Source: Actinacidiphila sp. DG2A-62
Lineage (GTDB): Bacteria > Actinomycetota > Actinomycetes > Streptomycetales > Streptomycetaceae
Direction: 5' to 3'
Length of the DNA: 64,000 bases
NCBI RefSeq assembly: GCF_035825295.1
Contig: NZ_JAYMGI010000002.1
Location: forward strand, 1,714,001-1,778,000
Each line of letters opens with the position of its first letter. The first letter of the stretch is position 1. The notes below the pieces were generated by a model. The model was not told the DNA's origin. It ran no database searches and was given only the letters and a program-made list of their open reading frames with translations. Position numbers and translations under genes: made by a program. Positions 1 through 64,000 of the stretch are shown piece after piece.

Positions 1-423
1 CTCGCCCGGCAAGCGGCCCCGCAGCGCCTCCCGGTAGAGGGGGACCGCCCGGTCGGAGTGCCCGGTGGAGTCCCAGGCGGCGGCGCGCTCGAACGCGGCG
101 ACGGGGTCGCCCGCCGGCAGCTCCGCCACCAGCGCGTCCATCGCCGCACGGAACTCCGCGGCGCCCGCCTCGCCCTTCTCGCCGTAGCCGTCCAACGCGG
201 CCCACAGCGCGAGGTTCCGCGCCTCCCACGCCGCGCCGGGCGGGTTCGCCGCGCCCGCGTCGGCGGCGTCCGCGCCGGGACCGTGTACGTGCGTCGCCCC
301 CTCGCCGGTCGCCGTGCCCGACGTGGCCGCGGCTCCCCCGCCCGGTGCCGCTCCCCCGCCCGGTGCCGTGCCTGCTCCCACTTCCCTGCCCGCGCCCGCT
401 TCCGTGCCCGCTCCCGATGCCAT
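1..423 (-). CDS. TPR-like protein, N-terminal part (3' end outside window)
   Basis: Partial gene reading out of the left edge; 141 codons are visible from an ATG at 423. The first 60 or so residues are a low-complexity Ala/Gly/Thr stretch. After it comes a sequence of TPR type (WEARNLALWAALDGYGEKGE, then FERAAAWDSTGHSDRAVPLY) like the small tetratricopeptide proteins common in streptomycetes; these usually continue with another helical repeat that would lie outside. Such proteins are protein-interaction scaffolds; no enzymatic role can be read. The start could also lie further in, after the low-complexity part. It is divergent from the ArsR-type gene, so both may share the 424-773 control region. 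Confidence 0.62.
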   Translation of the reverse strand, partial: MASGAGTEAGAGREVGAGTAPGGGAAPGGGAAATSGTATGEGATHVHGPGADAADAGAANPPGAAWEARNLALWAALDGYGEKGEAGAAEFRAAMDALVAELPAGDPVAAFERAAAWDSTGHSDRAVPLYREALRGRLPGE

Positions 424-556
424 GGCCGTCCCCACTCCCCACTGCCGTACGCCTCCGGTCCGCAGCCGTCGCGGCGCCGTCGCCGCAGGTCGCCGCCGAT
501 GCCCGGCCGCTCGGCCGGGACGTGGACAGCCTGCGGGCCCGGCTAGAATCGCCGCC

Positions 557-582
557 ACTGATTCGGTGGCCGCCGAATCAGT
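557..582. promoter_or_regulatory. Candidate operator of the ArsR-type gene: 10-bp inverted repeat
   Basis: ACTGATTCGG at 557-566 and CCGAATCAGT at 573-582 form a perfect inverted repeat around TGGCCG. It begins 7 bases after a -10-like TAGAAT (544-549), where a repressor would block initiation, and another half-site CGAATCA lies at 627-633. ArsR-family repressors normally bind such dyads at their own promoters. The 424-773 interval holds no credible gene: its reading frames encode only Pro/Arg/Ala-rich noise. A -35 is unclear (TGGACA at 523-528, spacing of 15). Confidence 0.5.
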
Positions 583-773
583 CCCCGGCCGGCCGTGCCG
601 GGCCGCCCCTCGAACCACCCGCCACTGCGAATCACCCGCAGGCCCGGGCCGGGCCCCGCCCCGCGCCGGCCCCGCCCCGGCCCGACCGCACCCGACCTCG
701 ACCCCGCACACCGACCCAACCGCGCCCGCAGGCCCCGACCACGCCCGCACGCGCCCGCCCCCGGGAGGCCCCC

Positions 774-1802
774 ATCGCCGCCACCCTCCGCTTCGGCGCA
801 GCCGACCTGCGCCGCTGCCGCCTCTCCTACTCACCGGTGTTCGAGACGCTCTCCGCGGTGCGCGTGGCGACCGGGCCGCAGCCGCCGGGGCCCCACGAGC
901 GCTGGCTGGCGGAGGTGCGGCCCGCCCTCGCCCACCTGGACCTGCGGCCGCTGACCCTGCTGCAGCCGCGCCGCGGCTACACCCCCGACTTCCTGTCGCC
1001 CCCGCCGCGGGACGCGCCCGAGGCGTTCGACGCCGAGCTGGCCCGGATCGCCGCGACCCCGCATGAACAGGTGCGGCGGGAGATCGACCGCTCGCTCGCC
1101 GACACACCCGGCGCCGCGCGCTCCGCCACCGGAACGCTGCTGCGGGGCGACCCGGCCGAGGTGCTGGACCTGCTCACCGGGCTGGTCGCGGCGGCGTGGC
1201 GGTCCCTCGTCGCGCCGTACTGGCCGCGGCTGCGCGCGCTGCTGGAGGCGGACATCGCCTACCGGGCGGGGCGGCTGGCCGAGGGCGGGCTCGACCTGCT
1301 CTTCGCCGAGCTGCACCCCTCGGTGCGCTTCCACGACGACGTGCTGGTGCGCGCGCACGGCGACGACGACCACCGCGACCTGGCGGGCGCCGGCCTGGTG
1401 CTGCTGCCCAGCGCCTTCAAGTGGGACCAGGTGGTGGTCGTGCTGGACCCGCCCTGGCAGCCCACGCTGGTCTATCCGGCCCGCGGCGTCGGCACTCTCA
1501 GGGAGGCGGGGACCGGCGGCGACCTCGGCCGGCTGATCGGCAGGACCCGCGCCCTGCTGCTGACCGACCTCGCCGAACCGGCCGCGACCTCCTGGCTGGC
1601 GCACCGCCACCGTTTCGCGCCGGCCACCGTCTCCGAGCACCTGGCGGTGCTGCGCCGCACCGGCCTGGTCACCGGCGAGCGGCACGGCTACGAGGTGCGC
1701 TACCGCCGGACCCCGCTCGGCGACGCGCTGGTCGCCGGCGACGGCCTCAGTGCAGGAACGGGTCGACCGCCACCGCGACGAACAGCAGCGTCGCGTACGT
1801 GA
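774..1802 (+). CDS. ArsR-type transcriptional regulator (DUF5937-like), apparent ATC start
   Basis: The protein of about 342 residues opens with [20 protein letters not shown], the typical start of the DUF5937-like family, and ends with an ArsR-type winged helix ([20 protein letters not shown], then [11 protein letters not shown]). The family has a ligand or sensor-like N-terminal part followed by the DNA-binding domain. The frame is open further upstream but that part is meaningless proline-rich sequence. The only start fitting the domain border is ATC at 774, five bases after a perfect GGGAGG (763-768); ATG would give MAATLRFG. So either a rare near-cognate start or a one-base change or error. 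The 3' end overlaps the end of convergent ctaB by 56 bases, so the last 18 or so residues are not conserved-looking. Likely an autoregulated repressor. Confidence 0.7.
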
Positions 1803-2721
1803 TCGACCAGTGGAAGAGCCGCATCTCCTTGAGCTTGGCGCCGGCGATCCCGGCCTTGGCCCGCGCGTGCAGCCCGTGCGCCTCCTTCAGCCAGACCGCG
1901 CCCAGCACCGCCGCGACCACCGGGTAGAACCACGAGGTCACGCCGAGCGGCCACCACAGCGCCAGCGAGGTGAGCACCATGACCCAGCTGTAGAGGACGA
2001 TCTGCCGGGCGACGATCTGGTTGCCGGCGACCACCGGCAGCATCGGCACGCCCACCCGCTCGTAGTCGTCCTTGACCTTCATCGACAGCGGCCAGTAGTG
2101 CGGCGGCGTCCAGAAGAAGAGGACGAGGAAGAGCACGAACGGCGCCCAGGCCAGTTCGTCCCGCACCGCGGACCAGCCGATGAAGACCTGCAGGCAGCCG
2201 GCCACGCCGCCCCAGACGATGTTCTGGGCGGTGCGGCGCTTGAGCCACAGGGTGTAGACGAAGACGTAGTAGAGGATCGCGGTCAGCGACAGCACCGCGG
2301 ACAGCGGGTTGACCAGCGCCGCGAACCACACGGTGGAGACCACCGAGAGCACGATGCCGAAGACCAGGCCCTCGGTCGGCGAGACCATGCCGGTGACCAG
2401 CGGACGCTGCTCGGTGCGGTGCATCAGCGCGTCGATGTCGCGGTCGATGTACATGTTCAGCGCGTTGGCGCCGCCCGCCGAGAGGTAGCCGCCGATCACG
2501 GTGGCCAGCACCCGCCACAGATCGGGCACCCCGCCCGCGGCCAGGAACATCACCGGGACGGTGGTGACCAGCAGCAGTTCGATGATGCGCGGCTTGGTCA
2601 GCGCCACGAATCCCATCACCCGGGCCCGCGGCGGCCGGTTGCCGGGGCGGGGGCCGGAGCCGGCCCCGGTGATCCCTGCGGGTCGGGTGACCCCTGCGGG
2701 TCGGGATTCGACGGCCGTCAC
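1747..2721 (-). CDS. ctaB: Protohaem IX farnesyltransferase (haem O synthase)
   Basis: Integral membrane UbiA-family prenyltransferase that attaches a farnesyl group to haem b, giving haem O for cytochrome oxidase. The 324 residues contain [20 protein letters not shown], then the metal-diphosphate-binding aspartate motif in [18 protein letters not shown], the second conserved loop [19 protein letters not shown], and about eight hydrophobic segments. The frame is open far upstream, but homologous proteins begin near TAVESRPAG, so the GTG at 2721 is chosen; its ribosome site is weak. The gene is divergent from tkt, as usual in streptomycetes, where the neighbouring ctaA is found outside this window or elsewhere. 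Its 3' end overlaps the ArsR-type gene tail to tail. Confidence 0.93.
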
Positions 2722-3166
2722 GAGCACCCCAAGACACGAAGACACTGAAGACAGAAGGGTCCGGCAGGCGCCCGCCGGCCGCGGTGGAACCGTCGGGCCG
2801 TGGCGCTTGCGCGTACCACGCCACTCTAGAGGTAGGGAATACCCGGCTTTCGCCCGGGGGGTTGGGCGCGCCCCTCGTGTCCCGCACCGGGCGCCGCACC
2901 GAGTCCCCCGCACTGTCCGCACCGGGTCCTCCGCACTGTCCCGCGCCGCTTCCCCCCGGTGGCCGCGCGGCCGCACGCCCGCGCCCGCCGGCCGCACGCC
3001 CGCGCCGCCCGCCTTCACGATCCGTTCACCGGTTTCAGGAGGCGAAGGCGCCGATGCCGGGGCAGGATCGAAAAGGTGAGCGCCCCTGCGGCGGTAGGCT
3101 CGTGAACGTCGGACAGACACCGTGTCACCGGCGCTTTCTACATCCGGAGAGGAGCCCTGACCCAGG
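2722..3166. other. Divergent ctaB/tkt intergenic region
   Basis: 445 bases with no supportable gene; the open frames here are Arg/Pro-rich noise. It must contain the promoters of both neighbours. Visible: a 17-bp direct repeat GGCCGCACGCCCGCGCC at 2969-2985 and 2990-3006, CCGCACTGTCC at 2908-2918 and 2931-2941, a -10-like TAGAGT on the minus strand near 2825, and TAGGCT at 3095-3100 as a possible tkt -10. No convincing -35 was found for either. Confidence 0.5.
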
Positions 3167-5269
3167 GTGAGCAAGCAGCCGACCACCTCAGACCTCGAGT
3201 GGAGCGAACTGGACGAGCGCGCGGTGGACACCGCCCGCGTCCTGGCCATGGATGCCGTGCAGAAGGTCGGCAACGGCCATCCGGGCACGGCGATGAGCCT
3301 GGCTCCCGCCGCGTACCTGCTGTTCCAGAAGGTCATGCGGCATGACCCCGCGGACCCCGACTGGACCGGCCGCGACCGCTTCGTGCTCTCCGCCGGGCAC
3401 TCCAGCCTGACCCTCTACACGCAGCTCTACCTGGCCGGTTACGGCCTGGAGCTGAGCGACCTGGAGTCCTTCAGGACCTGGGGCTCCAAGACCCCGGGCC
3501 ACCCCGAGTACGGCCACACCGCCGGCGTGGAGACCACCACCGGCCCGCTGGGCCAGGGCGTGGCCAACGCGGTGGGCATGGCCATGGCCGCCCGTTACGA
3601 GCGCGGCCTGTTCGACCCGCAGGCGCCGGCCGGCTCCTCCCCCTTCGACCACACGATCTGGGCCATCGCCGGCGACGGCTGCCTCCAGGAGGGCATCTCC
3701 GCGGAGGCGTCCTCGCTGGCCGGCCACCAGAAGCTCGGCAACCTGGTGCTGCTGTGGGACGACAACCACATCTCCATCGAGGGCGACACCGAGACCGCGG
3801 TCTCGGAGGACACCGTCAAGCGGTACGAGGCGTACGGCTGGCACGTGCAGCGCGTCGACATGGCGGAGAACGGCTCGCTGGACGTCCCCGCGCTGTACGC
3901 GGCGATGCAGGCCGCGAAGGCCGAGACCTCGCGCCCGTCGTTCATCGCGGTGCGCTCCATCATCGGCTGGCCGGCGCCGCACGCGCAGAACACCGGCGCC
4001 GCGCACGGCTCGGCGCTGGGCGAGGACGAGGTGCGGGCCACCAAGGAGGTGCTCGGCTTCGACCCCGACCAGCACTTCGCGGTGGCCGACGAGGTGATCG
4101 CGCACACCCGTGCGGTCGGCGAGCGCGGCCGTGAGGCCCGCGCCGCGTGGGACAAGGCGTTCGCCGCGTGGCGCACCGCCAACCCCGAGCGGGCGGCGCT
4201 GTTCGACCGGATCGACGCGGGCGAGCTGCCCGAGGGCTGGGAGGAGCAGCTGCCGGTCTTCGAGACCGGGAAGTCGCTGGCCACCCGCGCCGCCTCGGGC
4301 AAGGTGCTGGAGGCGCTGGGCGCGGTGATCCCCGAGCTGTGGGGCGGCTCCGCCGACCTGGCCGGCTCGAACAACACCACGTTCGACAAGAACTCCTCCT
4401 TCCTGCCGGAGGGCAATCCGCTGCCGGGCGCCGACGTCTACGGCCGCACGCTGCACTTCGGCATCCGCGAGCACGCGATGGCCGCCGAGATGAACGGCAT
4501 CACGCTGCACGGCAACACCCGTGTCTACGGCGGCACCTTCCTGGTGTTCTCCGACTACATGCGCAACGCGGTGCGGCTGTCGGCGCTGATGCACCTGCCG
4601 GTGACGTACGTGTGGACGCACGACTCGATCGGCGTCGGCGAGGACGGCCCGACCCACCAGCCGGTGGAGCACCTGGCGTCGCTGCGGGCGATCCCCGGGC
4701 TGAACGTGGTGCGCCCGGCGGACGCCAACGAGACGGCGATCGCCTGGCGGGAGATCCAGCGGCGCTGGACCAAGGAGTTCGGCAAGGGCGCCCCGCACGG
4801 CCTGGCGCTGACCCGGCAGGGCGTGCCGACGTACGAACCGCACGACGAGACGGCGCGCGGCGGCTATGTGCTGTTCGACGCCGAGGGCGCGGACGGCGCG
4901 GCGGCCGAGCCGCGGGTGGTGCTGATCGGCACCGGCTCCGAGGTGCAGCTGGCGGTGGGCGCGCGCGAGGAGCTGCAGGCCGCGGGCATCCCGACCCGGG
5001 TGGTGTCGATGCCGTGCGTGGAGTGGTTCGACGAGCAGGACCAGGCGTACCGGGACAGCGTGCTGCCGCCGTCGGTGCGGGCGCGGGTAGCGGTCGAGGC
5101 GGGCATCGGTCTGACCTGGCACCGCTACGTGGGCGACGCCGGGCGGATCGTGAGCCTGGAGCACTTCGGCGCCTCCGCCGACGGCAAGCTGCTGTTCCGC
5201 GAGTTCGGTTTCACCCCGGAGGCGGTGGCCGCCGCGGCCCGGGAATCCCTCGCCGCCGTAGATCGCTGA
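3167..5269 (+). CDS. tkt: Transketolase
   Basis: Thiamine-diphosphate enzyme that moves two-carbon units between pentose, tetrose, hexose and triose phosphates in the non-oxidative pentose phosphate pathway; cytosolic. The 700 residues match full-length transketolase: [13 protein letters not shown] near residue 37, the diphosphate-binding motif [13 protein letters not shown] near 167, and the transketolase signature [20 protein letters not shown] near 490. The GTG start at 3167 gives the usual N-terminus [12 protein letters not shown]; a purine-rich GGAGAGGAG at 3146-3154 lies upstream. First gene of the run tkt-tal-zwf-opcA-pgl, which makes NADPH and pentoses together; the 37-base gap to tal suggests one transcript. 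Confidence 0.97.
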
Positions 5270-5306
5270 CGCTGACAACACGACGAAATCAGGAGATGCA
5301 ATTCCC

Positions 5307-6425
5307 ATGACAGACGCACTCAAGCGCCTCTCCGACGAAGGCGTCGCGATCTGGCTGGACGACCTGTCGCGCAAGCGGATCACGTCCGGCAACCTGGCGG
5401 AGCTGATCGACGAGCAGCACGTGGTGGGCGTGACCACCAACCCGTCGATCTTCCAGAAGGCGATCTCCCAGGGCGACGGCTACGACAGCCAGCTCAAGGA
5501 CCTCGCGGCCCGGCGGCTGACCGTCGAGGAGGCCATCCGGATGATCACCACCGCCGACGTGCGGGACGCCGCCGACGTGCTGCGGCCGGTCTGGGAGGCC
5601 ACCGACCACCAGGACGGCCGGGTGTCCATCGAGGTGGACCCGCGGCTGGCGCACGACACGCTGGCCACGGTCGCCGAGGCCAAGCAGCTGGCGTGGCTGG
5701 TGGACCGGCCGAACACGCTGATCAAGATCCCGGCGACGGAGGCCGGCATCCCCGCCATCGCGGAGACCATCGGCCTGGGCATCAGCGTCAACGTCACGCT
5801 GATCTTCTCGCTGGAGCGCTACCGCGCGGTGATGGACGCCTACCTGACCGGCCTGGAGAAGGCCAAGGCGGCCGGCCTGGACCTGAACGAGATCCACTCG
5901 GTGGCGTCGTTCTTCGTCTCCCGCGTCGACACCGAGATCGACAAGCGGCTGGAGAAGATCGGCGGCGACGAGGCCAAGGCGCTCAAGGGCAAGGCCGCGG
6001 TCGCCAACGCGCGGCTGGCGTACCAGGCGTACGAGGAGGTGTTCGCCTCCGACCGCTGGCTGGCGCTGGAGAAGGCCGGCGCGAACAAGCAGCGCCCGCT
6101 GTGGGCGTCCACGGGCGTGAAGGACCCGGCCTACCCGGCCGACCTGTACGTCTACGAGCTGGTCGCGCCGAACACCGTGAACACCATGCCGGAGGCCACC
6201 TTGGAGGCCACCGAGCAGCAGGACCGGATCGACGGCGACCGGGTGCACGGCAGCTACGAGCAGGCGCGCGCCGACCTGGACGCGCTGGCCGCGGTCGGCG
6301 TGTCGTACGACGACGTGGTCCGGGTGCTGGAGGAGGAGGGCGTGGAGAAGTTCGAGGCGGCCTGGAACGAGCTGCTGGACTCCACCAAGGCGGAACTCGA
6401 GCGGCTCGCTCCCTCGGAGGCCTGA
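5307..6425 (+). CDS. tal: Transaldolase
   Basis: Transfers a dihydroxyacetone unit from sedoheptulose 7-phosphate to glyceraldehyde 3-phosphate. The 372-residue protein is of the long actinobacterial transaldolase type; the Schiff-base lysine is K140 in [12 protein letters not shown], and [13 protein letters not shown] near residue 41 is the family's N-terminal signature. Start ATG at 5307 follows AGGAGA (5290-5295). The stop codon directly abuts the GTG of zwf, so the two are translated as coupled neighbours. Confidence 0.97.
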
Positions 6426-8045
6426 GTGACCACGCAATCCACCGACGCCTCCGGCGCCGCCGAGGCGGCCGCGGCCGTCGACGCGACGACCGTCGACGCG
6501 ACGGGCGGCGCGGCCGACACGGCGGTCGCGCGCAACCCGTTGCGCGACCCGCTGGACCGGCGGCTGCCGCGGATCGCCGGCCCCTCGGGCCTGGTCATCT
6601 TCGGCGTGACCGGCGACCTGTCCCGCAAGAAGCTGATGCCGGCGGTGTACGACCTGGCCAACCGGGGGCTGCTGCCGCCGGGCTTCGCGTTGGTCGGCTT
6701 CGCCCGCAGGTCCTGGGAGAACGAGGACTTCGCGCAGGAGGTGCACGACGCGGTCAAGGAGCACGCGCGCACGCCGTTCCGCGAGGAGGTGTGGCAGCAG
6801 CTGGCCGAGGGCTGCCGCTTCGTGCAGGGCGACTTCGACGACGACAAGGCGTTCCAGCAGCTGAAGTCGACCATTGAGGACCTGGACAAGGCCCGGGGCA
6901 CCGGCGGCAACTTCGCCTTCTACCTGTCGGTGCCGCCGAAGTTCTTCCCGAACGTGGTGCAGCAGCTGAAGAAGCACGGGCTGTCGCAGGGCAGCGGCGA
7001 CTCCTGGCGGCGCGCCGTCATCGAGAAGCCGTTCGGCCACGACCTGGCCAGCGCGCAGCAGCTGAACCGGATCGTGCACGAGGTGTTCCCGCCCAACGAG
7101 GTCTTCCGGATCGACCACTACCTGGGCAAGGAGACGGTACAGAACATCCTGGCGCTGCGCTTCGCCAACACCATGTACGAGCCGATCTGGAACCGGTCCT
7201 ACGTGGACCACGTGCAGATCACGATGGCCGAGGACATCGGCATCGGCGGCCGGGCCGGGTACTACGACGGCATCGGCGCGGCCCGTGACGTGATCCAGAA
7301 CCACCTGCTGCAGCTGCTGGCGCTGACCGCGATGGAGGAGCCCGGCTCCTTCCACCCCAAGGCGCTGACCGCGGAGAAGCTGAAGGTGCTGGGCGCGGTC
7401 GTGCTCCCGGACGACCTGGCGAAGTACACCGTGCGCGGGCAGTACGCGCACGCCTGGCAGGGCGGCGAGGAGGTGCTCGGCTACCTGGAGGAGGAGGGCA
7501 TCGACCCCAAGTCCAAGACCGACACCTACGCGGCGGTCAAGCTGGAGATCAACAACCGCCGCTGGGCCGGGGTGCCGTTCTACCTGCGCACCGGCAAGCG
7601 CCTGGGCCGCCGGGTCACCGAGATCGCGGTGGTGTTCAAGCGCGCCCCCTACCTGCCGTTCGAGTCCGGCGCCACCGAGGAGCTGGGCGAGAACGCGCTG
7701 GTCATCCGGGTGCAGCCGGACGAGGGCGTGACCGTGCGGTTCGGTTCGAAGGTGCCGGGGACCTCCACCGAGGTCCGGGACGTGACGATGGACTTCGCGT
7801 ACGGCGAGTCGTTCACCGAGTCCAGCCCGGAGGCGTACGAGCGGCTCATCCTGGACGTGTTGCTGGGCGACGCCAACCTCTTCCCGCGCCACCAGGAGGT
7901 CGAGCTGTCCTGGACGATCCTCGACCCGATCGAGGCGTTCTGGGACAAGCACGGCAAGCCCGCGCAGTACGCCTCGGGCACCTGGGGCCCGGTCGAGGCG
8001 GACGAGATGCTCGCACGAGACGGCAGGAGCTGGCGCCGGCCATGA
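6426..8045 (+). CDS. zwf: Glucose-6-phosphate 1-dehydrogenase
   Basis: Oxidises glucose 6-phosphate to 6-phosphogluconolactone with NADP, the committed step of the oxidative pentose phosphate pathway. The 539 residues show the dinucleotide-binding GVTGDLSRKKLMPAVYDLA (about residue 60) and the active-site signature RIDHYLGKETVQN (about residue 228). The GTG at 6426 is supported by GGAGG at 6416-6420, five bases upstream and inside the end of tal. This start adds an Ala/Thr/Asp-rich leader of some 37 residues before the conserved NPLRDPLDRRLPRI, longer than most family members. The stop overlaps the opcA start (ATGA). Confidence 0.96.
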   Translation: MTTQSTDASGAAEAAAAVDATTVDATGGAADTAVARNPLRDPLDRRLPRIAGPSGLVIFGVTGDLSRKKLMPAVYDLANRGLLPPGFALVGFARRSWENEDFAQEVHDAVKEHARTPFREEVWQQLAEGCRFVQGDFDDDKAFQQLKSTIEDLDKARGTGGNFAFYLSVPPKFFPNVVQQLKKHGLSQGSGDSWRRAVIEKPFGHDLASAQQLNRIVHEVFPPNEVFRIDHYLGKETVQNILALRFANTMYEPIWNRSYVDHVQITMAEDIGIGGRAGYYDGIGAARDVIQNHLLQLLALTAMEEPGSFHPKALTAEKLKVLGAVVLPDDLAKYTVRGQYAHAWQGGEEVLGYLEEEGIDPKSKTDTYAAVKLEINNRRWAGVPFYLRTGKRLGRRVTEIAVVFKRAPYLPFESGATEELGENALVIRVQPDEGVTVRFGSKVPGTSTEVRDVTMDFAYGESFTESSPEAYERLILDVLLGDANLFPRHQEVELSWTILDPIEAFWDKHGKPAQYASGTWGPVEADEMLARDGRSWRRP

Positions 8046-9103
8046 GAATCGATCTGACGGACACGACCTCCTCGAAGATCAACGCGGGGCTGATCCAGGC
8101 CCGGCGGGCGATCGGCACCCCGGCGGTCGGGATGGTGCTGACCCTGGTCATCGTCACCGACGAGGGCAGCGCCTACGACGCGCTGAAGGCGGCGCACGAG
8201 GCGTCGAAGGAGCACCCGTCGCGCATCCTGGTCGTCATCAAGCGGCCCGGGCGCTCGCCGCGGGACCGGGCGCTGGCCCGGCTGGACGCCGAGGTGGTGG
8301 TGGGCGACGAGGCCGGCACCGGCGAGACCGTGGTGCTGCGGATGCACGGCGAGCTGGCCAACCACGCCGAGTCCGTGGTGCTGCCGCTGCTGCTGCCGGA
8401 CGCCCCCGCGGTGTGCTGGTGGCCGGACAAGGCCCCGGACAACCCCGCGGAGGACCCGCTGGGACGGCTGGCGGCGCGCCGGATCACGGACGCGGCGGCG
8501 ACCGAGGACCCGGTGGGCTCGATCGGGCAGCGCGCCAAGTCGTACGCGCCCGGCGACACCGACCTGGCCTGGACCCGGATCACGCCGTGGCGCTCGATGC
8601 TGGCCGCGGCGCTGGACCAGAAGCACACCAGGATCAGGTCCGCGGTCGTGGAGGGCGAGGCGTACAACCCGAGCGCGGAGCTGCTGGCCCTGTGGCTGGC
8701 GGACCGGCTCGGGGTGCCGGTGGAGCGGCGGGTCTCCGACGGCCCGGGCATCACCGGGGCGCGGCTGTCCACCGCGGACGGCGAGATCTGCCTGGACCGG
8801 GCGGACGGCGCGCTGGCCGAGCTGTCGGTGCCGGGGCAGCCGGACCGCCATGTGGCGCTCAAGCGGCGGGAGACCTCGGAGCTGATCGCCGAGGAGCTGC
8901 GCAGGCTGGACCCGGACGACATATACCGCGCCACCGTGCGGTTCGGCGAGACGCACCTGCTGGACTCCGACGGTTCCGGCGGCTCCGCGGCCGGCAGCGC
9001 TCCCGCCGGGGGCGCCGCGAAGGCGGCCGGCTCCGGGAAGGCCGCGGCCGGCAAGTCCGCGGCGGCGGGCCGGGGCGCGGCGGGGAAGGCGTCGGCCAAG
9101 TGA
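8042..9103 (+). CDS. opcA: Glucose-6-phosphate dehydrogenase assembly protein OpcA
   Basis: Actinobacterial and cyanobacterial protein needed for assembly or full activity of glucose-6-phosphate dehydrogenase. 353 residues beginning MRIDLTDTTSSKINAGLI; the conserved core (LPDAPAVCWWPDKAPDNPA, then DLAWTRITPWRSMLAAALD) is complete. The last 45 or so residues are a Gly/Ala/Lys-rich tail, unusual in length and probably disordered. It overlaps zwf by four bases and the next gene, pgl, starts on the GTG inside its TGA, so the three are tightly coupled. Confidence 0.95.
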   Translation: MRIDLTDTTSSKINAGLIQARRAIGTPAVGMVLTLVIVTDEGSAYDALKAAHEASKEHPSRILVVIKRPGRSPRDRALARLDAEVVVGDEAGTGETVVLRMHGELANHAESVVLPLLLPDAPAVCWWPDKAPDNPAEDPLGRLAARRITDAAATEDPVGSIGQRAKSYAPGDTDLAWTRITPWRSMLAAALDQKHTRIRSAVVEGEAYNPSAELLALWLADRLGVPVERRVSDGPGITGARLSTADGEICLDRADGALAELSVPGQPDRHVALKRRETSELIAEELRRLDPDDIYRATVRFGETHLLDSDGSGGSAAGSAPAGGAAKAAGSGKAAAGKSAAAGRGAAGKASAK

Positions 9104-9887
9104 CCGCGCACACCCCGCAGGTGGTGGTGCACCGCGACAAGGAGCTGATGGTGCGCGCCGCGGCGGCCCGGCTGATCACGAGGATCGTGGACGCCCAGGC
9201 CGCCCGGGGCGCCGCCTCGGTGGTGCTCACCGGGGGCCGCAACGGCAACGGGCTGCTGGCCGCGCTCGCCGAGTCCCCGCGCGCGACGCGGTGGACTGGG
9301 GGCGGCTGGACCTGTGGTGGGGCGACGAGCGGTTCCTGCCCGACGGGGACCCGGAGCGCAATCTCACCCAGGCCCGGGAGGCGCTGCTGGACTCGGTGCC
9401 GCTGGACCCGGCGCGGGTGCACGCTATGGCGGCCTCGGACGGCGCGTACGGCTCCGACGTGGAGGCCGCCGCGGCGGCCTACGCGGCGGAGCTGGCCGCG
9501 GCCGCGGGTCCCGAGGACCACGCCCGAGTGCCCTCCTTCGACGTGCTGCTGCTGGGCGTCGGCCCGGACGCGCACGTGGCGTCGCTGTTCCCGGAGCACC
9601 CGGGGGCGCGTGAGGAGACGCTGACGGTGGTGGGCGTGCACGGCTCGCCGAAGCCGCCGCCGACCCGGATCTCGCTGACCTTCCCGGCGATCCGGGCGGC
9701 CCGCGAGGTGTGGCTGCTGGCGGGCGGCGAGGACAAGGCGGCGGCGGTCGCCCTCGCGCTGTCCGCGCCGGGCGAGCTGCAGGCCCCGGCGTCCGGAGCC
9801 TACGGCCGGTCCCGCACGCTGTGGCTGCTGGACCGCGCGGCCGCCGCGAAACTGCCCGCGGACCTCTACCCGCCGGCCTCGGCATAG
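9100..9887 (+). pseudogene. pgl: 6-phosphogluconolactonase, interrupted by a -1 frameshift
   Basis: Hydrolyses 6-phosphogluconolactone to 6-phosphogluconate. The first frame starts at GTG 9100 (GTGA overlap with opcA) and encodes VVVHRDKELMVRAAAARLIT and VVLTGGRNGNGLLAALAESP; the rest (ARDAVDWGRLDLWWGDERF to PADLYPPASA) lies in another frame, ending at 9887. The two join if one base is added near the CCCC run at 9275-9278. All DevB-family motifs, including LLLGVGPDAHVASLFPEHPG, are intact otherwise, and there is no sign of decay. A single missing C or G in the assembly is the simplest explanation; a true null would be partly tolerated because the lactone also opens spontaneously. Confidence 0.88.
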
Positions 9888-9921
9888 CGCGGGCGTCACC
9901 GCACAGCGCGCGGCATCACGC

Positions 9922-9953
9922 CAGGGGCGCGGGGAACGTTCCCCGCGCCCCTG
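9922..9953. terminator. Perfect 32-bp palindrome between convergent pgl and pgi
   Basis: CAGGGGCGCGGGGAAC at 9922-9937 is followed at once by its exact reverse complement. It lies between the two convergent stop codons, so it can serve as a bidirectional hairpin terminator. GGGGCGCGGGGAAC-type hairpins recur in streptomycete intergenic regions. No T-run follows, as is normal in these genomes. Confidence 0.75.
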
Positions 9954-9965
9954 TTGCGTCGGCGC

Positions 9966-11624
9966 TCAGCGCCCCCGCAGCTCGCGGTACTTGGCGACCA
10001 GGGCCGTGGTGCTGGGGTCGAGGCCGGGGACGTCGGCGCCCTCGGACAGCGCGGGCTCGACCCGCTTGGCGAGGACCTTGCCCAGCTCGACGCCCCACTG
10101 GTCGAAGCTGTCGATGTTCCAGATCGCGCCCTGTACGAACACCTTGTGCTCGTACAGCGCGACGAGCTGCCCGAGCACCGAGGGGGTCAGCTCGGTGGCC
10201 AGGACGGTGGTCGTCGGGTGGTTGCCGCGGAAGGTCTTGTGCGGCACCAGTTCCTCGGCGACGCCCTCCGCGCGCACCTCCTCCGGCGTCTTGCCGAAGG
10301 CCAACGCCTGGGTCTGCGCGAAGAAGTTGGCCATCAGCAGGTCGTGCTGCCCGGCCAGCGGGCCGAGTTCGCCGATCGGCCGGGCGAAGCCGATGAAGTC
10401 CGCGGGGATCACCTTGGTGCCCTGGTGCAGCAACTGGTAGTACGCGTGCTGCCCGTTGGTGCCGGGCGTGCCCCACACCACCGGCCCGGTCTGCCAGCTG
10501 ACCGGGTTGCCCTGGCGGTCCACCGACTTGCCGTTGGACTCCATGTCCAGCTGCTGGAGGTAGGCGGTGAACCGGCTGAGGTAGTGGCTGTAGGGGAGCA
10601 CCGCGTGCGACTGCGCGTCGAAGAAGCCGCCGTACCAGACGCCGAGCAGGCCCAGCAGCAGCGGCGCGTTCTGCTCCGGCGGCGCGGTCTTGAAGTGCTC
10701 GTCGACCAGGTGGAAGCCGGCCAGCATGTCGCGGAAGGCCTCGGGGCCGATGGCCAGCATCAGCGACAGGCCGATCGCGGAGTCGTAGGAGTAGCGGCCG
10801 CCGACCCAGTCCCAGAACTCGAACATGTTCTGGGTGTCGATGCCGAAGTCCGCGACCTTCTGCGCGTTGGTGGACAGCGCCACGAAGTGCTTGGCCACCG
10901 CCTCGTCGCCGGCGCCCAGCTGGTCGAGCAGCCACTGCCGGGCCGAGGTGGCGTTGGTGATGGTCTCGATGGTGGTGAAGGTCTTGGACGCGATGATGAA
11001 GAGCGTCTCCGCGGCGTCCAGGTCCCGCACCGCCTCGTGCAGGTCGGCGCCGTCGACGTTGGAGACGAAACGGAACGTCAGGTCGCGGGCGGTGTACGGG
11101 CGGAGCACCTCGTACGCCATGGCCGGTCCGAGGTCGGAGCCGCCGATGCCGATGTTGACGATGTTCCTGATCCGCTTGCCGGTGTGGCCGGTCCACTCGC
11201 CGGAGCGCACCCGGTCGGTGAACACCGACATCTTGGTGAGCACCGCGTGCACGGCCGGCACCACGTCCTGGCCGTCGACGTCGATCTCCGCGTAGCGCGG
11301 CGCGCGCAGCGCGGTGTGCAGCACCGCCCGGTCCTCGGTGACGTTGATCTTCTCGCCCCGGAACATCGCGTCCCGCAGCTCGAACACCCCGGCTGCAGCG
11401 GCCAGTTCGCGCAGCAGCCGGAGGGTCTCGTCGGTGACCAGGTGCTTGGAGTAGTCCAGGTGGAGGTCGCCGACCCGCAGGGTGTAGCGGTCTGCGCGGT
11501 CCGGGTCGTCGGCGAACAGGTCCCGCAGGTGGGTGTCCCCGACCTCCTCGCGGTGCTTGGCCAGCGCGTGCCACTCGGGGCGCCGGTCGAGCCTGGTGGT
11601 GTGCTGCGCGTTCGTATCGGACAT
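9966..11624 (-). CDS. pgi: Glucose-6-phosphate isomerase
   Basis: Interconverts glucose 6-phosphate and fructose 6-phosphate, linking glycolysis with the pentose phosphate genes upstream. The 552 residues contain both family signatures: [13 protein letters not shown] (about residue 265) and [18 protein letters not shown] (about residue 495), plus the catalytic-region [12 protein letters not shown]. Start ATG at 11624 is preceded by AGGAGAA (about 11634-11640); the open frame extends 12 codons further but without a better site. Transcribed against pgl and separated from it by a palindrome. Confidence 0.97.
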
Positions 11625-11708
11625 CAGTCCACTTCTCCTCGTCCTCGCTACGGTGACCACGCTAGTTGATGGCGTGGCGCGACGAGAGGAAGGGGAGGCG
11701 GCGGCGGA

Positions 11709-12471
11709 TCAGAAGCCGCCGCGGTGCAGCCGCCCGGCGTAGCGCTCCTCGACGACCACGTTCCGCTCGTGGCCGCCGGGCAGGTTCGCCGAGACGTACA
11801 CCGGCGCCTCCTTGCCCTCGGCGGTGAGCAGTCCGACGGACTCGGCGACGACCATCTGGACCAGCAGCGCGGAGGTGATGGTGGAGACGCCGCACAGGGC
11901 GTTGCCGTCGGGCAGCGGCAGCAGCGCGTCGCCGGCCGGCGCGCAGTTGTCGAGCACGGCGTCGGCGAGGTCGGCGAGCCGCTTGCCGCTGGGGTGCAGC
12001 GCGGGCACCGCGCGGGTGTGGGTCAGCGAGGTGAGCGCGACCAGCTTGTGCCCGGCCTCCTTGACGTGCAGGGCCATGTCCACGATCGAGTTGTTGACGC
12101 CGGAGTTCGACACGATCACGAACAGGTCCTGCGGGCGCGGCTCGGCCAGTTCGTACAGCCGGCGGGCCAGGCCCGGGGAGCGCTCCAGCAGCGGGTCGGC
12201 GAGCACCGAGCGGTCCTCGCCGCCGCGCAGCACCAGGTCGGCCAGGCCGATCCGGTTGGTCGGCACATAGCCGCCGGCGCGGCCGACGATCTCCAGCACG
12301 GTGGCCTGCGAGTGGCCGGTGCCGAAGCCGTGGATGACGCCGTCGGCGGCCACGCAGTCGGCGAAGAGGCCTGGCGGCGGCGACGGAGTCCTTGTTCGCC
12401 TCGATCGCCCGGTCGACGGCCGCGCGGCCCTCGTCGGCGAACGCGGCGGCGCTGATCGTTGTGTCGGCCAT
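11709..12471 (-). pseudogene. SIS-domain sugar isomerase (UPF0309-like), +1 frameshift
   Basis: Predicted phosphosugar-binding protein, probably acting on an amino-sugar phosphate. From ATG 12471 the first frame gives MADTTISAAAFADEG, RAAVDRAIEANKDSVAA; the second gives LFADCVAADGVIHGFGTGHS, the SIS motif FVIVSNSGVNNSIVDMA and VYVSANLPGGHERNV, ending at 11709. The frames join if one G of the pair at 12368-12369 is removed, giving AARLFADC. About 253 residues would result, normal for the family. Neighbouring kinase and RpiR regulator suggest one sugar-utilisation unit. Its upstream region carries paired repeats (see 12492-12547). Confidence 0.82.
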
Positions 12472-12491
12472 GACTCCGGCTCTCCTTGGTT

Positions 12492-12547
12492 CAACCAACC
12501 ATGCCTGTGACGTCACGATGAAACAACCAACCATCAGCGGCCGTCAA
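12492..12547 (-). promoter_or_regulatory. Control region of the SIS gene: twin repeats around a palindrome
   Basis: On the plus strand CAACCAACCAT occurs at 12492-12502 and again at 12524-12534, exactly 32 bases apart (about three helical turns), with the perfect palindrome GTGACGTCAC at 12507-12516 between them. On the minus strand TTGACG (12547-12542) is a good -35; the -10 is poor (TTTCAT, 12523-12518). A close relative of the repeat, ATGGTGGTTG, lies at 13614-13623 between the kinase and the RpiR gene. This looks like the binding site of the linked RpiR regulator. Confidence 0.45.
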
Positions 12548-12618
12548 GGGACCGCCCGGAGAGCGGGACGCGCGGCGCGGCGCGCGGAGGTCTCGGACCG
12601 GCCCCGCGCCCGGCCGCT

Positions 12619-13605
12619 TCAGAGCAGCAGCGCGGCCAGTGCCGCCGCTCCCGTCGTGCCGTCGCGGGTGGGGTGCAGCCGCAGGCCGAGGGGCTTCAGC
12701 CGGTCGGTGACGCGGGCCAGCAGGGGGCCTTCGGGGCCGAGCAGGCCGCCGGTGAGGACCAGCGGCTCCCCCGCCCGCGGGCCGAGCGCGCCGACGGTGT
12801 CCGCCAGCAGGTCCGCGGCGGCGTCCAGCAGCCGCAGCGCCACCTCGTCGCCGTCCCGCGCGGCGCCGACCGCGGCGCGGCTGAGCCGGGCGAGCGCGGC
12901 CGGCGGCTCCCCGTAGGCGCGCGTGACGATGCCCTCGCCCAGCTCCCAGCGGCGCTGCGCGTCGATCCCGGGCGTCAGCCCCTCGGCCGCGGCGGCGCCC
13001 AGGTAGTGCGCGGCGACCCGCCCGACCAGCGCGGTCCAGGGCCCGCGGCCGTCCAGCGCCTCCAGGGCGGCGCGCACCGCCCGGCCGCCCAGCCAGAAGC
13101 CGCTGCCCTCGTCGCCGAGCAGCCAGCCGTGGCCGTCGACCACGGCGGCGCGCCGGCGGCTGGCCAGCCGGGTGGCGATGGCGCCGGTGCCGGCGATCAG
13201 CACCAGGCCGTCGGCGGGCGCGCCGGGCGCCGCGGCCAGCGCCACCTCGGTGTCGCCGCCGACGCCGACGGCCGCGCCGGCGATGCCGTTGGCGGCCAGC
13301 GCGTCCCGGACGCAGGACAGCGCCAGCCCGTGGCCGCGCTCGCTGCCCAGGCCCTCCGCGGCGCCCGCGAAGCCGCCGAAGACGCCGGCCACGTGGGCGC
13401 GGGCGGCCGGCGGCACGGCGGCGGCGATCGCCTCGGTCAGGTGCCGGGTCAGGTCCGCGCGGCCCACGCTGAGCGCGTTGCCGGGCCCGCCCGCGCCGCG
13501 GCCGAGCACCGCGCCGCCGACGCCCGCCTCGGCCAGGCAGGCCCTGCTGCTCGTGCCGCCCGCGTCGATGCCGATCACCAGCGGCCGGTTGTAGATTTCA
13601 GTCAT
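12619..13605 (-). CDS. N-acetylglucosamine-kinase-like protein (BadF/BadG ATPase family)
   Basis: Sugar kinase of the ASKHA fold; likely substrate an N-acetylated amino sugar. The 328 residues start with the phosphate-1 motif VIGIDAGGTSSRACLAEAG, continue with VGVGGDTEVALAAAPG and VLIAGTGAIATRLASRR (phosphate-2 region), WLLGDEGSGFWLGGRAVRAA, and end with LVLTGGLLGPEGPLL. These match NagK-like members of the family. Start is ATG 13605 (a GTG lies one codon upstream). Divergent from the RpiR gene with a 55-base spacer; with the SIS gene it forms an amino-sugar trio. The exact sugar cannot be read. Confidence 0.82.
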   Translation of the reverse strand: MTEIYNRPLVIGIDAGGTSSRACLAEAGVGGAVLGRGAGGPGNALSVGRADLTRHLTEAIAAAVPPAARAHVAGVFGGFAGAAEGLGSERGHGLALSCVRDALAANGIAGAAVGVGGDTEVALAAAPGAPADGLVLIAGTGAIATRLASRRRAAVVDGHGWLLGDEGSGFWLGGRAVRAALEALDGRGPWTALVGRVAAHYLGAAAAEGLTPGIDAQRRWELGEGIVTRAYGEPPAALARLSRAAVGAARDGDEVALRLLDAAADLLADTVGALGPRAGEPLVLTGGLLGPEGPLLARVTDRLKPLGLRLHPTRDGTTGAAALAALLL

Positions 13606-13660
13606 CACCCCGCATGGTGGTTGACGTATTCATTCCGCACAAGCCCGGGAGACCGCCGAC

Positions 13661-14527
13661 ATGATCACCTCGCGGATTCGCGCAGAACTCCCCCGGATGT
13701 CCGGCTCGCTGCGCAAGGTCGGCGAACTGGTGCTCGCCGACCCGGCGGCGGCCACCCACGGCTCGGCGGCCGAGCTGGGCCGCCGCACCGGCACCTCGCA
13801 GGCCACCGTGACGCGCTTCTGCCGGGCGCTGGGTCTGGAGTCCTACCAGCAGCTGCTGATCGAGCTGGCGCAGGAGCAGGGGCGGGCCGAGGCGGAGCCG
13901 CCGGGCGCGGCGCTGGGCCCGCAGATCGGCCCGGAGGACGACCTGGAGAAGGTCATCGGCGTGGTCGCGGAGGCCGATCTGCGGGCCCTGCGGCACACCG
14001 CGGAGGTGCTGGACCGGGAGGCGCTGGAACGGGCCGCACAGGCCCTCGCACGGGCCCGCAGGACCGATGTCTACGGGGTGGGCGGCTCGGGGATCGTCGC
14101 GCACGAGGCGCAGGCCCGGCTGTTCGGCATCGGCAGCGCGGCGCACGCGTGGACCGAGGTGCACGCGGCGGAGACCTCCGCGGCGCTGCTGACGCCCTCG
14201 GACGCGGTGCTGGCCTTCTCCCACTCGGGGGCCACCCGCGAGGTGCTGGAGCCGCTGCGGCTGGCCGGGGACCGCGGGGCCACCACGGTGGCGGTCACCG
14301 GCGACCCGCGGTCACCGGTGGCGCAGGCCGCGGACATCCACCTGACGTCGTACTCCGGCGAGACCAGCTTCCGCCGGGGCAATTTCGGCACCCGCCACTC
14401 GGTGCTGCTGATCGTGGACTGCCTGTACGCGCGGGTCGCGCAGCTCACCTACGACCGGGCCACCGCCTCGATCGCGCTGACGTCCCACATCGCCGACGGC
14501 CACACCGCCCGCGCCCGCAGGCGCTGA
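13661..14527 (+). CDS. MurR/RpiR family transcriptional regulator
   Basis: 288 residues with an N-terminal RpiR helix-turn-helix (GRRTGTSQATVTRFCRALGL, about residues 45-64) and a C-terminal SIS domain that senses phosphosugars (VYGVGGSGIVAHEAQARLFG about 137; VLAFSHSGATREVLEPLRLA about 184). Regulators of this kind control amino-sugar or sugar-phosphate genes. It is divergent from the kinase and close to the SIS gene, and a repeat related to the SIS upstream element lies in its 5' region, so it probably controls all three. No weak point in the frame. Confidence 0.9.
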   Translation: MITSRIRAELPRMSGSLRKVGELVLADPAAATHGSAAELGRRTGTSQATVTRFCRALGLESYQQLLIELAQEQGRAEAEPPGAALGPQIGPEDDLEKVIGVVAEADLRALRHTAEVLDREALERAAQALARARRTDVYGVGGSGIVAHEAQARLFGIGSAAHAWTEVHAAETSAALLTPSDAVLAFSHSGATREVLEPLRLAGDRGATTVAVTGDPRSPVAQAADIHLTSYSGETSFRRGNFGTRHSVLLIVDCLYARVAQLTYDRATASIALTSHIADGHTARARRR

Positions 14528-14667
14528 GCCGCCCGCAGGCGCCGAGCCGCGCGCACGCGCCGACCGACCGGCGGGCGCGGACAGGCCCGGGACAGGCCTC
14601 GGCAGGGGCCTGGAGGCCCCGGAGGGCCTCAGCGGGCCGTGGAAGACCGGGAGACCGGGAGACCGGG

Positions 14668-15002
14668 TCAGATCTCGCCGCGCAGCTTGGCGAGCGCCTC
14701 GGCCAGGATCGCCTCGCCGTCCGCGGCCGAGCGGCGCTCCCTGACATAGGCCAGGTGCGTCTTGTACGGCTCGGTACGCGGGGGGCCGGCGGGTTCTCCT
14801 CGTCCTGCCCGGCCGGGAAGCCGCAGCGGGGGCAGTCCCAGGTCTCCGGGATCTGCGCGTCGCTGGCGAAGCTCGGCTGGGTCTCGTGCCCGTTGGAGCA
14901 CCAGAAGGAGATGCGCAGCCGCGGCGCGGACTCGCCCCGCTCGGCCTCTCCCATCGGCCCCGCCCCGACCCGACTGCCACGGATCGCGTTGCCACTTGCC
15001 AC
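14668..15002 (-). pseudogene. rbpA: RNA polymerase-binding protein RbpA, -1 frameshift in a C run
   Basis: RbpA binds the primary sigma factor and stabilises open promoter complexes in actinobacteria. From GTG 15002 (GGGAG eight bases upstream) the frame encodes VASGNAIRGSRVGAGPMGEA and the zinc-type core WCSNGHETQPSF and WDCPRCGFPAGQDEENPP. The conserved end RTEPYKTHLAYVRERR to AEALAKLRGEI is in another frame. They join if the G6 run at 14780-14785 (C6 in the gene) is seven long. The protein would then be 111 residues. Since rbpA is essential or strongly growth-limiting in actinobacteria, a real knockout is unlikely and a homopolymer error likely. Confidence 0.9.
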
Positions 15003-15207
15003 GGTCGTAACTCCCTGCGTGATGGTGCTGCGTCGTGCTGCGAGGTCGCCCTTTGCGGAGACCGCCGTTCCCCGCCGACGGTGGGGAAAGGGCACGGTAT
15101 CCCAAGACGCGCGTCCATCATAAGTCCCGGACCGGCCGCTTCCACGACGCGGCGTCAATTCTCCCCGAAAGGGCGGGAATCGGACCTCTCGCGCACCAAC
15201 CGCCCGG

Positions 15208-15444
15208 TCAGTTCTTGAACTTCATCACCAGGCCGAGCACGACCACGCAGGCGAACCAGAGCAGGCCGACGACCACGGTGATGCGGTCGAGGTTGCGCTC
15301 GGCCACCGACGAGCCGCCGACGGAGGACTGCATGCCGCCGCCGAACATGTCCGACAGGCCGCCGCCCTTCCCCTTGTGCATCAGCACGAGCAGCAGGAGC
15401 AGCAGGCTGAAGATGATGAGGGCGATGGAGAACCCGATGACCAC
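15208..15444 (-). CDS. secG: Preprotein translocase subunit SecG
   Basis: Small membrane partner of SecYE. The 78 residues have two hydrophobic segments (VIGFSIALIIFSLLLLLLVL, residues 2-21, and ITVVVGLLWFACVVVLGLVM near 55-74) joined by the family loop MHKGKGGGLSDMFGGGMQSS. It lies downstream of tpiA in the same direction, the order usual in streptomycetes (gap-pgk-tpiA-secG), although a hairpin at 15505-15536 may separate its transcript. Confidence 0.95.
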   Translation of the reverse strand: MVIGFSIALIIFSLLLLLLVLMHKGKGGGLSDMFGGGMQSSVGGSSVAERNLDRITVVVGLLWFACVVVLGLVMKFKN

Positions 15445-15504
15445 GGCTGGACCAACTCTCTCGACTGCAGGACGGCACTACATGACTACGGACAGGTGCT
15501 GACA

Positions 15505-15536
15505 GGGCCGACCGGCGTGGTCACGCCGTCCGGCCC
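15505..15536 (-). terminator. Hairpin between tpiA and secG
   Basis: GGGCCG-AC-CGGCGTG and CACGCCG-TC-CGGCCC pair over 13 of 15 positions, interrupted by a two-base mismatch, with a two-base centre. It follows the tpiA stop by about 30 bases. It may end or attenuate the glycolytic transcript before secG. Confidence 0.5.
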
Positions 15537-15565
15537 CGCCAGGGTACTTCACCGGTCCCGGGAGT

Positions 15566-16351
15566 TCACTGGTCCCGGAAGCGGACGATCTTCACGAACT
15601 CCTCCGCGTCCAGCGCGGCGCCGCCGACCAGCGCGCCGTCGACGTCCGGCTGGGCCATGATCGCGGCCACGTTCCCGGACTTCACCGAGCCGCCGTACTG
15701 GATGCGCACGCCGTCGGCCAGCTCCTGGTCGTACAGCTCGGCCAGCCGGCCGCGGATCGCCCCGCAGACCTCCTGGGCGTCCTCGGGGGTGGCCACCTCG
15801 CCGGTGCCGATCGCCCAGACCGGCTCGTAGGCGATGACGATCGACGCGGCCTGCTCGGCGGTGACGCCCTTCAGCGCGCCGTCGACCTGGGCGAGGGTGT
15901 ACGGGACCTGCTCGCCGGCCTTGCGCACGTCCAGGCCCTCGCCCACGCACAGGATCGGGGTGAGGCCGTGCTTGTACGCCGCCTTGACCTTCGCGTTGAC
16001 GACCGCGTCGTCCTCGGCGTGGTACTGCCGCCGCTCGGAGTGCCCGATGGCCACATAGGTGCACTTCAGCTTGGCCAGCATCGGCCCGGAGACCTCGCCG
16101 GTGTAGGCGCCGGAATCGTGCGCGGACACGTCCTGCGCGCCGTAGGCGATGCGCAGCTTGTCGCCGTCCACGAGGGTCTGCACCGAGCGCAGGTCGGTGA
16201 AGGGCACCAGGACGGCGACCTCGACCTCGGCGTAGTCCTTGTCGGTCAGCGCGAAGGCGAGCTTCTGGACGTGGGCGATGGCCTCCAGGTGGTTGAGGTT
16301 CATCTTCCAGTTGCCCGCCATCAGCGGGGTGCGGGTGCTCTGGTCGCTCAT
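15566..16351 (-). CDS. tpiA: Triose-phosphate isomerase
   Basis: Interconverts dihydroxyacetone phosphate and glyceraldehyde 3-phosphate. 261 residues with the substrate lysine K16 in GNWKMN, the electrophilic histidine H104 in AIGHSERRQ, and the catalytic glutamate E176 in [11 protein letters not shown]; the phosphate-gripping loop follows and [13 protein letters not shown] is also present. Only six bases separate it from pgk, so both are surely co-transcribed. Confidence 0.98.
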
Positions 16352-16357
16352 CGGTGT

Positions 16358-17572
16358 TCAGTCCTCCAGGGCGGACAGGCCGGGCAGGGTCTTGCCTTCG
16401 AGGTACTCCAGGCTGGCGCCGCCGCCGGTGGAGATGTGGCCGAAAGCGTTCTCGTCGAAGCCCAGGATCCGCACGGCCGCGGCGGAGTCCCCGCCGCCGA
16501 CGACGGTGAAGCCGGGGGCGTCGATCAGCGCCTGGGCGACCGCGCGGGTGCCGTCGGCGAAGTCGGGGTGCTCGAAGACGCCCATCGGGCCGTTCCAGAA
16601 CACCGTGGCGGCGTCCGCGAGCTTGGCCGCGAAGAGCTTGCGCGACTCCGGGCCGATGTCCAGGCCGATGACGTCGGCCGGGATGGCGTCCGCCGCGGCG
16701 GTGACCGGGTCGGCGGGCGCCTTGGTCTTCAGGTCGGGGAACTGCGTGGCGCCGACCACGTCGACCGGCAGCACGAACTCCACGCCCCTGGCCTTCGCCC
16801 GCTGCAGGTACTCGGTGACGGCGGGCAGCTGGTCCTCCTGCAGCAGGCTCTTGCCGACCTCGTGCCCCTGGGCCTTGAGGAAGGTGAAGACCATGCCGCC
16901 GCCGACCAGGATGCGGTCGGCCTTCTCCAGCAGGTGGTCGATCACGCCGAGCTTGTCGGAGACCTTGGAGCCGCCGAGCACCACCGCGTAGGGGCGGCTG
17001 ACGTCCTCGGTCAGCTTCTTCAGCACGCCGACCTCGGTGGCGATGAGTCCGCCGGCGGCGTGCGGCAGCCGGGCCGGCAGATCGTACACCGAGGCGTGCT
17101 TGCGGTGCACGGCGCCGAAGCCGTCGCCGACGTAGGTGTCGGCGAGCGCGGCGAGCCGGTCGGCGAAGGCGCCGCGCTCGGCGTCGTCCTTGGCGGTCTC
17201 GCCGGCGTTGAAGCGCAGGTTCTCCAGCAGTGCGACCCGGCCGTCCGCCAGCGCCTCCACGGTGGCGCGGGCGCTGTCGCCGACGGTGTCGGACGCGAAG
17301 GCCACCTCGGCGCCCAGCAGCTCGCCCAGGCGCGCGGCCACCGGCGCGAGCGAGAACTGCGGGTCGTGCTCGCCCTTGGGGCGGCCCAGGTGCGAGGCGA
17401 CGATCACCTTGGTGCCGGCCTCGGCGAGCCGGGAGATCGTCGGGACGGCGGCGCGGATGCGGCCGTCGTCGGTGATCGCGCCGTCGGACAGCGGCACGTT
17501 CAGGTCGGCGCGGACGAACACCCGCCTGCCCTCGACCCGACCTTCGGAGATCAGGTCGTCGATCGTCTTCAT
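16358..17572 (-). CDS. pgk: Phosphoglycerate kinase
   Basis: Makes ATP from 1,3-bisphosphoglycerate. The 404 residues contain the N-terminal signature [15 protein letters not shown] (about residue 17), the substrate-binding [13 protein letters not shown] (about 57) and the nucleotide-binding [20 protein letters not shown] near the end. ATG 17572 follows GGAGA and is preferred to the longer open frame, which has no matching homology. Middle gene of gap-pgk-tpiA. Confidence 0.98.
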
Positions 17573-17670
17573 CTGTGCGGTCTCCTGTGACTTACGGGAA
17601 AGGTACGTCGGACGGACAGCGCCGTCGCACCGGCGGCTGCGGACAGTCACCCGCGGCGGCGGACAGCGCG

Positions 17671-17719
17671 GAACAGGGCCCGGCCGACGCGCTGGGCGCG
17701 CCCGGACCGGACCCTGTTC
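17671..17719 (-). terminator. Hairpin downstream of gap
   Basis: GAACAGGGCCCGG at 17671-17683 pairs with CCGGACCCTGTTC at 17707-17719 except for one position. It lies 31 bases after the gap stop and before pgk, so it may terminate part of the gap transcripts and raise gap over pgk expression. Confidence 0.6.
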
Positions 17720-17749
17720 ACGCTTGCGTTCCCGCTCGCTGCGGCGCGG

Positions 17750-19969
<2,220 letters not shown>

Positions 19970-19979
<10 letters not shown>

Positions 19980-20989
19980 GGGCCGATCCTTCCACGCATA
20001 CGAAAAATCCTGTCATACGCGGCGGCCAACGACTCGGGGTCGTGCCGCGGCCCGTCGGGGGCGGCGACCGGAGCGAGTTCGACCGTGGCGCCCAACCGCT
20101 GCGCGGCCTCGTCGAGGCTCGGGCGGTCGGGCACGGCGGCCTCGTCGGCGAGAACCACGTCGATGGTGAGTTTAGGGGCGTGTCGCCCCAAAACCTCCAA
20201 GTGACGCTGCGGGGAAAATCCTTCCGTCTCCCCCGGCTGCGGCGCGAGGTTGAGGGTGAGCACCCGCCGCGCCCTGGTCGTCATCAGGGCTTCGGCCAGT
20301 TCCGGCACCAGTAGGTGGGGGATCACGGAGGAGAACCAGGAACCGGGCCCGAGAACCACCCAGTCGGCGTCCATCACCGCCTGCACGGCCTCCGGCACCG
20401 CGGGCGGGTCGGCCGGCACCAGCTGCACCTCCTGGACCTCCCCCGGGGTCAGCGCGACGGTGGCCTGGCCGCGGACCGTCGACACCGCGTCGGGCTGCGC
20501 CGGGTCGTGGCCGCGGACGATCGCGTGCAGGTCCAGCGGCACCCCGGACATCGGCAGCACCCTGCCGTGCGCGCCGAGCAGCCGGCCCACCCACTCCAGC
20601 GCCGCCACCTCGTCGTTGAGCTGCTCCCACAACGCGACGATCAGCAGATTGCCGACCGCGTGGCCGTGCAGGTCGCCGCCGCTGACGAAACGGTGCTGCA
20701 CCACCTTGGACCAGGTGCGGCCCCACTCGTCGTCCCCGCACAGCGCGGCCAGCGCCTTGCGCAGGTCGCCGGGCGGCAGCACGCCCATCTCGCTGCGCAG
20801 CCGCCCGCTGGACCCGCCGTCGTCGGCGACCGTGACCACCGCGGTCAGGTCGCCGGTGATGCGCCGCAGCGCGGCCAGCGAGGCGGACAGCCCGTGGCCG
20901 CCGCCGAGGGCGACCACTTTCGGCGGCACCCCGGCCCGGCGGCCGTTCGCCGCCGGAAGTCCCGTACGGCGCCGCCGCCGACCGGTCAT
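19970..20989 (-). CDS. yvcK: Gluconeogenesis factor YvcK/CofD-like protein
   Basis: Family related to CofD phospholactate transferases but of regulatory role; in Bacillus and mycobacteria YvcK (CuvA) links carbon source to cell-wall synthesis. The 339 residues show [20 protein letters not shown] (about 25), [20 protein letters not shown] (about 53) and [20 protein letters not shown]. Start ATG 20989 or the in-frame GTG 20995, which overlaps the rapZ stop. It lies between rapZ and whiA, the conserved actinobacterial and firmicute order. Confidence 0.95.
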
Positions 20990-20991
20990 GA

Positions 20992-21915
20992 TCACTCGCG
21001 CCCCATGTCCCTGTGCACCGTCACCGTCTCCACTCCGTCCGCCGCGAGCCGCGCCGCGAGCCGTTCCGACATCGCCACGCTGCGGTGCTTGCCTCCGGTG
21101 CAGCCGACAGCGATGGTCACATACCGTTTGCCCTCGCGACGGTAGCCCGCCGCGACGATGTGCAGCAGCTCGGCGTAGCGGTCCAGGAACTCCTTGGCGC
21201 CGGGCTGGTTGAACACGTACGTGGCCACCTCGTCGTTGAGCCCGGTGAAGGGCCGCAGCTCCGGCACCCAGTGCGGATTGGGCAGGAAGCGGCAGTCCAC
21301 CACGAGGTCGGCGTCGACGGGAAGGCCGTACTTGAATCCGAACGACATGACGGTGGCCCGGAGTTCCGGCTCCTCCTCGCCGGCGAACTGCGCGTCCAGC
21401 TTGGCGCGCAGCTCGTGCACGTTCAGGCTGGAGGTGTCGATCACCAGGTCGGCGTCGCCGCGCAGCTCGCGCAGCAGGTCGCGCTCGGCGGCGATGCCGT
21501 CCACGATCCGGCCGGAGCCCTGCAGCGGGTGCGGGCGGCGGACCGACTCGAAGCGGCGGACCAGCGCGTCGTCGGAGGCCTCCAGGTAGATCACCCGGCG
21601 CTTGACGCTGCGGGTGTCCAGGTCGGCGAGGGACTCGCGGAGGTTGTCGAAGAACTGCCGGCCGCGCACGTCGACCACGACCGCGATCCGCGCGACGTTC
21701 CCCTGGGAGCGGGCGCCGAGGTCGACCATGGTCGGGATGAGGGCCGGCGGGAGGTTGTCGACCACGAACCAGCCGAGGTCCTCCAGGCACTTGGCCGCGG
21801 TGCTGCGGCCCGCTCCGGACATCCCGGAGATGATCACCAGTTCGGGGATGGCCTCGGCGGCCTCGCCCGCGCCTCCGCTGGTCATATGGCTGTCCTGTCC
21901 GTCCTGCTCGCTCAT
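20992..21915 (-). CDS. rapZ: RNase adapter / nucleotide-binding protein RapZ
   Basis: P-loop protein; in enterobacteria RapZ delivers the small RNA GlmZ to RNase E, in Gram-positives the role is less known. The 307 residues have the Walker A variant [19 protein letters not shown] near residue 28, DNLPPALIP, and the C-terminal RapZ signature [23 protein letters not shown] 21915 overlaps the uvrC stop (ATGA) and has GGGGGAAGAG upstream. Confidence 0.95.
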
Positions 21916-24206
21916 GTGCTCTTCCCCCGATGGTGGGACAGGGCCGCCGTGGGGGCCGGCCCGTCGCTGATCCGTGATGTGTCGCTGTCCTGCGGTGGTC
22001 CGTCGTGCGGTGCGTCGGCCTGCCGTGCGTCGGCGTGCGGTGCGTCGGCCTGCGGTGCGTCGGCGGCGGGCGGCGCGGCGGCGGGCCCGGCCTCGCGCGG
22101 CGCGGTGTCCTGCGCCCCGTCGCCGTCGTCGAGGATCTCGCCGGTCGCGGTGTTGACCGCGGGCGCGGCCGGGGCGGCGGAGGCGAGGGCCGCGGCGATG
22201 GTCTCGGCGGTGCGGCGGCCGATCCCCGGCACCTCGCACATCTCCTCGATGGTGGCCGCGCGCAGCCGCTTCAGCGAGCCGAAGTGCTTGAGCAGGGCCT
22301 GCCTGCGGGTCTCGCCGAGCCCCGGCACCGAGTCCAGCGCGCCCGCCTTCATCGACTTGGAGCGCTTGGTGCGCTGGTAGGCGATGGCGAAGCGGTGCGC
22401 CTCGTCGCGCACCCGCTGCAGGAGGTACAGGCCCTCGCTGGTGCGCGGCAGGATGACCGGGTCGTCCTCGCCGGGCAGCCAGACCTCCTCCAGGCGTTTG
22501 GCCAGGCCGCACACGGCGACGTCGTCTATGCCCAGTTCGCGCAGCGCGGAGGCGGCGGCGGCGACCTGCGGCCGGCCGCCGTCGACCACGACGAGCTGCG
22601 GCGGGTAGGCGAACTTGCGCGGGCGACCGGTCTCCGGGTCGATCGGCCCGCCCACCGGCTCGTCCCCGCCGTCCCCGTGGGCGTCCGCACCGTGACCGCC
22701 GGCGCCGTTGCCGTCCGCACCGTGCCGGCCGTCCCCGTGGCCGTTCCCGCCGGCGCCCTGCTCCTCCCACTCGCTGGTGCGCTGCTTCTCCTGCAGATAG
22801 CGGCGGAATCGACGGGAGACCACCTCGTGCATGGAGCGGACGTCGTCCTGGCCGGTGAACGACTTGACCTGGAAGCGGCGGTACTCGCTCTTACGCGCCA
22901 GGCCGTCCTCGAAGACGACCATCGAGGCCACCACGTCGTCGCCCTGGAGGTGGCTGATGTCGTAGCACTCGATGCGCAGCGGCGCGGTGTCCAGGTCGAG
23001 CGCCGCGGCGATCTCCTCCAGCGCGCGCGAACGGGTGGTGAGGTCGGAGGCGCGCTTGGTCTTGTGCAGCGCGAGGGCCTGCTGCGCGTTGCGCTGCACG
23101 GTGGCCATCAGGTCCTTCTTGTCGCCGCGCTGCGGCACCCGCAGGCTCACCTGCGCGCCGCGCCGCTGGGTCAGCCACTGGGCGAGCGGCTCCGCGGGCT
23201 CGGGCAGCGCCGGGACCAGCACCTCCTTGGGCACGCCGCCGGTGCCGCCGGACTCCAGCGCGTCCCCGCTCTCGTCGCCGTAGAGCTGTTGCAGCGCGTG
23301 CTCGACCAGGCCGGCGGTGTCGACCGCCTCGACCTTGTCGGTGACCCAGCCGCGCTGGCCGCGCACCCGGCCGCCGCGGACGTGGAAGATCTGCACCGCG
23401 GCCTCCAACTCGTCCTCGGCCACCGCGATCAGGTCCGCGTCGGTGGCGTCGGCGAGCACCACCGCGTTCTTCTCCATGGCGCGGCGCAGCGCCTCCAGGT
23501 CGTCGCGCAGCCGGGCCGCCTGCTCGTACTCCATCGCCGCGGCGGCGTCCTTCATCCGCTGCTCCAGGCGGCGCAGGTAGGTGCCGGCGTGCCCGGCCAT
23601 GAAGTCGCAGAACTCCTCGGCCAGTTCGCGGTGGTCCTCGGGGCTGATCCGGCCGACGCAGGGCGCGGAGCACTTGCCGATGTAGCCGAGCAGGCAGGGG
23701 CGCCCGATCTGGGCGGAGCGCTTGAACACCCCGGCGGAGCAGGTGCGGACGGGGAAGACCCGCAGCAGCAGGTCCACGGTCTCGCGGATGGCCCAGGCGT
23801 GGGCATACGGCCCGAAGTAGCGCACCCCGCGGCGCTTGGGCCCGCGCATCACCTGGACCCGGGGGAACTCCTCGTTCATCGTCACCGCGAGCGACGGATA
23901 GCTCTTGTCGTCGCGGTACTTGACGTTGAACCGCGGGTCGAACTCCTTGATCCAGGAGTACTCCAGCTGGAGCGCCTCGACCTCGGTGGAGACGACCGTC
24001 CACTCGACCGATGCGGCCGTGGTGACCATGGTGGCGGTGCGCTGGTGCAGGTTGGCGATGTCCTGGAAGTACGACGACAGCCGCGCGCGCAGGCTCTTGG
24101 CCTTGCCGACGTAGATCACCCGGCGGTGCTCGTCGCGGAACTTGTAGACCCCTGGGGAGTCGGGGATCTGGCCCGGCTTCGGTCGGTACGTACTGGGGTC
24201 TGCCAT
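21912..24206 (-). CDS. uvrC: Excinuclease ABC subunit C
   Basis: Makes both incisions in nucleotide excision repair. The 764 residues include the N-terminal GIY-YIG nuclease ([20 protein letters not shown], residues about 19-38), a cysteine-rich patch ([15 protein letters not shown]), a UVR motif, the RNase H-like endonuclease ([20 protein letters not shown]) and a C-terminal double helix-hairpin-helix ([20 protein letters not shown]). Odd features: a Gly/His/Asp/Asn insert of about 30 residues around residue 505, and a long Ala/Asp/Pro tail built from five-residue repeats. ATG 24206 with GGAAGG upstream is preferred to the longer frame. Heads the operon uvrC-rapZ-yvcK-whiA. Confidence 0.97.
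22005..22064. repeat. Four 15-bp tandem repeats in the uvrC 3' end
   Basis: Units GTGCGGTGCGTCGGC, with small variations, start at 22005, 22020, 22035 and 22050. They stay in frame and encode the five-residue repeats ([15 protein letters not shown]) of the UvrC tail. Unit number could vary between strains by slippage. Confidence 0.8.
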
Positions 24207-24273
24207 GCCTTCCACCCTACTGGCGGGACGTGACAATCCCGCCTCCGGCGCGGGGCCGGCGCCGGCCGGCGGG

Positions 24274-24711
24274 TCAGGACGAGGCGGGGCCCACGGTGAG
24301 CTTGCCGCCCGCCTCGGTGATCTTCACCGGGGGCAGCGGCTTGGTCGCCGGGCCCTGCACCACCGCGCCGGTCTCGGCGTTGAACTGGCTGCCGTGGCAG
24401 GGGCAGGACGCCGTGGTGCCGTCCACCGTGTCCAGCACACAGCCCTGGTGCGTGCAGACCGCGCTGAACGCCTTGAAGCCGCCCTGCTGCGGCTGCGACA
24501 CCAGCACCTTGTCGTCGCGGTACAGCTTGGCGCCGCCGACCGGCACCGCGGACGCCGCGCCCAGGTCCACCGGCGACGTCGGGGTGTTGGACGACGACTT
24601 TCCGCCGCACGCGGCCAGGCCGGCTCCGGTCGCGCCGACGACTCCGGCGAGCGCCGTGCCGCGCAGGACGGTACGGCGGGAGGCGGGCGGACCGACGGGC
24701 TCGCTGGGCAT
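24274..24711 (-). CDS. Rieske (2Fe-2S) protein, predicted Tat lipoprotein
   Basis: 145 residues. The N-terminus has a twin-arginine motif ([13 protein letters not shown], residues 11-23) and a lipobox LAAC with cysteine 35, so export by Tat and lipid anchoring are likely. The Rieske cluster ligands are C86 and H88 (CTHQGC) and C103 and H106 (CPCHGSQF), with C91 and C105 as the usual disulfide pair. Small Rieske proteins of this type carry electrons in the envelope, but its partner is unknown. ATG 24711 follows GGAGAG. Downstream of uvrA in the same direction, 212 bases away, without functional link. Confidence 0.92.
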
Positions 24712-24923
24712 GGTCTCTCCAGGGGGTACGGGGGCGTGCGCACCGACTCTACGGCGCGCGACCGCCCCCACCCGCGCAGACCCGCCCGGACCCGCACGCG
24801 GCGTCCGGACCCGCGCGCAGCCGCGCGGACTCGCACGCAGTGTCCGGACCCGCACGGACCCGTCAACTGCCCCCGCCGGGACCTGCCCGGCCCCTTTCGG
24901 GCCCCGCCCCGGTCTCGCCCCCC

Positions 24924-27920
<2,997 letters not shown>

Positions 27921-28180
27921 GCCAGTGCGCACCTTTCATCGGAGGGGGGAGGGTCGGCACCCCCCGGTCAGCCTAAACGGGGTGGCGTCGGCATTTCTTC
28001 CAGACCGAGCGTATAGCACGTGCTTTCGATTTACGGGGTCGCGCCGCCATCTTCACCCGATCGTGTGCCCAGGCGGCCCGGACCTGCCCCGGAGCCGCCC
28101 GGACACCGCCCGGAGGCCGCCCCGGAGCCTGGACCGGAGCCGCGCACCGGGCCCGCACGGCCGGGGCGCCGGCCACGGCC

Positions 28181-28192
28181 TACCCTGGCGGC
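28181..28192 (+). promoter_or_regulatory. Possible leaderless promoter of the MBL-fold gene
   Basis: TACCCT at 28181-28186 ends six bases before the ATG at 28193, and no Shine-Dalgarno sequence fits. This spacing would put transcription start at the start codon. The same arrangement, CCTACCCTGG and GGCATG, occurs before coaE at 45108. No good -35 is visible. Confidence 0.4.
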
Positions 28193-28858
28193 ATGGCGCA
28201 CACGGGATACACGGGCAGGGTCTCGGTCGGCGGCACGCCGGACGTGCACGAGCTGCCGGAGCTGATCATCACGAAGACGGCGGTCGGCCCGATGGCGAAC
28301 AACGCGTACGTGCTGCGCTGCCGCGCCACCGACGAGCAGCTGCTCGTCGACGCCGCGAACGAGGCCGCGACCCTCCTGGAGGTGATCGGCGGCGACGGCC
28401 TGGCGTCGGTCGTCACCACCCACCGGCACCCCGACCACTGGCAGGCGCTGCGCGAGGTCGTGGACGCGACGGGCGCGCGCACCTACGCGGGCCGCGACGA
28501 CACCGAGGGTATCCCGGTGCGCACCGATGTGCCGCTCGCCGACGGCGACACGGTCCGGGTCGGCCGGGTCCGCCTCACCGCCCGCCACCTCGTCGGCCAC
28601 ACCCCCGGCAGCGTCGCCCTGGTCTACGACGACCCGCACGGCCACCCGCACGTCTTCACCGGGGACTGCCTCTTCCCCGGAGGCGTGGGGAACACCCACG
28701 GCGACCCGGCCGCCTTCACCTCGCTCCTCGACGGCGTCACCGCCAAGCTCTTCGACGTCCTCCCCGACGAGACCTGGGTCTACCCCGGCCACGGCGACGA
28801 CACCACCCTCGGCGCCGAGCGCCCGCACCTCCCGGAGTGGCGCGAGCGGGGCTGGTGA
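28193..28858 (+). CDS. MBL-fold metallohydrolase
   Basis: 221-residue glyoxalase II-like member of the metallo-beta-lactamase superfamily. Metal ligands visible: THRHPDHW (H77, H79, D81, H82), HTPGS (H136), FTGDCLFPGG (D158) and VYPGHGDDT (H200), so both metal sites are complete. The substrate is unknown; relatives hydrolyse thioesters such as S-lactoyl-thiols. ATG 28193 is chosen because the family-like part begins soon after and a -10-like element sits directly upstream. Single gene, divergent from uvrA. Confidence 0.88.
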   Translation: MAHTGYTGRVSVGGTPDVHELPELIITKTAVGPMANNAYVLRCRATDEQLLVDAANEAATLLEVIGGDGLASVVTTHRHPDHWQALREVVDATGARTYAGRDDTEGIPVRTDVPLADGDTVRVGRVRLTARHLVGHTPGSVALVYDDPHGHPHVFTGDCLFPGGVGNTHGDPAAFTSLLDGVTAKLFDVLPDETWVYPGHGDDTTLGAERPHLPEWRERGW

Positions 28859-28961
28859 GCGACCGGAACCAGGCACCGCGAAGCGCCCCCTGCCCGACCG
28901 GGCCGAGCGCCGGTGTTCGCCCCGGGCCGGTCTCGAGGAAGGCGGGATCGGCAGGACCACG

Positions 28962-29453
28962 TCATCCGACCGGGTCGTCGCCATGGTGACGCTGGGCCCA
29001 GTCGGCGCGGGCGGAAGCGAGCTCGGGCGCGACGGTGCCGGTCAGGCGATCGCCCAGGGCACACAGCCGCCGCCCGAGATCGGTGACTCCCGCCGGGTCC
29101 AGGTTCCTGATCCACCAGTCGTCGACGATCTGCACGTTGACCACCGGTAGGTCGGGGTCGTCGTCCTCGGCGAAGGGGATGCAGTCGATGGTGACCACCA
29201 GCACGCCCGCGTCCCGCGCCGGGCCCGCCCCCGGGGCCACCGGGACGACCAGGCCACCGCGGTTGGCCTGGTGCACGATGCCGGCCAGTGCGAAGTGCAG
29301 CCGGTCGGGATGGACCCCCGCCCGGCTCGGGTCGTCCTCGGCCCACCCCGGCAGGTACCCACGGACGACCTCCCCGCCGGTGGTCGACACGGCCCAGGTG
29401 CGGGCGGGCGGTGCGAACGGTCCAGGACCCTGCCCGCCGTCGGAACGCCTCAC
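28962..29453 (-). CDS. DUF6907-like protein of unknown function
   Basis: 163 residues. The pattern TWAVSTTGGEVVRGYLPGWA, then VVNVQIVDDWWIRNLDPAGV and LASARADWAQRH, resembles the small actinomycete proteins grouped as DUF6907, which often sit beside regulators. No catalytic motif, signal peptide or membrane segment. It starts with a GTG that overlaps the stop of the ATP-binding protein gene (GTGA) and has GAGGTGGG upstream, so the two are translationally coupled. Function unknown. Confidence 0.75.
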   Translation of the reverse strand: MRRSDGGQGPGPFAPPARTWAVSTTGGEVVRGYLPGWAEDDPSRAGVHPDRLHFALAGIVHQANRGGLVVPVAPGAGPARDAGVLVVTIDCIPFAEDDDPDLPVVNVQIVDDWWIRNLDPAGVTDLGRRLCALGDRLTGTVAPELASARADWAQRHHGDDPVG

Positions 29454-29881
29454 GAGCCCACCTCGTCACGCGTGGCCGTGCACTGCGCCCATACCAGCTT
29501 CCCGGGGCCGTCCCGGTCGCTGACGCCCCACGCCCCGCCGGTCAGCACGTGCACCAGTTCCAGCCCGCGCCCGCCCTCCTCGTCGGCCGACGCCTTGCAC
29601 GGCTCCGGCTTGTCGTCCCCGGTGTCGTGCACCTCGATCCGCACCCCGTCCGCCAGCCGCTCGAAGCGGGTGGCGATCAGATTCCCGTAGGGCGGATGAG
29701 CATGTGTGATCGCATTCGTCACCAACTCCGAGAGGATCAGTCCAGCGTCGTCCGACACTTGCGTCAGGCCCCACACGGCAAGCTGCCCGGCCAGCAGTCG
29801 CCGCGCCCTGCCCACCGAACGCGCCGTCGGCGGCCACGTCTTCACGACAGCGGACGGGATGCGGTCGGCAGATACACGCAT
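29450..29881 (-). CDS. ATP-binding protein of the anti-sigma factor (RsbW-like) type
   Basis: 143-residue single-domain GHKL ATPase: N box ELVTNAITHAHPP (residues 52-64), G1 box VHDTGDDKP (84-92) and G2 box EEGGRGLELVHVL (101-113). There is no histidine kinase phosphoacceptor domain. Streptomycetes have many such proteins; some are anti-sigma kinases, most are uncharacterised. ATG 29881 with GGACGAAGG upstream is preferred to the longer frame. It lies between an XRE regulator gene and the coupled DUF6907-like gene, all in one direction, a combination typical of accessory regulatory islands. Confidence 0.85.
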   Translation of the reverse strand: MRVSADRIPSAVVKTWPPTARSVGRARRLLAGQLAVWGLTQVSDDAGLILSELVTNAITHAHPPYGNLIATRFERLADGVRIEVHDTGDDKPEPCKASADEEGGRGLELVHVLTGGAWGVSDRDGPGKLVWAQCTATRDEVGS

Positions 29882-30086
29882 CACCTTCGTCCCCCGTCGC
29901 GGAGACGCCAGGCGGTCCCGTGGCGGCGCCGCCACGGGTCTGCGGTGGAACTGGGTACGGGGGTGTCGGACATGACCGCTCCCTGGTCGTGATCAGATAC
30001 TCACCGAACGTAAGGAGCCGGAGCCCGAGGGTTCAATGGCAGTTTGCGGAGGCCCGGCGCGGAAGTGCCAGTTCCTGTGCCGGTTC

Positions 30087-31271
30087 CTACAGAGGCAGGC
30101 CCACGGCGTCGGCCAGCACCCGCATGCGAGGAGTCAGTGTTCGACGTCGCGCGATCACCTGCGTCAGGATGTCTCGCGCATACTGCTGGTGCGGAAGCCA
30201 CTGCGGCGCGGCGTGCCAGACCTGCTCCAGGGTGTCCACCGCCTCGCCGTACTTCCGCAGCCTCACCCGGGCGGCGGCCTGGTCGAGCCGGTTCCGGTTC
30301 AGGTTGTTCGACGTGGGCCGCAGCCCCTCCCACGAGATCGCGGCGGACAGCTGGAGCACTCGGTCCGGCTGGTCGGCGACCATCGCGTGCTCGGCCGCCT
30401 TGAGCTGCACGGTCGTGGCCCCGAACGCCCGCAGGAACCCGCCGGGCACTGGCCGGGGGCCGATCGCGGCGGCCGCCGATCCGGCCAGACGCAGCATCCG
30501 GTCGGCGTCGCCCGGGCGGGCATCGCGGTCTGCCGCGGCGGCCGAGCGCAGCAGTAGCCATCCCCATGCGGCAAGTTCTCCGGGCGTCGCTCGCGACATA
30601 CGCGGTTCTACGCGGTCGGCCCATTCCTCCGCCAGCCGACCCGCCTCGGCGATGCGGCCACGACGCAGCAGCAGCCACCCTTGGGTGCTCACCACGGCGG
30701 CAGCGTCCAGATCGTCGCGGGCGTGGTCGACGGCGCGGCTGAGGGCGGCCTCGGCCGCGTCGAACTGCCGGGTCTGGGTGAACATCCAGCCGACCAGGCC
30801 GAGCAACTCGGCCTGTACCCGGCGGCCGGTCGGTTCGTCCGCCACGACCGCGGCGTCCCTCAGCAGGACCGGCATCACAGTGGCGAGCTGCTCCAGCCGG
30901 TCCGCGGCGGCCAGCGGCATCGCGGCGGCCACCGCCGCTCGGACCCCGGCCACCGTCGGCGTGTCATCGGCAGGTCCTGGTGCGGGAGCGTCGAGGGCCG
31001 CCCGCACCGGGGCCCACTGATCCACCACGGCGGGCGACGCACCGGCCGTCTCGTAGGAGCCGCCCAACAGCCATGTCGTGGATACGCCCAACGATGCGGC
31101 CAGGGCGCGCGCTGTCTGCGCGCGCGGCTGCCCGTAGTCGCCCTGCTCGATCTTGCGCACGGCGGAGAGGGACACGCCGGACTCGGTTGCGAGCTCACGC
31201 TGGCTCAACCCGCGCCGTTTGCGGGCTCGGTGGAGTCGACCGCCGATACCCGTGTCGGTGGGGTGGGACAT
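30087..31271 (-). CDS. XRE-family regulator with TPR-like C-terminal domain
   Basis: 394 residues. An N-terminal helix-turn-helix (RGLSQRELATESGVSLSAVR, about residues 19-38, then KIEQGDYGQP) is followed by a long Ala/Leu-rich alpha-helical region with TPR-like periodicity (FDAAEAALSRAVDHARDDLD; EAVDTLEQVWHAAPQW), an architecture of regulators that sense peptides or partner proteins. ATG 31271 has GAGGTGG upstream; the longer frame is not supported. Divergent from the secreted I36-like gene across 217 bases that contain a 16-bp dyad, and followed by the ATP-binding protein gene. Confidence 0.86.
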   Translation of the reverse strand: MSHPTDTGIGGRLHRARKRRGLSQRELATESGVSLSAVRKIEQGDYGQPRAQTARALAASLGVSTTWLLGGSYETAGASPAVVDQWAPVRAALDAPAPGPADDTPTVAGVRAAVAAAMPLAAADRLEQLATVMPVLLRDAAVVADEPTGRRVQAELLGLVGWMFTQTRQFDAAEAALSRAVDHARDDLDAAAVVSTQGWLLLRRGRIAEAGRLAEEWADRVEPRMSRATPGELAAWGWLLLRSAAAADRDARPGDADRMLRLAGSAAAAIGPRPVPGGFLRAFGATTVQLKAAEHAMVADQPDRVLQLSAAISWEGLRPTSNNLNRNRLDQAAARVRLRKYGEAVDTLEQVWHAAPQWLPHQQYARDILTQVIARRRTLTPRMRVLADAVGLPL

Positions 31272-31380
31272 ACTTCTGCCACCTCTGTCTCGGCCTGGAC
31301 ACTCGACACGGTACAGCGGGGCCGCCGCCGGCGCTGCCGGCGGTCTGCGGCATGGCTCCCACCTGCGGGAATGCGGTTCC

Positions 31381-31396
31381 CCTGTCATATGTCAGG
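31381..31396. promoter_or_regulatory. Candidate operator: interrupted palindrome in the XRE/I36 divergent region
   Basis: CCTGTCATATGTCAGG is symmetric at 14 of 16 positions (CCTG-N-CATATG-N-CAGG). Its A+T centre stands out in this GC-rich DNA. It lies 110 bases before the XRE start and 93 bases before the I36-like start, as expected for an autoregulated regulator controlling both. A second short dyad ACCGTCGACCTACGGT lies at about 31420-31435. Confidence 0.45.
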
Positions 31397-31488
31397 AGCG
31401 CGGCGCCCCGGGTTCCTCCTACCGTCGACCTACGGTGCTGACGACTGGTCAGGCAGTCATCGGCAGACCGACAACGGAGGAAAGAACC

Positions 31489-31863
31489 ATGCGCAAGCTC
31501 ACCAGGGCCGTCTCGGCCCTCGCCGTCGCCGCGGCGGCCGCCGCCGCCGTGACCCTCGGCTCCGGCCCGGCGCAGGCCGCCGACGGGTCGTGGGACGGGT
31601 GCCCGTCGGGCGCGGTCTGCATCTACGGCGAAGGCGTCCACGACAACCTCACCACGCCGACCGACGTCTTCTGGAGCTACGGCGCCCACAACCTCAGCGG
31701 CCAGTACAACTGGCACTGGGTGCTCAACAACCAGACCGGCGGCGCCCACGCCCACCTGTGCCTGGGGTCGAACGGCGCCAACTGCACCTACGACCTGGCC
31801 GCGCAGCACGGCGTCTGGGCCGATCTCACGCCGGTCAACTCCATCACGCTCGACCGGCCGTGA
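31489..31863 (+). CDS. Secreted peptidase inhibitor I36-like protein
   Basis: 124 residues. A Sec signal peptide (MRKLTRAVSALAVAAAAAAA, cleavage likely after AQA near residue 30) precedes a small beta-rich domain. The pattern CPSGAVCIYGEG is typical of the I36/SMI (beta-gamma-crystallin-like) secreted proteins of streptomycetes; two further cysteines (C-L-G...C-T-Y) could form a second disulfide. The type protein inhibits metalloproteases, but most members are uncharacterised. ATG 31489 follows GGAGGAAAG, a very strong ribosome site, suggesting high expression. Divergent from the XRE gene. Confidence 0.85.
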   Translation: MRKLTRAVSALAVAAAAAAAVTLGSGPAQAADGSWDGCPSGAVCIYGEGVHDNLTTPTDVFWSYGAHNLSGQYNWHWVLNNQTGGAHAHLCLGSNGANCTYDLAAQHGVWADLTPVNSITLDRP

Positions 31864-31866
31864 TCC

Positions 31867-31917
31867 GCCGGCCTTCGGCGCGGTGGCCATGATCCGCCGG
31901 CTGCGTCGAAGGCCGGC
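31867..31917 (+). terminator. Inverted repeat directly after the I36-like gene
   Basis: GCCGGCCTTCG at 31867-31877 pairs perfectly with CGAAGGCCGGC at 31907-31917 around a 29-base loop. It begins four bases after the stop codon. A direct repeat TGATCCGCCGGC (31861 and 31890) is part of the same region. Confidence 0.55.
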
Positions 31918-31970
31918 CACCCGCCCGTCGCGGCGGGGGCGGGCCGCCGCCGGACCGCGACTCGGGGGAC

Positions 31971-32008
31971 GGCTGGGGCCCGGGGCGGCGTGCTCCGGGC
32001 CCCCAGCC
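31971..32008. terminator. Bidirectional hairpin between I36-like and kinase genes
   Basis: GGCTGGGGCCCGG at 31971-31983 pairs with CCGGGCCCCCAGCC at 31995-32008 with one bulged C. It lies between two convergent genes. Confidence 0.65.
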
Positions 32009-32067
32009 GCGGGTCTCCGGCGGCGGCCCGCCGCGACCGGCCGGCCCCGCCTGCCGTACGGCGCGGG

Positions 32068-34017
32068 TCAGGCGGAGGTGTAGTCCGCCATGTTGCGGTG
32101 GACCTTGTCGACGTAGGGCTGGAGGCGGGCCGGCACTCCGCCCGCGTCGACGATGGTGCGGACGCTGGTGCGGTAGGCCGCCGCGGTCAGCGCGGGCAGG
32201 TCGCCGTGCATGCCGTCGGCCTTGAGCTGCTCGTCGATCCAGCACAGGTACGCGCCCATGGTGGCGATGGCGTCGGGCGGCGACATGTAGTCCTTCCTGC
32301 CGTCGTGGTCCCCGTCCACCGCCCACGCGTCGAAGACCCGCGGGGTCCACATGGCGATGCCGTACTCGTCGGTGCTCGGGCGGCGGGCCCGCGCGTCGAA
32401 GCCGCTCTCGGCCCCCAGCATGGCGGCGATCAGCACCGGGGTGACCTCCTCCTGGACGCACATCCGGGCGGCCTGCGAGATGTACGGGCGCAGCGCGGCG
32501 GGCACGTCGGCGTGGGCGGGCAGCGCGCCGGCGAGCGGGGCCAGCCGGGAGGCGGGGGTGGCGTGCGCGGCCCGGGGCGGGGAGCCGCCGGACCCGGTCG
32601 CTCCCCCGTCGCCGCCGGTGAACGCGAACGCGGCGGCGACCGCCGCGGCGGCCACGACCGCGAGGGCGGCCGGCAGCAGCACCCGGCGCCGGGTCCGCGG
32701 GGCGGCGCGGGCGAGCGGCCCCGCCGCGCGTAACGCGAGGCCAGCGGGAGCCGCCAGGTCCACCGGGCCTGCCGGGCCGGCCGGACCCGCGAGGTCCGCC
32801 TGGTCCGCCGAGCCAGCCGGACCTGCCGGGCCCGCGAGGTCCACCGGGTCCGCCGGGTCCGCCAGGGCGACCGGGCCCACCGAGCCAGCCGGGTCCGCCA
32901 GCTCGGCGACGCGCGCGACCAGCCGCTCCGCGGTCAGCCCGGCCCGGCCGGCGTGGTCGGGGGCCAGGCACGCGGCGATCAGCTCCCGCCATCCTTCGGC
33001 GAGTCCGGGCGCCAGCCGCAGCGGGGCCGTGCCGCGCGCGTAGGACTGGGCGGCCAGCGCCCGCGCCCGCGCGGTCGCCCCGGGGAACGGGTGCAGGCCG
33101 CCGGCGAGCACCTGGTGGGCCACCACGCCGTACGCCCAGATGTCGCCGGTCGGGCGGACGGCGGTGCCGCGGCTTCCGGTGCGTTCCGACCACCACTCGG
33201 GCGGCATGTGGTCCAGCGTGCCCATCGGCGGCACGTAGGCGTGGGTGCCCTCCAGCTCGGTGGTCAGGCCGAAGTCGGCGAGCCACACCTCGTCGCCGGG
33301 GCTGAGCAGGATGTTGGCGGGCTTCAGGTCGCCGTGCAGCCAGCCCTCGGCGTGCAGGTGGGCCAGTCCCGCGGCGGCCCCGCGCAGGATGCGCGCGGCG
33401 CCGGGCACCGGTCCCCGCGCGGCGGCGCCGCTGCCCCCGGGCCCCCCGGGGGCGCCCGCGGTCGCCTCGGCGGCGTCCAGCAGGTCCTGGACGCTGTGTT
33501 CCGCACGGTCCATGACCAGGACGACCGCGCCGTCCAGACCGGGACGGTCGGGATCGGCGACGGTCAGCGACGCGTGGGTGCGTACCAGGTGCGGATGGCG
33601 GGCGGCCAGGCTGAACCGCACCTCGCGGCCCACGATCTCGTCCAGGGCCGCGCGGCGGCCGGGCGTCAGGGCGGCGGCGCCGAGGAACTTCAGCGCGGCC
33701 CGCCCGCCGGCGCCGTCCTCTGCTGCGTACACGCTGCCCCAACTGCCCGAGCCGATCGGCCCGGTGACCGTCCAGTCCCCGACGCGGTACCCGTCGGGAA
33801 CCTCGACCGGCGCCCTGCCCGGCGCGCCGGGCCTCGGGGCGGGAGCGGGCGTCGCGGCACCGGGGGTCGCGGCACGAGGCGTCGCGGCACGAGGCGTCAC
33901 GGCACGAGGCGTCACGGCGCCGGGTCGCGAAGGCCCGGCGCCGGAGGGATCGCTGCCGGAGAGCGCGCGACCGGAAGGATCGCGGCCGGGAAGACCGCCG
34001 CCAGAAGGCTCGGGCAC
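32068..34017 (-). CDS. Ser/Thr protein kinase fused to an extracellular lytic-transglycosylase-like domain
   Basis: 649 residues in three parts. (1) A Ser/Gly/Pro-rich leader, then a kinase domain at about 75-370: P-loop [10 protein letters not shown] (89-98), K110 in AALKFLG, catalytic loop [11 protein letters not shown] (228-238), DFG at 248-250. The usual HRD arginine is glycine, so it is a non-RD kinase. (2) An Ala/Gly/Pro/Asp linker and one membrane helix (about 446-467). (3) An outside domain of about 180 residues with the transglycosylase-like glutamate E537 in [14 protein letters not shown] and [10 protein letters not shown]. It could sense or cut peptidoglycan and signal inward. ATG 34017 starts four bases from the end of the FHA gene, so the two form an operon. 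Whether part 3 is catalytic is unproven. Confidence 0.9.
33849..33923. repeat. Five 15-bp tandem repeats in the kinase leader
   Basis: Units like GCGTCGCGGCACGAG start at 33849, 33864, 33879, 33894 and 33909. They encode the [10 protein letters not shown] five-residue repeats in the N-terminal leader of the kinase. In-frame length variation is likely; the Thr residues could be phosphorylated, but nothing shows that. Confidence 0.75.
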
Positions 34018-34020
34018 GGC

Positions 34021-34893
34021 TCACCCCTCCCACGCGCAGGGGCGGGACCGCGGCGGCAGCAACGCCAGGTGCTCCTCCCTGACCAGGTCGAAGCGGAGCG
34101 CGAAGGCGACGAGTTCCTCGCGCTTGCCGCCGGCGAGCGCGCCGGACCCGCCCGCGTCGCCGCCGCCCGCGAGGTCGTCGCGCAGCCGCAGCTTCACCGA
34201 GGCCAGGTAGTCGATGTGGTAGTTGACCGCCGAACGCGTCAGGTCCGCGCAGGAGTCCAGGCCGCGCAGCCGCTCCAGCACGCCGCCGACGCCGGGCACC
34301 GCGCCGGTCGAGGCGTTGCGCAGCCGCGGCTCGCACAGCGCGAGCAGCACCAGGAAGTACTTGGACGTCGGGTCGAGCGCGAACGGCATCGTGGTGCGCT
34401 CGCCGCCGGCGGCGGCCTCCTCGCGGGCGTCCGGGTGGTCGTCCTGGTACGCGTGCTGCGGCGCGAACACCTTGAACGACGCGTCGGCGGCGTGCGCGGG
34501 CAGCAGCACCCGGGAGAACTCGAACGGCACGGGCGCGCCCAGCCGCCCCGGCGCGACCTTGATGTGCTCGCCCGCGCCCTCCATGTTCTCCACCACGTAC
34601 GTGGCGGTGCGGCTGTAGTTGGACAGCCGCCAGTAGTCCTCCGCCGCGGCGATCCGCCCGGCGCAGCGCGAGACGCCCGGGTCGTCGAGCCTGACCGGCA
34701 CCGGGCTGCCGGGGGCGCCCCGGCCGAAGTCGGCGGTCTCCCCCGGGCCGAGTTTCAGCAGCCGTGGCCGGCGCGACGCCGTACCGCCGCGTCCGGGGCC
34801 CGTGCCGGCGCCGGCGACGTCGCCGGGCCGCTCAAGCACGCCGCCGCGGCGGGTGCCGCATTCCTCCGGTAGTTGAACGATGACCGTGTCCAT
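34021..34893 (-). CDS. FHA-domain protein with C-terminal winged helix
   Basis: 290 residues. An FHA fold is suggested by DFGRG (55-59), GVSRCAGRI (73-81) and WRLSNYSRTATYVVENMEG (88-106), which carry the Arg, Ser and Asn positions that bind phosphothreonine. The C-terminal third (about 170-245) looks like a winged helix (PTSKYFLVLLALCEPRLRN; LTRSAVNYHIDYLASVKLRL). Such a layout reads a phosphorylation event and could act on DNA or another protein. ATG 34893 with GGGGGATGG upstream is preferred to a longer frame. It is the first gene of a pair with the membrane kinase-transglycosylase, the obvious candidate for its kinase. Confidence 0.8.
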   Translation of the reverse strand: MDTVIVQLPEECGTRRGGVLERPGDVAGAGTGPGRGGTASRRPRLLKLGPGETADFGRGAPGSPVPVRLDDPGVSRCAGRIAAAEDYWRLSNYSRTATYVVENMEGAGEHIKVAPGRLGAPVPFEFSRVLLPAHAADASFKVFAPQHAYQDDHPDAREEAAAGGERTTMPFALDPTSKYFLVLLALCEPRLRNASTGAVPGVGGVLERLRGLDSCADLTRSAVNYHIDYLASVKLRLRDDLAGGGDAGGSGALAGGKREELVAFALRFDLVREEHLALLPPRSRPCAWEG

Positions 34894-35039
34894 GACCCAT
34901 CCCCCGTATCGTTCACTCGGGTCACATTCGTTGCGCAGTGTTGGACGCGGCGCCACGAGGGCCGGTTGCTCGCGTTCGCCGGAATGGCCGATACGGGTTC
35001 ATCCCCACGGGTGAGGGGTCGGCGGTGTCCGCCTCGGGC

Positions 35040-36104
35040 TCAGCGCTGTCCGCGCATCCGCATGCCGACCTCGCCCTGGTCGGTCTCCCACCACGGCCGG
35101 GTCAGCTCGGGGACGGCGGGCTTCGCACCGGACGCGGGCCCGGGCACGGCACCGGACGCGGGCCCGGGCACGGCGCCGGGCGCCGCGGCGGGACCGGACG
35201 CGGTGCCGGCCGCGGGCGCGCCGCCCGCTCCGGCTCCGGCCTCGGCGAGCGCCGCCTCGCGGTCCAGCCGTGCGTCCAGTTCCGCGGTCTTCGCGCGCTC
35301 CGCGCGGGCCCACTCCAGGAAGACCAGCAGCAGGAAGGGCAGCGCGACCAGTTCCGCGAGGGTGAGCATCAGCCCGCCGCCGAGCATCTGGTCGTGGTGG
35401 ACGGACGGTCCCCAGGTGCGCGGATGCCCGGCGTACCAGTGGCCGGCCACCAGGGTGCCGCTGGTCATCACCACCAGGCCGGGCACCGAGTCGAAGAGCC
35501 CGTCGAAGAACACCAGCGCGGCGCGCACCGGGTGGGTGCACCAGCGCGGCAGCATCTCCTGCCGGGTGAGCATCGGCAGCACGAACAGGCAGCCGGTGAA
35601 GAGCAGTTGCAGGTGCATCAGCTGCCGGACGAAGCCGTTGCCGAGCGCGGTGGAGAAGTACGGCGTGAAGTAGATCGTCAGTTCGGAGGCGAGCACCAGC
35701 ACCGAGCTGACCAGCGGGTACGTCAGCGCGCGCACCGGCCGGGAGGCGAAGACGCGGCGCAGCCGGCCGTCCGGCGCGGCGAGCGCGAGCGGGTCGCCGA
35801 GCGCCAGCCCGAGCGGCGCGAACAGGTCCAGCAGGATGTTCTGCACGGCGGCCGGCCAGAAGAGCACCTTGTCGTACACCGCCAGTGAGGACATCGTGGC
35901 GACGGCGAGGGTGCCCAGGCCCAGGACGGCGAAGGCCGCCGTGCGCCACAGGGGCCACGGTTCGCCCGCGCGCCGTCTGCGCCGCACCCCGTAGCCGTAG
36001 GCGGTGCCGAGCAGCACGATCGCCGCCAGGGCCGGGACGTCGAGCTGCCAGGCGTCGAAGAACCGCGACCCGGTCAGCTCGGGCAGCGCTCGGGGGCTCG
36101 CCAC
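35040..36104 (-). CDS. Cytochrome c oxidase assembly protein, CtaG (caa3-type) family
   Basis: 354-residue polytopic membrane protein of the caa3_CtaG family, which helps assemble the copper centre of cytochrome oxidase. About seven hydrophobic segments, with conserved polar pieces between them (SSLAVYDKVLFWPAAVQNIL; LMHLQLLFTGCLFVLPML; WYAGHPRTWGPSVHHDQMLG). The C-terminal 90 residues are cytoplasmic, Ala/Gly/Pro-rich, with a repeated PGPASGAVPGPASGA. Start GTG 36104. ctaB at the left end serves the same enzyme but is far away. Divergent from nothing: it follows terC in the same direction. Confidence 0.9.
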   Translation of the reverse strand: MASPRALPELTGSRFFDAWQLDVPALAAIVLLGTAYGYGVRRRRRAGEPWPLWRTAAFAVLGLGTLAVATMSSLAVYDKVLFWPAAVQNILLDLFAPLGLALGDPLALAAPDGRLRRVFASRPVRALTYPLVSSVLVLASELTIYFTPYFSTALGNGFVRQLMHLQLLFTGCLFVLPMLTRQEMLPRWCTHPVRAALVFFDGLFDSVPGLVVMTSGTLVAGHWYAGHPRTWGPSVHHDQMLGGGLMLTLAELVALPFLLLVFLEWARAERAKTAELDARLDREAALAEAGAGAGGAPAAGTASGPAAAPGAVPGPASGAVPGPASGAKPAVPELTRPWWETDQGEVGMRMRGQR

Positions 36105-36218
36105 ATCCGCGCCTTTCCGTTCGTGGTGCCCGCGCCGCGCTCCCCCGCCGCCGCGCCGCGCGTCACCCGCCGTACGTGGTGCGACCGTACGGTCGGGGCG
36201 CGCGCCCCGTGCCGTCCG

Positions 36219-37218
36219 TCACCGGGCCACGGTAGACCTTTCGTCGCCCCGGTCCGCATCCAGGGCCTCGGCGGCGCGCTCGGCGCGGCGGGATGCGGCC
36301 AGGCTGGTCGCGGTGGTCACGGCGAGGACGGCGACGATCACCGCGAGGGAGACCGGCACGGAGATCTGCGGCACGTGCACGCCGGACTCGTGCAGCGCGT
36401 GCAGCAGCAGCTTGACGCCGATGAAGCCGAGGATCACCGAGAGTCCGTAGGACAGGTGGACCAGCTTCTTCAGCAGGCCGCCGATGAGGAAATACAGCTG
36501 CCGCAGTCCCATCAGCGCGAAGGCGTTCGCGGTGAAGACGATGTACGGGTCCTCGGTGAGCCCGAAGATCGCCGGGATCGAGTCGAGCGCGAAGAGCACG
36601 TCGGTGGTGCCGATGGCGAGCATCACCACGAGCATCGGCGTCATCAGCCGGCGGCCGTTCTCGCGGACGAACAGCCGGGTGCCGTGGTAGCGGTCGGTGG
36701 ACGGCACGCGTCGCTCGACCGCCTTGAGCAGCCGGTTCTCCTCGTATCCGGCGTCCTCGTGGCCGGTGCGGGCCTCCTGGATCAGCTTCCACGCGGTCCA
36801 GATCAGGAAGGCGCCGAAGAGGAAGAAGACCCAGGAGAAGGCGGCCAGCACCGTCGCGCCGGCCGCGATGAACACCGCGCGCAGCACCAGCGCTATCAGC
36901 ACGCCGACGAGCAGCACCCGCTGCTGGTAGGCCGCGGGCACCGAGAACTTCGCCATGATCAGCACGAAGACGAAGAGGTTGTCGACGCTGAGGGACTTCT
37001 CGGTGACGTCGCCGGCGAAGAACTCGCCCTGGCTGCCCGCCGCCGAACACCAGCAGGCCGACGCCGAACAGCCCGGCCAGCGCGACCCAGACGGCCGTCC
37101 AGATCCCGGCTTCCCGCACCGACACCTCGTGCGGCGTTCGGCCGACCAGGAAGTCGGCGCCGATCAGGGCACACAGTCCCGCGATGGTGAGCGCCCAGAG
37201 GGTGAGGGAGACGTCCAC
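36219..37218 (-). pseudogene. terC: TerC/Alx-family membrane protein, +1 frameshift
   Basis: Membrane protein of the TerC family (tellurite resistance and metal homeostasis; Alx relatives export manganese). From GTG 37218 (GGAGG upstream) the frame gives VDVSLTLWALTIAGLCALIG and VWVALAGLFGVGLLVFGGG; the remainder (EFFAGDVTEKSLSVDNLFVF, KFSVPAAYQQRVLLVGVLIA, LFALDSIPAIFGLTEDPYIV) is in another frame ending at 36219. Removing one base of the CCC at 37036-37038 joins them as GGGSQGEFFAG, giving about 332 residues, the usual length. The acidic membrane motifs DNLF and ALDSIPA are intact, so decay is not evident. The neighbouring TerD genes suit the family. Confidence 0.9.
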
Positions 37219-37364
37219 AGATCCTCCGGCAGATTCAGTACGTCCGCAAACGGTACACGAATTACCAAGGAATGGTAAAGCACGAGCCAAGTGTGCAGGC
37301 CAGGAGGGGTCGAGGCGGACAGCGGCCGGCGGAGGGACGCGGGCCACGCCGCGGCCGGCCGGGG

Positions 37365-39398
37365 TTACTGGGGGCGGCCCTGGCCGGCCGGGCGGGCCGC
37401 GGCGAGCCGGCGCAGCACCTGCGCGAGCACCTGGCTGCCGGCCGGCAGCTGCGCGGGCTCGTAGGTCCAGGCGTGCCCGACCCAGGGGTCGGCGAGGTGG
37501 TCGCTGGGCAGCGGGGTCAGCCGCAGCATCGACCGCCGGGGATCGGCCGCGGCGGCGGCCTGGTACGCGTCGAAGCCGGAGCCGTCCGCGGCGCTCTCGT
37601 CGCGCTCGGCCACCAGCAGCAGGTGCACCCCGGCCGCCGGGCCCTCGTCGGCTAGGTAGCGCAGCTGATGGACCGCGCGCTCGTCGAAGCCGTAGGGGTA
37701 CTCGTTGACGATCAGCAGCAGGCGGGCGGTGTCGAAGCCCGGCGGCAGCGCGTCGGCCGCGCCGCCGCGCAGCGCCATCTGCAGCAGGTCGACCCGCTCG
37801 ACCAGGCGGTCCAGGACCTCGCCGACCCCGGCGGCGCCCGGTGCGGGCGGCGGCAGCGGCAGCGCCCCGCCCGCGTACAGCGGCGCGAACGAGGCGGCGC
37901 CGGAGCCGGCCGGGTCCAGGACGTGCAGCGCGTAGCCGCCGGCCGGGTGCGAGGCGAGCAGCCGGGCGGCGAGGGCGACCGCGGCGTCCGTCGCGGCGCG
38001 CGGGTCCTCGCTGCCGTCCATCCACAGGCCGCGCTCCATCGGCAGCCGGGACAGCAGCGGGATGCGCAGCTCGGGCGCCTCGGGCAGGGTGAGCGAGCCG
38101 ATCCGCACGGCGTACGGCGGCTCCTGGGGCGCCTGGTAGGCGTGCCAGCAGGGGTTGTCCCAGCCCGCCAGCGACGGCGGCAGCGCGGGCTCCACCACCT
38201 CGGCCTCGGCGGTCAGCTGGGCGAGGTCGCGGTCGAGCACGGCACGGGCCTGGTCGACCAGCGCCATCTGCCGGAACTGCGCCTCCTCGCGCGCCGCCTC
38301 GGCCTGCGGTCCGCCGCGGGTGCGCGGGTCGGCGAGCAGGCGGTCGAGATCCTGTTCGTACCGCGACTCCGCGAAGTCCACGGCGCTGCGGTACGCCGCG
38401 ACGCTGCGGGTCAGGTCCTCGAACATCCCCCAGACCTGGTTGTACAGCCGCTCGTCCATGCTCCAGCCGGCGGCGTCCCCCGCGACGGGGGCGGGCGGCG
38501 CGCCCGCGCCGCCGGAGGCACCGGGGCCGGTGGGGCCGCCCGGCGCGGCGGTGGGCCCGGGTATCGGGCCGGGAGGCGTGGGGGCGGCCGGTGTGGCGGC
38601 GGGACCGGCCGGTCCGGCGGCCGGGGGCGCGGACGGGGGCGCGGACGTGCGGCGGCGCGGATGCCGGTAGTCGATGCCGGCGGAGGCACCGGCGCTGGGG
38701 GGCGGCGCGGGCGCCGGCCGGGGCGGCCCGGGGTGGTCGGGAGCGGGCGTCGGCGGCGGATGGGCGCCGGGGAGCGCGGACCGTGCCGGCCGGGGCGGTG
38801 CGACGGCGCGGGACTGTTCGTGCTCGGTGGCCCGGTGGATCAGCGCGGCGGTCGCGTCCGGCTCGGGGGCCCGCTGGTCGGCGAGCAGCGCGGGCAGCCC
38901 GCCTTCGTAGCCCTGGCCGACGGCGCGGACCCGCCAGCCGCCCTGCCGCCGGTACAGCTCCAGCGCCAGCAGCGCGGTCTCCGCGCCGAGGCCGCCGATG
39001 GCATAGCCCGCGGCCTCGGCGCCGTCCGGCGTGGTGACGGCCAGCCGCGGCACGGGCGCGGCGCCGAAGACGGCGGGGCCCGGGCGGCCCGGGGGCAGCG
39101 CGAGCAGCACGTGCACGCGGTGCACACGCTCGGGCATCGCGCCGAGGTCGACCGCCAGCCGGTGGTCGGCGGCGGCCTGCCGGGGCACTTCGACGCCCGG
39201 CAGCCGCGGCGCGCCGGGGTGGGCGAGCCAGCCGTCCCCGGCGGGCGACGCGGCCGCGTCCGGCCCGGTCACCGCCGCCCTGCCCTGCTCGTCGCCCAGG
39301 GTGATCGCGGCCACCACCGGGGTGCCCGCGGCGACCCTGATCTCCAGTCGGGTGCCCGGCAGCGGGTGGTTCTGCCCGCGGACCAGTTCGGCCGTCAT
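37365..39398 (-). CDS. Long TerD-family protein with degenerate ATPase-like C-terminal domain
   Basis: 677 residues. Residues 1-170 are a TerD-like domain (LVRGQNHPLPGTRLEIRVAA; GAETALLALELYRRQGGWRV; VGQGYEGGLPALLAD). About 195-325 is a long Pro/Ala/Gly linker; 325-430 is charged and helical, possibly coiled coil. The last 225 residues resemble the C-terminal half of FtsK/HerA-type ATPases (RLLLIVNEYPYGF where a Walker B is expected, then AGVHLLLVAERD), but the place of the P-loop reads WMDGSEDPRAAT without GK(S/T). So it probably does not hydrolyse ATP. Ter proteins act in tellurite and stress-linked membrane complexes. It follows the classical TerD gene. Confidence 0.82.
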   Translation of the reverse strand: MTAELVRGQNHPLPGTRLEIRVAAGTPVVAAITLGDEQGRAAVTGPDAAASPAGDGWLAHPGAPRLPGVEVPRQAAADHRLAVDLGAMPERVHRVHVLLALPPGRPGPAVFGAAPVPRLAVTTPDGAEAAGYAIGGLGAETALLALELYRRQGGWRVRAVGQGYEGGLPALLADQRAPEPDATAALIHRATEHEQSRAVAPPRPARSALPGAHPPPTPAPDHPGPPRPAPAPPPSAGASAGIDYRHPRRRTSAPPSAPPAAGPAGPAATPAAPTPPGPIPGPTAAPGGPTGPGASGGAGAPPAPVAGDAAGWSMDERLYNQVWGMFEDLTRSVAAYRSAVDFAESRYEQDLDRLLADPRTRGGPQAEAAREEAQFRQMALVDQARAVLDRDLAQLTAEAEVVEPALPPSLAGWDNPCWHAYQAPQEPPYAVRIGSLTLPEAPELRIPLLSRLPMERGLWMDGSEDPRAATDAAVALAARLLASHPAGGYALHVLDPAGSGAASFAPLYAGGALPLPPPAPGAAGVGEVLDRLVERVDLLQMALRGGAADALPPGFDTARLLLIVNEYPYGFDERAVHQLRYLADEGPAAGVHLLLVAERDESAADGSGFDAYQAAAAADPRRSMLRLTPLPSDHLADPWVGHAWTYEPAQLPAGSQVLAQVLRRLAAARPAGQGRPQ

Positions 39399-39507
39399 GC
39401 CGCAGCCCCCCGTTCCCCTCGTCCTCGGTCGTACGTGCGTGGCGGGCCGGTCCCGCGGCGGGCCCGCGGGCCGGTCGTGCCCGCGGGCGGCGCCGTCCGG
39501 CCGCGGT

Positions 39508-40086
39508 TCAGAGCGCGGGCAGGATCGCCGGGATCAGGTCCTTGAACGTCCGGCCGTTGGCGGGCGTGCCGATCGCGGTCATCGACCAGCCGCTCTGGCC
39601 GCGCTGCACCTTCGCCATGATCTGGGCCGTGTACTGGCCGCCGCCGGTGAGGGTGTAGCGGGCCAACTCCTGGCCGGTGGTCTCGTCGACCAGGCGGCAG
39701 AACGCGTTCTGCACCTCGGCGAAGGTCTGGCCGGTGAAGGAGTTGACCGTGAAGACGATCTGGTCGACGTGCACCGGCACGCGCTGCAGGTCCACCAGGA
39801 TCGACTCGTCGTCGCCGCCCTGGCCCGCGCCGCCCACCAGATTGTCACCGGTGTGCCGGACCGAGCCGTCGTCGCTGGTCAGGTGCTGGAAGAAGACCAC
39901 GTCCACCGGCTGCTTGTCGGCGAAGAGCACAGCGGAGGCGTCGAGGTCGATCTCCCGTGTGCGGCTGCCGAACAGTCCGCGGCGGGGGGCGGCCTGCCAG
40001 CCGAGGCCCATCCTGACCGCCGACAGAGATCCCCCGTCCGACTTGCTCAGGCTGATCTTCTGGCCCTTGGTCATGTTGACCGTCAC
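39508..40086 (-). CDS. terD: TerD family protein
   Basis: 192-residue single-domain TerD protein, the standard length. The start VTVNMTKGQKISLSKSDGG, then LGWQAAPRRGLFGSRTREID, LDASAVLFADKQPVDVVFF, and the calcium-binding type region DDESILVDLQRVPVHVDQIV are all typical. GTG 40086 follows GAGAGGGGAC; the longer frame adds only MRGDTH. Members bind calcium and are linked to tellurite, stress and differentiation phenotypes in streptomycetes. Upstream of the long TerD gene, same direction, 109 bases apart. Confidence 0.93.
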   Translation of the reverse strand: MTVNMTKGQKISLSKSDGGSLSAVRMGLGWQAAPRRGLFGSRTREIDLDASAVLFADKQPVDVVFFQHLTSDDGSVRHTGDNLVGGAGQGGDDESILVDLQRVPVHVDQIVFTVNSFTGQTFAEVQNAFCRLVDETTGQELARYTLTGGGQYTAQIMAKVQRGQSGWSMTAIGTPANGRTFKDLIPAILPAL

Positions 40087-40295
40087 GTGCGTGTCCCCTC
40101 TCACCGTTCACCGTCTGCGCGGTGTCACCCGTCCCCGTGTGCGCGGGCGTGTGCCCCGCACCCTAACAAGACGCCGCCGAAGCCGATCCCGGTTCGCTGC
40201 GGGGAGATTTCGGTACGCACCGGGCCGACCCCGCGGGGCGGACCCGGTCGGTCCCGCCACCGCGCCACATCCGCCCCAGGACCGCACCACAGCCT

Positions 40296-42392
<2,097 letters not shown>

Positions 42393-42603
42393 GACCCCCA
42401 CGGTACGACCAGCCACCGACAATCGGTCGCGGGACGGCCCGCGGCCCGGTTCTCGGGCGGGCGGGACGGAGGCTCGCGGGGCGGCGGCGGGACCGCGGGA
42501 CGGCCTACGGGGCGGCGGGACGGCTCGCGGGGCGGCGCGGGAGGAGGGCGGCGGCGACCGGGGCCGCGGACCGTTGTCGTACCCCCGGTCTAGCGTGTGG
42601 GGT

Positions 42604-43134
42604 GTGACGACGAACGCTGCGTGGACGGTGCGGGAGACCCCGATCGGGCCGCTGCTGGTGGCGGGGACCGGCGAAAGGCTGGTCCTGGTGTGCTTCCGGG
42701 CCGACCCGGCGACCGCGGGCCGGGCGGTGGAGTCGCTGGGCCGCAGGCTGGGCTGCGTCCCGGAGGAGGACGCGGAGCGGCTCGCGGCGGTGACGCGGCA
42801 GCTGGACGCGTACTTCGCCGGCGAGCTGCGCGCCTTCGAGCTGCCGCTGGACTGGTCGCTGGTCACCGGCTTCAACCGGCGGGTGCTGCGCGAGCTGGCG
42901 TCGGGCGTGCCGTACGGCAGCGTGGTGGGGTATCAGGACCTGGCCGACCGGGTCGGCGAGCCGGGGGCGGCGCGGGCGGTCGGCGTCGCCATGGCCTCCA
43001 ATCCCCTGCCGGTGGTCGTGCCGTGCCACCGGGTGATCGAGAGCGGCGGCGGGATAGGCGGCTTCGGCGGCGGCCTGGAGATCAAGCGGCGGCTGCTGGC
43101 GCTGGAAGGGGTGCTGCCGGCGCCGCTGTTCTGA
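42604..43134 (+). CDS. ogt: Methylated-DNA-protein-cysteine methyltransferase
   Basis: Suicide repair protein that takes the alkyl group from O6-alkylguanine onto its own cysteine. 176 residues with the active site VVVPCHRVI (acceptor C141) and the helix-turn-helix [20 protein letters not shown] that inserts into the groove. Start GTG 42604; no good ribosome site is present and TAGCGT (42591-42596) lies seven bases upstream, so leaderless translation is possible; GTG 42595 is an alternative. Divergent from uvrB, another repair gene. Confidence 0.94.
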
Positions 43135-43170
43135 CCTCGGCAGGTGGTCGCGCGTTCTGAGCGTGGGGAT

Positions 43171-43311
43171 CGGCCGCGGGCGCTGAGCGCGGGGGCGCGG
43201 GGGGCCTGCCCGCGGGGGCTTGGCGCCGAGGTCCGGCCGCGGGCGCTGAGCGCGGGGGGGCTGCCCGCAGGGGGGCTTGCCCGCGGGCCTGACGCCGAGG
43301 TCCGGCCGCGG
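43171..43311. repeat. Imperfect tandem repeat between ogt and the slipin gene
   Basis: CGGCCGCGGGCGCTGAGCG begins at 43171 and 43234, and a third shortened copy (CGGCCGCGG) at 43303. Each unit of 63 or 69 bases ends in GGCGCCGAGGTC or GACGCCGAGGTC. Almost all G and C, non-coding. Confidence 0.65.
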
Positions 43312-43359
43312 CGCCGCCCGCGCGCCCTGCCGGGCGGGGGCCGCACGCCGGGCGCGCCC

Positions 43360-43385
43360 CCGCGGCGGGCGCGCGCCCGCCGCGG
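43360..43385. terminator. Perfect 26-bp palindrome between convergent ogt and slipin genes
   Basis: CCGCGGCGGGCGC at 43360-43372 is followed by its exact reverse complement, ending two bases before the slipin stop codon. A very stable hairpin in both directions, likely a bidirectional terminator. Confidence 0.6.
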
Positions 43386-43387
43386 AC

Positions 43388-44437
43388 TCAGTCCTGGGCG
43401 CTGCGCGGGTCGGGGATCTGCGGCGCCGCCGCCTCGGGCAGCGCCGCGCGCTCGCCGTCCTCAGCCTCAGCCTTGGACAGGCCCTTGGCCAGGCTCCGCG
43501 GCGGGTCTGCGGCGGGCACCTCGGGGGCGGCGGGCCCGGGCCCTGGGACCTCCTGCGGGCTCACGCCCGGGGCGTCGGGCGCGGGAGCCCCGGCGCCGTC
43601 GCTCGCGCCGCCCTGGCCGGGGGCGCTGCCCTGACCGGGAGCACTGGGCGCGCCGGGCGCGCCCTGCGTGCCCGCGGCGCCGGCCGACGCGCGGTCGAAG
43701 AAGCGCAGCAGCTCCACCGGGAACGGCAGGACCAGCGTGGAGTTCTTCTCCGCGGCGACCTCGACCACGGTCTGCAGCATCCGCAGTTGGAGCGCCGCGG
43801 GGTTCGCGTCCATGGCCCGGGCGGCCTCGGACAGCTTCTGCGACGCCTGGAGTTCGCCGTCCGCGGTGATGATGCGGGCCCGGCGCTCCCGGTCGGCCTC
43901 GGCCTGCCGGGCCATCGACCGTTTCATCGACTCCGGCAGCGCCACGTCCTTGATCTCGACCCGGTCGATGTGCACGCCCCACCCGGTGGCCGGGGTCGAC
44001 AGCATCAGCTCCAGGCCCTCGTGCAGCTTCTCCCGCCCGGACAGCAGGTCGTCCAGCTCGCTCTTGCCGATGATCGAGCGCAGCGAGGTCTGCGCGACCT
44101 GGAGCATGGCGAACTGGTAGTTCTGCACGTCCACCGTCGCGCGTACCGGGTCGATGACGCGGAAGTACAGCACGGCGTCGACCCGTACCGACACGTTGTC
44201 CCGGGTGATGCCCTCCTGGGAGGGCACCGGCATGGTCACGACCTGCATGTTGACCTTCGTCATGCGGTCGATGAACGGCACCAGCAGCCGTGGTCCCGGC
44301 TCCTTGGGCAGCCGGTTGACCCGGCCGAAGCGGTAGACGACCCCGCGCTCGTACTGCTTGACCACCCGCATGCTGCTGGGCAGGACGATCAGGCCGAGCA
44401 CGGCTGCGACGATGATGAGCACGACGACGACTTCCAT
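43388..44437 (-). CDS. SPFH/band 7 domain protein (slipin type)
   Basis: 349 residues. One N-terminal membrane segment (VVVVLIIVAAVLGLIVLP) precedes a stomatin/slipin SPFH domain (VVKQYERGVVYRFGRVNRLP; GITRDNVSVRVDAVLYFRVI; QTSLRSIIGKSELDDLLSGR; then a helical ERRARIITADGELQAS). The last 110 residues are an Ala/Gly/Pro tail. Slipins organise membrane microdomains and often pair with an NfeD protease partner, which is not present next door. ATG 44437, with GGGGGAGCGGGG upstream, excludes the eight-residue extension. Confidence 0.92.
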   Translation of the reverse strand: MEVVVVLIIVAAVLGLIVLPSSMRVVKQYERGVVYRFGRVNRLPKEPGPRLLVPFIDRMTKVNMQVVTMPVPSQEGITRDNVSVRVDAVLYFRVIDPVRATVDVQNYQFAMLQVAQTSLRSIIGKSELDDLLSGREKLHEGLELMLSTPATGWGVHIDRVEIKDVALPESMKRSMARQAEADRERRARIITADGELQASQKLSEAARAMDANPAALQLRMLQTVVEVAAEKNSTLVLPFPVELLRFFDRASAGAAGTQGAPGAPSAPGQGSAPGQGGASDGAGAPAPDAPGVSPQEVPGPGPAAPEVPAADPPRSLAKGLSKAEAEDGERAALPEAAAPQIPDPRSAQD

Positions 44438-44647
44438 GTCCCCGCTCCCCCTTTGCGCCAAGGGAATGGTCCCGACGGGAGTGCGACGCGCCGCGGTGGG
44501 CCGCCGGTTCCGCGGTCGGGCTGGGTCGGCGCCGGGGCGGCCCGGCGCCGTTCGGTGCCGGCGCCGCCGGGGCGCCGGCCTCGGTCGGGGTTCGGCTACG
44601 GTCGGGGTTCGGCTTCGGTCGGGCGCCGGCGTCGTCGGGCGCCGGCC

Positions 44648-45013
44648 TCAGTCGCTGTCGAAGCGCGCCGCTGCCACGTAGTCCGGGCGCGGGTCGAGCG
44701 CCGCGGCGAGCCGGAAGTGGCGCTGCGCCTCCGCCGGGCGGTTGGCGCGCTCCAGGGTGCGGGCCAGTGCGAAGTGGGCGAAGGCGTTGGCCGGTTCGCG
44801 CTCCAGCACGATCTGGAACTCCAGCTCGGCCGGGCGCAGTTGGGCCGCCAGGAAGAACGCGCGGGCGCGCAGCAGGCGGGCCGCGGTGTTCTCCGGGTGG
44901 GCGGCGATCACGGGGTCGAGGAGCTTCACCGCGCCGCGCGGGTCGCGCGCGGCGAGCAGTTGCTCGGCGGCGCGGAAGTCGATGACATGCGTCTCGGGTG
45001 AACGCTCGGGCAT
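44648..45013 (-). CDS. Small tetratricopeptide repeat protein
   Basis: 121 residues forming about three TPR units (DFRAAEQLLAARDPRGAVKL; AARLLRARAFFLAAQLRPAE; AFAHFALARTLERANRPAEA, then AQRHFRLAAALDPRPDY). No signal peptide or catalytic motif; a scaffold role is likely. ATG 45013 has GAGGGAGG upstream, and the longer frame is not supported. Divergent from coaE. The 210-base gap down to the slipin gene is only GC-rich short repeats (GTCGGGGTTCGGCT twice). Confidence 0.85.
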   Translation of the reverse strand: MPERSPETHVIDFRAAEQLLAARDPRGAVKLLDPVIAAHPENTAARLLRARAFFLAAQLRPAELEFQIVLEREPANAFAHFALARTLERANRPAEAQRHFRLAAALDPRPDYVAAARFDSD

Positions 45014-45107
45014 GCCGCCTCCCTCGATCGGGCACGGGTGACGACTGATCGTCTGGACAGACATACCCAACGCCGCAGGCCGCGACACCATTCCCTGGTC
45101 CGGGCCC

Positions 45108-45119
45108 TACCCTGGGGGC
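45108..45119 (+). promoter_or_regulatory. Possible leaderless promoter of coaE
   Basis: TACCCT at 45108-45113 ends six bases before the ATG at 45120, the same spacing and context as at the MBL-fold gene (28181). GGGGG lies directly before the ATG, too close for normal Shine-Dalgarno use. The -35 is unclear. Confidence 0.4.
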
Positions 45120-45722
45120 ATGCTGACAGTGGGGCTGACCGGCGGCATCGGGGCCGGCAAGAGCGAGGTCGCGCGGCTGCTGGTGTCCTACGGCGCGGTG
45201 CTCGTGGACTCCGACCGGATCGCCCGCGAGGTGGTCGAGCCGGGGACGGCGGGACTGGCCGCGGTCGTCGAGGAGTTCGGGCCCGGCGTGCTGGGCGGGG
45301 ACGGGCGGCTGGACCGGCCGAAGCTCGGGGCGATCGTCTTCGCCGACGAGGAGCGGCTGCGGGCGCTCAACGCGATCGTGCACCCGCTGGTGAGGCAGCG
45401 TTCGCAGGAGTTGCAGCAGGCCGCGGGGGTGGACGCGATCGTGGTGCACGACGTGCCGCTGCTCACCGAGAACGGGCTGGCGCCGCTGTACGACCTGGTG
45501 GTCGTGGTCGACGCGGCGCCCGGCACCCAGCGGGACCGGCTGGTGCGGCTGCGCGGCATGTCACCGCAGGAGGCGGAGTCGCGGATGGCCGCGCAGGCCA
45601 CCCGCGAGCAGCGGCTCGCCGTCGCCGATCTGGTGATCGACAACGACGGCCCGATGGAGGCGCTGGAGCCGCAGGTCAGGGCGGTGTGGCGGAAGCTGGT
45701 CGAGCGCGCGGCGGCGCGGTAG
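45120..45722 (+). CDS. coaE: Dephospho-CoA kinase
   Basis: Last step of coenzyme A synthesis, phosphorylating the ribose 3'-hydroxyl of dephospho-CoA. 200 residues: Walker [18 protein letters not shown] (5-21), [20 protein letters not shown] (substrate region), HPLVR (about 93), and the lid region [20 protein letters not shown]. Complete and of normal length; some actinobacteria fuse this domain to another, here it stands alone. Upstream gene is the divergent TPR gene. Confidence 0.97.
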
Positions 45723-45755
45723 CCGGCGCGGCCCGGGGCCACCGGAGTCACCGGG

Positions 45756-45784
45756 GAGCCGCCGGCATCGGGGTCCGGCGGCTC
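45756..45784. terminator. Bidirectional hairpin between coaE and the PAC2 gene
   Basis: GAGCCGCCGG at 45756-45765 pairs perfectly with CCGGCGGCTC at 45775-45784 around a nine-base loop, between two convergent stop codons. Confidence 0.7.
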
Positions 45785-45789
45785 AGGGG

Positions 45790-46725
45790 TCAGCGGCCGT
45801 CGTCCTCGCGGTCGGCGAGGAACCGCTCGAACTCCGCCGCGAGGTCGTCGGCCGAGGGCAGGTCGACGGGCTCGGCGATGAGGCTGTCACGGCCCTCGGC
45901 GCCGGCCACCGCGTCGTACTGGCTCTCCAGGCCGCGCACCACCGAGACCAACTCGCCGTCGCCCTCGGCGACCTGACGGTCGATCTCCACGCGGACGGTG
46001 TGCGCTTCGTTCCGCAGCGCGTGGGCGATCTGCGGGAGCACCAGGCCGGTGGTGGCGGTGATGGCCTCCAGCACGGCGAGCGCGGCGTCCGGGTACGGGG
46101 AGCGGGCGAGGTAGTGCGGGACGTGGGCGCCGATGCCGAGCGCGTCCCGGCCGGCCTCGGCGAGCCGCAGCTCGATCAGTCCGGCGGCGCTGCCCGGCAC
46201 CTGGGCCTCGTCGAACCAGGCGCGGTGGCCGGGGATCAGGTCCACCCGGTTGCCGTGCGGGGTCAGGCCCACGGGGCGGGTGTGCGGGACGCCCATCGGG
46301 ATGCCGTGGAAGTTGATCGCCAGCCGGACGCCGAGGCGCTCGATGATCTGGAGGACGGCCTGCGAGAAGCGCTCCCACTCCACGTCCGGCTCCTGGCCGG
46401 TGAGCAGCAGGAACGGCGTGCCGGTGGTGTCGCGCACCAGGTAGAGGTCGATCGCCGGGGCCTCGTACGACGTCCAGTGGTCGCGCTCGAAGGTCATCAG
46501 TGGCCGGCGCGCGCGGTAGTCGACCAGGCGGTCCGCGTCGAAGCTCGCGACCAGCTCGTTGTCCAGCCGGTCGAGGATCTGGCCGGTGATCTGGCCGCCC
46601 ACCTCGCCGGCGTCCATGAAGCCCTCGAAGTGGTACAGCAGCACCGGTCCGGCGTCACCCACCGCCTCGTCGACGGCCTCCGCCCCGCCCGGCACGTACT
46701 CGTACAGTCCCTGCGGTTCCAGCAC
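45790..46725 (-). CDS. PAC2 family protein
   Basis: 311 residues beginning [20 protein letters not shown], with the PAC2-type core [40 protein letters not shown] and [10 protein letters not shown]. The family includes archaeal and eukaryotic proteasome assembly chaperones; the many actinobacterial members are probably linked to the mycelial proteasome or unknown roles. GTG 46725 follows GGGAGGACG; the longer frame adds unlike residues. It precedes rpsA in the genome map but a hairpin separates it from the end of rpsA. Confidence 0.9.
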
Positions 46726-46872
46726 GGTGATCGTCCTCCCTCTCTCTGCAGTCGTCAACGAACGTGCCGGGCCCACCATTCCCACCCCCCGCACCCGAAC
46801 CGGTGAACCGGGGACCGTACATGCGGTCGGGTGACGGGTGTGCGCGGGGCGTGGGCGGTGGGGGCACGGCCG

Positions 46873-46906
46873 CGGGCCCGCACCCCGGGTGGGGGGTGCG
46901 GGCCCG
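46873..46906 (-). terminator. Hairpin downstream of rpsA
   Basis: CGGGCCCGCACCCC at 46873-46886 pairs exactly with GGGGTGCGGGCCCG at 46893-46906 around GGGTGG. It lies about 40 bases past the rpsA stop. Confidence 0.75.
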
Positions 46907-46944
46907 TGTGGCGGGTCGCGGTCAGCTCCGCGTGGCGGGGAGCG

Positions 46945-48444
46945 TCAGCTCTGGCCGCCGGCGAGCTTCTCGCGGAGGGCGGCCAGCGCCTCGTCGGAGG
47001 CCAGCGCCCCGCTGTTGTCGTCGGACTCGGAGGAGTAGGAGCCGCCGCCGGTCCCCGCTCCCGCCGAAGACGTCGCGGAGCCGGCCTCGGCCGCCGCCTG
47101 CTCGTCCGCCTCGCGGGACTTGATGACCTGCGCCTGGTGCTGCTCGAAGCGGGCCTGGGCGGTGGCGTACTGCCCCTCCCACTCCTCGCGCTGCTTCTCG
47201 TACCCGGCCAGCCAGTCGTTGGTCTCCGGGTCGAAGCCCTCGGGGTAGATGTAGTTGCCCTGGTCGTCGTACGACGCGGCCATGCCGTACAGCGTCGGGT
47301 CGAACTCCACCGAGGCCGGGTCCGAGCCGAAGGACTCGTTGGCCTGCTTGAGCGACAGCGAGATGCGGCGGCGCTCCAGGTCGATGTCGATGACCTTGAC
47401 GAAGATCTCGTCGTTGACCTGGACGACCTGCTCCGGGATCTCCACGTGGCGCTCGGCCAGCTCGGAGATGTGCACCAGGCCCTCGATGCCCTCGTCCACG
47501 CGGACGAACGCGCCGAACGGAACGAGCTTGGTGACCTTGCCGGGCACGACCTGCCCGATCTGGTGGGTCCGGGCGAACTGCTGCCACGGGTCTTCCTGGG
47601 TCGCCTTCAGCGACAGGGAGACGCGCTCGCGGTCCATGTCGACGTCCAGGACCTCGACCGTGACCTCCTGGCCGACCTCGACGACCTCGGAGGGGTGGTC
47701 GATGTGCTTCCAGGACAGCTCCGAGACGTGCACCAGGCCGTCGACGCCTCCGAGGTCCACGAACGCGCCGAAGTTGACGATCGAGGAGACGACGCCGGAG
47801 CGCACCTGGCCCTTCTGCAGGGTGGTGAGGAAGGTCTGGCGGACCTCGCTCTGGGTCTGCTCCAGCCAGGCGCGGCGGGACAGGACCACGTTGTTGCGGT
47901 TCTTGTCCAGCTCGATGATCTTGGCCTCGAGCTCCTTGCCCACGTAGGGCTGCAGGTCGCGGACGCGGCGCATCTCGACGAGCGAGGCGGGCAGGAAGCC
48001 GCGCAGGCCGATGTCGAGGATGAGGCCGCCCTTGACGACCTCGATGACGGTACCGGTGACGATGCCGTCCTCTTCCTTGATCTTCTCGATGGTGCCCCAC
48101 GCGCGCTCGTACTGCGCGCGCTTCTTGGAGAGGATCAGGCGGCCTTCCTTGTCCTCCTTCTGGAGGACCAGGGCCTCGATCTCGTCGCCCACGGCCACGA
48201 CCTCGTTGGGGTCGACGTCGTGCTTGATCGAGAGCTCGCGGGAGGGGATGACACCTTCGGTCTTGTAACCGATGTCGAGCAGGACCTCGTCCCGGTCGAC
48301 CTTCACGATGACGCCGTCCACGATGTCGCCGTCGTTGAAGTACTTGATCGTCTCGTCGATCGCGGCGAGGAAGGCTTCCTCGTTGCCGATGTCGTTGACC
48401 GCCACCTGCGGGGTGGTACGAGGGGCCTCGGTGCTGCTCGTCAT
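46945..48444 (-). CDS. rpsA: 30S ribosomal protein S1
   Basis: 499 residues with four S1 RNA-binding domains (GDIVDGVIVKVDRDEVLLDI about 38; DGIVTGTVIEVVKGGLILDI about 127; GQVRSGVVSSIVNFGAFVDL about 212; GQVVPGKVTKLVPFGAFVRV about 298), the four-domain form normal for actinobacteria, plus an acidic Ser/Gly-rich tail. It aids mRNA binding to the 30S subunit. Transcribed from a strong promoter at 48629-48657, giving a leader of about 180 bases. Confidence 0.98.
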   Translation of the reverse strand: MTSSTEAPRTTPQVAVNDIGNEEAFLAAIDETIKYFNDGDIVDGVIVKVDRDEVLLDIGYKTEGVIPSRELSIKHDVDPNEVVAVGDEIEALVLQKEDKEGRLILSKKRAQYERAWGTIEKIKEEDGIVTGTVIEVVKGGLILDIGLRGFLPASLVEMRRVRDLQPYVGKELEAKIIELDKNRNNVVLSRRAWLEQTQSEVRQTFLTTLQKGQVRSGVVSSIVNFGAFVDLGGVDGLVHVSELSWKHIDHPSEVVEVGQEVTVEVLDVDMDRERVSLSLKATQEDPWQQFARTHQIGQVVPGKVTKLVPFGAFVRVDEGIEGLVHISELAERHVEIPEQVVQVNDEIFVKVIDIDLERRRISLSLKQANESFGSDPASVEFDPTLYGMAASYDDQGNYIYPEGFDPETNDWLAGYEKQREEWEGQYATAQARFEQHQAQVIKSREADEQAAAEAGSATSSAGAGTGGGSYSSESDDNSGALASDEALAALREKLAGGQS

Positions 48445-48628
48445 TGGGGAAAGGACTCCGGTACGGACAGTAAGTCGTAGGTACTGCTACGCCGGGAGCC
48501 TTTTTCGTTCCTGCCGGGACCCCTTGTGATCCGCCCTGAGGGTCGGTGGCCGCTGGGCCAAGGGAGCTGCAACAGATTCGAGCGTGGCCTGCTCCGTCCG
48601 AGGCGCGCAGGCTCGCAGCGCAACTTGT

Positions 48629-48657
48629 AGCATACGGGGGCAGCCGGGCACGGTCAA
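48629..48657 (-). promoter_or_regulatory. rpsA promoter, housekeeping sigma type
   Basis: On the minus strand TTGACC (48657-48652), a 17-base spacer and TATGCT (48634-48629) match the primary sigma consensus well, the best promoter seen in this window. The start would lie near 48622. The rest of the 304-base gap (48445-48748) holds no gene. Confidence 0.8.
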
Positions 48658-48748
48658 TGCACGAATGAGCGCACCGCGCGCGTAACGAACCAAACCGGCG
48701 CAAGTCACCCTTCCGCAGGTCTTCTCAGAGAGTACGACGACTGCCGCG

Positions 48749-49705
48749 ATGATCCAAGGACCTGATGCCGGGCCCCTGGCCGGGCCCCACGCCGGAGCCT
48801 ACGCCGAGGAGCCCGAGGCCACCCGCCGCAGCGCCGGCGCCACGGAGAGTGCCCGGGCCAACCGCCGCTGGTGGGACCGGAACGCCGACGACTACCAGCT
48901 GGAGCACGGGGACTTCCTCGGCGACGCGCGCTTCGTGTGGGGGCCGGAGGGGCTGGACGAGGCGGAGGCCGGACTGCTCGGGCCGGCGGCCGGTCTGAAG
49001 GGCCTGGACGTGCTGGAGATCGGCGCGGGCGCGGCGCAGTGCTCGCGCTGGCTGGCCGGCCGCGGGGCGCGGCCGGTGGCGCTGGACCTCTCCCACCGGC
49101 AGCTCCAGCACGCGCGGCGCATCGACGAGAGCGCCGCGGCCGACGGGAGCGCCGGGGCCCACGGGAACGGCGAGGGCGCGGAGGGCGACGGGACCCGGGC
49201 CGGCGGGACCCGGGCCGGCGGGACCGGGGTCGGCGGGGCGCCCGCGCTGGTGCAGGCGGACGCCGCCCGGCTGCCCTTCGCCGACGCCTCCTTCGACCTG
49301 GCCTGCTCCGCGTACGGCGCGCTGCCGTTCATCGCCGACACCGCGGCCGTGCACCGCGAGGTGCGCCGGGTGCTGCGGCCCGGCGGGCGCTGGGTGTTCT
49401 CGGTGACGCACCCGGTGCGCTGGGCGTTCCCCGACGAGCCGGGGCCCGAGGGCCTCACCGCGGTCGCCTCGTACTTCGACCGCACCCCGTACGTCGAGCA
49501 GGACGACCGGGGCCTGGCCGTCTACGTCGAGCACCACCGCACCCTCGGCGACCGGGTCCGCGAGATCACCGCGGCGGGCCTGCGCCTGGTGGACCTGGTC
49601 GAGCCGGAGTGGCCGCAGTGGAACGACCAGGAGTGGGGCGGCTGGTCGCCGCTGCGCGGCCGGCTGCTGCCCGGGACGGCGATCTTCGTCTGCGTCGCGC
49701 CGTGA
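48749..49705 (+). CDS. Class I SAM-dependent methyltransferase
   Basis: 318 residues. SAM-binding motif I is VLEIGAGAAQCSRWLAGRG (about 87), followed by an acidic end of beta-2 (VALDLSHRQLQHAR), motif II-like FDLACSAYGALPFI and post-motif VLRPGGRWVFSVTHPVRW. Between these, about residues 130-165, lies a Gly/Ala/Asp/Thr-rich insertion. The substrate is unknown; the start is RRWWDRNADDYQLEHGDFL, typical of an abundant actinobacterial group. ATG 48749 is the first in frame. Its stop overlaps the GTG of hrpB, so the two genes are coupled. Confidence 0.88.
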   Translation: MIQGPDAGPLAGPHAGAYAEEPEATRRSAGATESARANRRWWDRNADDYQLEHGDFLGDARFVWGPEGLDEAEAGLLGPAAGLKGLDVLEIGAGAAQCSRWLAGRGARPVALDLSHRQLQHARRIDESAAADGSAGAHGNGEGAEGDGTRAGGTRAGGTGVGGAPALVQADAARLPFADASFDLACSAYGALPFIADTAAVHREVRRVLRPGGRWVFSVTHPVRWAFPDEPGPEGLTAVASYFDRTPYVEQDDRGLAVYVEHHRTLGDRVREITAAGLRLVDLVEPEWPQWNDQEWGGWSPLRGRLLPGTAIFVCVAP

Positions 49706-52647
49706 TCCGGCCGGAGGGCCTCGCGCTCCCGGTCGCCGCGGCGGTCCCCGCGCTGGTCGAGGCGCTCGGCGGGCCGGGCCGCGCGGTGCTCGCCGCGCCG
49801 CCCGGCACCGGCAAGACCACGCTGGTGCCGCTGCTGCTGGCGGAGCGCTTCCCCGGCCGGGTGCTGGTCGCCGAACCGCGGCGGATGGCGGCGCGGGCCG
49901 CGGCCCGGCGGATGGCGTGGCTGCTCGGCGAGCAGGTCGGCGAGAGCGTGGGCCTGACCGTGCGCGGCGAGCGCAGAACCGGGCCCCGCACCAGCGTGGA
50001 GGTGGTGACCACCGGAGTGCTGCTCCAGCGGCTGCAACGCGACCAGGAGCTGCCCGGCGTCGGCACGGTGATCCTGGACGAGTGCCACGAGCGGCACCTG
50101 GACGCGGACACCGCGATGGCGTTCCTGCTGGAGGTACGGGCGCTGCTGCGGCCGGACCTGCGGCTGGTGGCCGCGTCCGCGACGACGGACACCGCGGCGT
50201 GGGCGGCGCTCCTGGACGCGCCGGTGGTGGAGGCCGCGGACGTGCTGCACCCGGTGCAGCCGGTGTGGGCGCCGCCGCCGGGCCCGGTGCGCCCGCCGCA
50301 CGGCATGCGCGTCGACCCCGCGCTGCTGGACCACGTCGCGGCGACCGTCCGCCGGGCGCTGCGCGAACGCGACGGGGACGTGCTGTGCTTCCTGCCCGGC
50401 GTCGGCGAGATCGCCCGGGTCGCCGGCGCGCTGGCGGACGCGCCCGCGCGGGTGCTCCAACTGCACGGGCGCGCGCCGGCCGCCGTGCAGGACGCGGCGC
50501 TGACGCCCGGGGAGGGCCGCCGGGTGCTGCTGGCGACCTCCGTCGCCGAGTCCAGCCTGACCGTGCCCGGCGTGCGCGTGGTGGTCGACGCCGGCCTGGC
50601 GCGGGAGCCGCGCACCGACCACGCGCGGGGGCTGGGCGGGCTGACGACGGTACGGGTGTCGCGGGCCGCGGCCGAGCAGCGGGCGGGGCGGGCCGGGCGC
50701 GAGGGTCCGGGCACGGTCTACCGCTGCTGGGGCGAGGCCGAGCACGAGCGGCTGGCTCGCCTGCCCACGCCGGAGATCGCCCAGGCGGACCTGACCGCGT
50801 TCGCCCTCCAGGCGGCCTGCTGGGGCGACCCGGACGCCTCCGGTCTCGCCCTGCTCGACGCCCCGCCGGCCGGGCCGATGGCCGCGGCCCGCGCGGTGCT
50901 GCGCGACCTCGGCGCGACCGGGCCCGGCGGCCGCGCCCTGCCGCGCGGCCGGCGCCTGGCGCTGCTCGGTCTGCACCCGCGGCTCGCCCGTGCCCTCCTC
51001 GACGCCGCGCCCCTGGTCGGCGCCGCCCGCGCCGCCGAGGTCACCGCCCTGCTCAGCGAGGAGGTCCCGTCCGCCTACGGCCCCGACCTGGCCGCGGCCT
51101 GGCGCGCCGCGCGCCGCGCCGACGACCCGTACGCGGCGCGCTGGCGTGCGGAGTCCCGCCGCCTGCGGGCGGCGCTGTCCGCGGCGGACGGGGAGGCGGA
51201 CACCCGGTCCGCGGCGGACGCGGCGGACACCTGGTCCGCGGCGGACGCGACCGACGCGACCGACGACGCGGCCGGCGGCGGGGAGGCGGACCCGGCAGTG
51301 CACCCGGCGGAGGTCCCGGCGGCGCACGCGGGCGCGGGCGCGGAGCCGGGCGCGGACCCGGCGGCGCACTCGGCGGCGGCTGGGGAGCCGGACGCGGACC
51401 CAGCAGCGCACCCGAAGGTCCCGGCGGCGCACGCGGAGCCAGACGCGGACCCAGACGTGGAGCCGGGCGCGGACCCAGCAGCGCACCCGGAGGTCCCGGC
51501 GCCGCACGCGGAGCCGGACGCGGAGCCGGGCGGCCCCGGGGTCGCCGGCCGCCGTCGAGGTGCTCCCGCGGCCGGCGGCGGGAGGGGGGCCGGCGCCCGT
51601 GGCGGGGGGCCTGCCCCGGCCGGCGGAGGCGGGGCCGGCGCCCGGGGCCGGGGCGGGTGGACCGATGACGCCGCCGCCGGGCTCGTCGCGGCGCTCGCGT
51701 TCCCCGAGCGGGTGGGGCGGCGGCGCGGGGAGGGGTCCTATCTGATGGTCGCGGGGACCGCCGCCGAGGTCGGACCCGGGCTCGGCGGCGCGGCGTGGAT
51801 CGCGGTCGCCGTCGCGGACCGGGCGGCCGGCGCGGCGTCGGCGCGGGTACGCCTGGCGGCGGTGGTGGACGAGGAGACCGCGCGCACCGCGGCCGCCGGG
51901 CTGCTGCGGTCGTACGAGGAGGTGCGCTGGGCGGCGGGCGACGTGGTCGCGCGGCGCGTGGAGCGGCTGGGCGCCGTGGAGTTGAGCGCGGCCCCGCTGC
52001 GCTCGCCCGACCCCGCCGCGGTGCGCGCCGCGCTCCTGGAGGGTCTGCGCGTCGAGGGCACCGGACTGCTGCGGTGGTCGCGCGAGGCGCGGGAGACCCG
52101 GCAGCGCATGGCGTTCCTGCACCGGGTGCGCGGCGGCGCGTGGCCGGACGTCTCGGAGCAGGCGCTGCTGGAGCGCGCGGAGGACTGGCTCGGGCCGGAG
52201 CTCGGCCGCGCCCGCCGCCGCGCGGACCTGGAGCGTGTCGAGGCCGGCGCGGCGCTGCCCCGGCTGCTGCCGTGGGCCAGCGGCGAGGCCGCCCGCTTCG
52301 CCGAGCTGGCGCCGGAGCGGCTGCAGGTGCCCAGCGGGTCGCGTGTCCGCCTGGACTACAGCGGCGACCAGCCCGTCCTGGCCGTGAAGCTCCAGGAGTT
52401 GTTCGGCCTCACGCAGAGCCCGCGGGTGGGCGGGCTCACGCCGTCCGAGGGCGTGCCGGTCCTGGTCCACCTGCTGTCGCCGGCAGGGCCGGCCGCGGTC
52501 ACCGCCGACCTCGCGTCCTTCTGGGGCGAGGGCTACCGAGCGGTCCGCGCCGAACTGCGCGGCCGCTACCCGCGGCACCCGTGGCCGGAGGACCCGGCCA
52601 CCGCGGTCGCGACGGCCCGCGCGACACCCCGCAAACGCCCCACGTAG
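49702..52647 (+). CDS. hrpB: ATP-dependent helicase HrpB
   Basis: DEAH-type RNA helicase, 981 residues. Walker A is APPGTGKTTLVP (about 32), motif II DECH in VILDECHERHLD, motif III SAT in VAASATTDTAAW, motif VI AEQRAGRAGR. The HrpB C-terminal domain (FGLTQSPRVGGLTPSEGVPV and HLLSPAGPAAVTADLASFW) is complete. Residues about 493-653 are a large low-complexity insertion of Ala/Asp/Pro/His/Glu repeats (units like HPEVPAPHAEPDAEPG), absent from ordinary HrpB. GTG 49702 overlaps the methyltransferase stop. The cellular role of HrpB remains poorly defined. Confidence 0.93.
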   Translation: MIRPEGLALPVAAAVPALVEALGGPGRAVLAAPPGTGKTTLVPLLLAERFPGRVLVAEPRRMAARAAARRMAWLLGEQVGESVGLTVRGERRTGPRTSVEVVTTGVLLQRLQRDQELPGVGTVILDECHERHLDADTAMAFLLEVRALLRPDLRLVAASATTDTAAWAALLDAPVVEAADVLHPVQPVWAPPPGPVRPPHGMRVDPALLDHVAATVRRALRERDGDVLCFLPGVGEIARVAGALADAPARVLQLHGRAPAAVQDAALTPGEGRRVLLATSVAESSLTVPGVRVVVDAGLAREPRTDHARGLGGLTTVRVSRAAAEQRAGRAGREGPGTVYRCWGEAEHERLARLPTPEIAQADLTAFALQAACWGDPDASGLALLDAPPAGPMAAARAVLRDLGATGPGGRALPRGRRLALLGLHPRLARALLDAAPLVGAARAAEVTALLSEEVPSAYGPDLAAAWRAARRADDPYAARWRAESRRLRAALSAADGEADTRSAADAADTWSAADATDATDDAAGGGEADPAVHPAEVPAAHAGAGAEPGADPAAHSAAAGEPDADPAAHPKVPAAHAEPDADPDVEPGADPAAHPEVPAPHAEPDAEPGGPGVAGRRRGAPAAGGGRGAGARGGGPAPAGGGGAGARGRGGWTDDAAAGLVAALAFPERVGRRRGEGSYLMVAGTAAEVGPGLGGAAWIAVAVADRAAGAASARVRLAAVVDEETARTAAAGLLRSYEEVRWAAGDVVARRVERLGAVELSAAPLRSPDPAAVRAALLEGLRVEGTGLLRWSREARETRQRMAFLHRVRGGAWPDVSEQALLERAEDWLGPELGRARRRADLERVEAGAALPRLLPWASGEAARFAELAPERLQVPSGSRVRLDYSGDQPVLAVKLQELFGLTQSPRVGGLTPSEGVPVLVHLLSPAGPAAVTADLASFWGEGYRAVRAELRGRYPRHPWPEDPATAVATARATPRKRPT

Positions 52648-52746
52648 CGGCGCGGCGTCAGGCCCGGGGCGGCTGCCGCCTCACCGTGAGATGCGTTTCA
52701 CGGCGAGCCGTGCCCCGCCCGAGGCGTGCCCCGCCACCGGTGTGCC

Positions 52747-54051
52747 TCACGACCCCGTGGTGACCGGGGCCCCGGTGGCCGCGCCCGCCGTGTCGGTGGG
52801 CGTGGGCGTCGGGGTGTCGGTGCCGCACGGGTCCGGCGTGGCGCCGTCGGTCGGGGTGTCGCTCGGCGACGGACTGGCCTCGCCGCTGCCGGTGGGCGTC
52901 GGCGTCGGGTCGTCGGTGCACGGGGGCGTGGTGGGCGGCGTGGTCGGCGGCGTGGTCGGGGGCGTCGTCGGGTCCCCGGAGGTGGGCGGCGTGGTGGGCG
53001 GGGTCGTCGTCTCGCCGCCGGTCGGCGGGGTGGTGGTCTGGCCGCCGGTGGGAGGAGCCGTCGTGGCGCCGCCGGTGGGCGGCGGGGTGGTCGCGCCGCC
53101 GGTCGGCGGGGCCGGGGAGACCGAGCCGCCCACCGTCACCGGGGGCTTGGGCGTCGAGGACGGCGCGCCGCCGGGGCGGTGCGCCAGCGGCGGCGCGGGC
53201 GGCGGGACGATACCGGGCCCGGGGGTGCCCGAGCGGTCCGGCACGGTGACCGGGCCGCCGGCCCTGAAGTGCGCGTACCACGCCTTGACCAGGTCCAGAT
53301 ACGCCTGCGAGTGGTTGTAGCCGAGGATCGCGCGGTCCATGTCCGCGGGCACGGCCAGGTCGCGGCCGTCGGCGCACAGGTAGTTCCCCGCGGCCAGCGC
53401 GGCGTCGTAGACGTTGTTGGGGTCCTTCACGCCGTCGCCGTTGCCGTCCGCGCCCCAGGTGTTCCACGTCGAGGGGATGAACTGCATCGGGCCGACCGCG
53501 CGGTCGTGCACCGCGTCGCCGTCGTAGCGACCGCCGTCGGTGTCGCTGATGTTCGCGAAGCCGTCGCCGTCGAGCACCGGGCCGAGGATCGGGGTGTACG
53601 TGGTGCCGTTCGCGTCGACCGCGCCGCCGCGGGCCTGGCCGGACTCCACCTGGCCGATCGCGGCCAGCAGTTGCCACGGCAGGTGGCAGCCGGGATCGGT
53701 CTGCGCGAGCGTCGCCTCGGCGCGCTGGTACGCGGCGAGCACGGTGGTGGGCAGGCTCGCGCCGCCGCCGGGGATGCTCACCGCGGGGCTCTCGGCGCCG
53801 GCCTTCGGCGTGGCGACCGGCCCGGTGGGCGTGTTGAGCGGCGGCAGGTCGGTGATGTACGGCGAGCCGCCGTCGATGGGCTCGCTGCTCGGCGGGGTCG
53901 TGGACGTCGGGGTGTCCTGTGCGGCGGCGGCGTGCGCGACCGGCAGGAAGCCGGGCGCCTGCGAGGCGCTGAGCGCCGCCATCGCGGCGGCTGCCACCGC
54001 CGTGCCCGCCGCAGTCCTGCGAAGCCTCCGACCGTACCGCCGCGCCGCCAT
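52747..54051 (-). CDS. Secreted lytic transglycosylase with Thr/Pro-rich tail
   Basis: 434 residues. A Sec signal peptide (RRTAAGTAVAAAAMAALSAS, cleavage near AHA-AA at 41) leads to a transglycosylase SLT2-type domain, about 103-260: catalytic glutamate E136 in IGQVESGQARGG, VGPMQFIPSTWNTWG (187-201) and YNHSQAYLDLVKAWYAHF. The region DGNGDGVKDPNN looks like a calcium-binding loop. From about 300 onward it is repeats of PPTGGATT type rich in Pro and Thr, a possible glycosylated wall-spanning tail. It cleaves peptidoglycan strands during growth or division. ATG 54051 follows GGGAGGGG. Confidence 0.92.
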   Translation of the reverse strand: MAARRYGRRLRRTAAGTAVAAAAMAALSASQAPGFLPVAHAAAAQDTPTSTTPPSSEPIDGGSPYITDLPPLNTPTGPVATPKAGAESPAVSIPGGGASLPTTVLAAYQRAEATLAQTDPGCHLPWQLLAAIGQVESGQARGGAVDANGTTYTPILGPVLDGDGFANISDTDGGRYDGDAVHDRAVGPMQFIPSTWNTWGADGNGDGVKDPNNVYDAALAAGNYLCADGRDLAVPADMDRAILGYNHSQAYLDLVKAWYAHFRAGGPVTVPDRSGTPGPGIVPPPAPPLAHRPGGAPSSTPKPPVTVGGSVSPAPPTGGATTPPPTGGATTAPPTGGQTTTPPTGGETTTPPTTPPTSGDPTTPPTTPPTTPPTTPPCTDDPTPTPTGSGEASPSPSDTPTDGATPDPCGTDTPTPTPTDTAGAATGAPVTTGS

Positions 54052-54278
54052 AGTGCGGTCCCCTCCCACCCGAACGAGGTCGCGCCGTCAGGCGCCACAA
54101 CCCGATTGACCCTACGGCAACTTCAGTCCCCGGACCACAGCGTGAAGGCAATCCACAGGGTACGAATCACCGCGATTCGCCCCTCGTTCACACCCCCGCG
54201 GCGGCCTTCACCGCGGGGGCGCGAAGCCGTCGCACACCATTCACCGCCGGCCGTACAACCTTCGGCGCCACCCGCCCG

Positions 54279-57005
54279 TCAGTGCGCGGCCGACTCCCAG
54301 TCCGGGCCCGAACCGACCGACACGTCCAGCGGGGCCCGCAGCGGGTACGCACCCGCCATCTCCCGGCGCACCAGCTCCTCCACCTGCGCCCGCTCGCCCG
54401 GCGCGACCTCCAGCACGATCTCGTCGTGCACCTGGAGCAGCATCCGCGAGCGCAGCGAGGCGCCGGCCAGCGCCCGGTCCACCCGCAGCATCGCGATCTT
54501 CACGATGTCCGCCGCCGAGCCCTGGATCGGTGCGTTCAGCGCCATCCGCTCGGCCATCTCGCGGCGCTGCCGGTTGTCGCTGTTCAGGTCCGGCAGATAG
54601 CGGCGGCGGCCGAGCAGCGTCTCGGTGTACCCGGTGCCGCGGGCCTCCTCCACCACCCGGTGCAGATAGTCCCGCACACCGCCGAACCGCTCGAAGTAGG
54701 TGTCCATCAGAGCGCGCGCCTCGGCCGCCTCGATGCCCAACTGCTGCGACAGGCCGAACGCCGACAGACCATAGGCCAGGCCGTACGACATCGCCTTGAT
54801 CTTGCGGCGCATCTCGGCGTCCACTTGGTCGCGCGGCACCGAGAACACCTGCGAGCCGACCGTGGTGTGCAGGTCCTCGCCCGAGGTGAACGCGGCGATC
54901 AGGCCCTCGTCCTCCGACAGGTGGGCCATCACCCGCAGCTCGATCTGGCTGTAGTCCGCGGTCAGCAGCGACTCGTACCCCTCCCCCACCACGAAGCCGC
55001 GGCGGATCGCCCGGCCCTCGTCGGTGCGGATCGGGACGTTCTGCAGATTCGGGTCGGTCGACGACAGCCGGCCGGTGGCCGCGACGGTCTGGCTGAAGGT
55101 GGTGTGGATGCGCCCGTCCGGCGCCACCGTCTTGACCAGGCCCTCCACGGTCACCCGCAGCTTGGCCTGCTCCCGGTGCCGCAGCATGATCACCGGCAGG
55201 TCGTGCTCGGTCTGCGCGGCCAGCCACGCCAGCGCGTCGGCGTCCGTGGTGTAACCGGTCTTGGTCTTCTTCGTCTTCGGCAGGCCCAGCTCACCGAAGA
55301 GCACCTCCTGCAACTGCTTCGGCGAGCCCAGGTTGAACTCATGGCCGACCGAGGCGTGCGCCTCGCCCACCGCGTGCTGCACCGCCGCCGCGAACTGCTG
55401 CTCCAGACCCTCCAGATGCGGCCGGTCGGCCGCGATGCCGGCCCGCTCCATCCGCGCCAGCAACGAGGACGTCGGCAGCTCCACGTCATGCAGCAGCTCC
55501 GCCGCGCCCACCTCCGGCAGCCGCTCCGCGAACACCTCGCCCAGATCAAGGACCGTACGCGCCTGCACCATCAGCGCCTGCGCCGCCGCGGCCTCGGCGT
55601 CCTCCCCCTCGCCCTCCTCGCCGAACGCCAACTGCCCGCTGCCGCCCTCGGCCGGCGCCAGCTCCCGGCCCAGATACTCCACCGACAGCACGTCCAGCGC
55701 GAAAGACCGGCGACCGGGCTTGATCAGATACGCCGCCAGCGCCGTGCACATGGTGATCCCGGCGATCCGCCAGCCGTGCTCGGCGAACACCCGCTCGGCG
55801 TTCTTCGCGTTGTGCAGCACCTTCGCCCGGTCCGCGTCGGCCAGCCACGCGGCGAACGCCTTCTCGTCGGTCTCGTCCAGCCCCGCCGGGTCGAACCACG
55901 CGGCCTCCTCGCCGGCCGCCAGCGCCACCTGCGTCACACTGCCGCTGCCCAGCGCCCAGGTGTCCACACTGGCCAGGCCCACCGGCACCCCGGCATGCCG
56001 CTCCAGCCAGCCCGGCAGCTCACCGGCCGCCAGCACCTCACCCGCCACGGCGACGCCCTCGGCGATCGCCGCCTCCTCCTGCTCCATGCCCGGGTCCGCG
56101 GCGAACAGCCGCTCCCGGAAGTTCGGATTGCGGAACTCCAGCGTGTCCAGCACCGTCGACAGCGACGTCCGGTCGTAGGGCGCCCGCTCCAACTGCTCGG
56201 GCGTGCTGTGCAACGGCACGTCCCTGACCATCTCGGTCAGCCGGCGGTTCAGCTTCACCGCGTCCAGATGGGCCCGCAGATTGTCCCCCGCCTTGCCCTT
56301 CACCTCGTCCACCCGCTCGCACAGCTCCGCGAACGACCCGAACTGCACGATCCACTTGGCCGCGGTCTTCTCGCCGACCCCCGGAATCCCGGGCAGATTG
56401 TCCGACGGATCGCCGCGCAACGCCGCGAAATCCGGGTACTGCGCCGGGGTCAGGCCGTACTTCTCCTCCACCTTCGCCGGGGTGTAGCGCGTCAGCTCCG
56501 ACACGCCCTTCGTCGGGTACAGGACCGTGACGTGGTCCGAGACCAGCTGGAAGGAGTCCCGGTCACCGGTGACGATCAGCACCTCGTACCCCAGCGCCTC
56601 CGCCTGCGTGGCCAGCGTGGCGATCACGTCGTCCGCCTCGAAGCCGTCCACCGCGAACCGCGGCACCCGCATCGCGTCCAGCATCTCGCCGATCAGCTCG
56701 ACCTGGCTGCGGAACTCGTCCGGCGTCTTGGAACGCGTCGCCTTGTACTCCGGATACTCGTCGAACCGCCAGGTCTTGCGCGACACGTCGAACGCCACCG
56801 CCAGATGCGTCGGCCGTTCGTCACGCAGCGTGTTCGACAGCATGGAGGTGAAGCCGTACACGGCGTTCGTCGGCTGACCCGTGACGGTGCTGAAATTCTC
56901 CACGGGCAGCGCGTAGAACGCCCGGTACGCCAGCGAGTGCCCGTCCAGCAGCATCAGCCGCGGGCGGTCGGTCGTCGTCTTCGATGCGGATGCTTTCTCT
57001 GCCAC
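54279..57005 (-). CDS. polA: DNA polymerase I
   Basis: 908 residues. N-terminal 5'-3' exonuclease (LLDGHSLAYRAFYALPV; IVTGDRDSFQLVSD; LRGDPSDNLPGIPGVGEKTA), a degenerate 3'-5' exonuclease-like middle (acidic proofreading residues not evident, as usual in actinobacteria), and the polymerase: motif A LLTADYSQIELRVMAHL, motif B RRKIKAMSYGLAYGLS, motif C LLQVHDEIVLEV. It fills gaps after excision repair, fitting the uvr genes nearby. GTG 57005 with GGGAGG upstream gives VAEKASASKTTTDRPRLML. Confidence 0.97.
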   Translation of the reverse strand: MAEKASASKTTTDRPRLMLLDGHSLAYRAFYALPVENFSTVTGQPTNAVYGFTSMLSNTLRDERPTHLAVAFDVSRKTWRFDEYPEYKATRSKTPDEFRSQVELIGEMLDAMRVPRFAVDGFEADDVIATLATQAEALGYEVLIVTGDRDSFQLVSDHVTVLYPTKGVSELTRYTPAKVEEKYGLTPAQYPDFAALRGDPSDNLPGIPGVGEKTAAKWIVQFGSFAELCERVDEVKGKAGDNLRAHLDAVKLNRRLTEMVRDVPLHSTPEQLERAPYDRTSLSTVLDTLEFRNPNFRERLFAADPGMEQEEAAIAEGVAVAGEVLAAGELPGWLERHAGVPVGLASVDTWALGSGSVTQVALAAGEEAAWFDPAGLDETDEKAFAAWLADADRAKVLHNAKNAERVFAEHGWRIAGITMCTALAAYLIKPGRRSFALDVLSVEYLGRELAPAEGGSGQLAFGEEGEGEDAEAAAAQALMVQARTVLDLGEVFAERLPEVGAAELLHDVELPTSSLLARMERAGIAADRPHLEGLEQQFAAAVQHAVGEAHASVGHEFNLGSPKQLQEVLFGELGLPKTKKTKTGYTTDADALAWLAAQTEHDLPVIMLRHREQAKLRVTVEGLVKTVAPDGRIHTTFSQTVAATGRLSSTDPNLQNVPIRTDEGRAIRRGFVVGEGYESLLTADYSQIELRVMAHLSEDEGLIAAFTSGEDLHTTVGSQVFSVPRDQVDAEMRRKIKAMSYGLAYGLSAFGLSQQLGIEAAEARALMDTYFERFGGVRDYLHRVVEEARGTGYTETLLGRRRYLPDLNSDNRQRREMAERMALNAPIQGSAADIVKIAMLRVDRALAGASLRSRMLLQVHDEIVLEVAPGERAQVEELVRREMAGAYPLRAPLDVSVGSGPDWESAAH

Positions 57006-57108
57006 GCCCCCGATCCTCCCACGGTGGTGTGACATCCCCCGCGCACCGCCCGCCCACGGCCACCGCCCCGGCGGCGATCGCACCGCGAAACAGTGGCAGG
57101 ATCGACAC

Positions 57109-59403
57109 ATGGCGAAGAAGCCCCCCTCAGGCGACCCCGTCCAGGACGCGCCGCACGTCACCGCGCCGCAGCACGCCGCCGCGGGACTGCCCGCGGTCGC
57201 CCACACCATGAAGACCGCCCGCGCCCAGATGGGCGCCCGCCGCACCGCCCTCACCCTGCTGCGCGTCAACCAGAAACAGGGCTTCGACTGCCCCGGCTGC
57301 GCCTGGCCCGAGGGCGACCACCGGCACACCTTCGAATTCTGCGAGAACGGCGCCAAAGCCGTCGCCGAAGAGGCCACACTGCGCCGCGTCACCCCGGAGT
57401 TCTTCGCCGAGCACCCCGTCGCCGACCTCGCCCGCCGCAGCGGCTACTGGCTCGGCCAGCAGGGCCGCATCACCCAGCCGATGTACCTCGCCGACGGCGC
57501 CGACCACTACCAGGCCATCCCCTGGGAACGCGCCTTCGCCCTCATCGCCGAGGAACTCCACGCCCTGGACACCCCCGACCAGGCCGTCTTCTACACCTCC
57601 GGGCGCACCAGCAACGAAGCCGCCTTCCTCCTCCAGCTCTTCGCCCGCGCATTCGGCACCAACAACCTCCCCGACTGCTCCAACATGTGCCACGAGTCCT
57701 CGGGCTCCGCACTCACCGAGACCCTCGGCGTCGGCAAGGGCAGCGTGCTGCTCGACGACCTCCACCAGGCCGAGCTGATCATCGTCGCCGGCCAGAACCC
57801 CGGCACCAACCACCCGCGCATGCTGTCCGCGCTGGAGAAGGCCAAACGCGGCGGCGCCCGCATCGTCAGCGTCAACCCGCTGCCCGAAGCCGGCCTCGAA
57901 CGCTTCAAGAACCCGCAAACCGCGACCGGACTCGCCGGCCCCGGCACCCCCCTCGCCGACCTCCACCTGCCCATCCGGCTCGGCGGCGACCAAGCGCTGT
58001 TCCGCGCCCTCGGCCGCCTCCTGCTGGAAGCCGACGCCGTCGACCACGACTTCATCGCCCAGCACACCCACGGCTTCGACGCCTACCAGGCCGCCGCACG
58101 CGCCGCCGACTGGGACGAGACCACCCGCGCCACCGGCCTCACCCGCGCCGAGATCGACCGGCTCTTCGCCCTCCTCGCCGCCTCCCGGCGCACCGTCGTC
58201 TGCTGGGCGATGGGCCTGACCCAGCACAAACACGCCGTGGCCACCATCCGCGAAGTCGTCAACGTCCTGCTGCTGCAAGGAAACATCGGCCGACCCGGCG
58301 CCGGCGTCTGCCCCGTCCGCGGCCACTCCAACGTCCAGGGCGACCGCACCATGGGCATCTTCGAACGGCCCGCCCCCGCCTTCCTCGACGCGCTGCGCGA
58401 CGAATTCGGCTTCGAACCCCCACGCGAGCACGGCCTCGACGTGGTCCGCGCCATCCGCGCCCTGCGCGACGGCCGAGCCCACGTCTTCTTCGCCATGGGC
58501 GGCAACTTCGTCGCCGCCACCCCCGACACCGACGTCACCGAGGCCGCCGTGCGCCGCGCCCGGCTCACCGTCCACGTCTCCACCAAACTCAACCGCTCGC
58601 ACGCCGTCACCGGCGCCCGCGCCCTCATCCTGCCCACCCTCGGCCGCACCGAGAAGGACCGGCAGGCCACCGGCGAACAGTTCGTCACCGTCGAGGACTC
58701 CATGGGCATGGTGCACGCCTCCCGCGGCGGCCTCGCCCCCGCCTCCCCCCACCTGCTCTCCGAACCCGCCATCGTCAGCCGCCTGGCCCGCGCCGTCCTC
58801 GGCCCGCACAGCACCATCCCCTGGGCCGACTTCGAACGCGACTACGACCTGATCCGCGACCGCATCGCCCGCGTCGTGCCCGGCTTCGACGACTTCAACA
58901 CCAAGGTGCGCCGCCCCGGCGGCTTCACCCTCCCGCACGCGCCCCGCGACAGCCGCACCTTCCCCACCGCCACCGGCAAGGCCAACTTCACCGCCGCGCC
59001 CGTGGAGTACCCGGACGTGCCGCAAGGGCGGCTGCTGCTCCAGACACTGCGCTCGCACGACCAGTACAACACCACCGTCTACGGCCTCGACGACCGCTAC
59101 CGCGGCATCAGGAACGGCCGCCGAGTGGTCCTCGTCCACCCCGACGACGCCGCCGCCGCCGGCCTGGCCGACGGCGACTACGCCGACCTGGTCAGCGAAT
59201 GGACCGACGGCAGCGAACGCCGCGCACCCGGCTTCCGCGTCGTCCCCTACCCCACACCGCGCGGCTGCGCCGCCGCGTACTACCCCGAGACCAACGTCCT
59301 CATCCCGCTGGACCACACCGCGGACACCAGCAACACCCCGGCCGCCAAGTCCGTGGTGATCCGCCTGGAGCGCACCGCGACCGCCGGACGCACCACCACC
59401 TGA
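57109..59403 (+). CDS. FdhF/YdeP family molybdopterin oxidoreductase
   Basis: 764 residues of the formate-dehydrogenase-like molybdopterin family (YdeP branch). Near the N-terminus GFDCPGCAWPEGDHRHTFEF (cysteines 61, 64, 78) is the reduced cluster region; CSNMCHESSG lies where the molybdenum ligand is found; the C-terminal cofactor-binding domain (LLLQTLRSHDQYNTTVYGLD) is present. Electron acceptor and substrate are unknown; E. coli YdeP supports acid resistance. ATG 57109 gives MAKKPPSGDPVQD. Divergent from polA. The thioesterase gene follows after 20 bases. Confidence 0.93.
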   Translation: MAKKPPSGDPVQDAPHVTAPQHAAAGLPAVAHTMKTARAQMGARRTALTLLRVNQKQGFDCPGCAWPEGDHRHTFEFCENGAKAVAEEATLRRVTPEFFAEHPVADLARRSGYWLGQQGRITQPMYLADGADHYQAIPWERAFALIAEELHALDTPDQAVFYTSGRTSNEAAFLLQLFARAFGTNNLPDCSNMCHESSGSALTETLGVGKGSVLLDDLHQAELIIVAGQNPGTNHPRMLSALEKAKRGGARIVSVNPLPEAGLERFKNPQTATGLAGPGTPLADLHLPIRLGGDQALFRALGRLLLEADAVDHDFIAQHTHGFDAYQAAARAADWDETTRATGLTRAEIDRLFALLAASRRTVVCWAMGLTQHKHAVATIREVVNVLLLQGNIGRPGAGVCPVRGHSNVQGDRTMGIFERPAPAFLDALRDEFGFEPPREHGLDVVRAIRALRDGRAHVFFAMGGNFVAATPDTDVTEAAVRRARLTVHVSTKLNRSHAVTGARALILPTLGRTEKDRQATGEQFVTVEDSMGMVHASRGGLAPASPHLLSEPAIVSRLARAVLGPHSTIPWADFERDYDLIRDRIARVVPGFDDFNTKVRRPGGFTLPHAPRDSRTFPTATGKANFTAAPVEYPDVPQGRLLLQTLRSHDQYNTTVYGLDDRYRGIRNGRRVVLVHPDDAAAAGLADGDYADLVSEWTDGSERRAPGFRVVPYPTPRGCAAAYYPETNVLIPLDHTADTSNTPAAKSVVIRLERTATAGRTTT

Positions 59404-59423
59404 ACGAAACGGAGCACAACCGC

Positions 59424-59909
59424 ATGGTCGAGCAGACCGCAATCGCCCTCCCGCCGGAGATCCTGGAGCAGTACGCCGGCATCGGCGTCGACCTCCGGGC
59501 GCTGTTCTCGGCAGGCGCGCTCGGGGAGCGGATGGGCATCCGCGTCCTGGAGGCGTCACCGGAGAAGGTGGTCGGGGTCATGCCCGTCGAGGGCAACACC
59601 CAGCCGTACGGACTGCTGCACGGCGGCGCCTCCGCGGCCCTCGCGGAGACCCTCGGGTCGGTCGGCGCGATGCTGCACGGCGGACCCGGCAAGATCGCGG
59701 TCGGCGTCGACCTCAACGCCACGCACCACCGCGGCCTGCGCACCGGGACGGTCACCGGAACCGCCGTCCCGGTCCACCGCGGCCGCTCCTCCGCCACCTA
59801 CGAGGTCGCGATCACCGACGACGCGACCGGCCGCCGCGTCTGCACCGCCCGCCTCACCTGCATGCTCCGCCCGGCCACGCCCCCGACACCGCCGGCGCCC
59901 GCCTCCTGA
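59424..59909 (+). CDS. PaaI family (hotdog) thioesterase
   Basis: 161 residues with the hotdog motif NTQPYGLLHGGASAALAETL (about 52-71) and VGVDLNATHHRGL, the substrate-side features of PaaI-like acyl-CoA thioesterases such as those acting on phenylacetyl-CoA or 1,4-dihydroxy-2-naphthoyl-CoA. ATG 59424 follows GGAG at a normal distance. It lies behind the molybdoenzyme gene and may share its transcript; no functional link is evident. Confidence 0.92.
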   Translation: MVEQTAIALPPEILEQYAGIGVDLRALFSAGALGERMGIRVLEASPEKVVGVMPVEGNTQPYGLLHGGASAALAETLGSVGAMLHGGPGKIAVGVDLNATHHRGLRTGTVTGTAVPVHRGRSSATYEVAITDDATGRRVCTARLTCMLRPATPPTPPAPAS

Positions 59910-59927
59910 CCGCCCGGCCTCCGACTC

Positions 59928-60710
59928 TCAGGACTTCGCCCCGACGTGGCGGTCCATCAACGCGACCGAGCCCTTGCGCGCCACCGAGACGTTGGTGGGC
60001 CGCCCGCGCGGCCGTGCCACCCGCCACTCCACCCCCACCTTGTCGAGGGTCTCGCCGTACAGCCGGAGGATGTCGCCCGAGACGTTCGTGAAGAAGTACC
60101 GCGGGTACTCGTACCGCTTCCGCACGCCGCCGACCAGGCGCTCCGTCCAGTTGACGATCCGGCACCCGTCCGAGTGCACCAGCCCGCGGATGAACTCCCA
60201 CGGGTGGGCGTCGACGATCTCCTGCTGCCAGGCCCCCAGCGCGATGACCCGCTCATGCTTCCGCCCGGGGCCGTGCTGGGGGAACATGCACACCAGGTGC
60301 TTGGAGTACACCTTCACGTTGTGACACCCCTGCTTGCGGGCCCTGCAGGTGCGGTTGCCCGGGAAGACCGCCCGCATCGCCTGCTCGACCGCGTCCATCA
60401 CGCCCGGCCACTTGTCGTCGCAGGTGATCATCAGACTGGGAACCCGGTGGCCGGAGGCTTGGACGATGTGGCCGTCTCCGAGGTAGAACCCGAGCAGCAG
60501 ACTGTAGGCGGCGCGGTCCAGCGGACGGCCGTCGCAGCGCGGGCAGGATCGGTCCGGGCGTCCGGGGCTCTCGCCGCGTCGCGCGCGATCGAGGTGCGCC
60601 CAGTAGCTGATCGTCCCCGCGGGAACCTGTAAGCGGCGGCCGGCCTCGGCGTTGGACACGCCCGCTCGGACGAGGTCGATGGCCTGGCGACGGATCTCGG
60701 AAGAGTGCAT
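59928..60710 (-). CDS. HTH protein with two LAGLIDADG-like motifs (homing-endonuclease-like)
   Basis: 260 residues. A helix-turn-helix of resolvase/transposase type (RRQAIDLVRAGVSNAEAGRR, then LQVPAGTISYWAHL, residues 7-40) is followed by a small CPRCDG element (56-61) and two motifs of LAGLIDADG form, LLLGFYLGDG (71-80) and FIRGLVHSDG (173-182), each ending in the acidic residue that would bind metal. This is the layout of a single-chain homing endonuclease or a regulator derived from one, like WhiA. It sits 89 bases from tRNA-Leu(CAA), stand-alone, not inside an intron or intein. ATG 60710; ATG 60740 is an alternative. Neither has a good ribosome site. Confidence 0.7.
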   Translation of the reverse strand: MHSSEIRRQAIDLVRAGVSNAEAGRRLQVPAGTISYWAHLDRARRGESPGRPDRSCPRCDGRPLDRAAYSLLLGFYLGDGHIVQASGHRVPSLMITCDDKWPGVMDAVEQAMRAVFPGNRTCRARKQGCHNVKVYSKHLVCMFPQHGPGRKHERVIALGAWQQEIVDAHPWEFIRGLVHSDGCRIVNWTERLVGGVRKRYEYPRYFFTNVSGDILRLYGETLDKVGVEWRVARPRGRPTNVSVARKGSVALMDRHVGAKS

Positions 60711-60799
60711 GGTTCGACTGTGCCGAACCTTTGCGCACATGTGTACGAATCCGAGCGAAGATCACCATGTTCAGTGATCTTGCTAAGGAGTCCTTTGGG

Positions 60800-60882
60800 T
60801 GCCGGGTGCGGGATTCGAACCCGCACGTCCTTTCGGACAGATGTGTTTGAGACATCAGCGTCTGCCGTTCCGCCAACCCGGC
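60800..60882 (-). tRNA. tRNA-Leu, anticodon CAA
   Basis: Minus-strand cloverleaf: acceptor GCCGGGT pairs with ACCCGGC, discriminator A at 60800; anticodon stem GATGT/ACATC with loop CTCAAAC, so anticodon CAA reading UUG; a long variable arm (TGTCCGAAAGGACG) as expected of class II leucine tRNAs; T arm GTGCGGGTTCGAATCCCGCAC. CCA is not encoded. It is not the developmental bldA tRNA (anticodon UAA). No duplicated 3' end was noticed nearby that would mark an integrated element. Confidence 0.96.
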
Positions 60883-60972
60883 CGGGTTGCGAGGGCAAGC
60901 GTACCGCGTGGGTGAGAGCCGCCGCAGCTAGGTAGGCTCTACATGCAGCACTCCGCCTAACCGAGGAGCACC

Positions 60973-61623
60973 GTGAGCGGCCCCGAAGAGACACCGCGTC
61001 GTCGAGATGACCAGCCTCGGGAGGAGGCGGAGGCGCATGTGCCGCCGCTGACGACGCGTGTCGTCCTCGCGGAGGACGAGGCGCTGATCCGGCTGGATCT
61101 GAAGGAGATGCTGGAGGAGGAGGGCTACTCCGTGGTCGGCGAGGCCGGCGACGGGGAGACGGCCGTGAAGCTCGCCGAGGAGCTGCGGCCGGATCTGGTG
61201 ATCCTGGACGTGAAGATGCCGGTGCTCGACGGCATCTCGGCGGCGGAGCGGATCGCGGGCGAGAAGATCGCCCCGGTGCTGATGCTGACGGCGTTCTCGC
61301 AGCGTGAGCTGGTGGAGCGGGCCAGGGACGCGGGGGCGATGGCGTATCTGGTGAAGCCGTTCAGCAAGAGCGACGTGGTGCCGGCGATCGAGATGGCGGT
61401 GAGCCGGTTCCAGGAGCTGCGCGCGCTGGAGGCGGAGATCGCCGATCTGTCGCAGCGGCTGGAGACGCGCAAGCTGGTGGACCGGGCGAAGAGCGTGCTG
61501 CAGACGAAGTACGGGTTGACGGAGCCCGCGGCGTTCCGGTGGATTCAGAAGACGTCGATGGACCGGCGGATGTCGATGCAGGCGGTGGCGCAGGCGGTCA
61601 TCGACGAGGTCGCGGAGAAGTAG
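60973..61623 (+). CDS. pdtaR: ANTAR-domain response regulator (PdtaR-like)
   Basis: 216 residues. The receiver domain (about 28-145) has the acidic pair E34/D35, phosphoacceptor D79 in VILDVKMP, T106 and K128. The ANTAR RNA-binding domain at the end (VDRAKSVLQTKYGLTEPAAF, then RWIQKTSMDRRMSM) binds paired hexaloop hairpins in mRNA leaders to prevent termination; PdtaR in mycobacteria works with the kinase PdtaS, which is not adjacent here. GTG 60973 follows GAGGAG. A -10-like TAGGCT lies at 60933-60938. The gene ends in a strong terminator. Confidence 0.95.
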   Translation: MSGPEETPRRRDDQPREEAEAHVPPLTTRVVLAEDEALIRLDLKEMLEEEGYSVVGEAGDGETAVKLAEELRPDLVILDVKMPVLDGISAAERIAGEKIAPVLMLTAFSQRELVERARDAGAMAYLVKPFSKSDVVPAIEMAVSRFQELRALEAEIADLSQRLETRKLVDRAKSVLQTKYGLTEPAAFRWIQKTSMDRRMSMQAVAQAVIDEVAEK

Positions 61624-61642
61624 CCTGCCGCTGGCCGTGCGC

Positions 61643-61680
61643 GGGAGGGGCCCGCACCGAGGTCGGTGCGGGCCCCTCCC
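61643..61680. terminator. Bidirectional terminator between pdtaR and livF
   Basis: GGGAGGGGCCCGCACCGA at 61643-61660 pairs over all 18 positions with the exact complement at 61663-61680, around two bases. It sits 20 bases after the pdtaR stop and 39 bases after that of livF. Confidence 0.88.
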
Positions 61681-61718
61681 GTGTGCGGCCGCGGTGGTGC
61701 GTGGTGCGGCCGGGGGTG

Positions 61719-62434
61719 TCAGTCCTCGCCGAGGTAGGTCTTGCGGACGCCCTCGTCGTGGAGGAGTTCCTGTCCGGTGCCGGACAGCTTGATCGCGCCG
61801 ATCTCCATCACGTGGGCCTGGTCGGCGAGCGAGAGCGCGGCCTGCGCGTTCTGTTCGACGAGCAGGATGGTGGTGCCCTGGGACTTCAGCTCCACGATGG
61901 TGGACATGATCTTCTGCATCATGATCGGCGAGAGTCCCATGGAGGGTTCGTCGAGCATGAGCAGTTTGGGCTGGGACATCAGGGCGCGTCCCATGGCGAG
62001 CATCTGCTGTTCGCCGCCGGACATGGTTCCGGCGGCCTGCTTGCGGCGTTCCCCGAGGATGGGGAAGAGGTCGTAGGCGCGCTGGATGTCCTGGGCGATG
62101 CCGGCGGCGTCCTTGCGGAGGTACGCGCCGAGCTTGAGGTTCTCCTCGATGGTGAGCCGGGGAAGATGTGCCGGCCCTCGGGCGAGTGCGCGAGTCCGAG
62201 TGCGACGATCTTGTGCGCGGGGACGCGGGCGAGGGGTTTGCCGTCGAAGACGATGCGGCCGCCGATGGGCTTGAGCAGTCCTGACAGGGTGCGCAGGGTG
62301 GTGGTCTTGCCGGCGCCGTTGGTGCCGATCAGGGTGACGACCTGGCCGGCCTCGACGGAGAAGGAGATGCCTTTGACGGCCTCGATCTTGCCGTAGGCGA
62401 CCCGGAGGTCCTCGACTTCCAGGAGTGCGGTCAT
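61719..62434 (-). pseudogene. livF: Branched-chain amino acid ABC transporter ATPase LivF, -1 frameshift
   Basis: ATP-binding subunit of a LIV-type uptake system. From ATG 62434 the first frame gives Walker A GTNGAGKTTTLRTLSGLL and ends its sense at ALGLAHSPEGRHIFP; the second frame carries MSGGEQQMLAMGRALMSQPK (signature), LLMLDEPSMGLSP (Walker B) and ends KTYLGED at 61719. Adding one base to the G4 run at 62159-62162 restores IFPRLTIEENLKLGAYLRKD and a full protein of about 238 residues. ATGA overlap with livG. No decay otherwise, so an indel error is the first suspicion. Confidence 0.9.
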
Positions 62435-63399
62435 CGGTCGTTCTCCTGCCCGGGCTGTTCCTGCTGTTCTTGCGGCTCCGGTTGTTCGCGCTGCTCCGCC
62501 CGGCCCGGTTGCTCGGGCTGTTCCTGCGGCTGGGCGAGTTCCTGCCGGACCTCCGCGTCGGCCTCGTCGGCGGGTGCGCCCTCGAAGGGTTCGCCGAGGT
62601 AGGCGGCGATGACCCGTTCGTCGTTCTGTACGACGTCGGAGGTGCCCTCGACCAGTTTCTCGCCCTGGACGAGGACGGCGACGCGGTCGCAGAGGTTGAA
62701 GATGAACCGCATGTCGTGCTCGATGACCAGGACGGCGATGCCCTGGTCGCGGATGGCGAAGACGAGTTCCTCGGTGGCCCTGGTCTCCTGCGGGTTCATG
62801 CCGGCGGTGGGCTCGTCGAGCAGCAGCAGTCCGGGCTCGCTGGCCAGTGCACGGGCGATCTCCAGCTTGCGCTGTTCGCCGTAGGGCAGGTTGCGGGCGA
62901 GGTGCTCGGCCTTGTCGGCCAGGCCGGTGAACTCCAGGAGTTCCATGGCCCGGGCGCGGGAGGCGGCTTCGGCCTTGTGGTAGCCGGGGCCGCGGACGAG
63001 CGCGGACAGCAGGCCCTGCTTGGTGCGGGTGTGCCGGCCGACCAGGACGTTCTCCAGCACCGTCATGTTGGCGAAGAGCCGGATGTTCTGGAAGGTGCGG
63101 GCGATGCCGGCCTTGGTGACCAGGTGCGGCTTGGGCGGGAGCACGGTGCCGCGGTAGGTGACGGTGCCCTCGGTGGGCACGTAGAGGCCGGTGAGGCAGT
63201 TGAAGAAGGTCGTCTTGCCGGCGCCGTTGGGGCCGATGAGGCCGACGATCTCGCCGCTGCCGACGGTCAGGGAGACGTCGCGGACGGCGGTGAGGCCGCC
63301 GAAGCGCATGATGACGCCGCTGGCCTGGAGCAGGGCGGACGGTTCGGCGGCCGGGGCCGGTCCTGGCTGGTGTGTGGTGGTGGTCATGGTGTCTTTCAC
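62431..63399 (-). CDS. livG: Branched-chain amino acid ABC transporter ATPase LivG
   Basis: Second ATP-binding subunit. 322 residues: Walker A LIGPNGAGKTTFFN (about 53-66), the LivG-type signature NLPYGEQRKLEIARALASEP, Walker B LLLLDEPTAGMNP, and the H-loop VIEHDMRF. The last 45 residues are a Gln/Glu/Pro repeat tail (QPQEQPEQPGRAEQREQPEP), unusual. GTG 63399 overlaps the livM stop (GTGA); ATG 63387 is an alternative start. Ends in an ATGA overlap with livF. Confidence 0.95.
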   Translation of the reverse strand: MKDTMTTTTHQPGPAPAAEPSALLQASGVIMRFGGLTAVRDVSLTVGSGEIVGLIGPNGAGKTTFFNCLTGLYVPTEGTVTYRGTVLPPKPHLVTKAGIARTFQNIRLFANMTVLENVLVGRHTRTKQGLLSALVRGPGYHKAEAASRARAMELLEFTGLADKAEHLARNLPYGEQRKLEIARALASEPGLLLLDEPTAGMNPQETRATEELVFAIRDQGIAVLVIEHDMRFIFNLCDRVAVLVQGEKLVEGTSDVVQNDERVIAAYLGEPFEGAPADEADAEVRQELAQPQEQPEQPGRAEQREQPEPQEQQEQPGQENDR

Positions 63400-64000
63400 G
63401 CCCCTGCCGTGCCGGCTGCCGGGACCGTGTCGTCGCCCATCGGGCGCTGGTCGGGTGCGGTGGCCTCGTCCTGGTGGAACTCCAGCTGCCGGCGCTTGTT
63501 CGCGATGATGCCCTCGGGCCGGAAGCGCATGATCAGGATCAGCGCGAGGCCGAAGGCGAACAGTTCGTAGCGGGACAGGAAGTCCAGCTTCTGGGGGATC
63601 AGGTAGAGCAGGGCGGCGCCGAGGATCGGGCCGCTGACGGTGCCCATGCCGCCGAGGACGACGGCGGCGAGCAGGAAGGCGGAGTTGGGCGGTTCGGCGC
63701 CGGAGAACTGGTACGGGCTGGGCACCACGCTGTAGGTGACGTGGGCGCTGACGGTTCCGGCCAGGCCGGCGAGGGAGGCGCCGAGGGCGAAGGCGACGAG
63801 TTTGACGCGGAAGCCGTTGACGCCCATGGCGGTGGCGGCGGTCTCGTCCTCGCGGATGGCGATCCAGGACCGGCCGATGCGGGAGTCGGCGGCGCGGGTG
63901 AAGACCAGCACCACGATGACGGTGATGAGCAGCATCAGCAGGTAGTAGTTGCCGTAGCGGCCGAGGGTGACGGAGCCGACCTCGTGGGAGTCGCCGAGGT
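63396..64000 (-). CDS. livM: Branched-chain amino acid ABC transporter permease LivM (5' part outside window)
   Basis: Membrane permease; 201 C-terminal residues are visible. Hydrophobic segments such as YLLMLLITVIVVLVFT and LVAFALGASLAGLAGTVSAH are joined by the permease coupling loop SRIGRSWIAIREDETAATAM, the EAA-like contact with the ATPases. The end is hydrophilic (HQDEATAPDQRPMGDDTVPA). Reads on beyond 64000. It and livG/livF form one operon running right to left; livH and the binding protein should lie outside. Confidence 0.94.
   Translation of the reverse strand, partial: LGDSHEVGSVTLGRYGNYYLLMLLITVIVVLVFTRAADSRIGRSWIAIREDETAATAMGVNGFRVKLVAFALGASLAGLAGTVSAHVTYSVVPSPYQFSGAEPPNSAFLLAAVVLGGMGTVSGPILGAALLYLIPQKLDFLSRYELFAFGLALILIMRFRPEGIIANKRRQLEFHQDEATAPDQRPMGDDTVPAAGTAGA

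Follow-up and report, generated by a model that had tools for sequence, protein, structure and literature searches.

The nearest working model, by analogy, for the gene pair described here would be the PknH-EmbR system of Mycobacterium tuberculosis. According to PMC9239209, the gene of the FHA protein EmbR lies upstream of the kinase gene in one operon, and the FHA domain is essential for the interaction of EmbR with PknH and for its phosphorylation by this kinase; EmbR is built from an N-terminal winged helix of the OmpR type, a BTAD domain and a C-terminal FHA domain. A second related group is formed by the PASTA kinases (PknB, StkP and PrkC), which are also membrane Ser/Thr kinases with a wall-facing domain, in their case one that senses peptidoglycan fragments (PMC7286690). 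The extracellular domains of bacterial kinases are described as diverse (PMC12077195), and the extra domains reported on them include SH3b, PQQ, solute-binding and others, with PQQ kinases found in Streptomyces among other cases (PMC1262709).

The window (the whole stretch of DNA that was analysed, 64,000 nucleotides) is part of an 8.6-Mb actinobacterial genome. The pair consists of an FHA gene, with an ATG start at 34893, and a kinase gene with a GTG start (table 1), and the adjacency known from PknH-EmbR is found here as well. The stop codon of the FHA gene is placed 3 bases upstream of the GTG; the initial annotation was right in setting the FHA gene upstream of the kinase, and its spacing of four bases has to be corrected to three. 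The position of GGAGGGG within the end of the FHA gene suggests that translation of the kinase may be coupled to that of the FHA gene. In the compared loci, 96 out of 178 FHA reading frames have a start of the type [MVL][DE]T[VI]IVQ, and the FHA and kinase genes overlap by 4 nt in 84 of the 127 compared pairs, when start codons are picked by a crude ribosome-site rule. The same 4-nt overlap is seen in two annotated Streptomyces plasmid copies of the pair; none of the other records in a set of 72,556 plasmids matched. An FHA-kinase fusion was rejected, as the plasmid match annotated as a kinase is in fact an FHA gene of its own, which shares 4 nt with the kinase gene.

Table 1. Features of the FHA-kinase gene pair in the window (A1, 29 rows, is a more diverse alignment set than A2, 43 rows)
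Feature	Positions	Strand	Basis or remark
FHA-domain protein, 290 aa	34021..34893	(-)	coordinates include stop; family conservation and structure
FHA R58 (GR motif)	34720..34722	(-)	invariant in A2 (43 rows), at least 90% in A1 (29 rows)
FHA S75 (first of SxxH, here SRCAG)	34669..34671	(-)	invariant in A2, at least 90% in A1
FHA N92	34618..34620	(-)	invariant in A2 and A1
Ribosome-binding-like GGAGGGG	34024..34030	(-)	inside the end of the FHA gene, 6 bases before the kinase GTG
Membrane Ser/Thr kinase with transglycosylase-type outer domain, 649 aa	32068..34017	(-)	Pfam and sequence
Kinase N-terminal tail repeats, including five Ala-x-Thr-Pro units before the kinase domain	33848..33989	(-)	sequence
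Hanks-type kinase domain, residues 84-361, catalytic residues intact	32935..33768	(-)	Pfam and conservation
Degenerate 9/36/45-base repeats encoding a Gly/Pro/Ala/Asp-rich linker from kinase domain to membrane helix	32740..32901	(-)	
Predicted transmembrane helix, residues 446-464	32626..32682	(-)	hydropathy
Outer domain, predicted lytic-transglycosylase fold, residues 500-649	32071..32520	(-)	structure prediction and comparison
E537, catalytic Glu position (ES motif)	32407..32409	(-)	alignment
M556-W557 in GIAMWTP, GLMQ position; Gln-Phe in NlpC/P60-linked transglycosylases	32347..32352	(-)	alignment
R616 in AAYRTS; Asn (AYNAG) in NlpC/P60-linked transglycosylases	32170..32172	(-)	alignment

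By its Pkinase score (5.6e-27, 95.2 bits against a Pfam cut-off of 31.7) and its catalytic residues, the kinase can be placed among the Hanks-type Ser/Thr kinases. In detail, the Lys and the alpha-C Glu are both present in all 146 related kinases, the ten commonest variants of HxDxKxxN (139 of the 146 rows) retain H, D, K and N, and the third motif is DFG in 115 and DFN in 31 cases. A single transmembrane helix is predicted, preceded by RTRRR, and the outer domain would lie outside the membrane. The Pkinase match and the predicted outer fold together support the earlier proposal that one chain joins an inner Ser/Thr kinase to an outer fold of the lytic-transglycosylase type. The same proposal held that no PASTA repeats occupy the sensor position, which agrees with the absence of any Pfam PASTA family match in the kinase and with the PknB_PASTA_kin model, which reaches 55.5 bits against a cut-off of 450, i.e., the protein does not belong to the PASTA kinases. 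It differs from them further in its single head of transglycosylase fold, in the paired FHA gene and in a head that varies among close relatives.

The likeness of the kinase to PADLOC kinases (mad6 at 1e-35 and many PD-T4-6 matches, among the best 25 of 32 families) could be taken to indicate an anti-phage or conflict module. Nevertheless, these matches fall mainly on the kinase domain, a part common to any Hanks kinase, the FHA protein has no PADLOC match, and MAD6 scores 60.7 bits, far under its curated cut-off of 460. A role in defence is considered very improbable and was set aside, the matches being chiefly to the kinase domain.

The FHA protein is predicted to adopt the FHA beta-sandwich fold, with modest model confidence and weak Pfam evidence. 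The fold is contained within residues 1-147 and the C-terminal half is helical in the model, whose mean pLDDT is 54.9, with low confidence in the C-terminal half. In the Foldseek search with this model the first 14 rows are all FHA; the comparison with 3gqs gives Z 12.4 (rmsd 2.5, 100 residues aligned) and that with EmbR (2fez) Z 11.2 (rmsd 2.7, 96 aligned), and the structure matches include FhaA and GarA. Contrary to the domain order of EmbR, the FHA domain comes first and there is no BTAD match. Pfam gave no match at E<=0.1 for the protein of the window, and at E<=1 it assigned FHA to 3 and Yop-YscD_cpl to 10 of 29 family members, the latter being what we take to be an FHA-like fold. When the phospho-Thr residues of FHA domains are defined as GR, SxxH and N(G) (PMC1262709), the His of SxxH is Gly here and the Gly following the Asn is not kept.

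The protein had also been described as an FHA/winged-helix protein. The FHA part is upheld by structure comparison; the winged helix is not, given the low-confidence C-terminal model and the missing HTH family match. Pfam found neither an HTH nor a BTAD family in the protein of the window, the 29 members have no HTH family match at E<=1 either, and solved structures searched by profile returned no usable match for a winged helix. DNA binding by the C-terminal half is a putative assignment. The protein could instead act without touching DNA, as an adaptor similar to GarA or FhaA which, upon binding phospho-Thr, blocks an enzyme or brings in wall proteins. The HTH-negative result for the 29 members, the poor C-terminal model and the presence of FhaA and GarA among the structure matches all favor such an adaptor, whereas the order of the C-terminal helices and the alignment of this half with distant actinobacterial relatives (L208-L210, with L209 and L210 being HTH-like) give a helix-turn-helix look, an impression without a significant score. 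We regard the adaptor as a possibility of considerable weight, albeit short of probable.

The outer part of the kinase (residues 476-649, 174 residues) was modelled at a pLDDT of 89.5. At the sequence level, SLT_2 of Pfam is just under the cut-off (3.7e-05, 23.5 bits against 24.3) and SLT clearly under it (0.015, 15.3 bits against 21.3). In structure comparisons, Foldseek against the PDB returned lytic transglycosylases with probability 1.00 and a best E-value of 1.9e-3, and VIA-align placed the model on MltF (4oxv) with Z 17.1 and rmsd 2.8 over 136 aligned residues. The best 50 VIA-align rows consist of lytic transglycosylases together with a chitinase, a g-type lysozyme, a transglycosylase from a phage and an entry for a T7 core protein; all of them presumably belong to the lysozyme-like superfamily. 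In the predicted model, the domain thus has the lytic-transglycosylase (SLT/GH23) fold; the wall-facing lytic fold that had been supposed for the sensor position is borne out as a prediction, and with high confidence for residues 476-649. The outer domain of PknH is not known to have a transglycosylase fold.

The published SLT signature consists of ES, GLMQ and AYNAG (PMC8517470). The domain of the window has the ES motif with its Glu and lacks both the Gln of GLMQ and the Asn of AYNxG. E537 is invariant in all 44 rows of alignment A3, and among 99 kinase heads (identical sequences and kinase-locus matches of <=60 bits being left out, and head L107, with the same motifs out of frame with its own kinase, being counted separately) the catalytic Glu is kept in 96 and absent in three. 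The Gln is replaced in all 99 (Met 76, Arg 15, Gly 6, Leu 2) and always followed by Trp, and the Asn is replaced in all 99 too (Arg 92, His 3, Asp 3, Ala 1). The same head occurs on 13 proteins with an N-terminal XRE-type HTH and a membrane stretch assigned by eye; in these, the Glu, an Arg at the Gln position and the following Trp are all fixed, and the Asn position holds Arg in 10, Glu in 2 and Gln in 1. On the other side, 12 out of 12 secreted-looking homologues linked to NlpC/P60 retain Glu, Gln, Phe and Asn alike. These 12 enzymes and 12 of the 13 HTH heads are 24 hand-picked stretches (L224-L247) among the matches listed, the 13th HTH head being L110. The likeness to NlpC/P60 refers to a DCS[GS]L motif in 12/12, which we take to be of the NlpC/P60 type, and secretion was judged by appearance. 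Cys520 and Cys592 are each retained in 96 of the 99 kinase heads and in 12/12 of the NlpC/P60-linked enzymes, and since the enzymes have both, the two Cys are uninformative on a receptor function.

In a tree of 77 heads, in which kinase-locus rows were thinned to every fifth and long branches were flagged by the program, the heads split from the NlpC/P60-linked enzymes at 100/100 and the HTH heads are nested among the kinase heads. The domain resembles GH23/MltB-MltF-type lytic transglycosylases in its predicted fold, in the catalytic Glu position and in a DGDxDG loop, present in 63 of the 99 kinase heads, and differs from them in the replaced Gln and Asn and in its membrane anchor, which joins it to a kinase or an HTH domain.

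The initial annotation had left it undecided whether the domain would bind or trim glycan. Binding is favored on these motifs, because the Gln and the Asn are replaced in 99/99 kinase heads and the same head is carried by HTH proteins. We read the changes as the conversion of a lytic enzyme to a receptor that still has its cleft. What weighs most against this reading is the retained Glu, which could mean activity. The domain would then be an active lytic transglycosylase tethered to the membrane, which cuts under control from inside through phosphorylation by the kinase or which makes its own muropeptide signal. The Glu kept in 96/99 kinase heads and 13/13 HTH heads and the intact predicted fold speak for an enzyme; the loss of Gln and Asn from all 99 kinase and 13 HTH heads, the three kinase heads without Glu, the existence of other heads on the same cassette and the sharing of this head with HTH proteins speak against it, and we consider an active enzyme unlikely.

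Within Streptomycetales the pair is conserved. Comparison with three same-genus genomes gives identities of 84-85% for the FHA protein, 76-78% for the kinase domain and 75-78% for the outer domain, which proves that both genes are coding, and a chance overlap of reading frames is ruled out by this conservation. In a fourth same-genus genome (G075) the values are 85% for FHA and 77% for the kinase, the contig ending inside the latter. Close FHA relatives are found in Actinacidiphila alni (L113, 83%) and in Streptomyces sp. (L111, 85%; L112, 84%), and S. lincolnensis (L140), S. albus (L123) and K. aureofaciens (L135) are among the laboratory strains with the pair. Within the family, 105 of 249 genomes contain the FHA gene and 101 the kinase (E<=1e-50); the FHA gene is present in all 101 kinase-bearing genomes, and the kinase in none of the 144 genomes without the FHA gene (E<=1e-50). 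In four genomes (G006, G063, G078 and G231) the FHA gene occurs without this kinase, and in the first three another Hanks kinase follows it (L051, L052 and L057, of which L051 was checked with Pfam). The FHA gene was also found in 95 of 197 genomes of the order sample and in 12 of 396 of the phylum sample, nine from the same family and three distant; at one distant locus (L208) a kinase lies directly downstream of it.

Adjacency was counted in loci chosen for holding an FHA gene (L031-L109, L111-L190 and L208-L222), with FHA matches under 60 bits (L209 and L210) left out. A kinase on the same strand within 1.5 kb accompanies 147 of the 165 FHA genes away from contig ends, four times a kinase of another type. 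For the 167 distinct FHA domains, this kinase is downstream on the same strand in 140, upstream in 3 and on the opposite strand in 1, another kinase is downstream in 4, and 2 are at contig ends. The remaining 17 of the 167, all away from contig ends, lack a kinase within 1.5 kb, which shows that the FHA protein can exist without this kinase, and in 4 of these 17 loci a kinase is located farther away (1.5-4.7 kb). The conserved linkage of the two genes, expected from the outset, is thereby confirmed. A conserved third gene was rejected: in 62 loci with full flanks, only FHA (62/62) and kinase (58/62) are near-constant, apart from overlapping or antisense frames. A neighboring secreted-looking protein with sub-threshold family matches recurs in 30 of the 62 and other neighbors in fewer, as counted in genomes that are related and not independent.

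The outer parts of the kinases vary. For 147 distinct kinase domains, the classes, defined by simple sequence patterns, are transglycosylase-type (99), SH3-like (23), I36 (14), PG_binding_1 (3), PQQ (1), short (5, i.e., contig ends or early stops) and other (2, L078 and L107, apparently frameshifted). I36, PG_binding_1 and PQQ_2 were each above the Pfam cut-off on one representative. The SH3-like head, for which Pfam gave no usable match, is an unnamed Cys-containing domain called so by eye. The PQQ case (L100) is a weak member of the cassette, because its FHA gene is 1.5 kb away on the other strand. In the kinase tree of 97 rows (a quick tree with SH-aLRT support only and kinase-locus rows thinned to every fourth), one clade of 31 (SH-aLRT 100) combines 14 transglycosylase, 14 I36 and 3 PG_binding_1 heads; two of the eight changes in this tree are owed to rows L078 and L107. 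Heads are also shared with other proteins. HTH_31 was confirmed in both tested proteins with HTH and transglycosylase head, and the SH3-like head is found on an HTH protein (L252, HTH_31 3.8e-14) and on small membrane proteins beside a sigma-factor gene (L259, Sigma70_r4_2 1.2e-13). Judged by these comparisons, the constant part is the FHA-kinase cassette, and the outer head, which varies among relatives, is plug-in sensor-like.

The company of heads bears on the ligand. I36 is peptidase-inhibitor-like and the SH3-like heads contain Cys, and the transglycosylase-type head could sense a protein (an inhibitor, a competitor lysozyme or a wall-bound peptide) in place of wall glycan. Against this stand the PG_binding_1 heads of the same kinase clade and the fold of the head itself, which is a glycan-cleft fold; a protein ligand appears improbable.

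Given that the variety of outer domains is already known, head variation as such is less novel and the system is not categorically new. What is new here is one cassette bearing several kinds of outer head. The word "transglycosylase" is absent from the main text of PMC1262709, and no kinase-transglycosylase fusion appeared among the literature titles listed, an open-access scope in which absence weighs little. Head exchange on a constant FHA-paired cassette and head sharing with HTH proteins were not met in the literature consulted. The XRE-HTH/membrane/transglycosylase-head proteins would fit the class of transmembrane transcription regulators (TTRs) as described in PMC10269533, and a TTR head common to a kinase-FHA relay was likewise not met in that body of literature.

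The gene pair, its conservation, the folds, the motif changes and the head variation are observed by sequence or prediction; as to topology, ligand class, phosphotransfer, FHA docking and DNA contact, we infer the following. The kinase would be fixed in the membrane, with its outer lytic fold docking on wall glycan, a muropeptide or something similar without processive cutting. Ligand binding may alter the association or spacing of the kinase subunits and switch the inner kinase on. The FHA protein, produced together with the kinase if translation is coupled, would use its FHA domain to dock on a phosphorylated Thr of this kinase or be phosphorylated itself, and would relay the signal further into the cell, with DNA or RNA polymerase as the probable target of its C-terminal half. 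A two-gene phospho-relay of the EmbR/PknH kind with an exchangeable outer head, in which the present head is a wall-glycan receptor derived from a lytic enzyme, is the reading we hold to be moderately probable. The relay is to be taken with caution, because EmbR was phosphorylated in vitro and its phosphorylation was not detected in vivo (PMC9239209).

At a wider scale, and with our confidence evenly balanced, the loci may reflect a widespread design of Streptomycetales built on a common pool of exchangeable heads, which serves a constant kinase-FHA cassette and, independently of it, membrane HTH proteins and probably partners of sigma factors. The pool would include a lytic transglycosylase turned receptor, with the Glu kept, GLMQ changed to GIA[MR]W and AYNxG changed to AYRTS/A. 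To our knowledge, the signals of bacterial Ser/Thr kinases are largely open outside the PASTA kinases, and a wall-cutting fold reused as a receptor would point to a testable ligand class. The variation of the heads provides natural chimeras for testing how a head drives the kinase. If the FHA protein binds DNA, the pair would form a compact, kinase-based equivalent of a two-component system. The interest of the pair lies more in the plug-in family than in one unusual protein.

The FHA gene of the pair is not always followed by a window-type kinase. At three homologous loci (L051, L052 and L057), a different Hanks kinase is located downstream of it, and these kinases have an unrelated outer domain (GGCTAW...CVWQQ) in common. 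No kinase was found in the stretch retrieved around the window-type FHA genes of L126, L132, L144, L158, L164, L186 and L050. The FHA protein may have partners other than the kinase. The order is inverted in L053, L060 and L072, with the kinase gene first and the FHA gene second, and the catalytic Glu of the head is replaced by Gln or Ala in L053 and L072. FHA-kinase pairs are also carried by two linear Streptomyces plasmids (NZ_CP109060.1 and NZ_CP108712.1; L263 and L264), where one of the two FHA proteins is annotated as a 'serine/threonine protein kinase', probably a misannotation.

Among the 62 loci with full flanks, a secreted-looking protein of ~450 residues is found near the pair in 30, with all its family matches below the cut-off. 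Neither the TerC-family nor the TerD-domain gene of the window is recurrent in at least six of these loci. The small window protein shows an I36-type likeness by eye, and a Pfam search of it gave no match.

Genes in the vicinity of the pair and of an SH3-like head
Feature	Sequence	Position	Strand	Remarks
Small protein	Window	31195-31863	+	Apparent signal peptide, 'CPSGAVCIY'; convergent to kinase gene
TerC-family membrane protein	Window	36219-36965	-	Upstream of pair
TerD-domain protein, 677 residues	Window	37365-39398	-	Upstream of pair
Secreted-looking protein	L156	10367-11695	-	
Secreted-looking protein	L119	10293-11648	+	
Genes of SH3-like-head/sigma-70-family neighbourhood	L259	1501-2703 and 2076-2780	-	

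Heads are also borne by proteins other than kinases. In L259, L257 and L260, small single-pass membrane proteins with an SH3-like head are adjoined by a sigma-70-family gene (family search covering L259), the head being placed as if on an anti-sigma factor. Thirteen sequences (L224, L225, L227-L235, L238 and L110) combine an N-terminal XRE-type HTH and a membrane stretch with a transglycosylase-type head as on the window kinase; these are probably membrane-anchored one-component regulators, sharing their sensor with the kinase.
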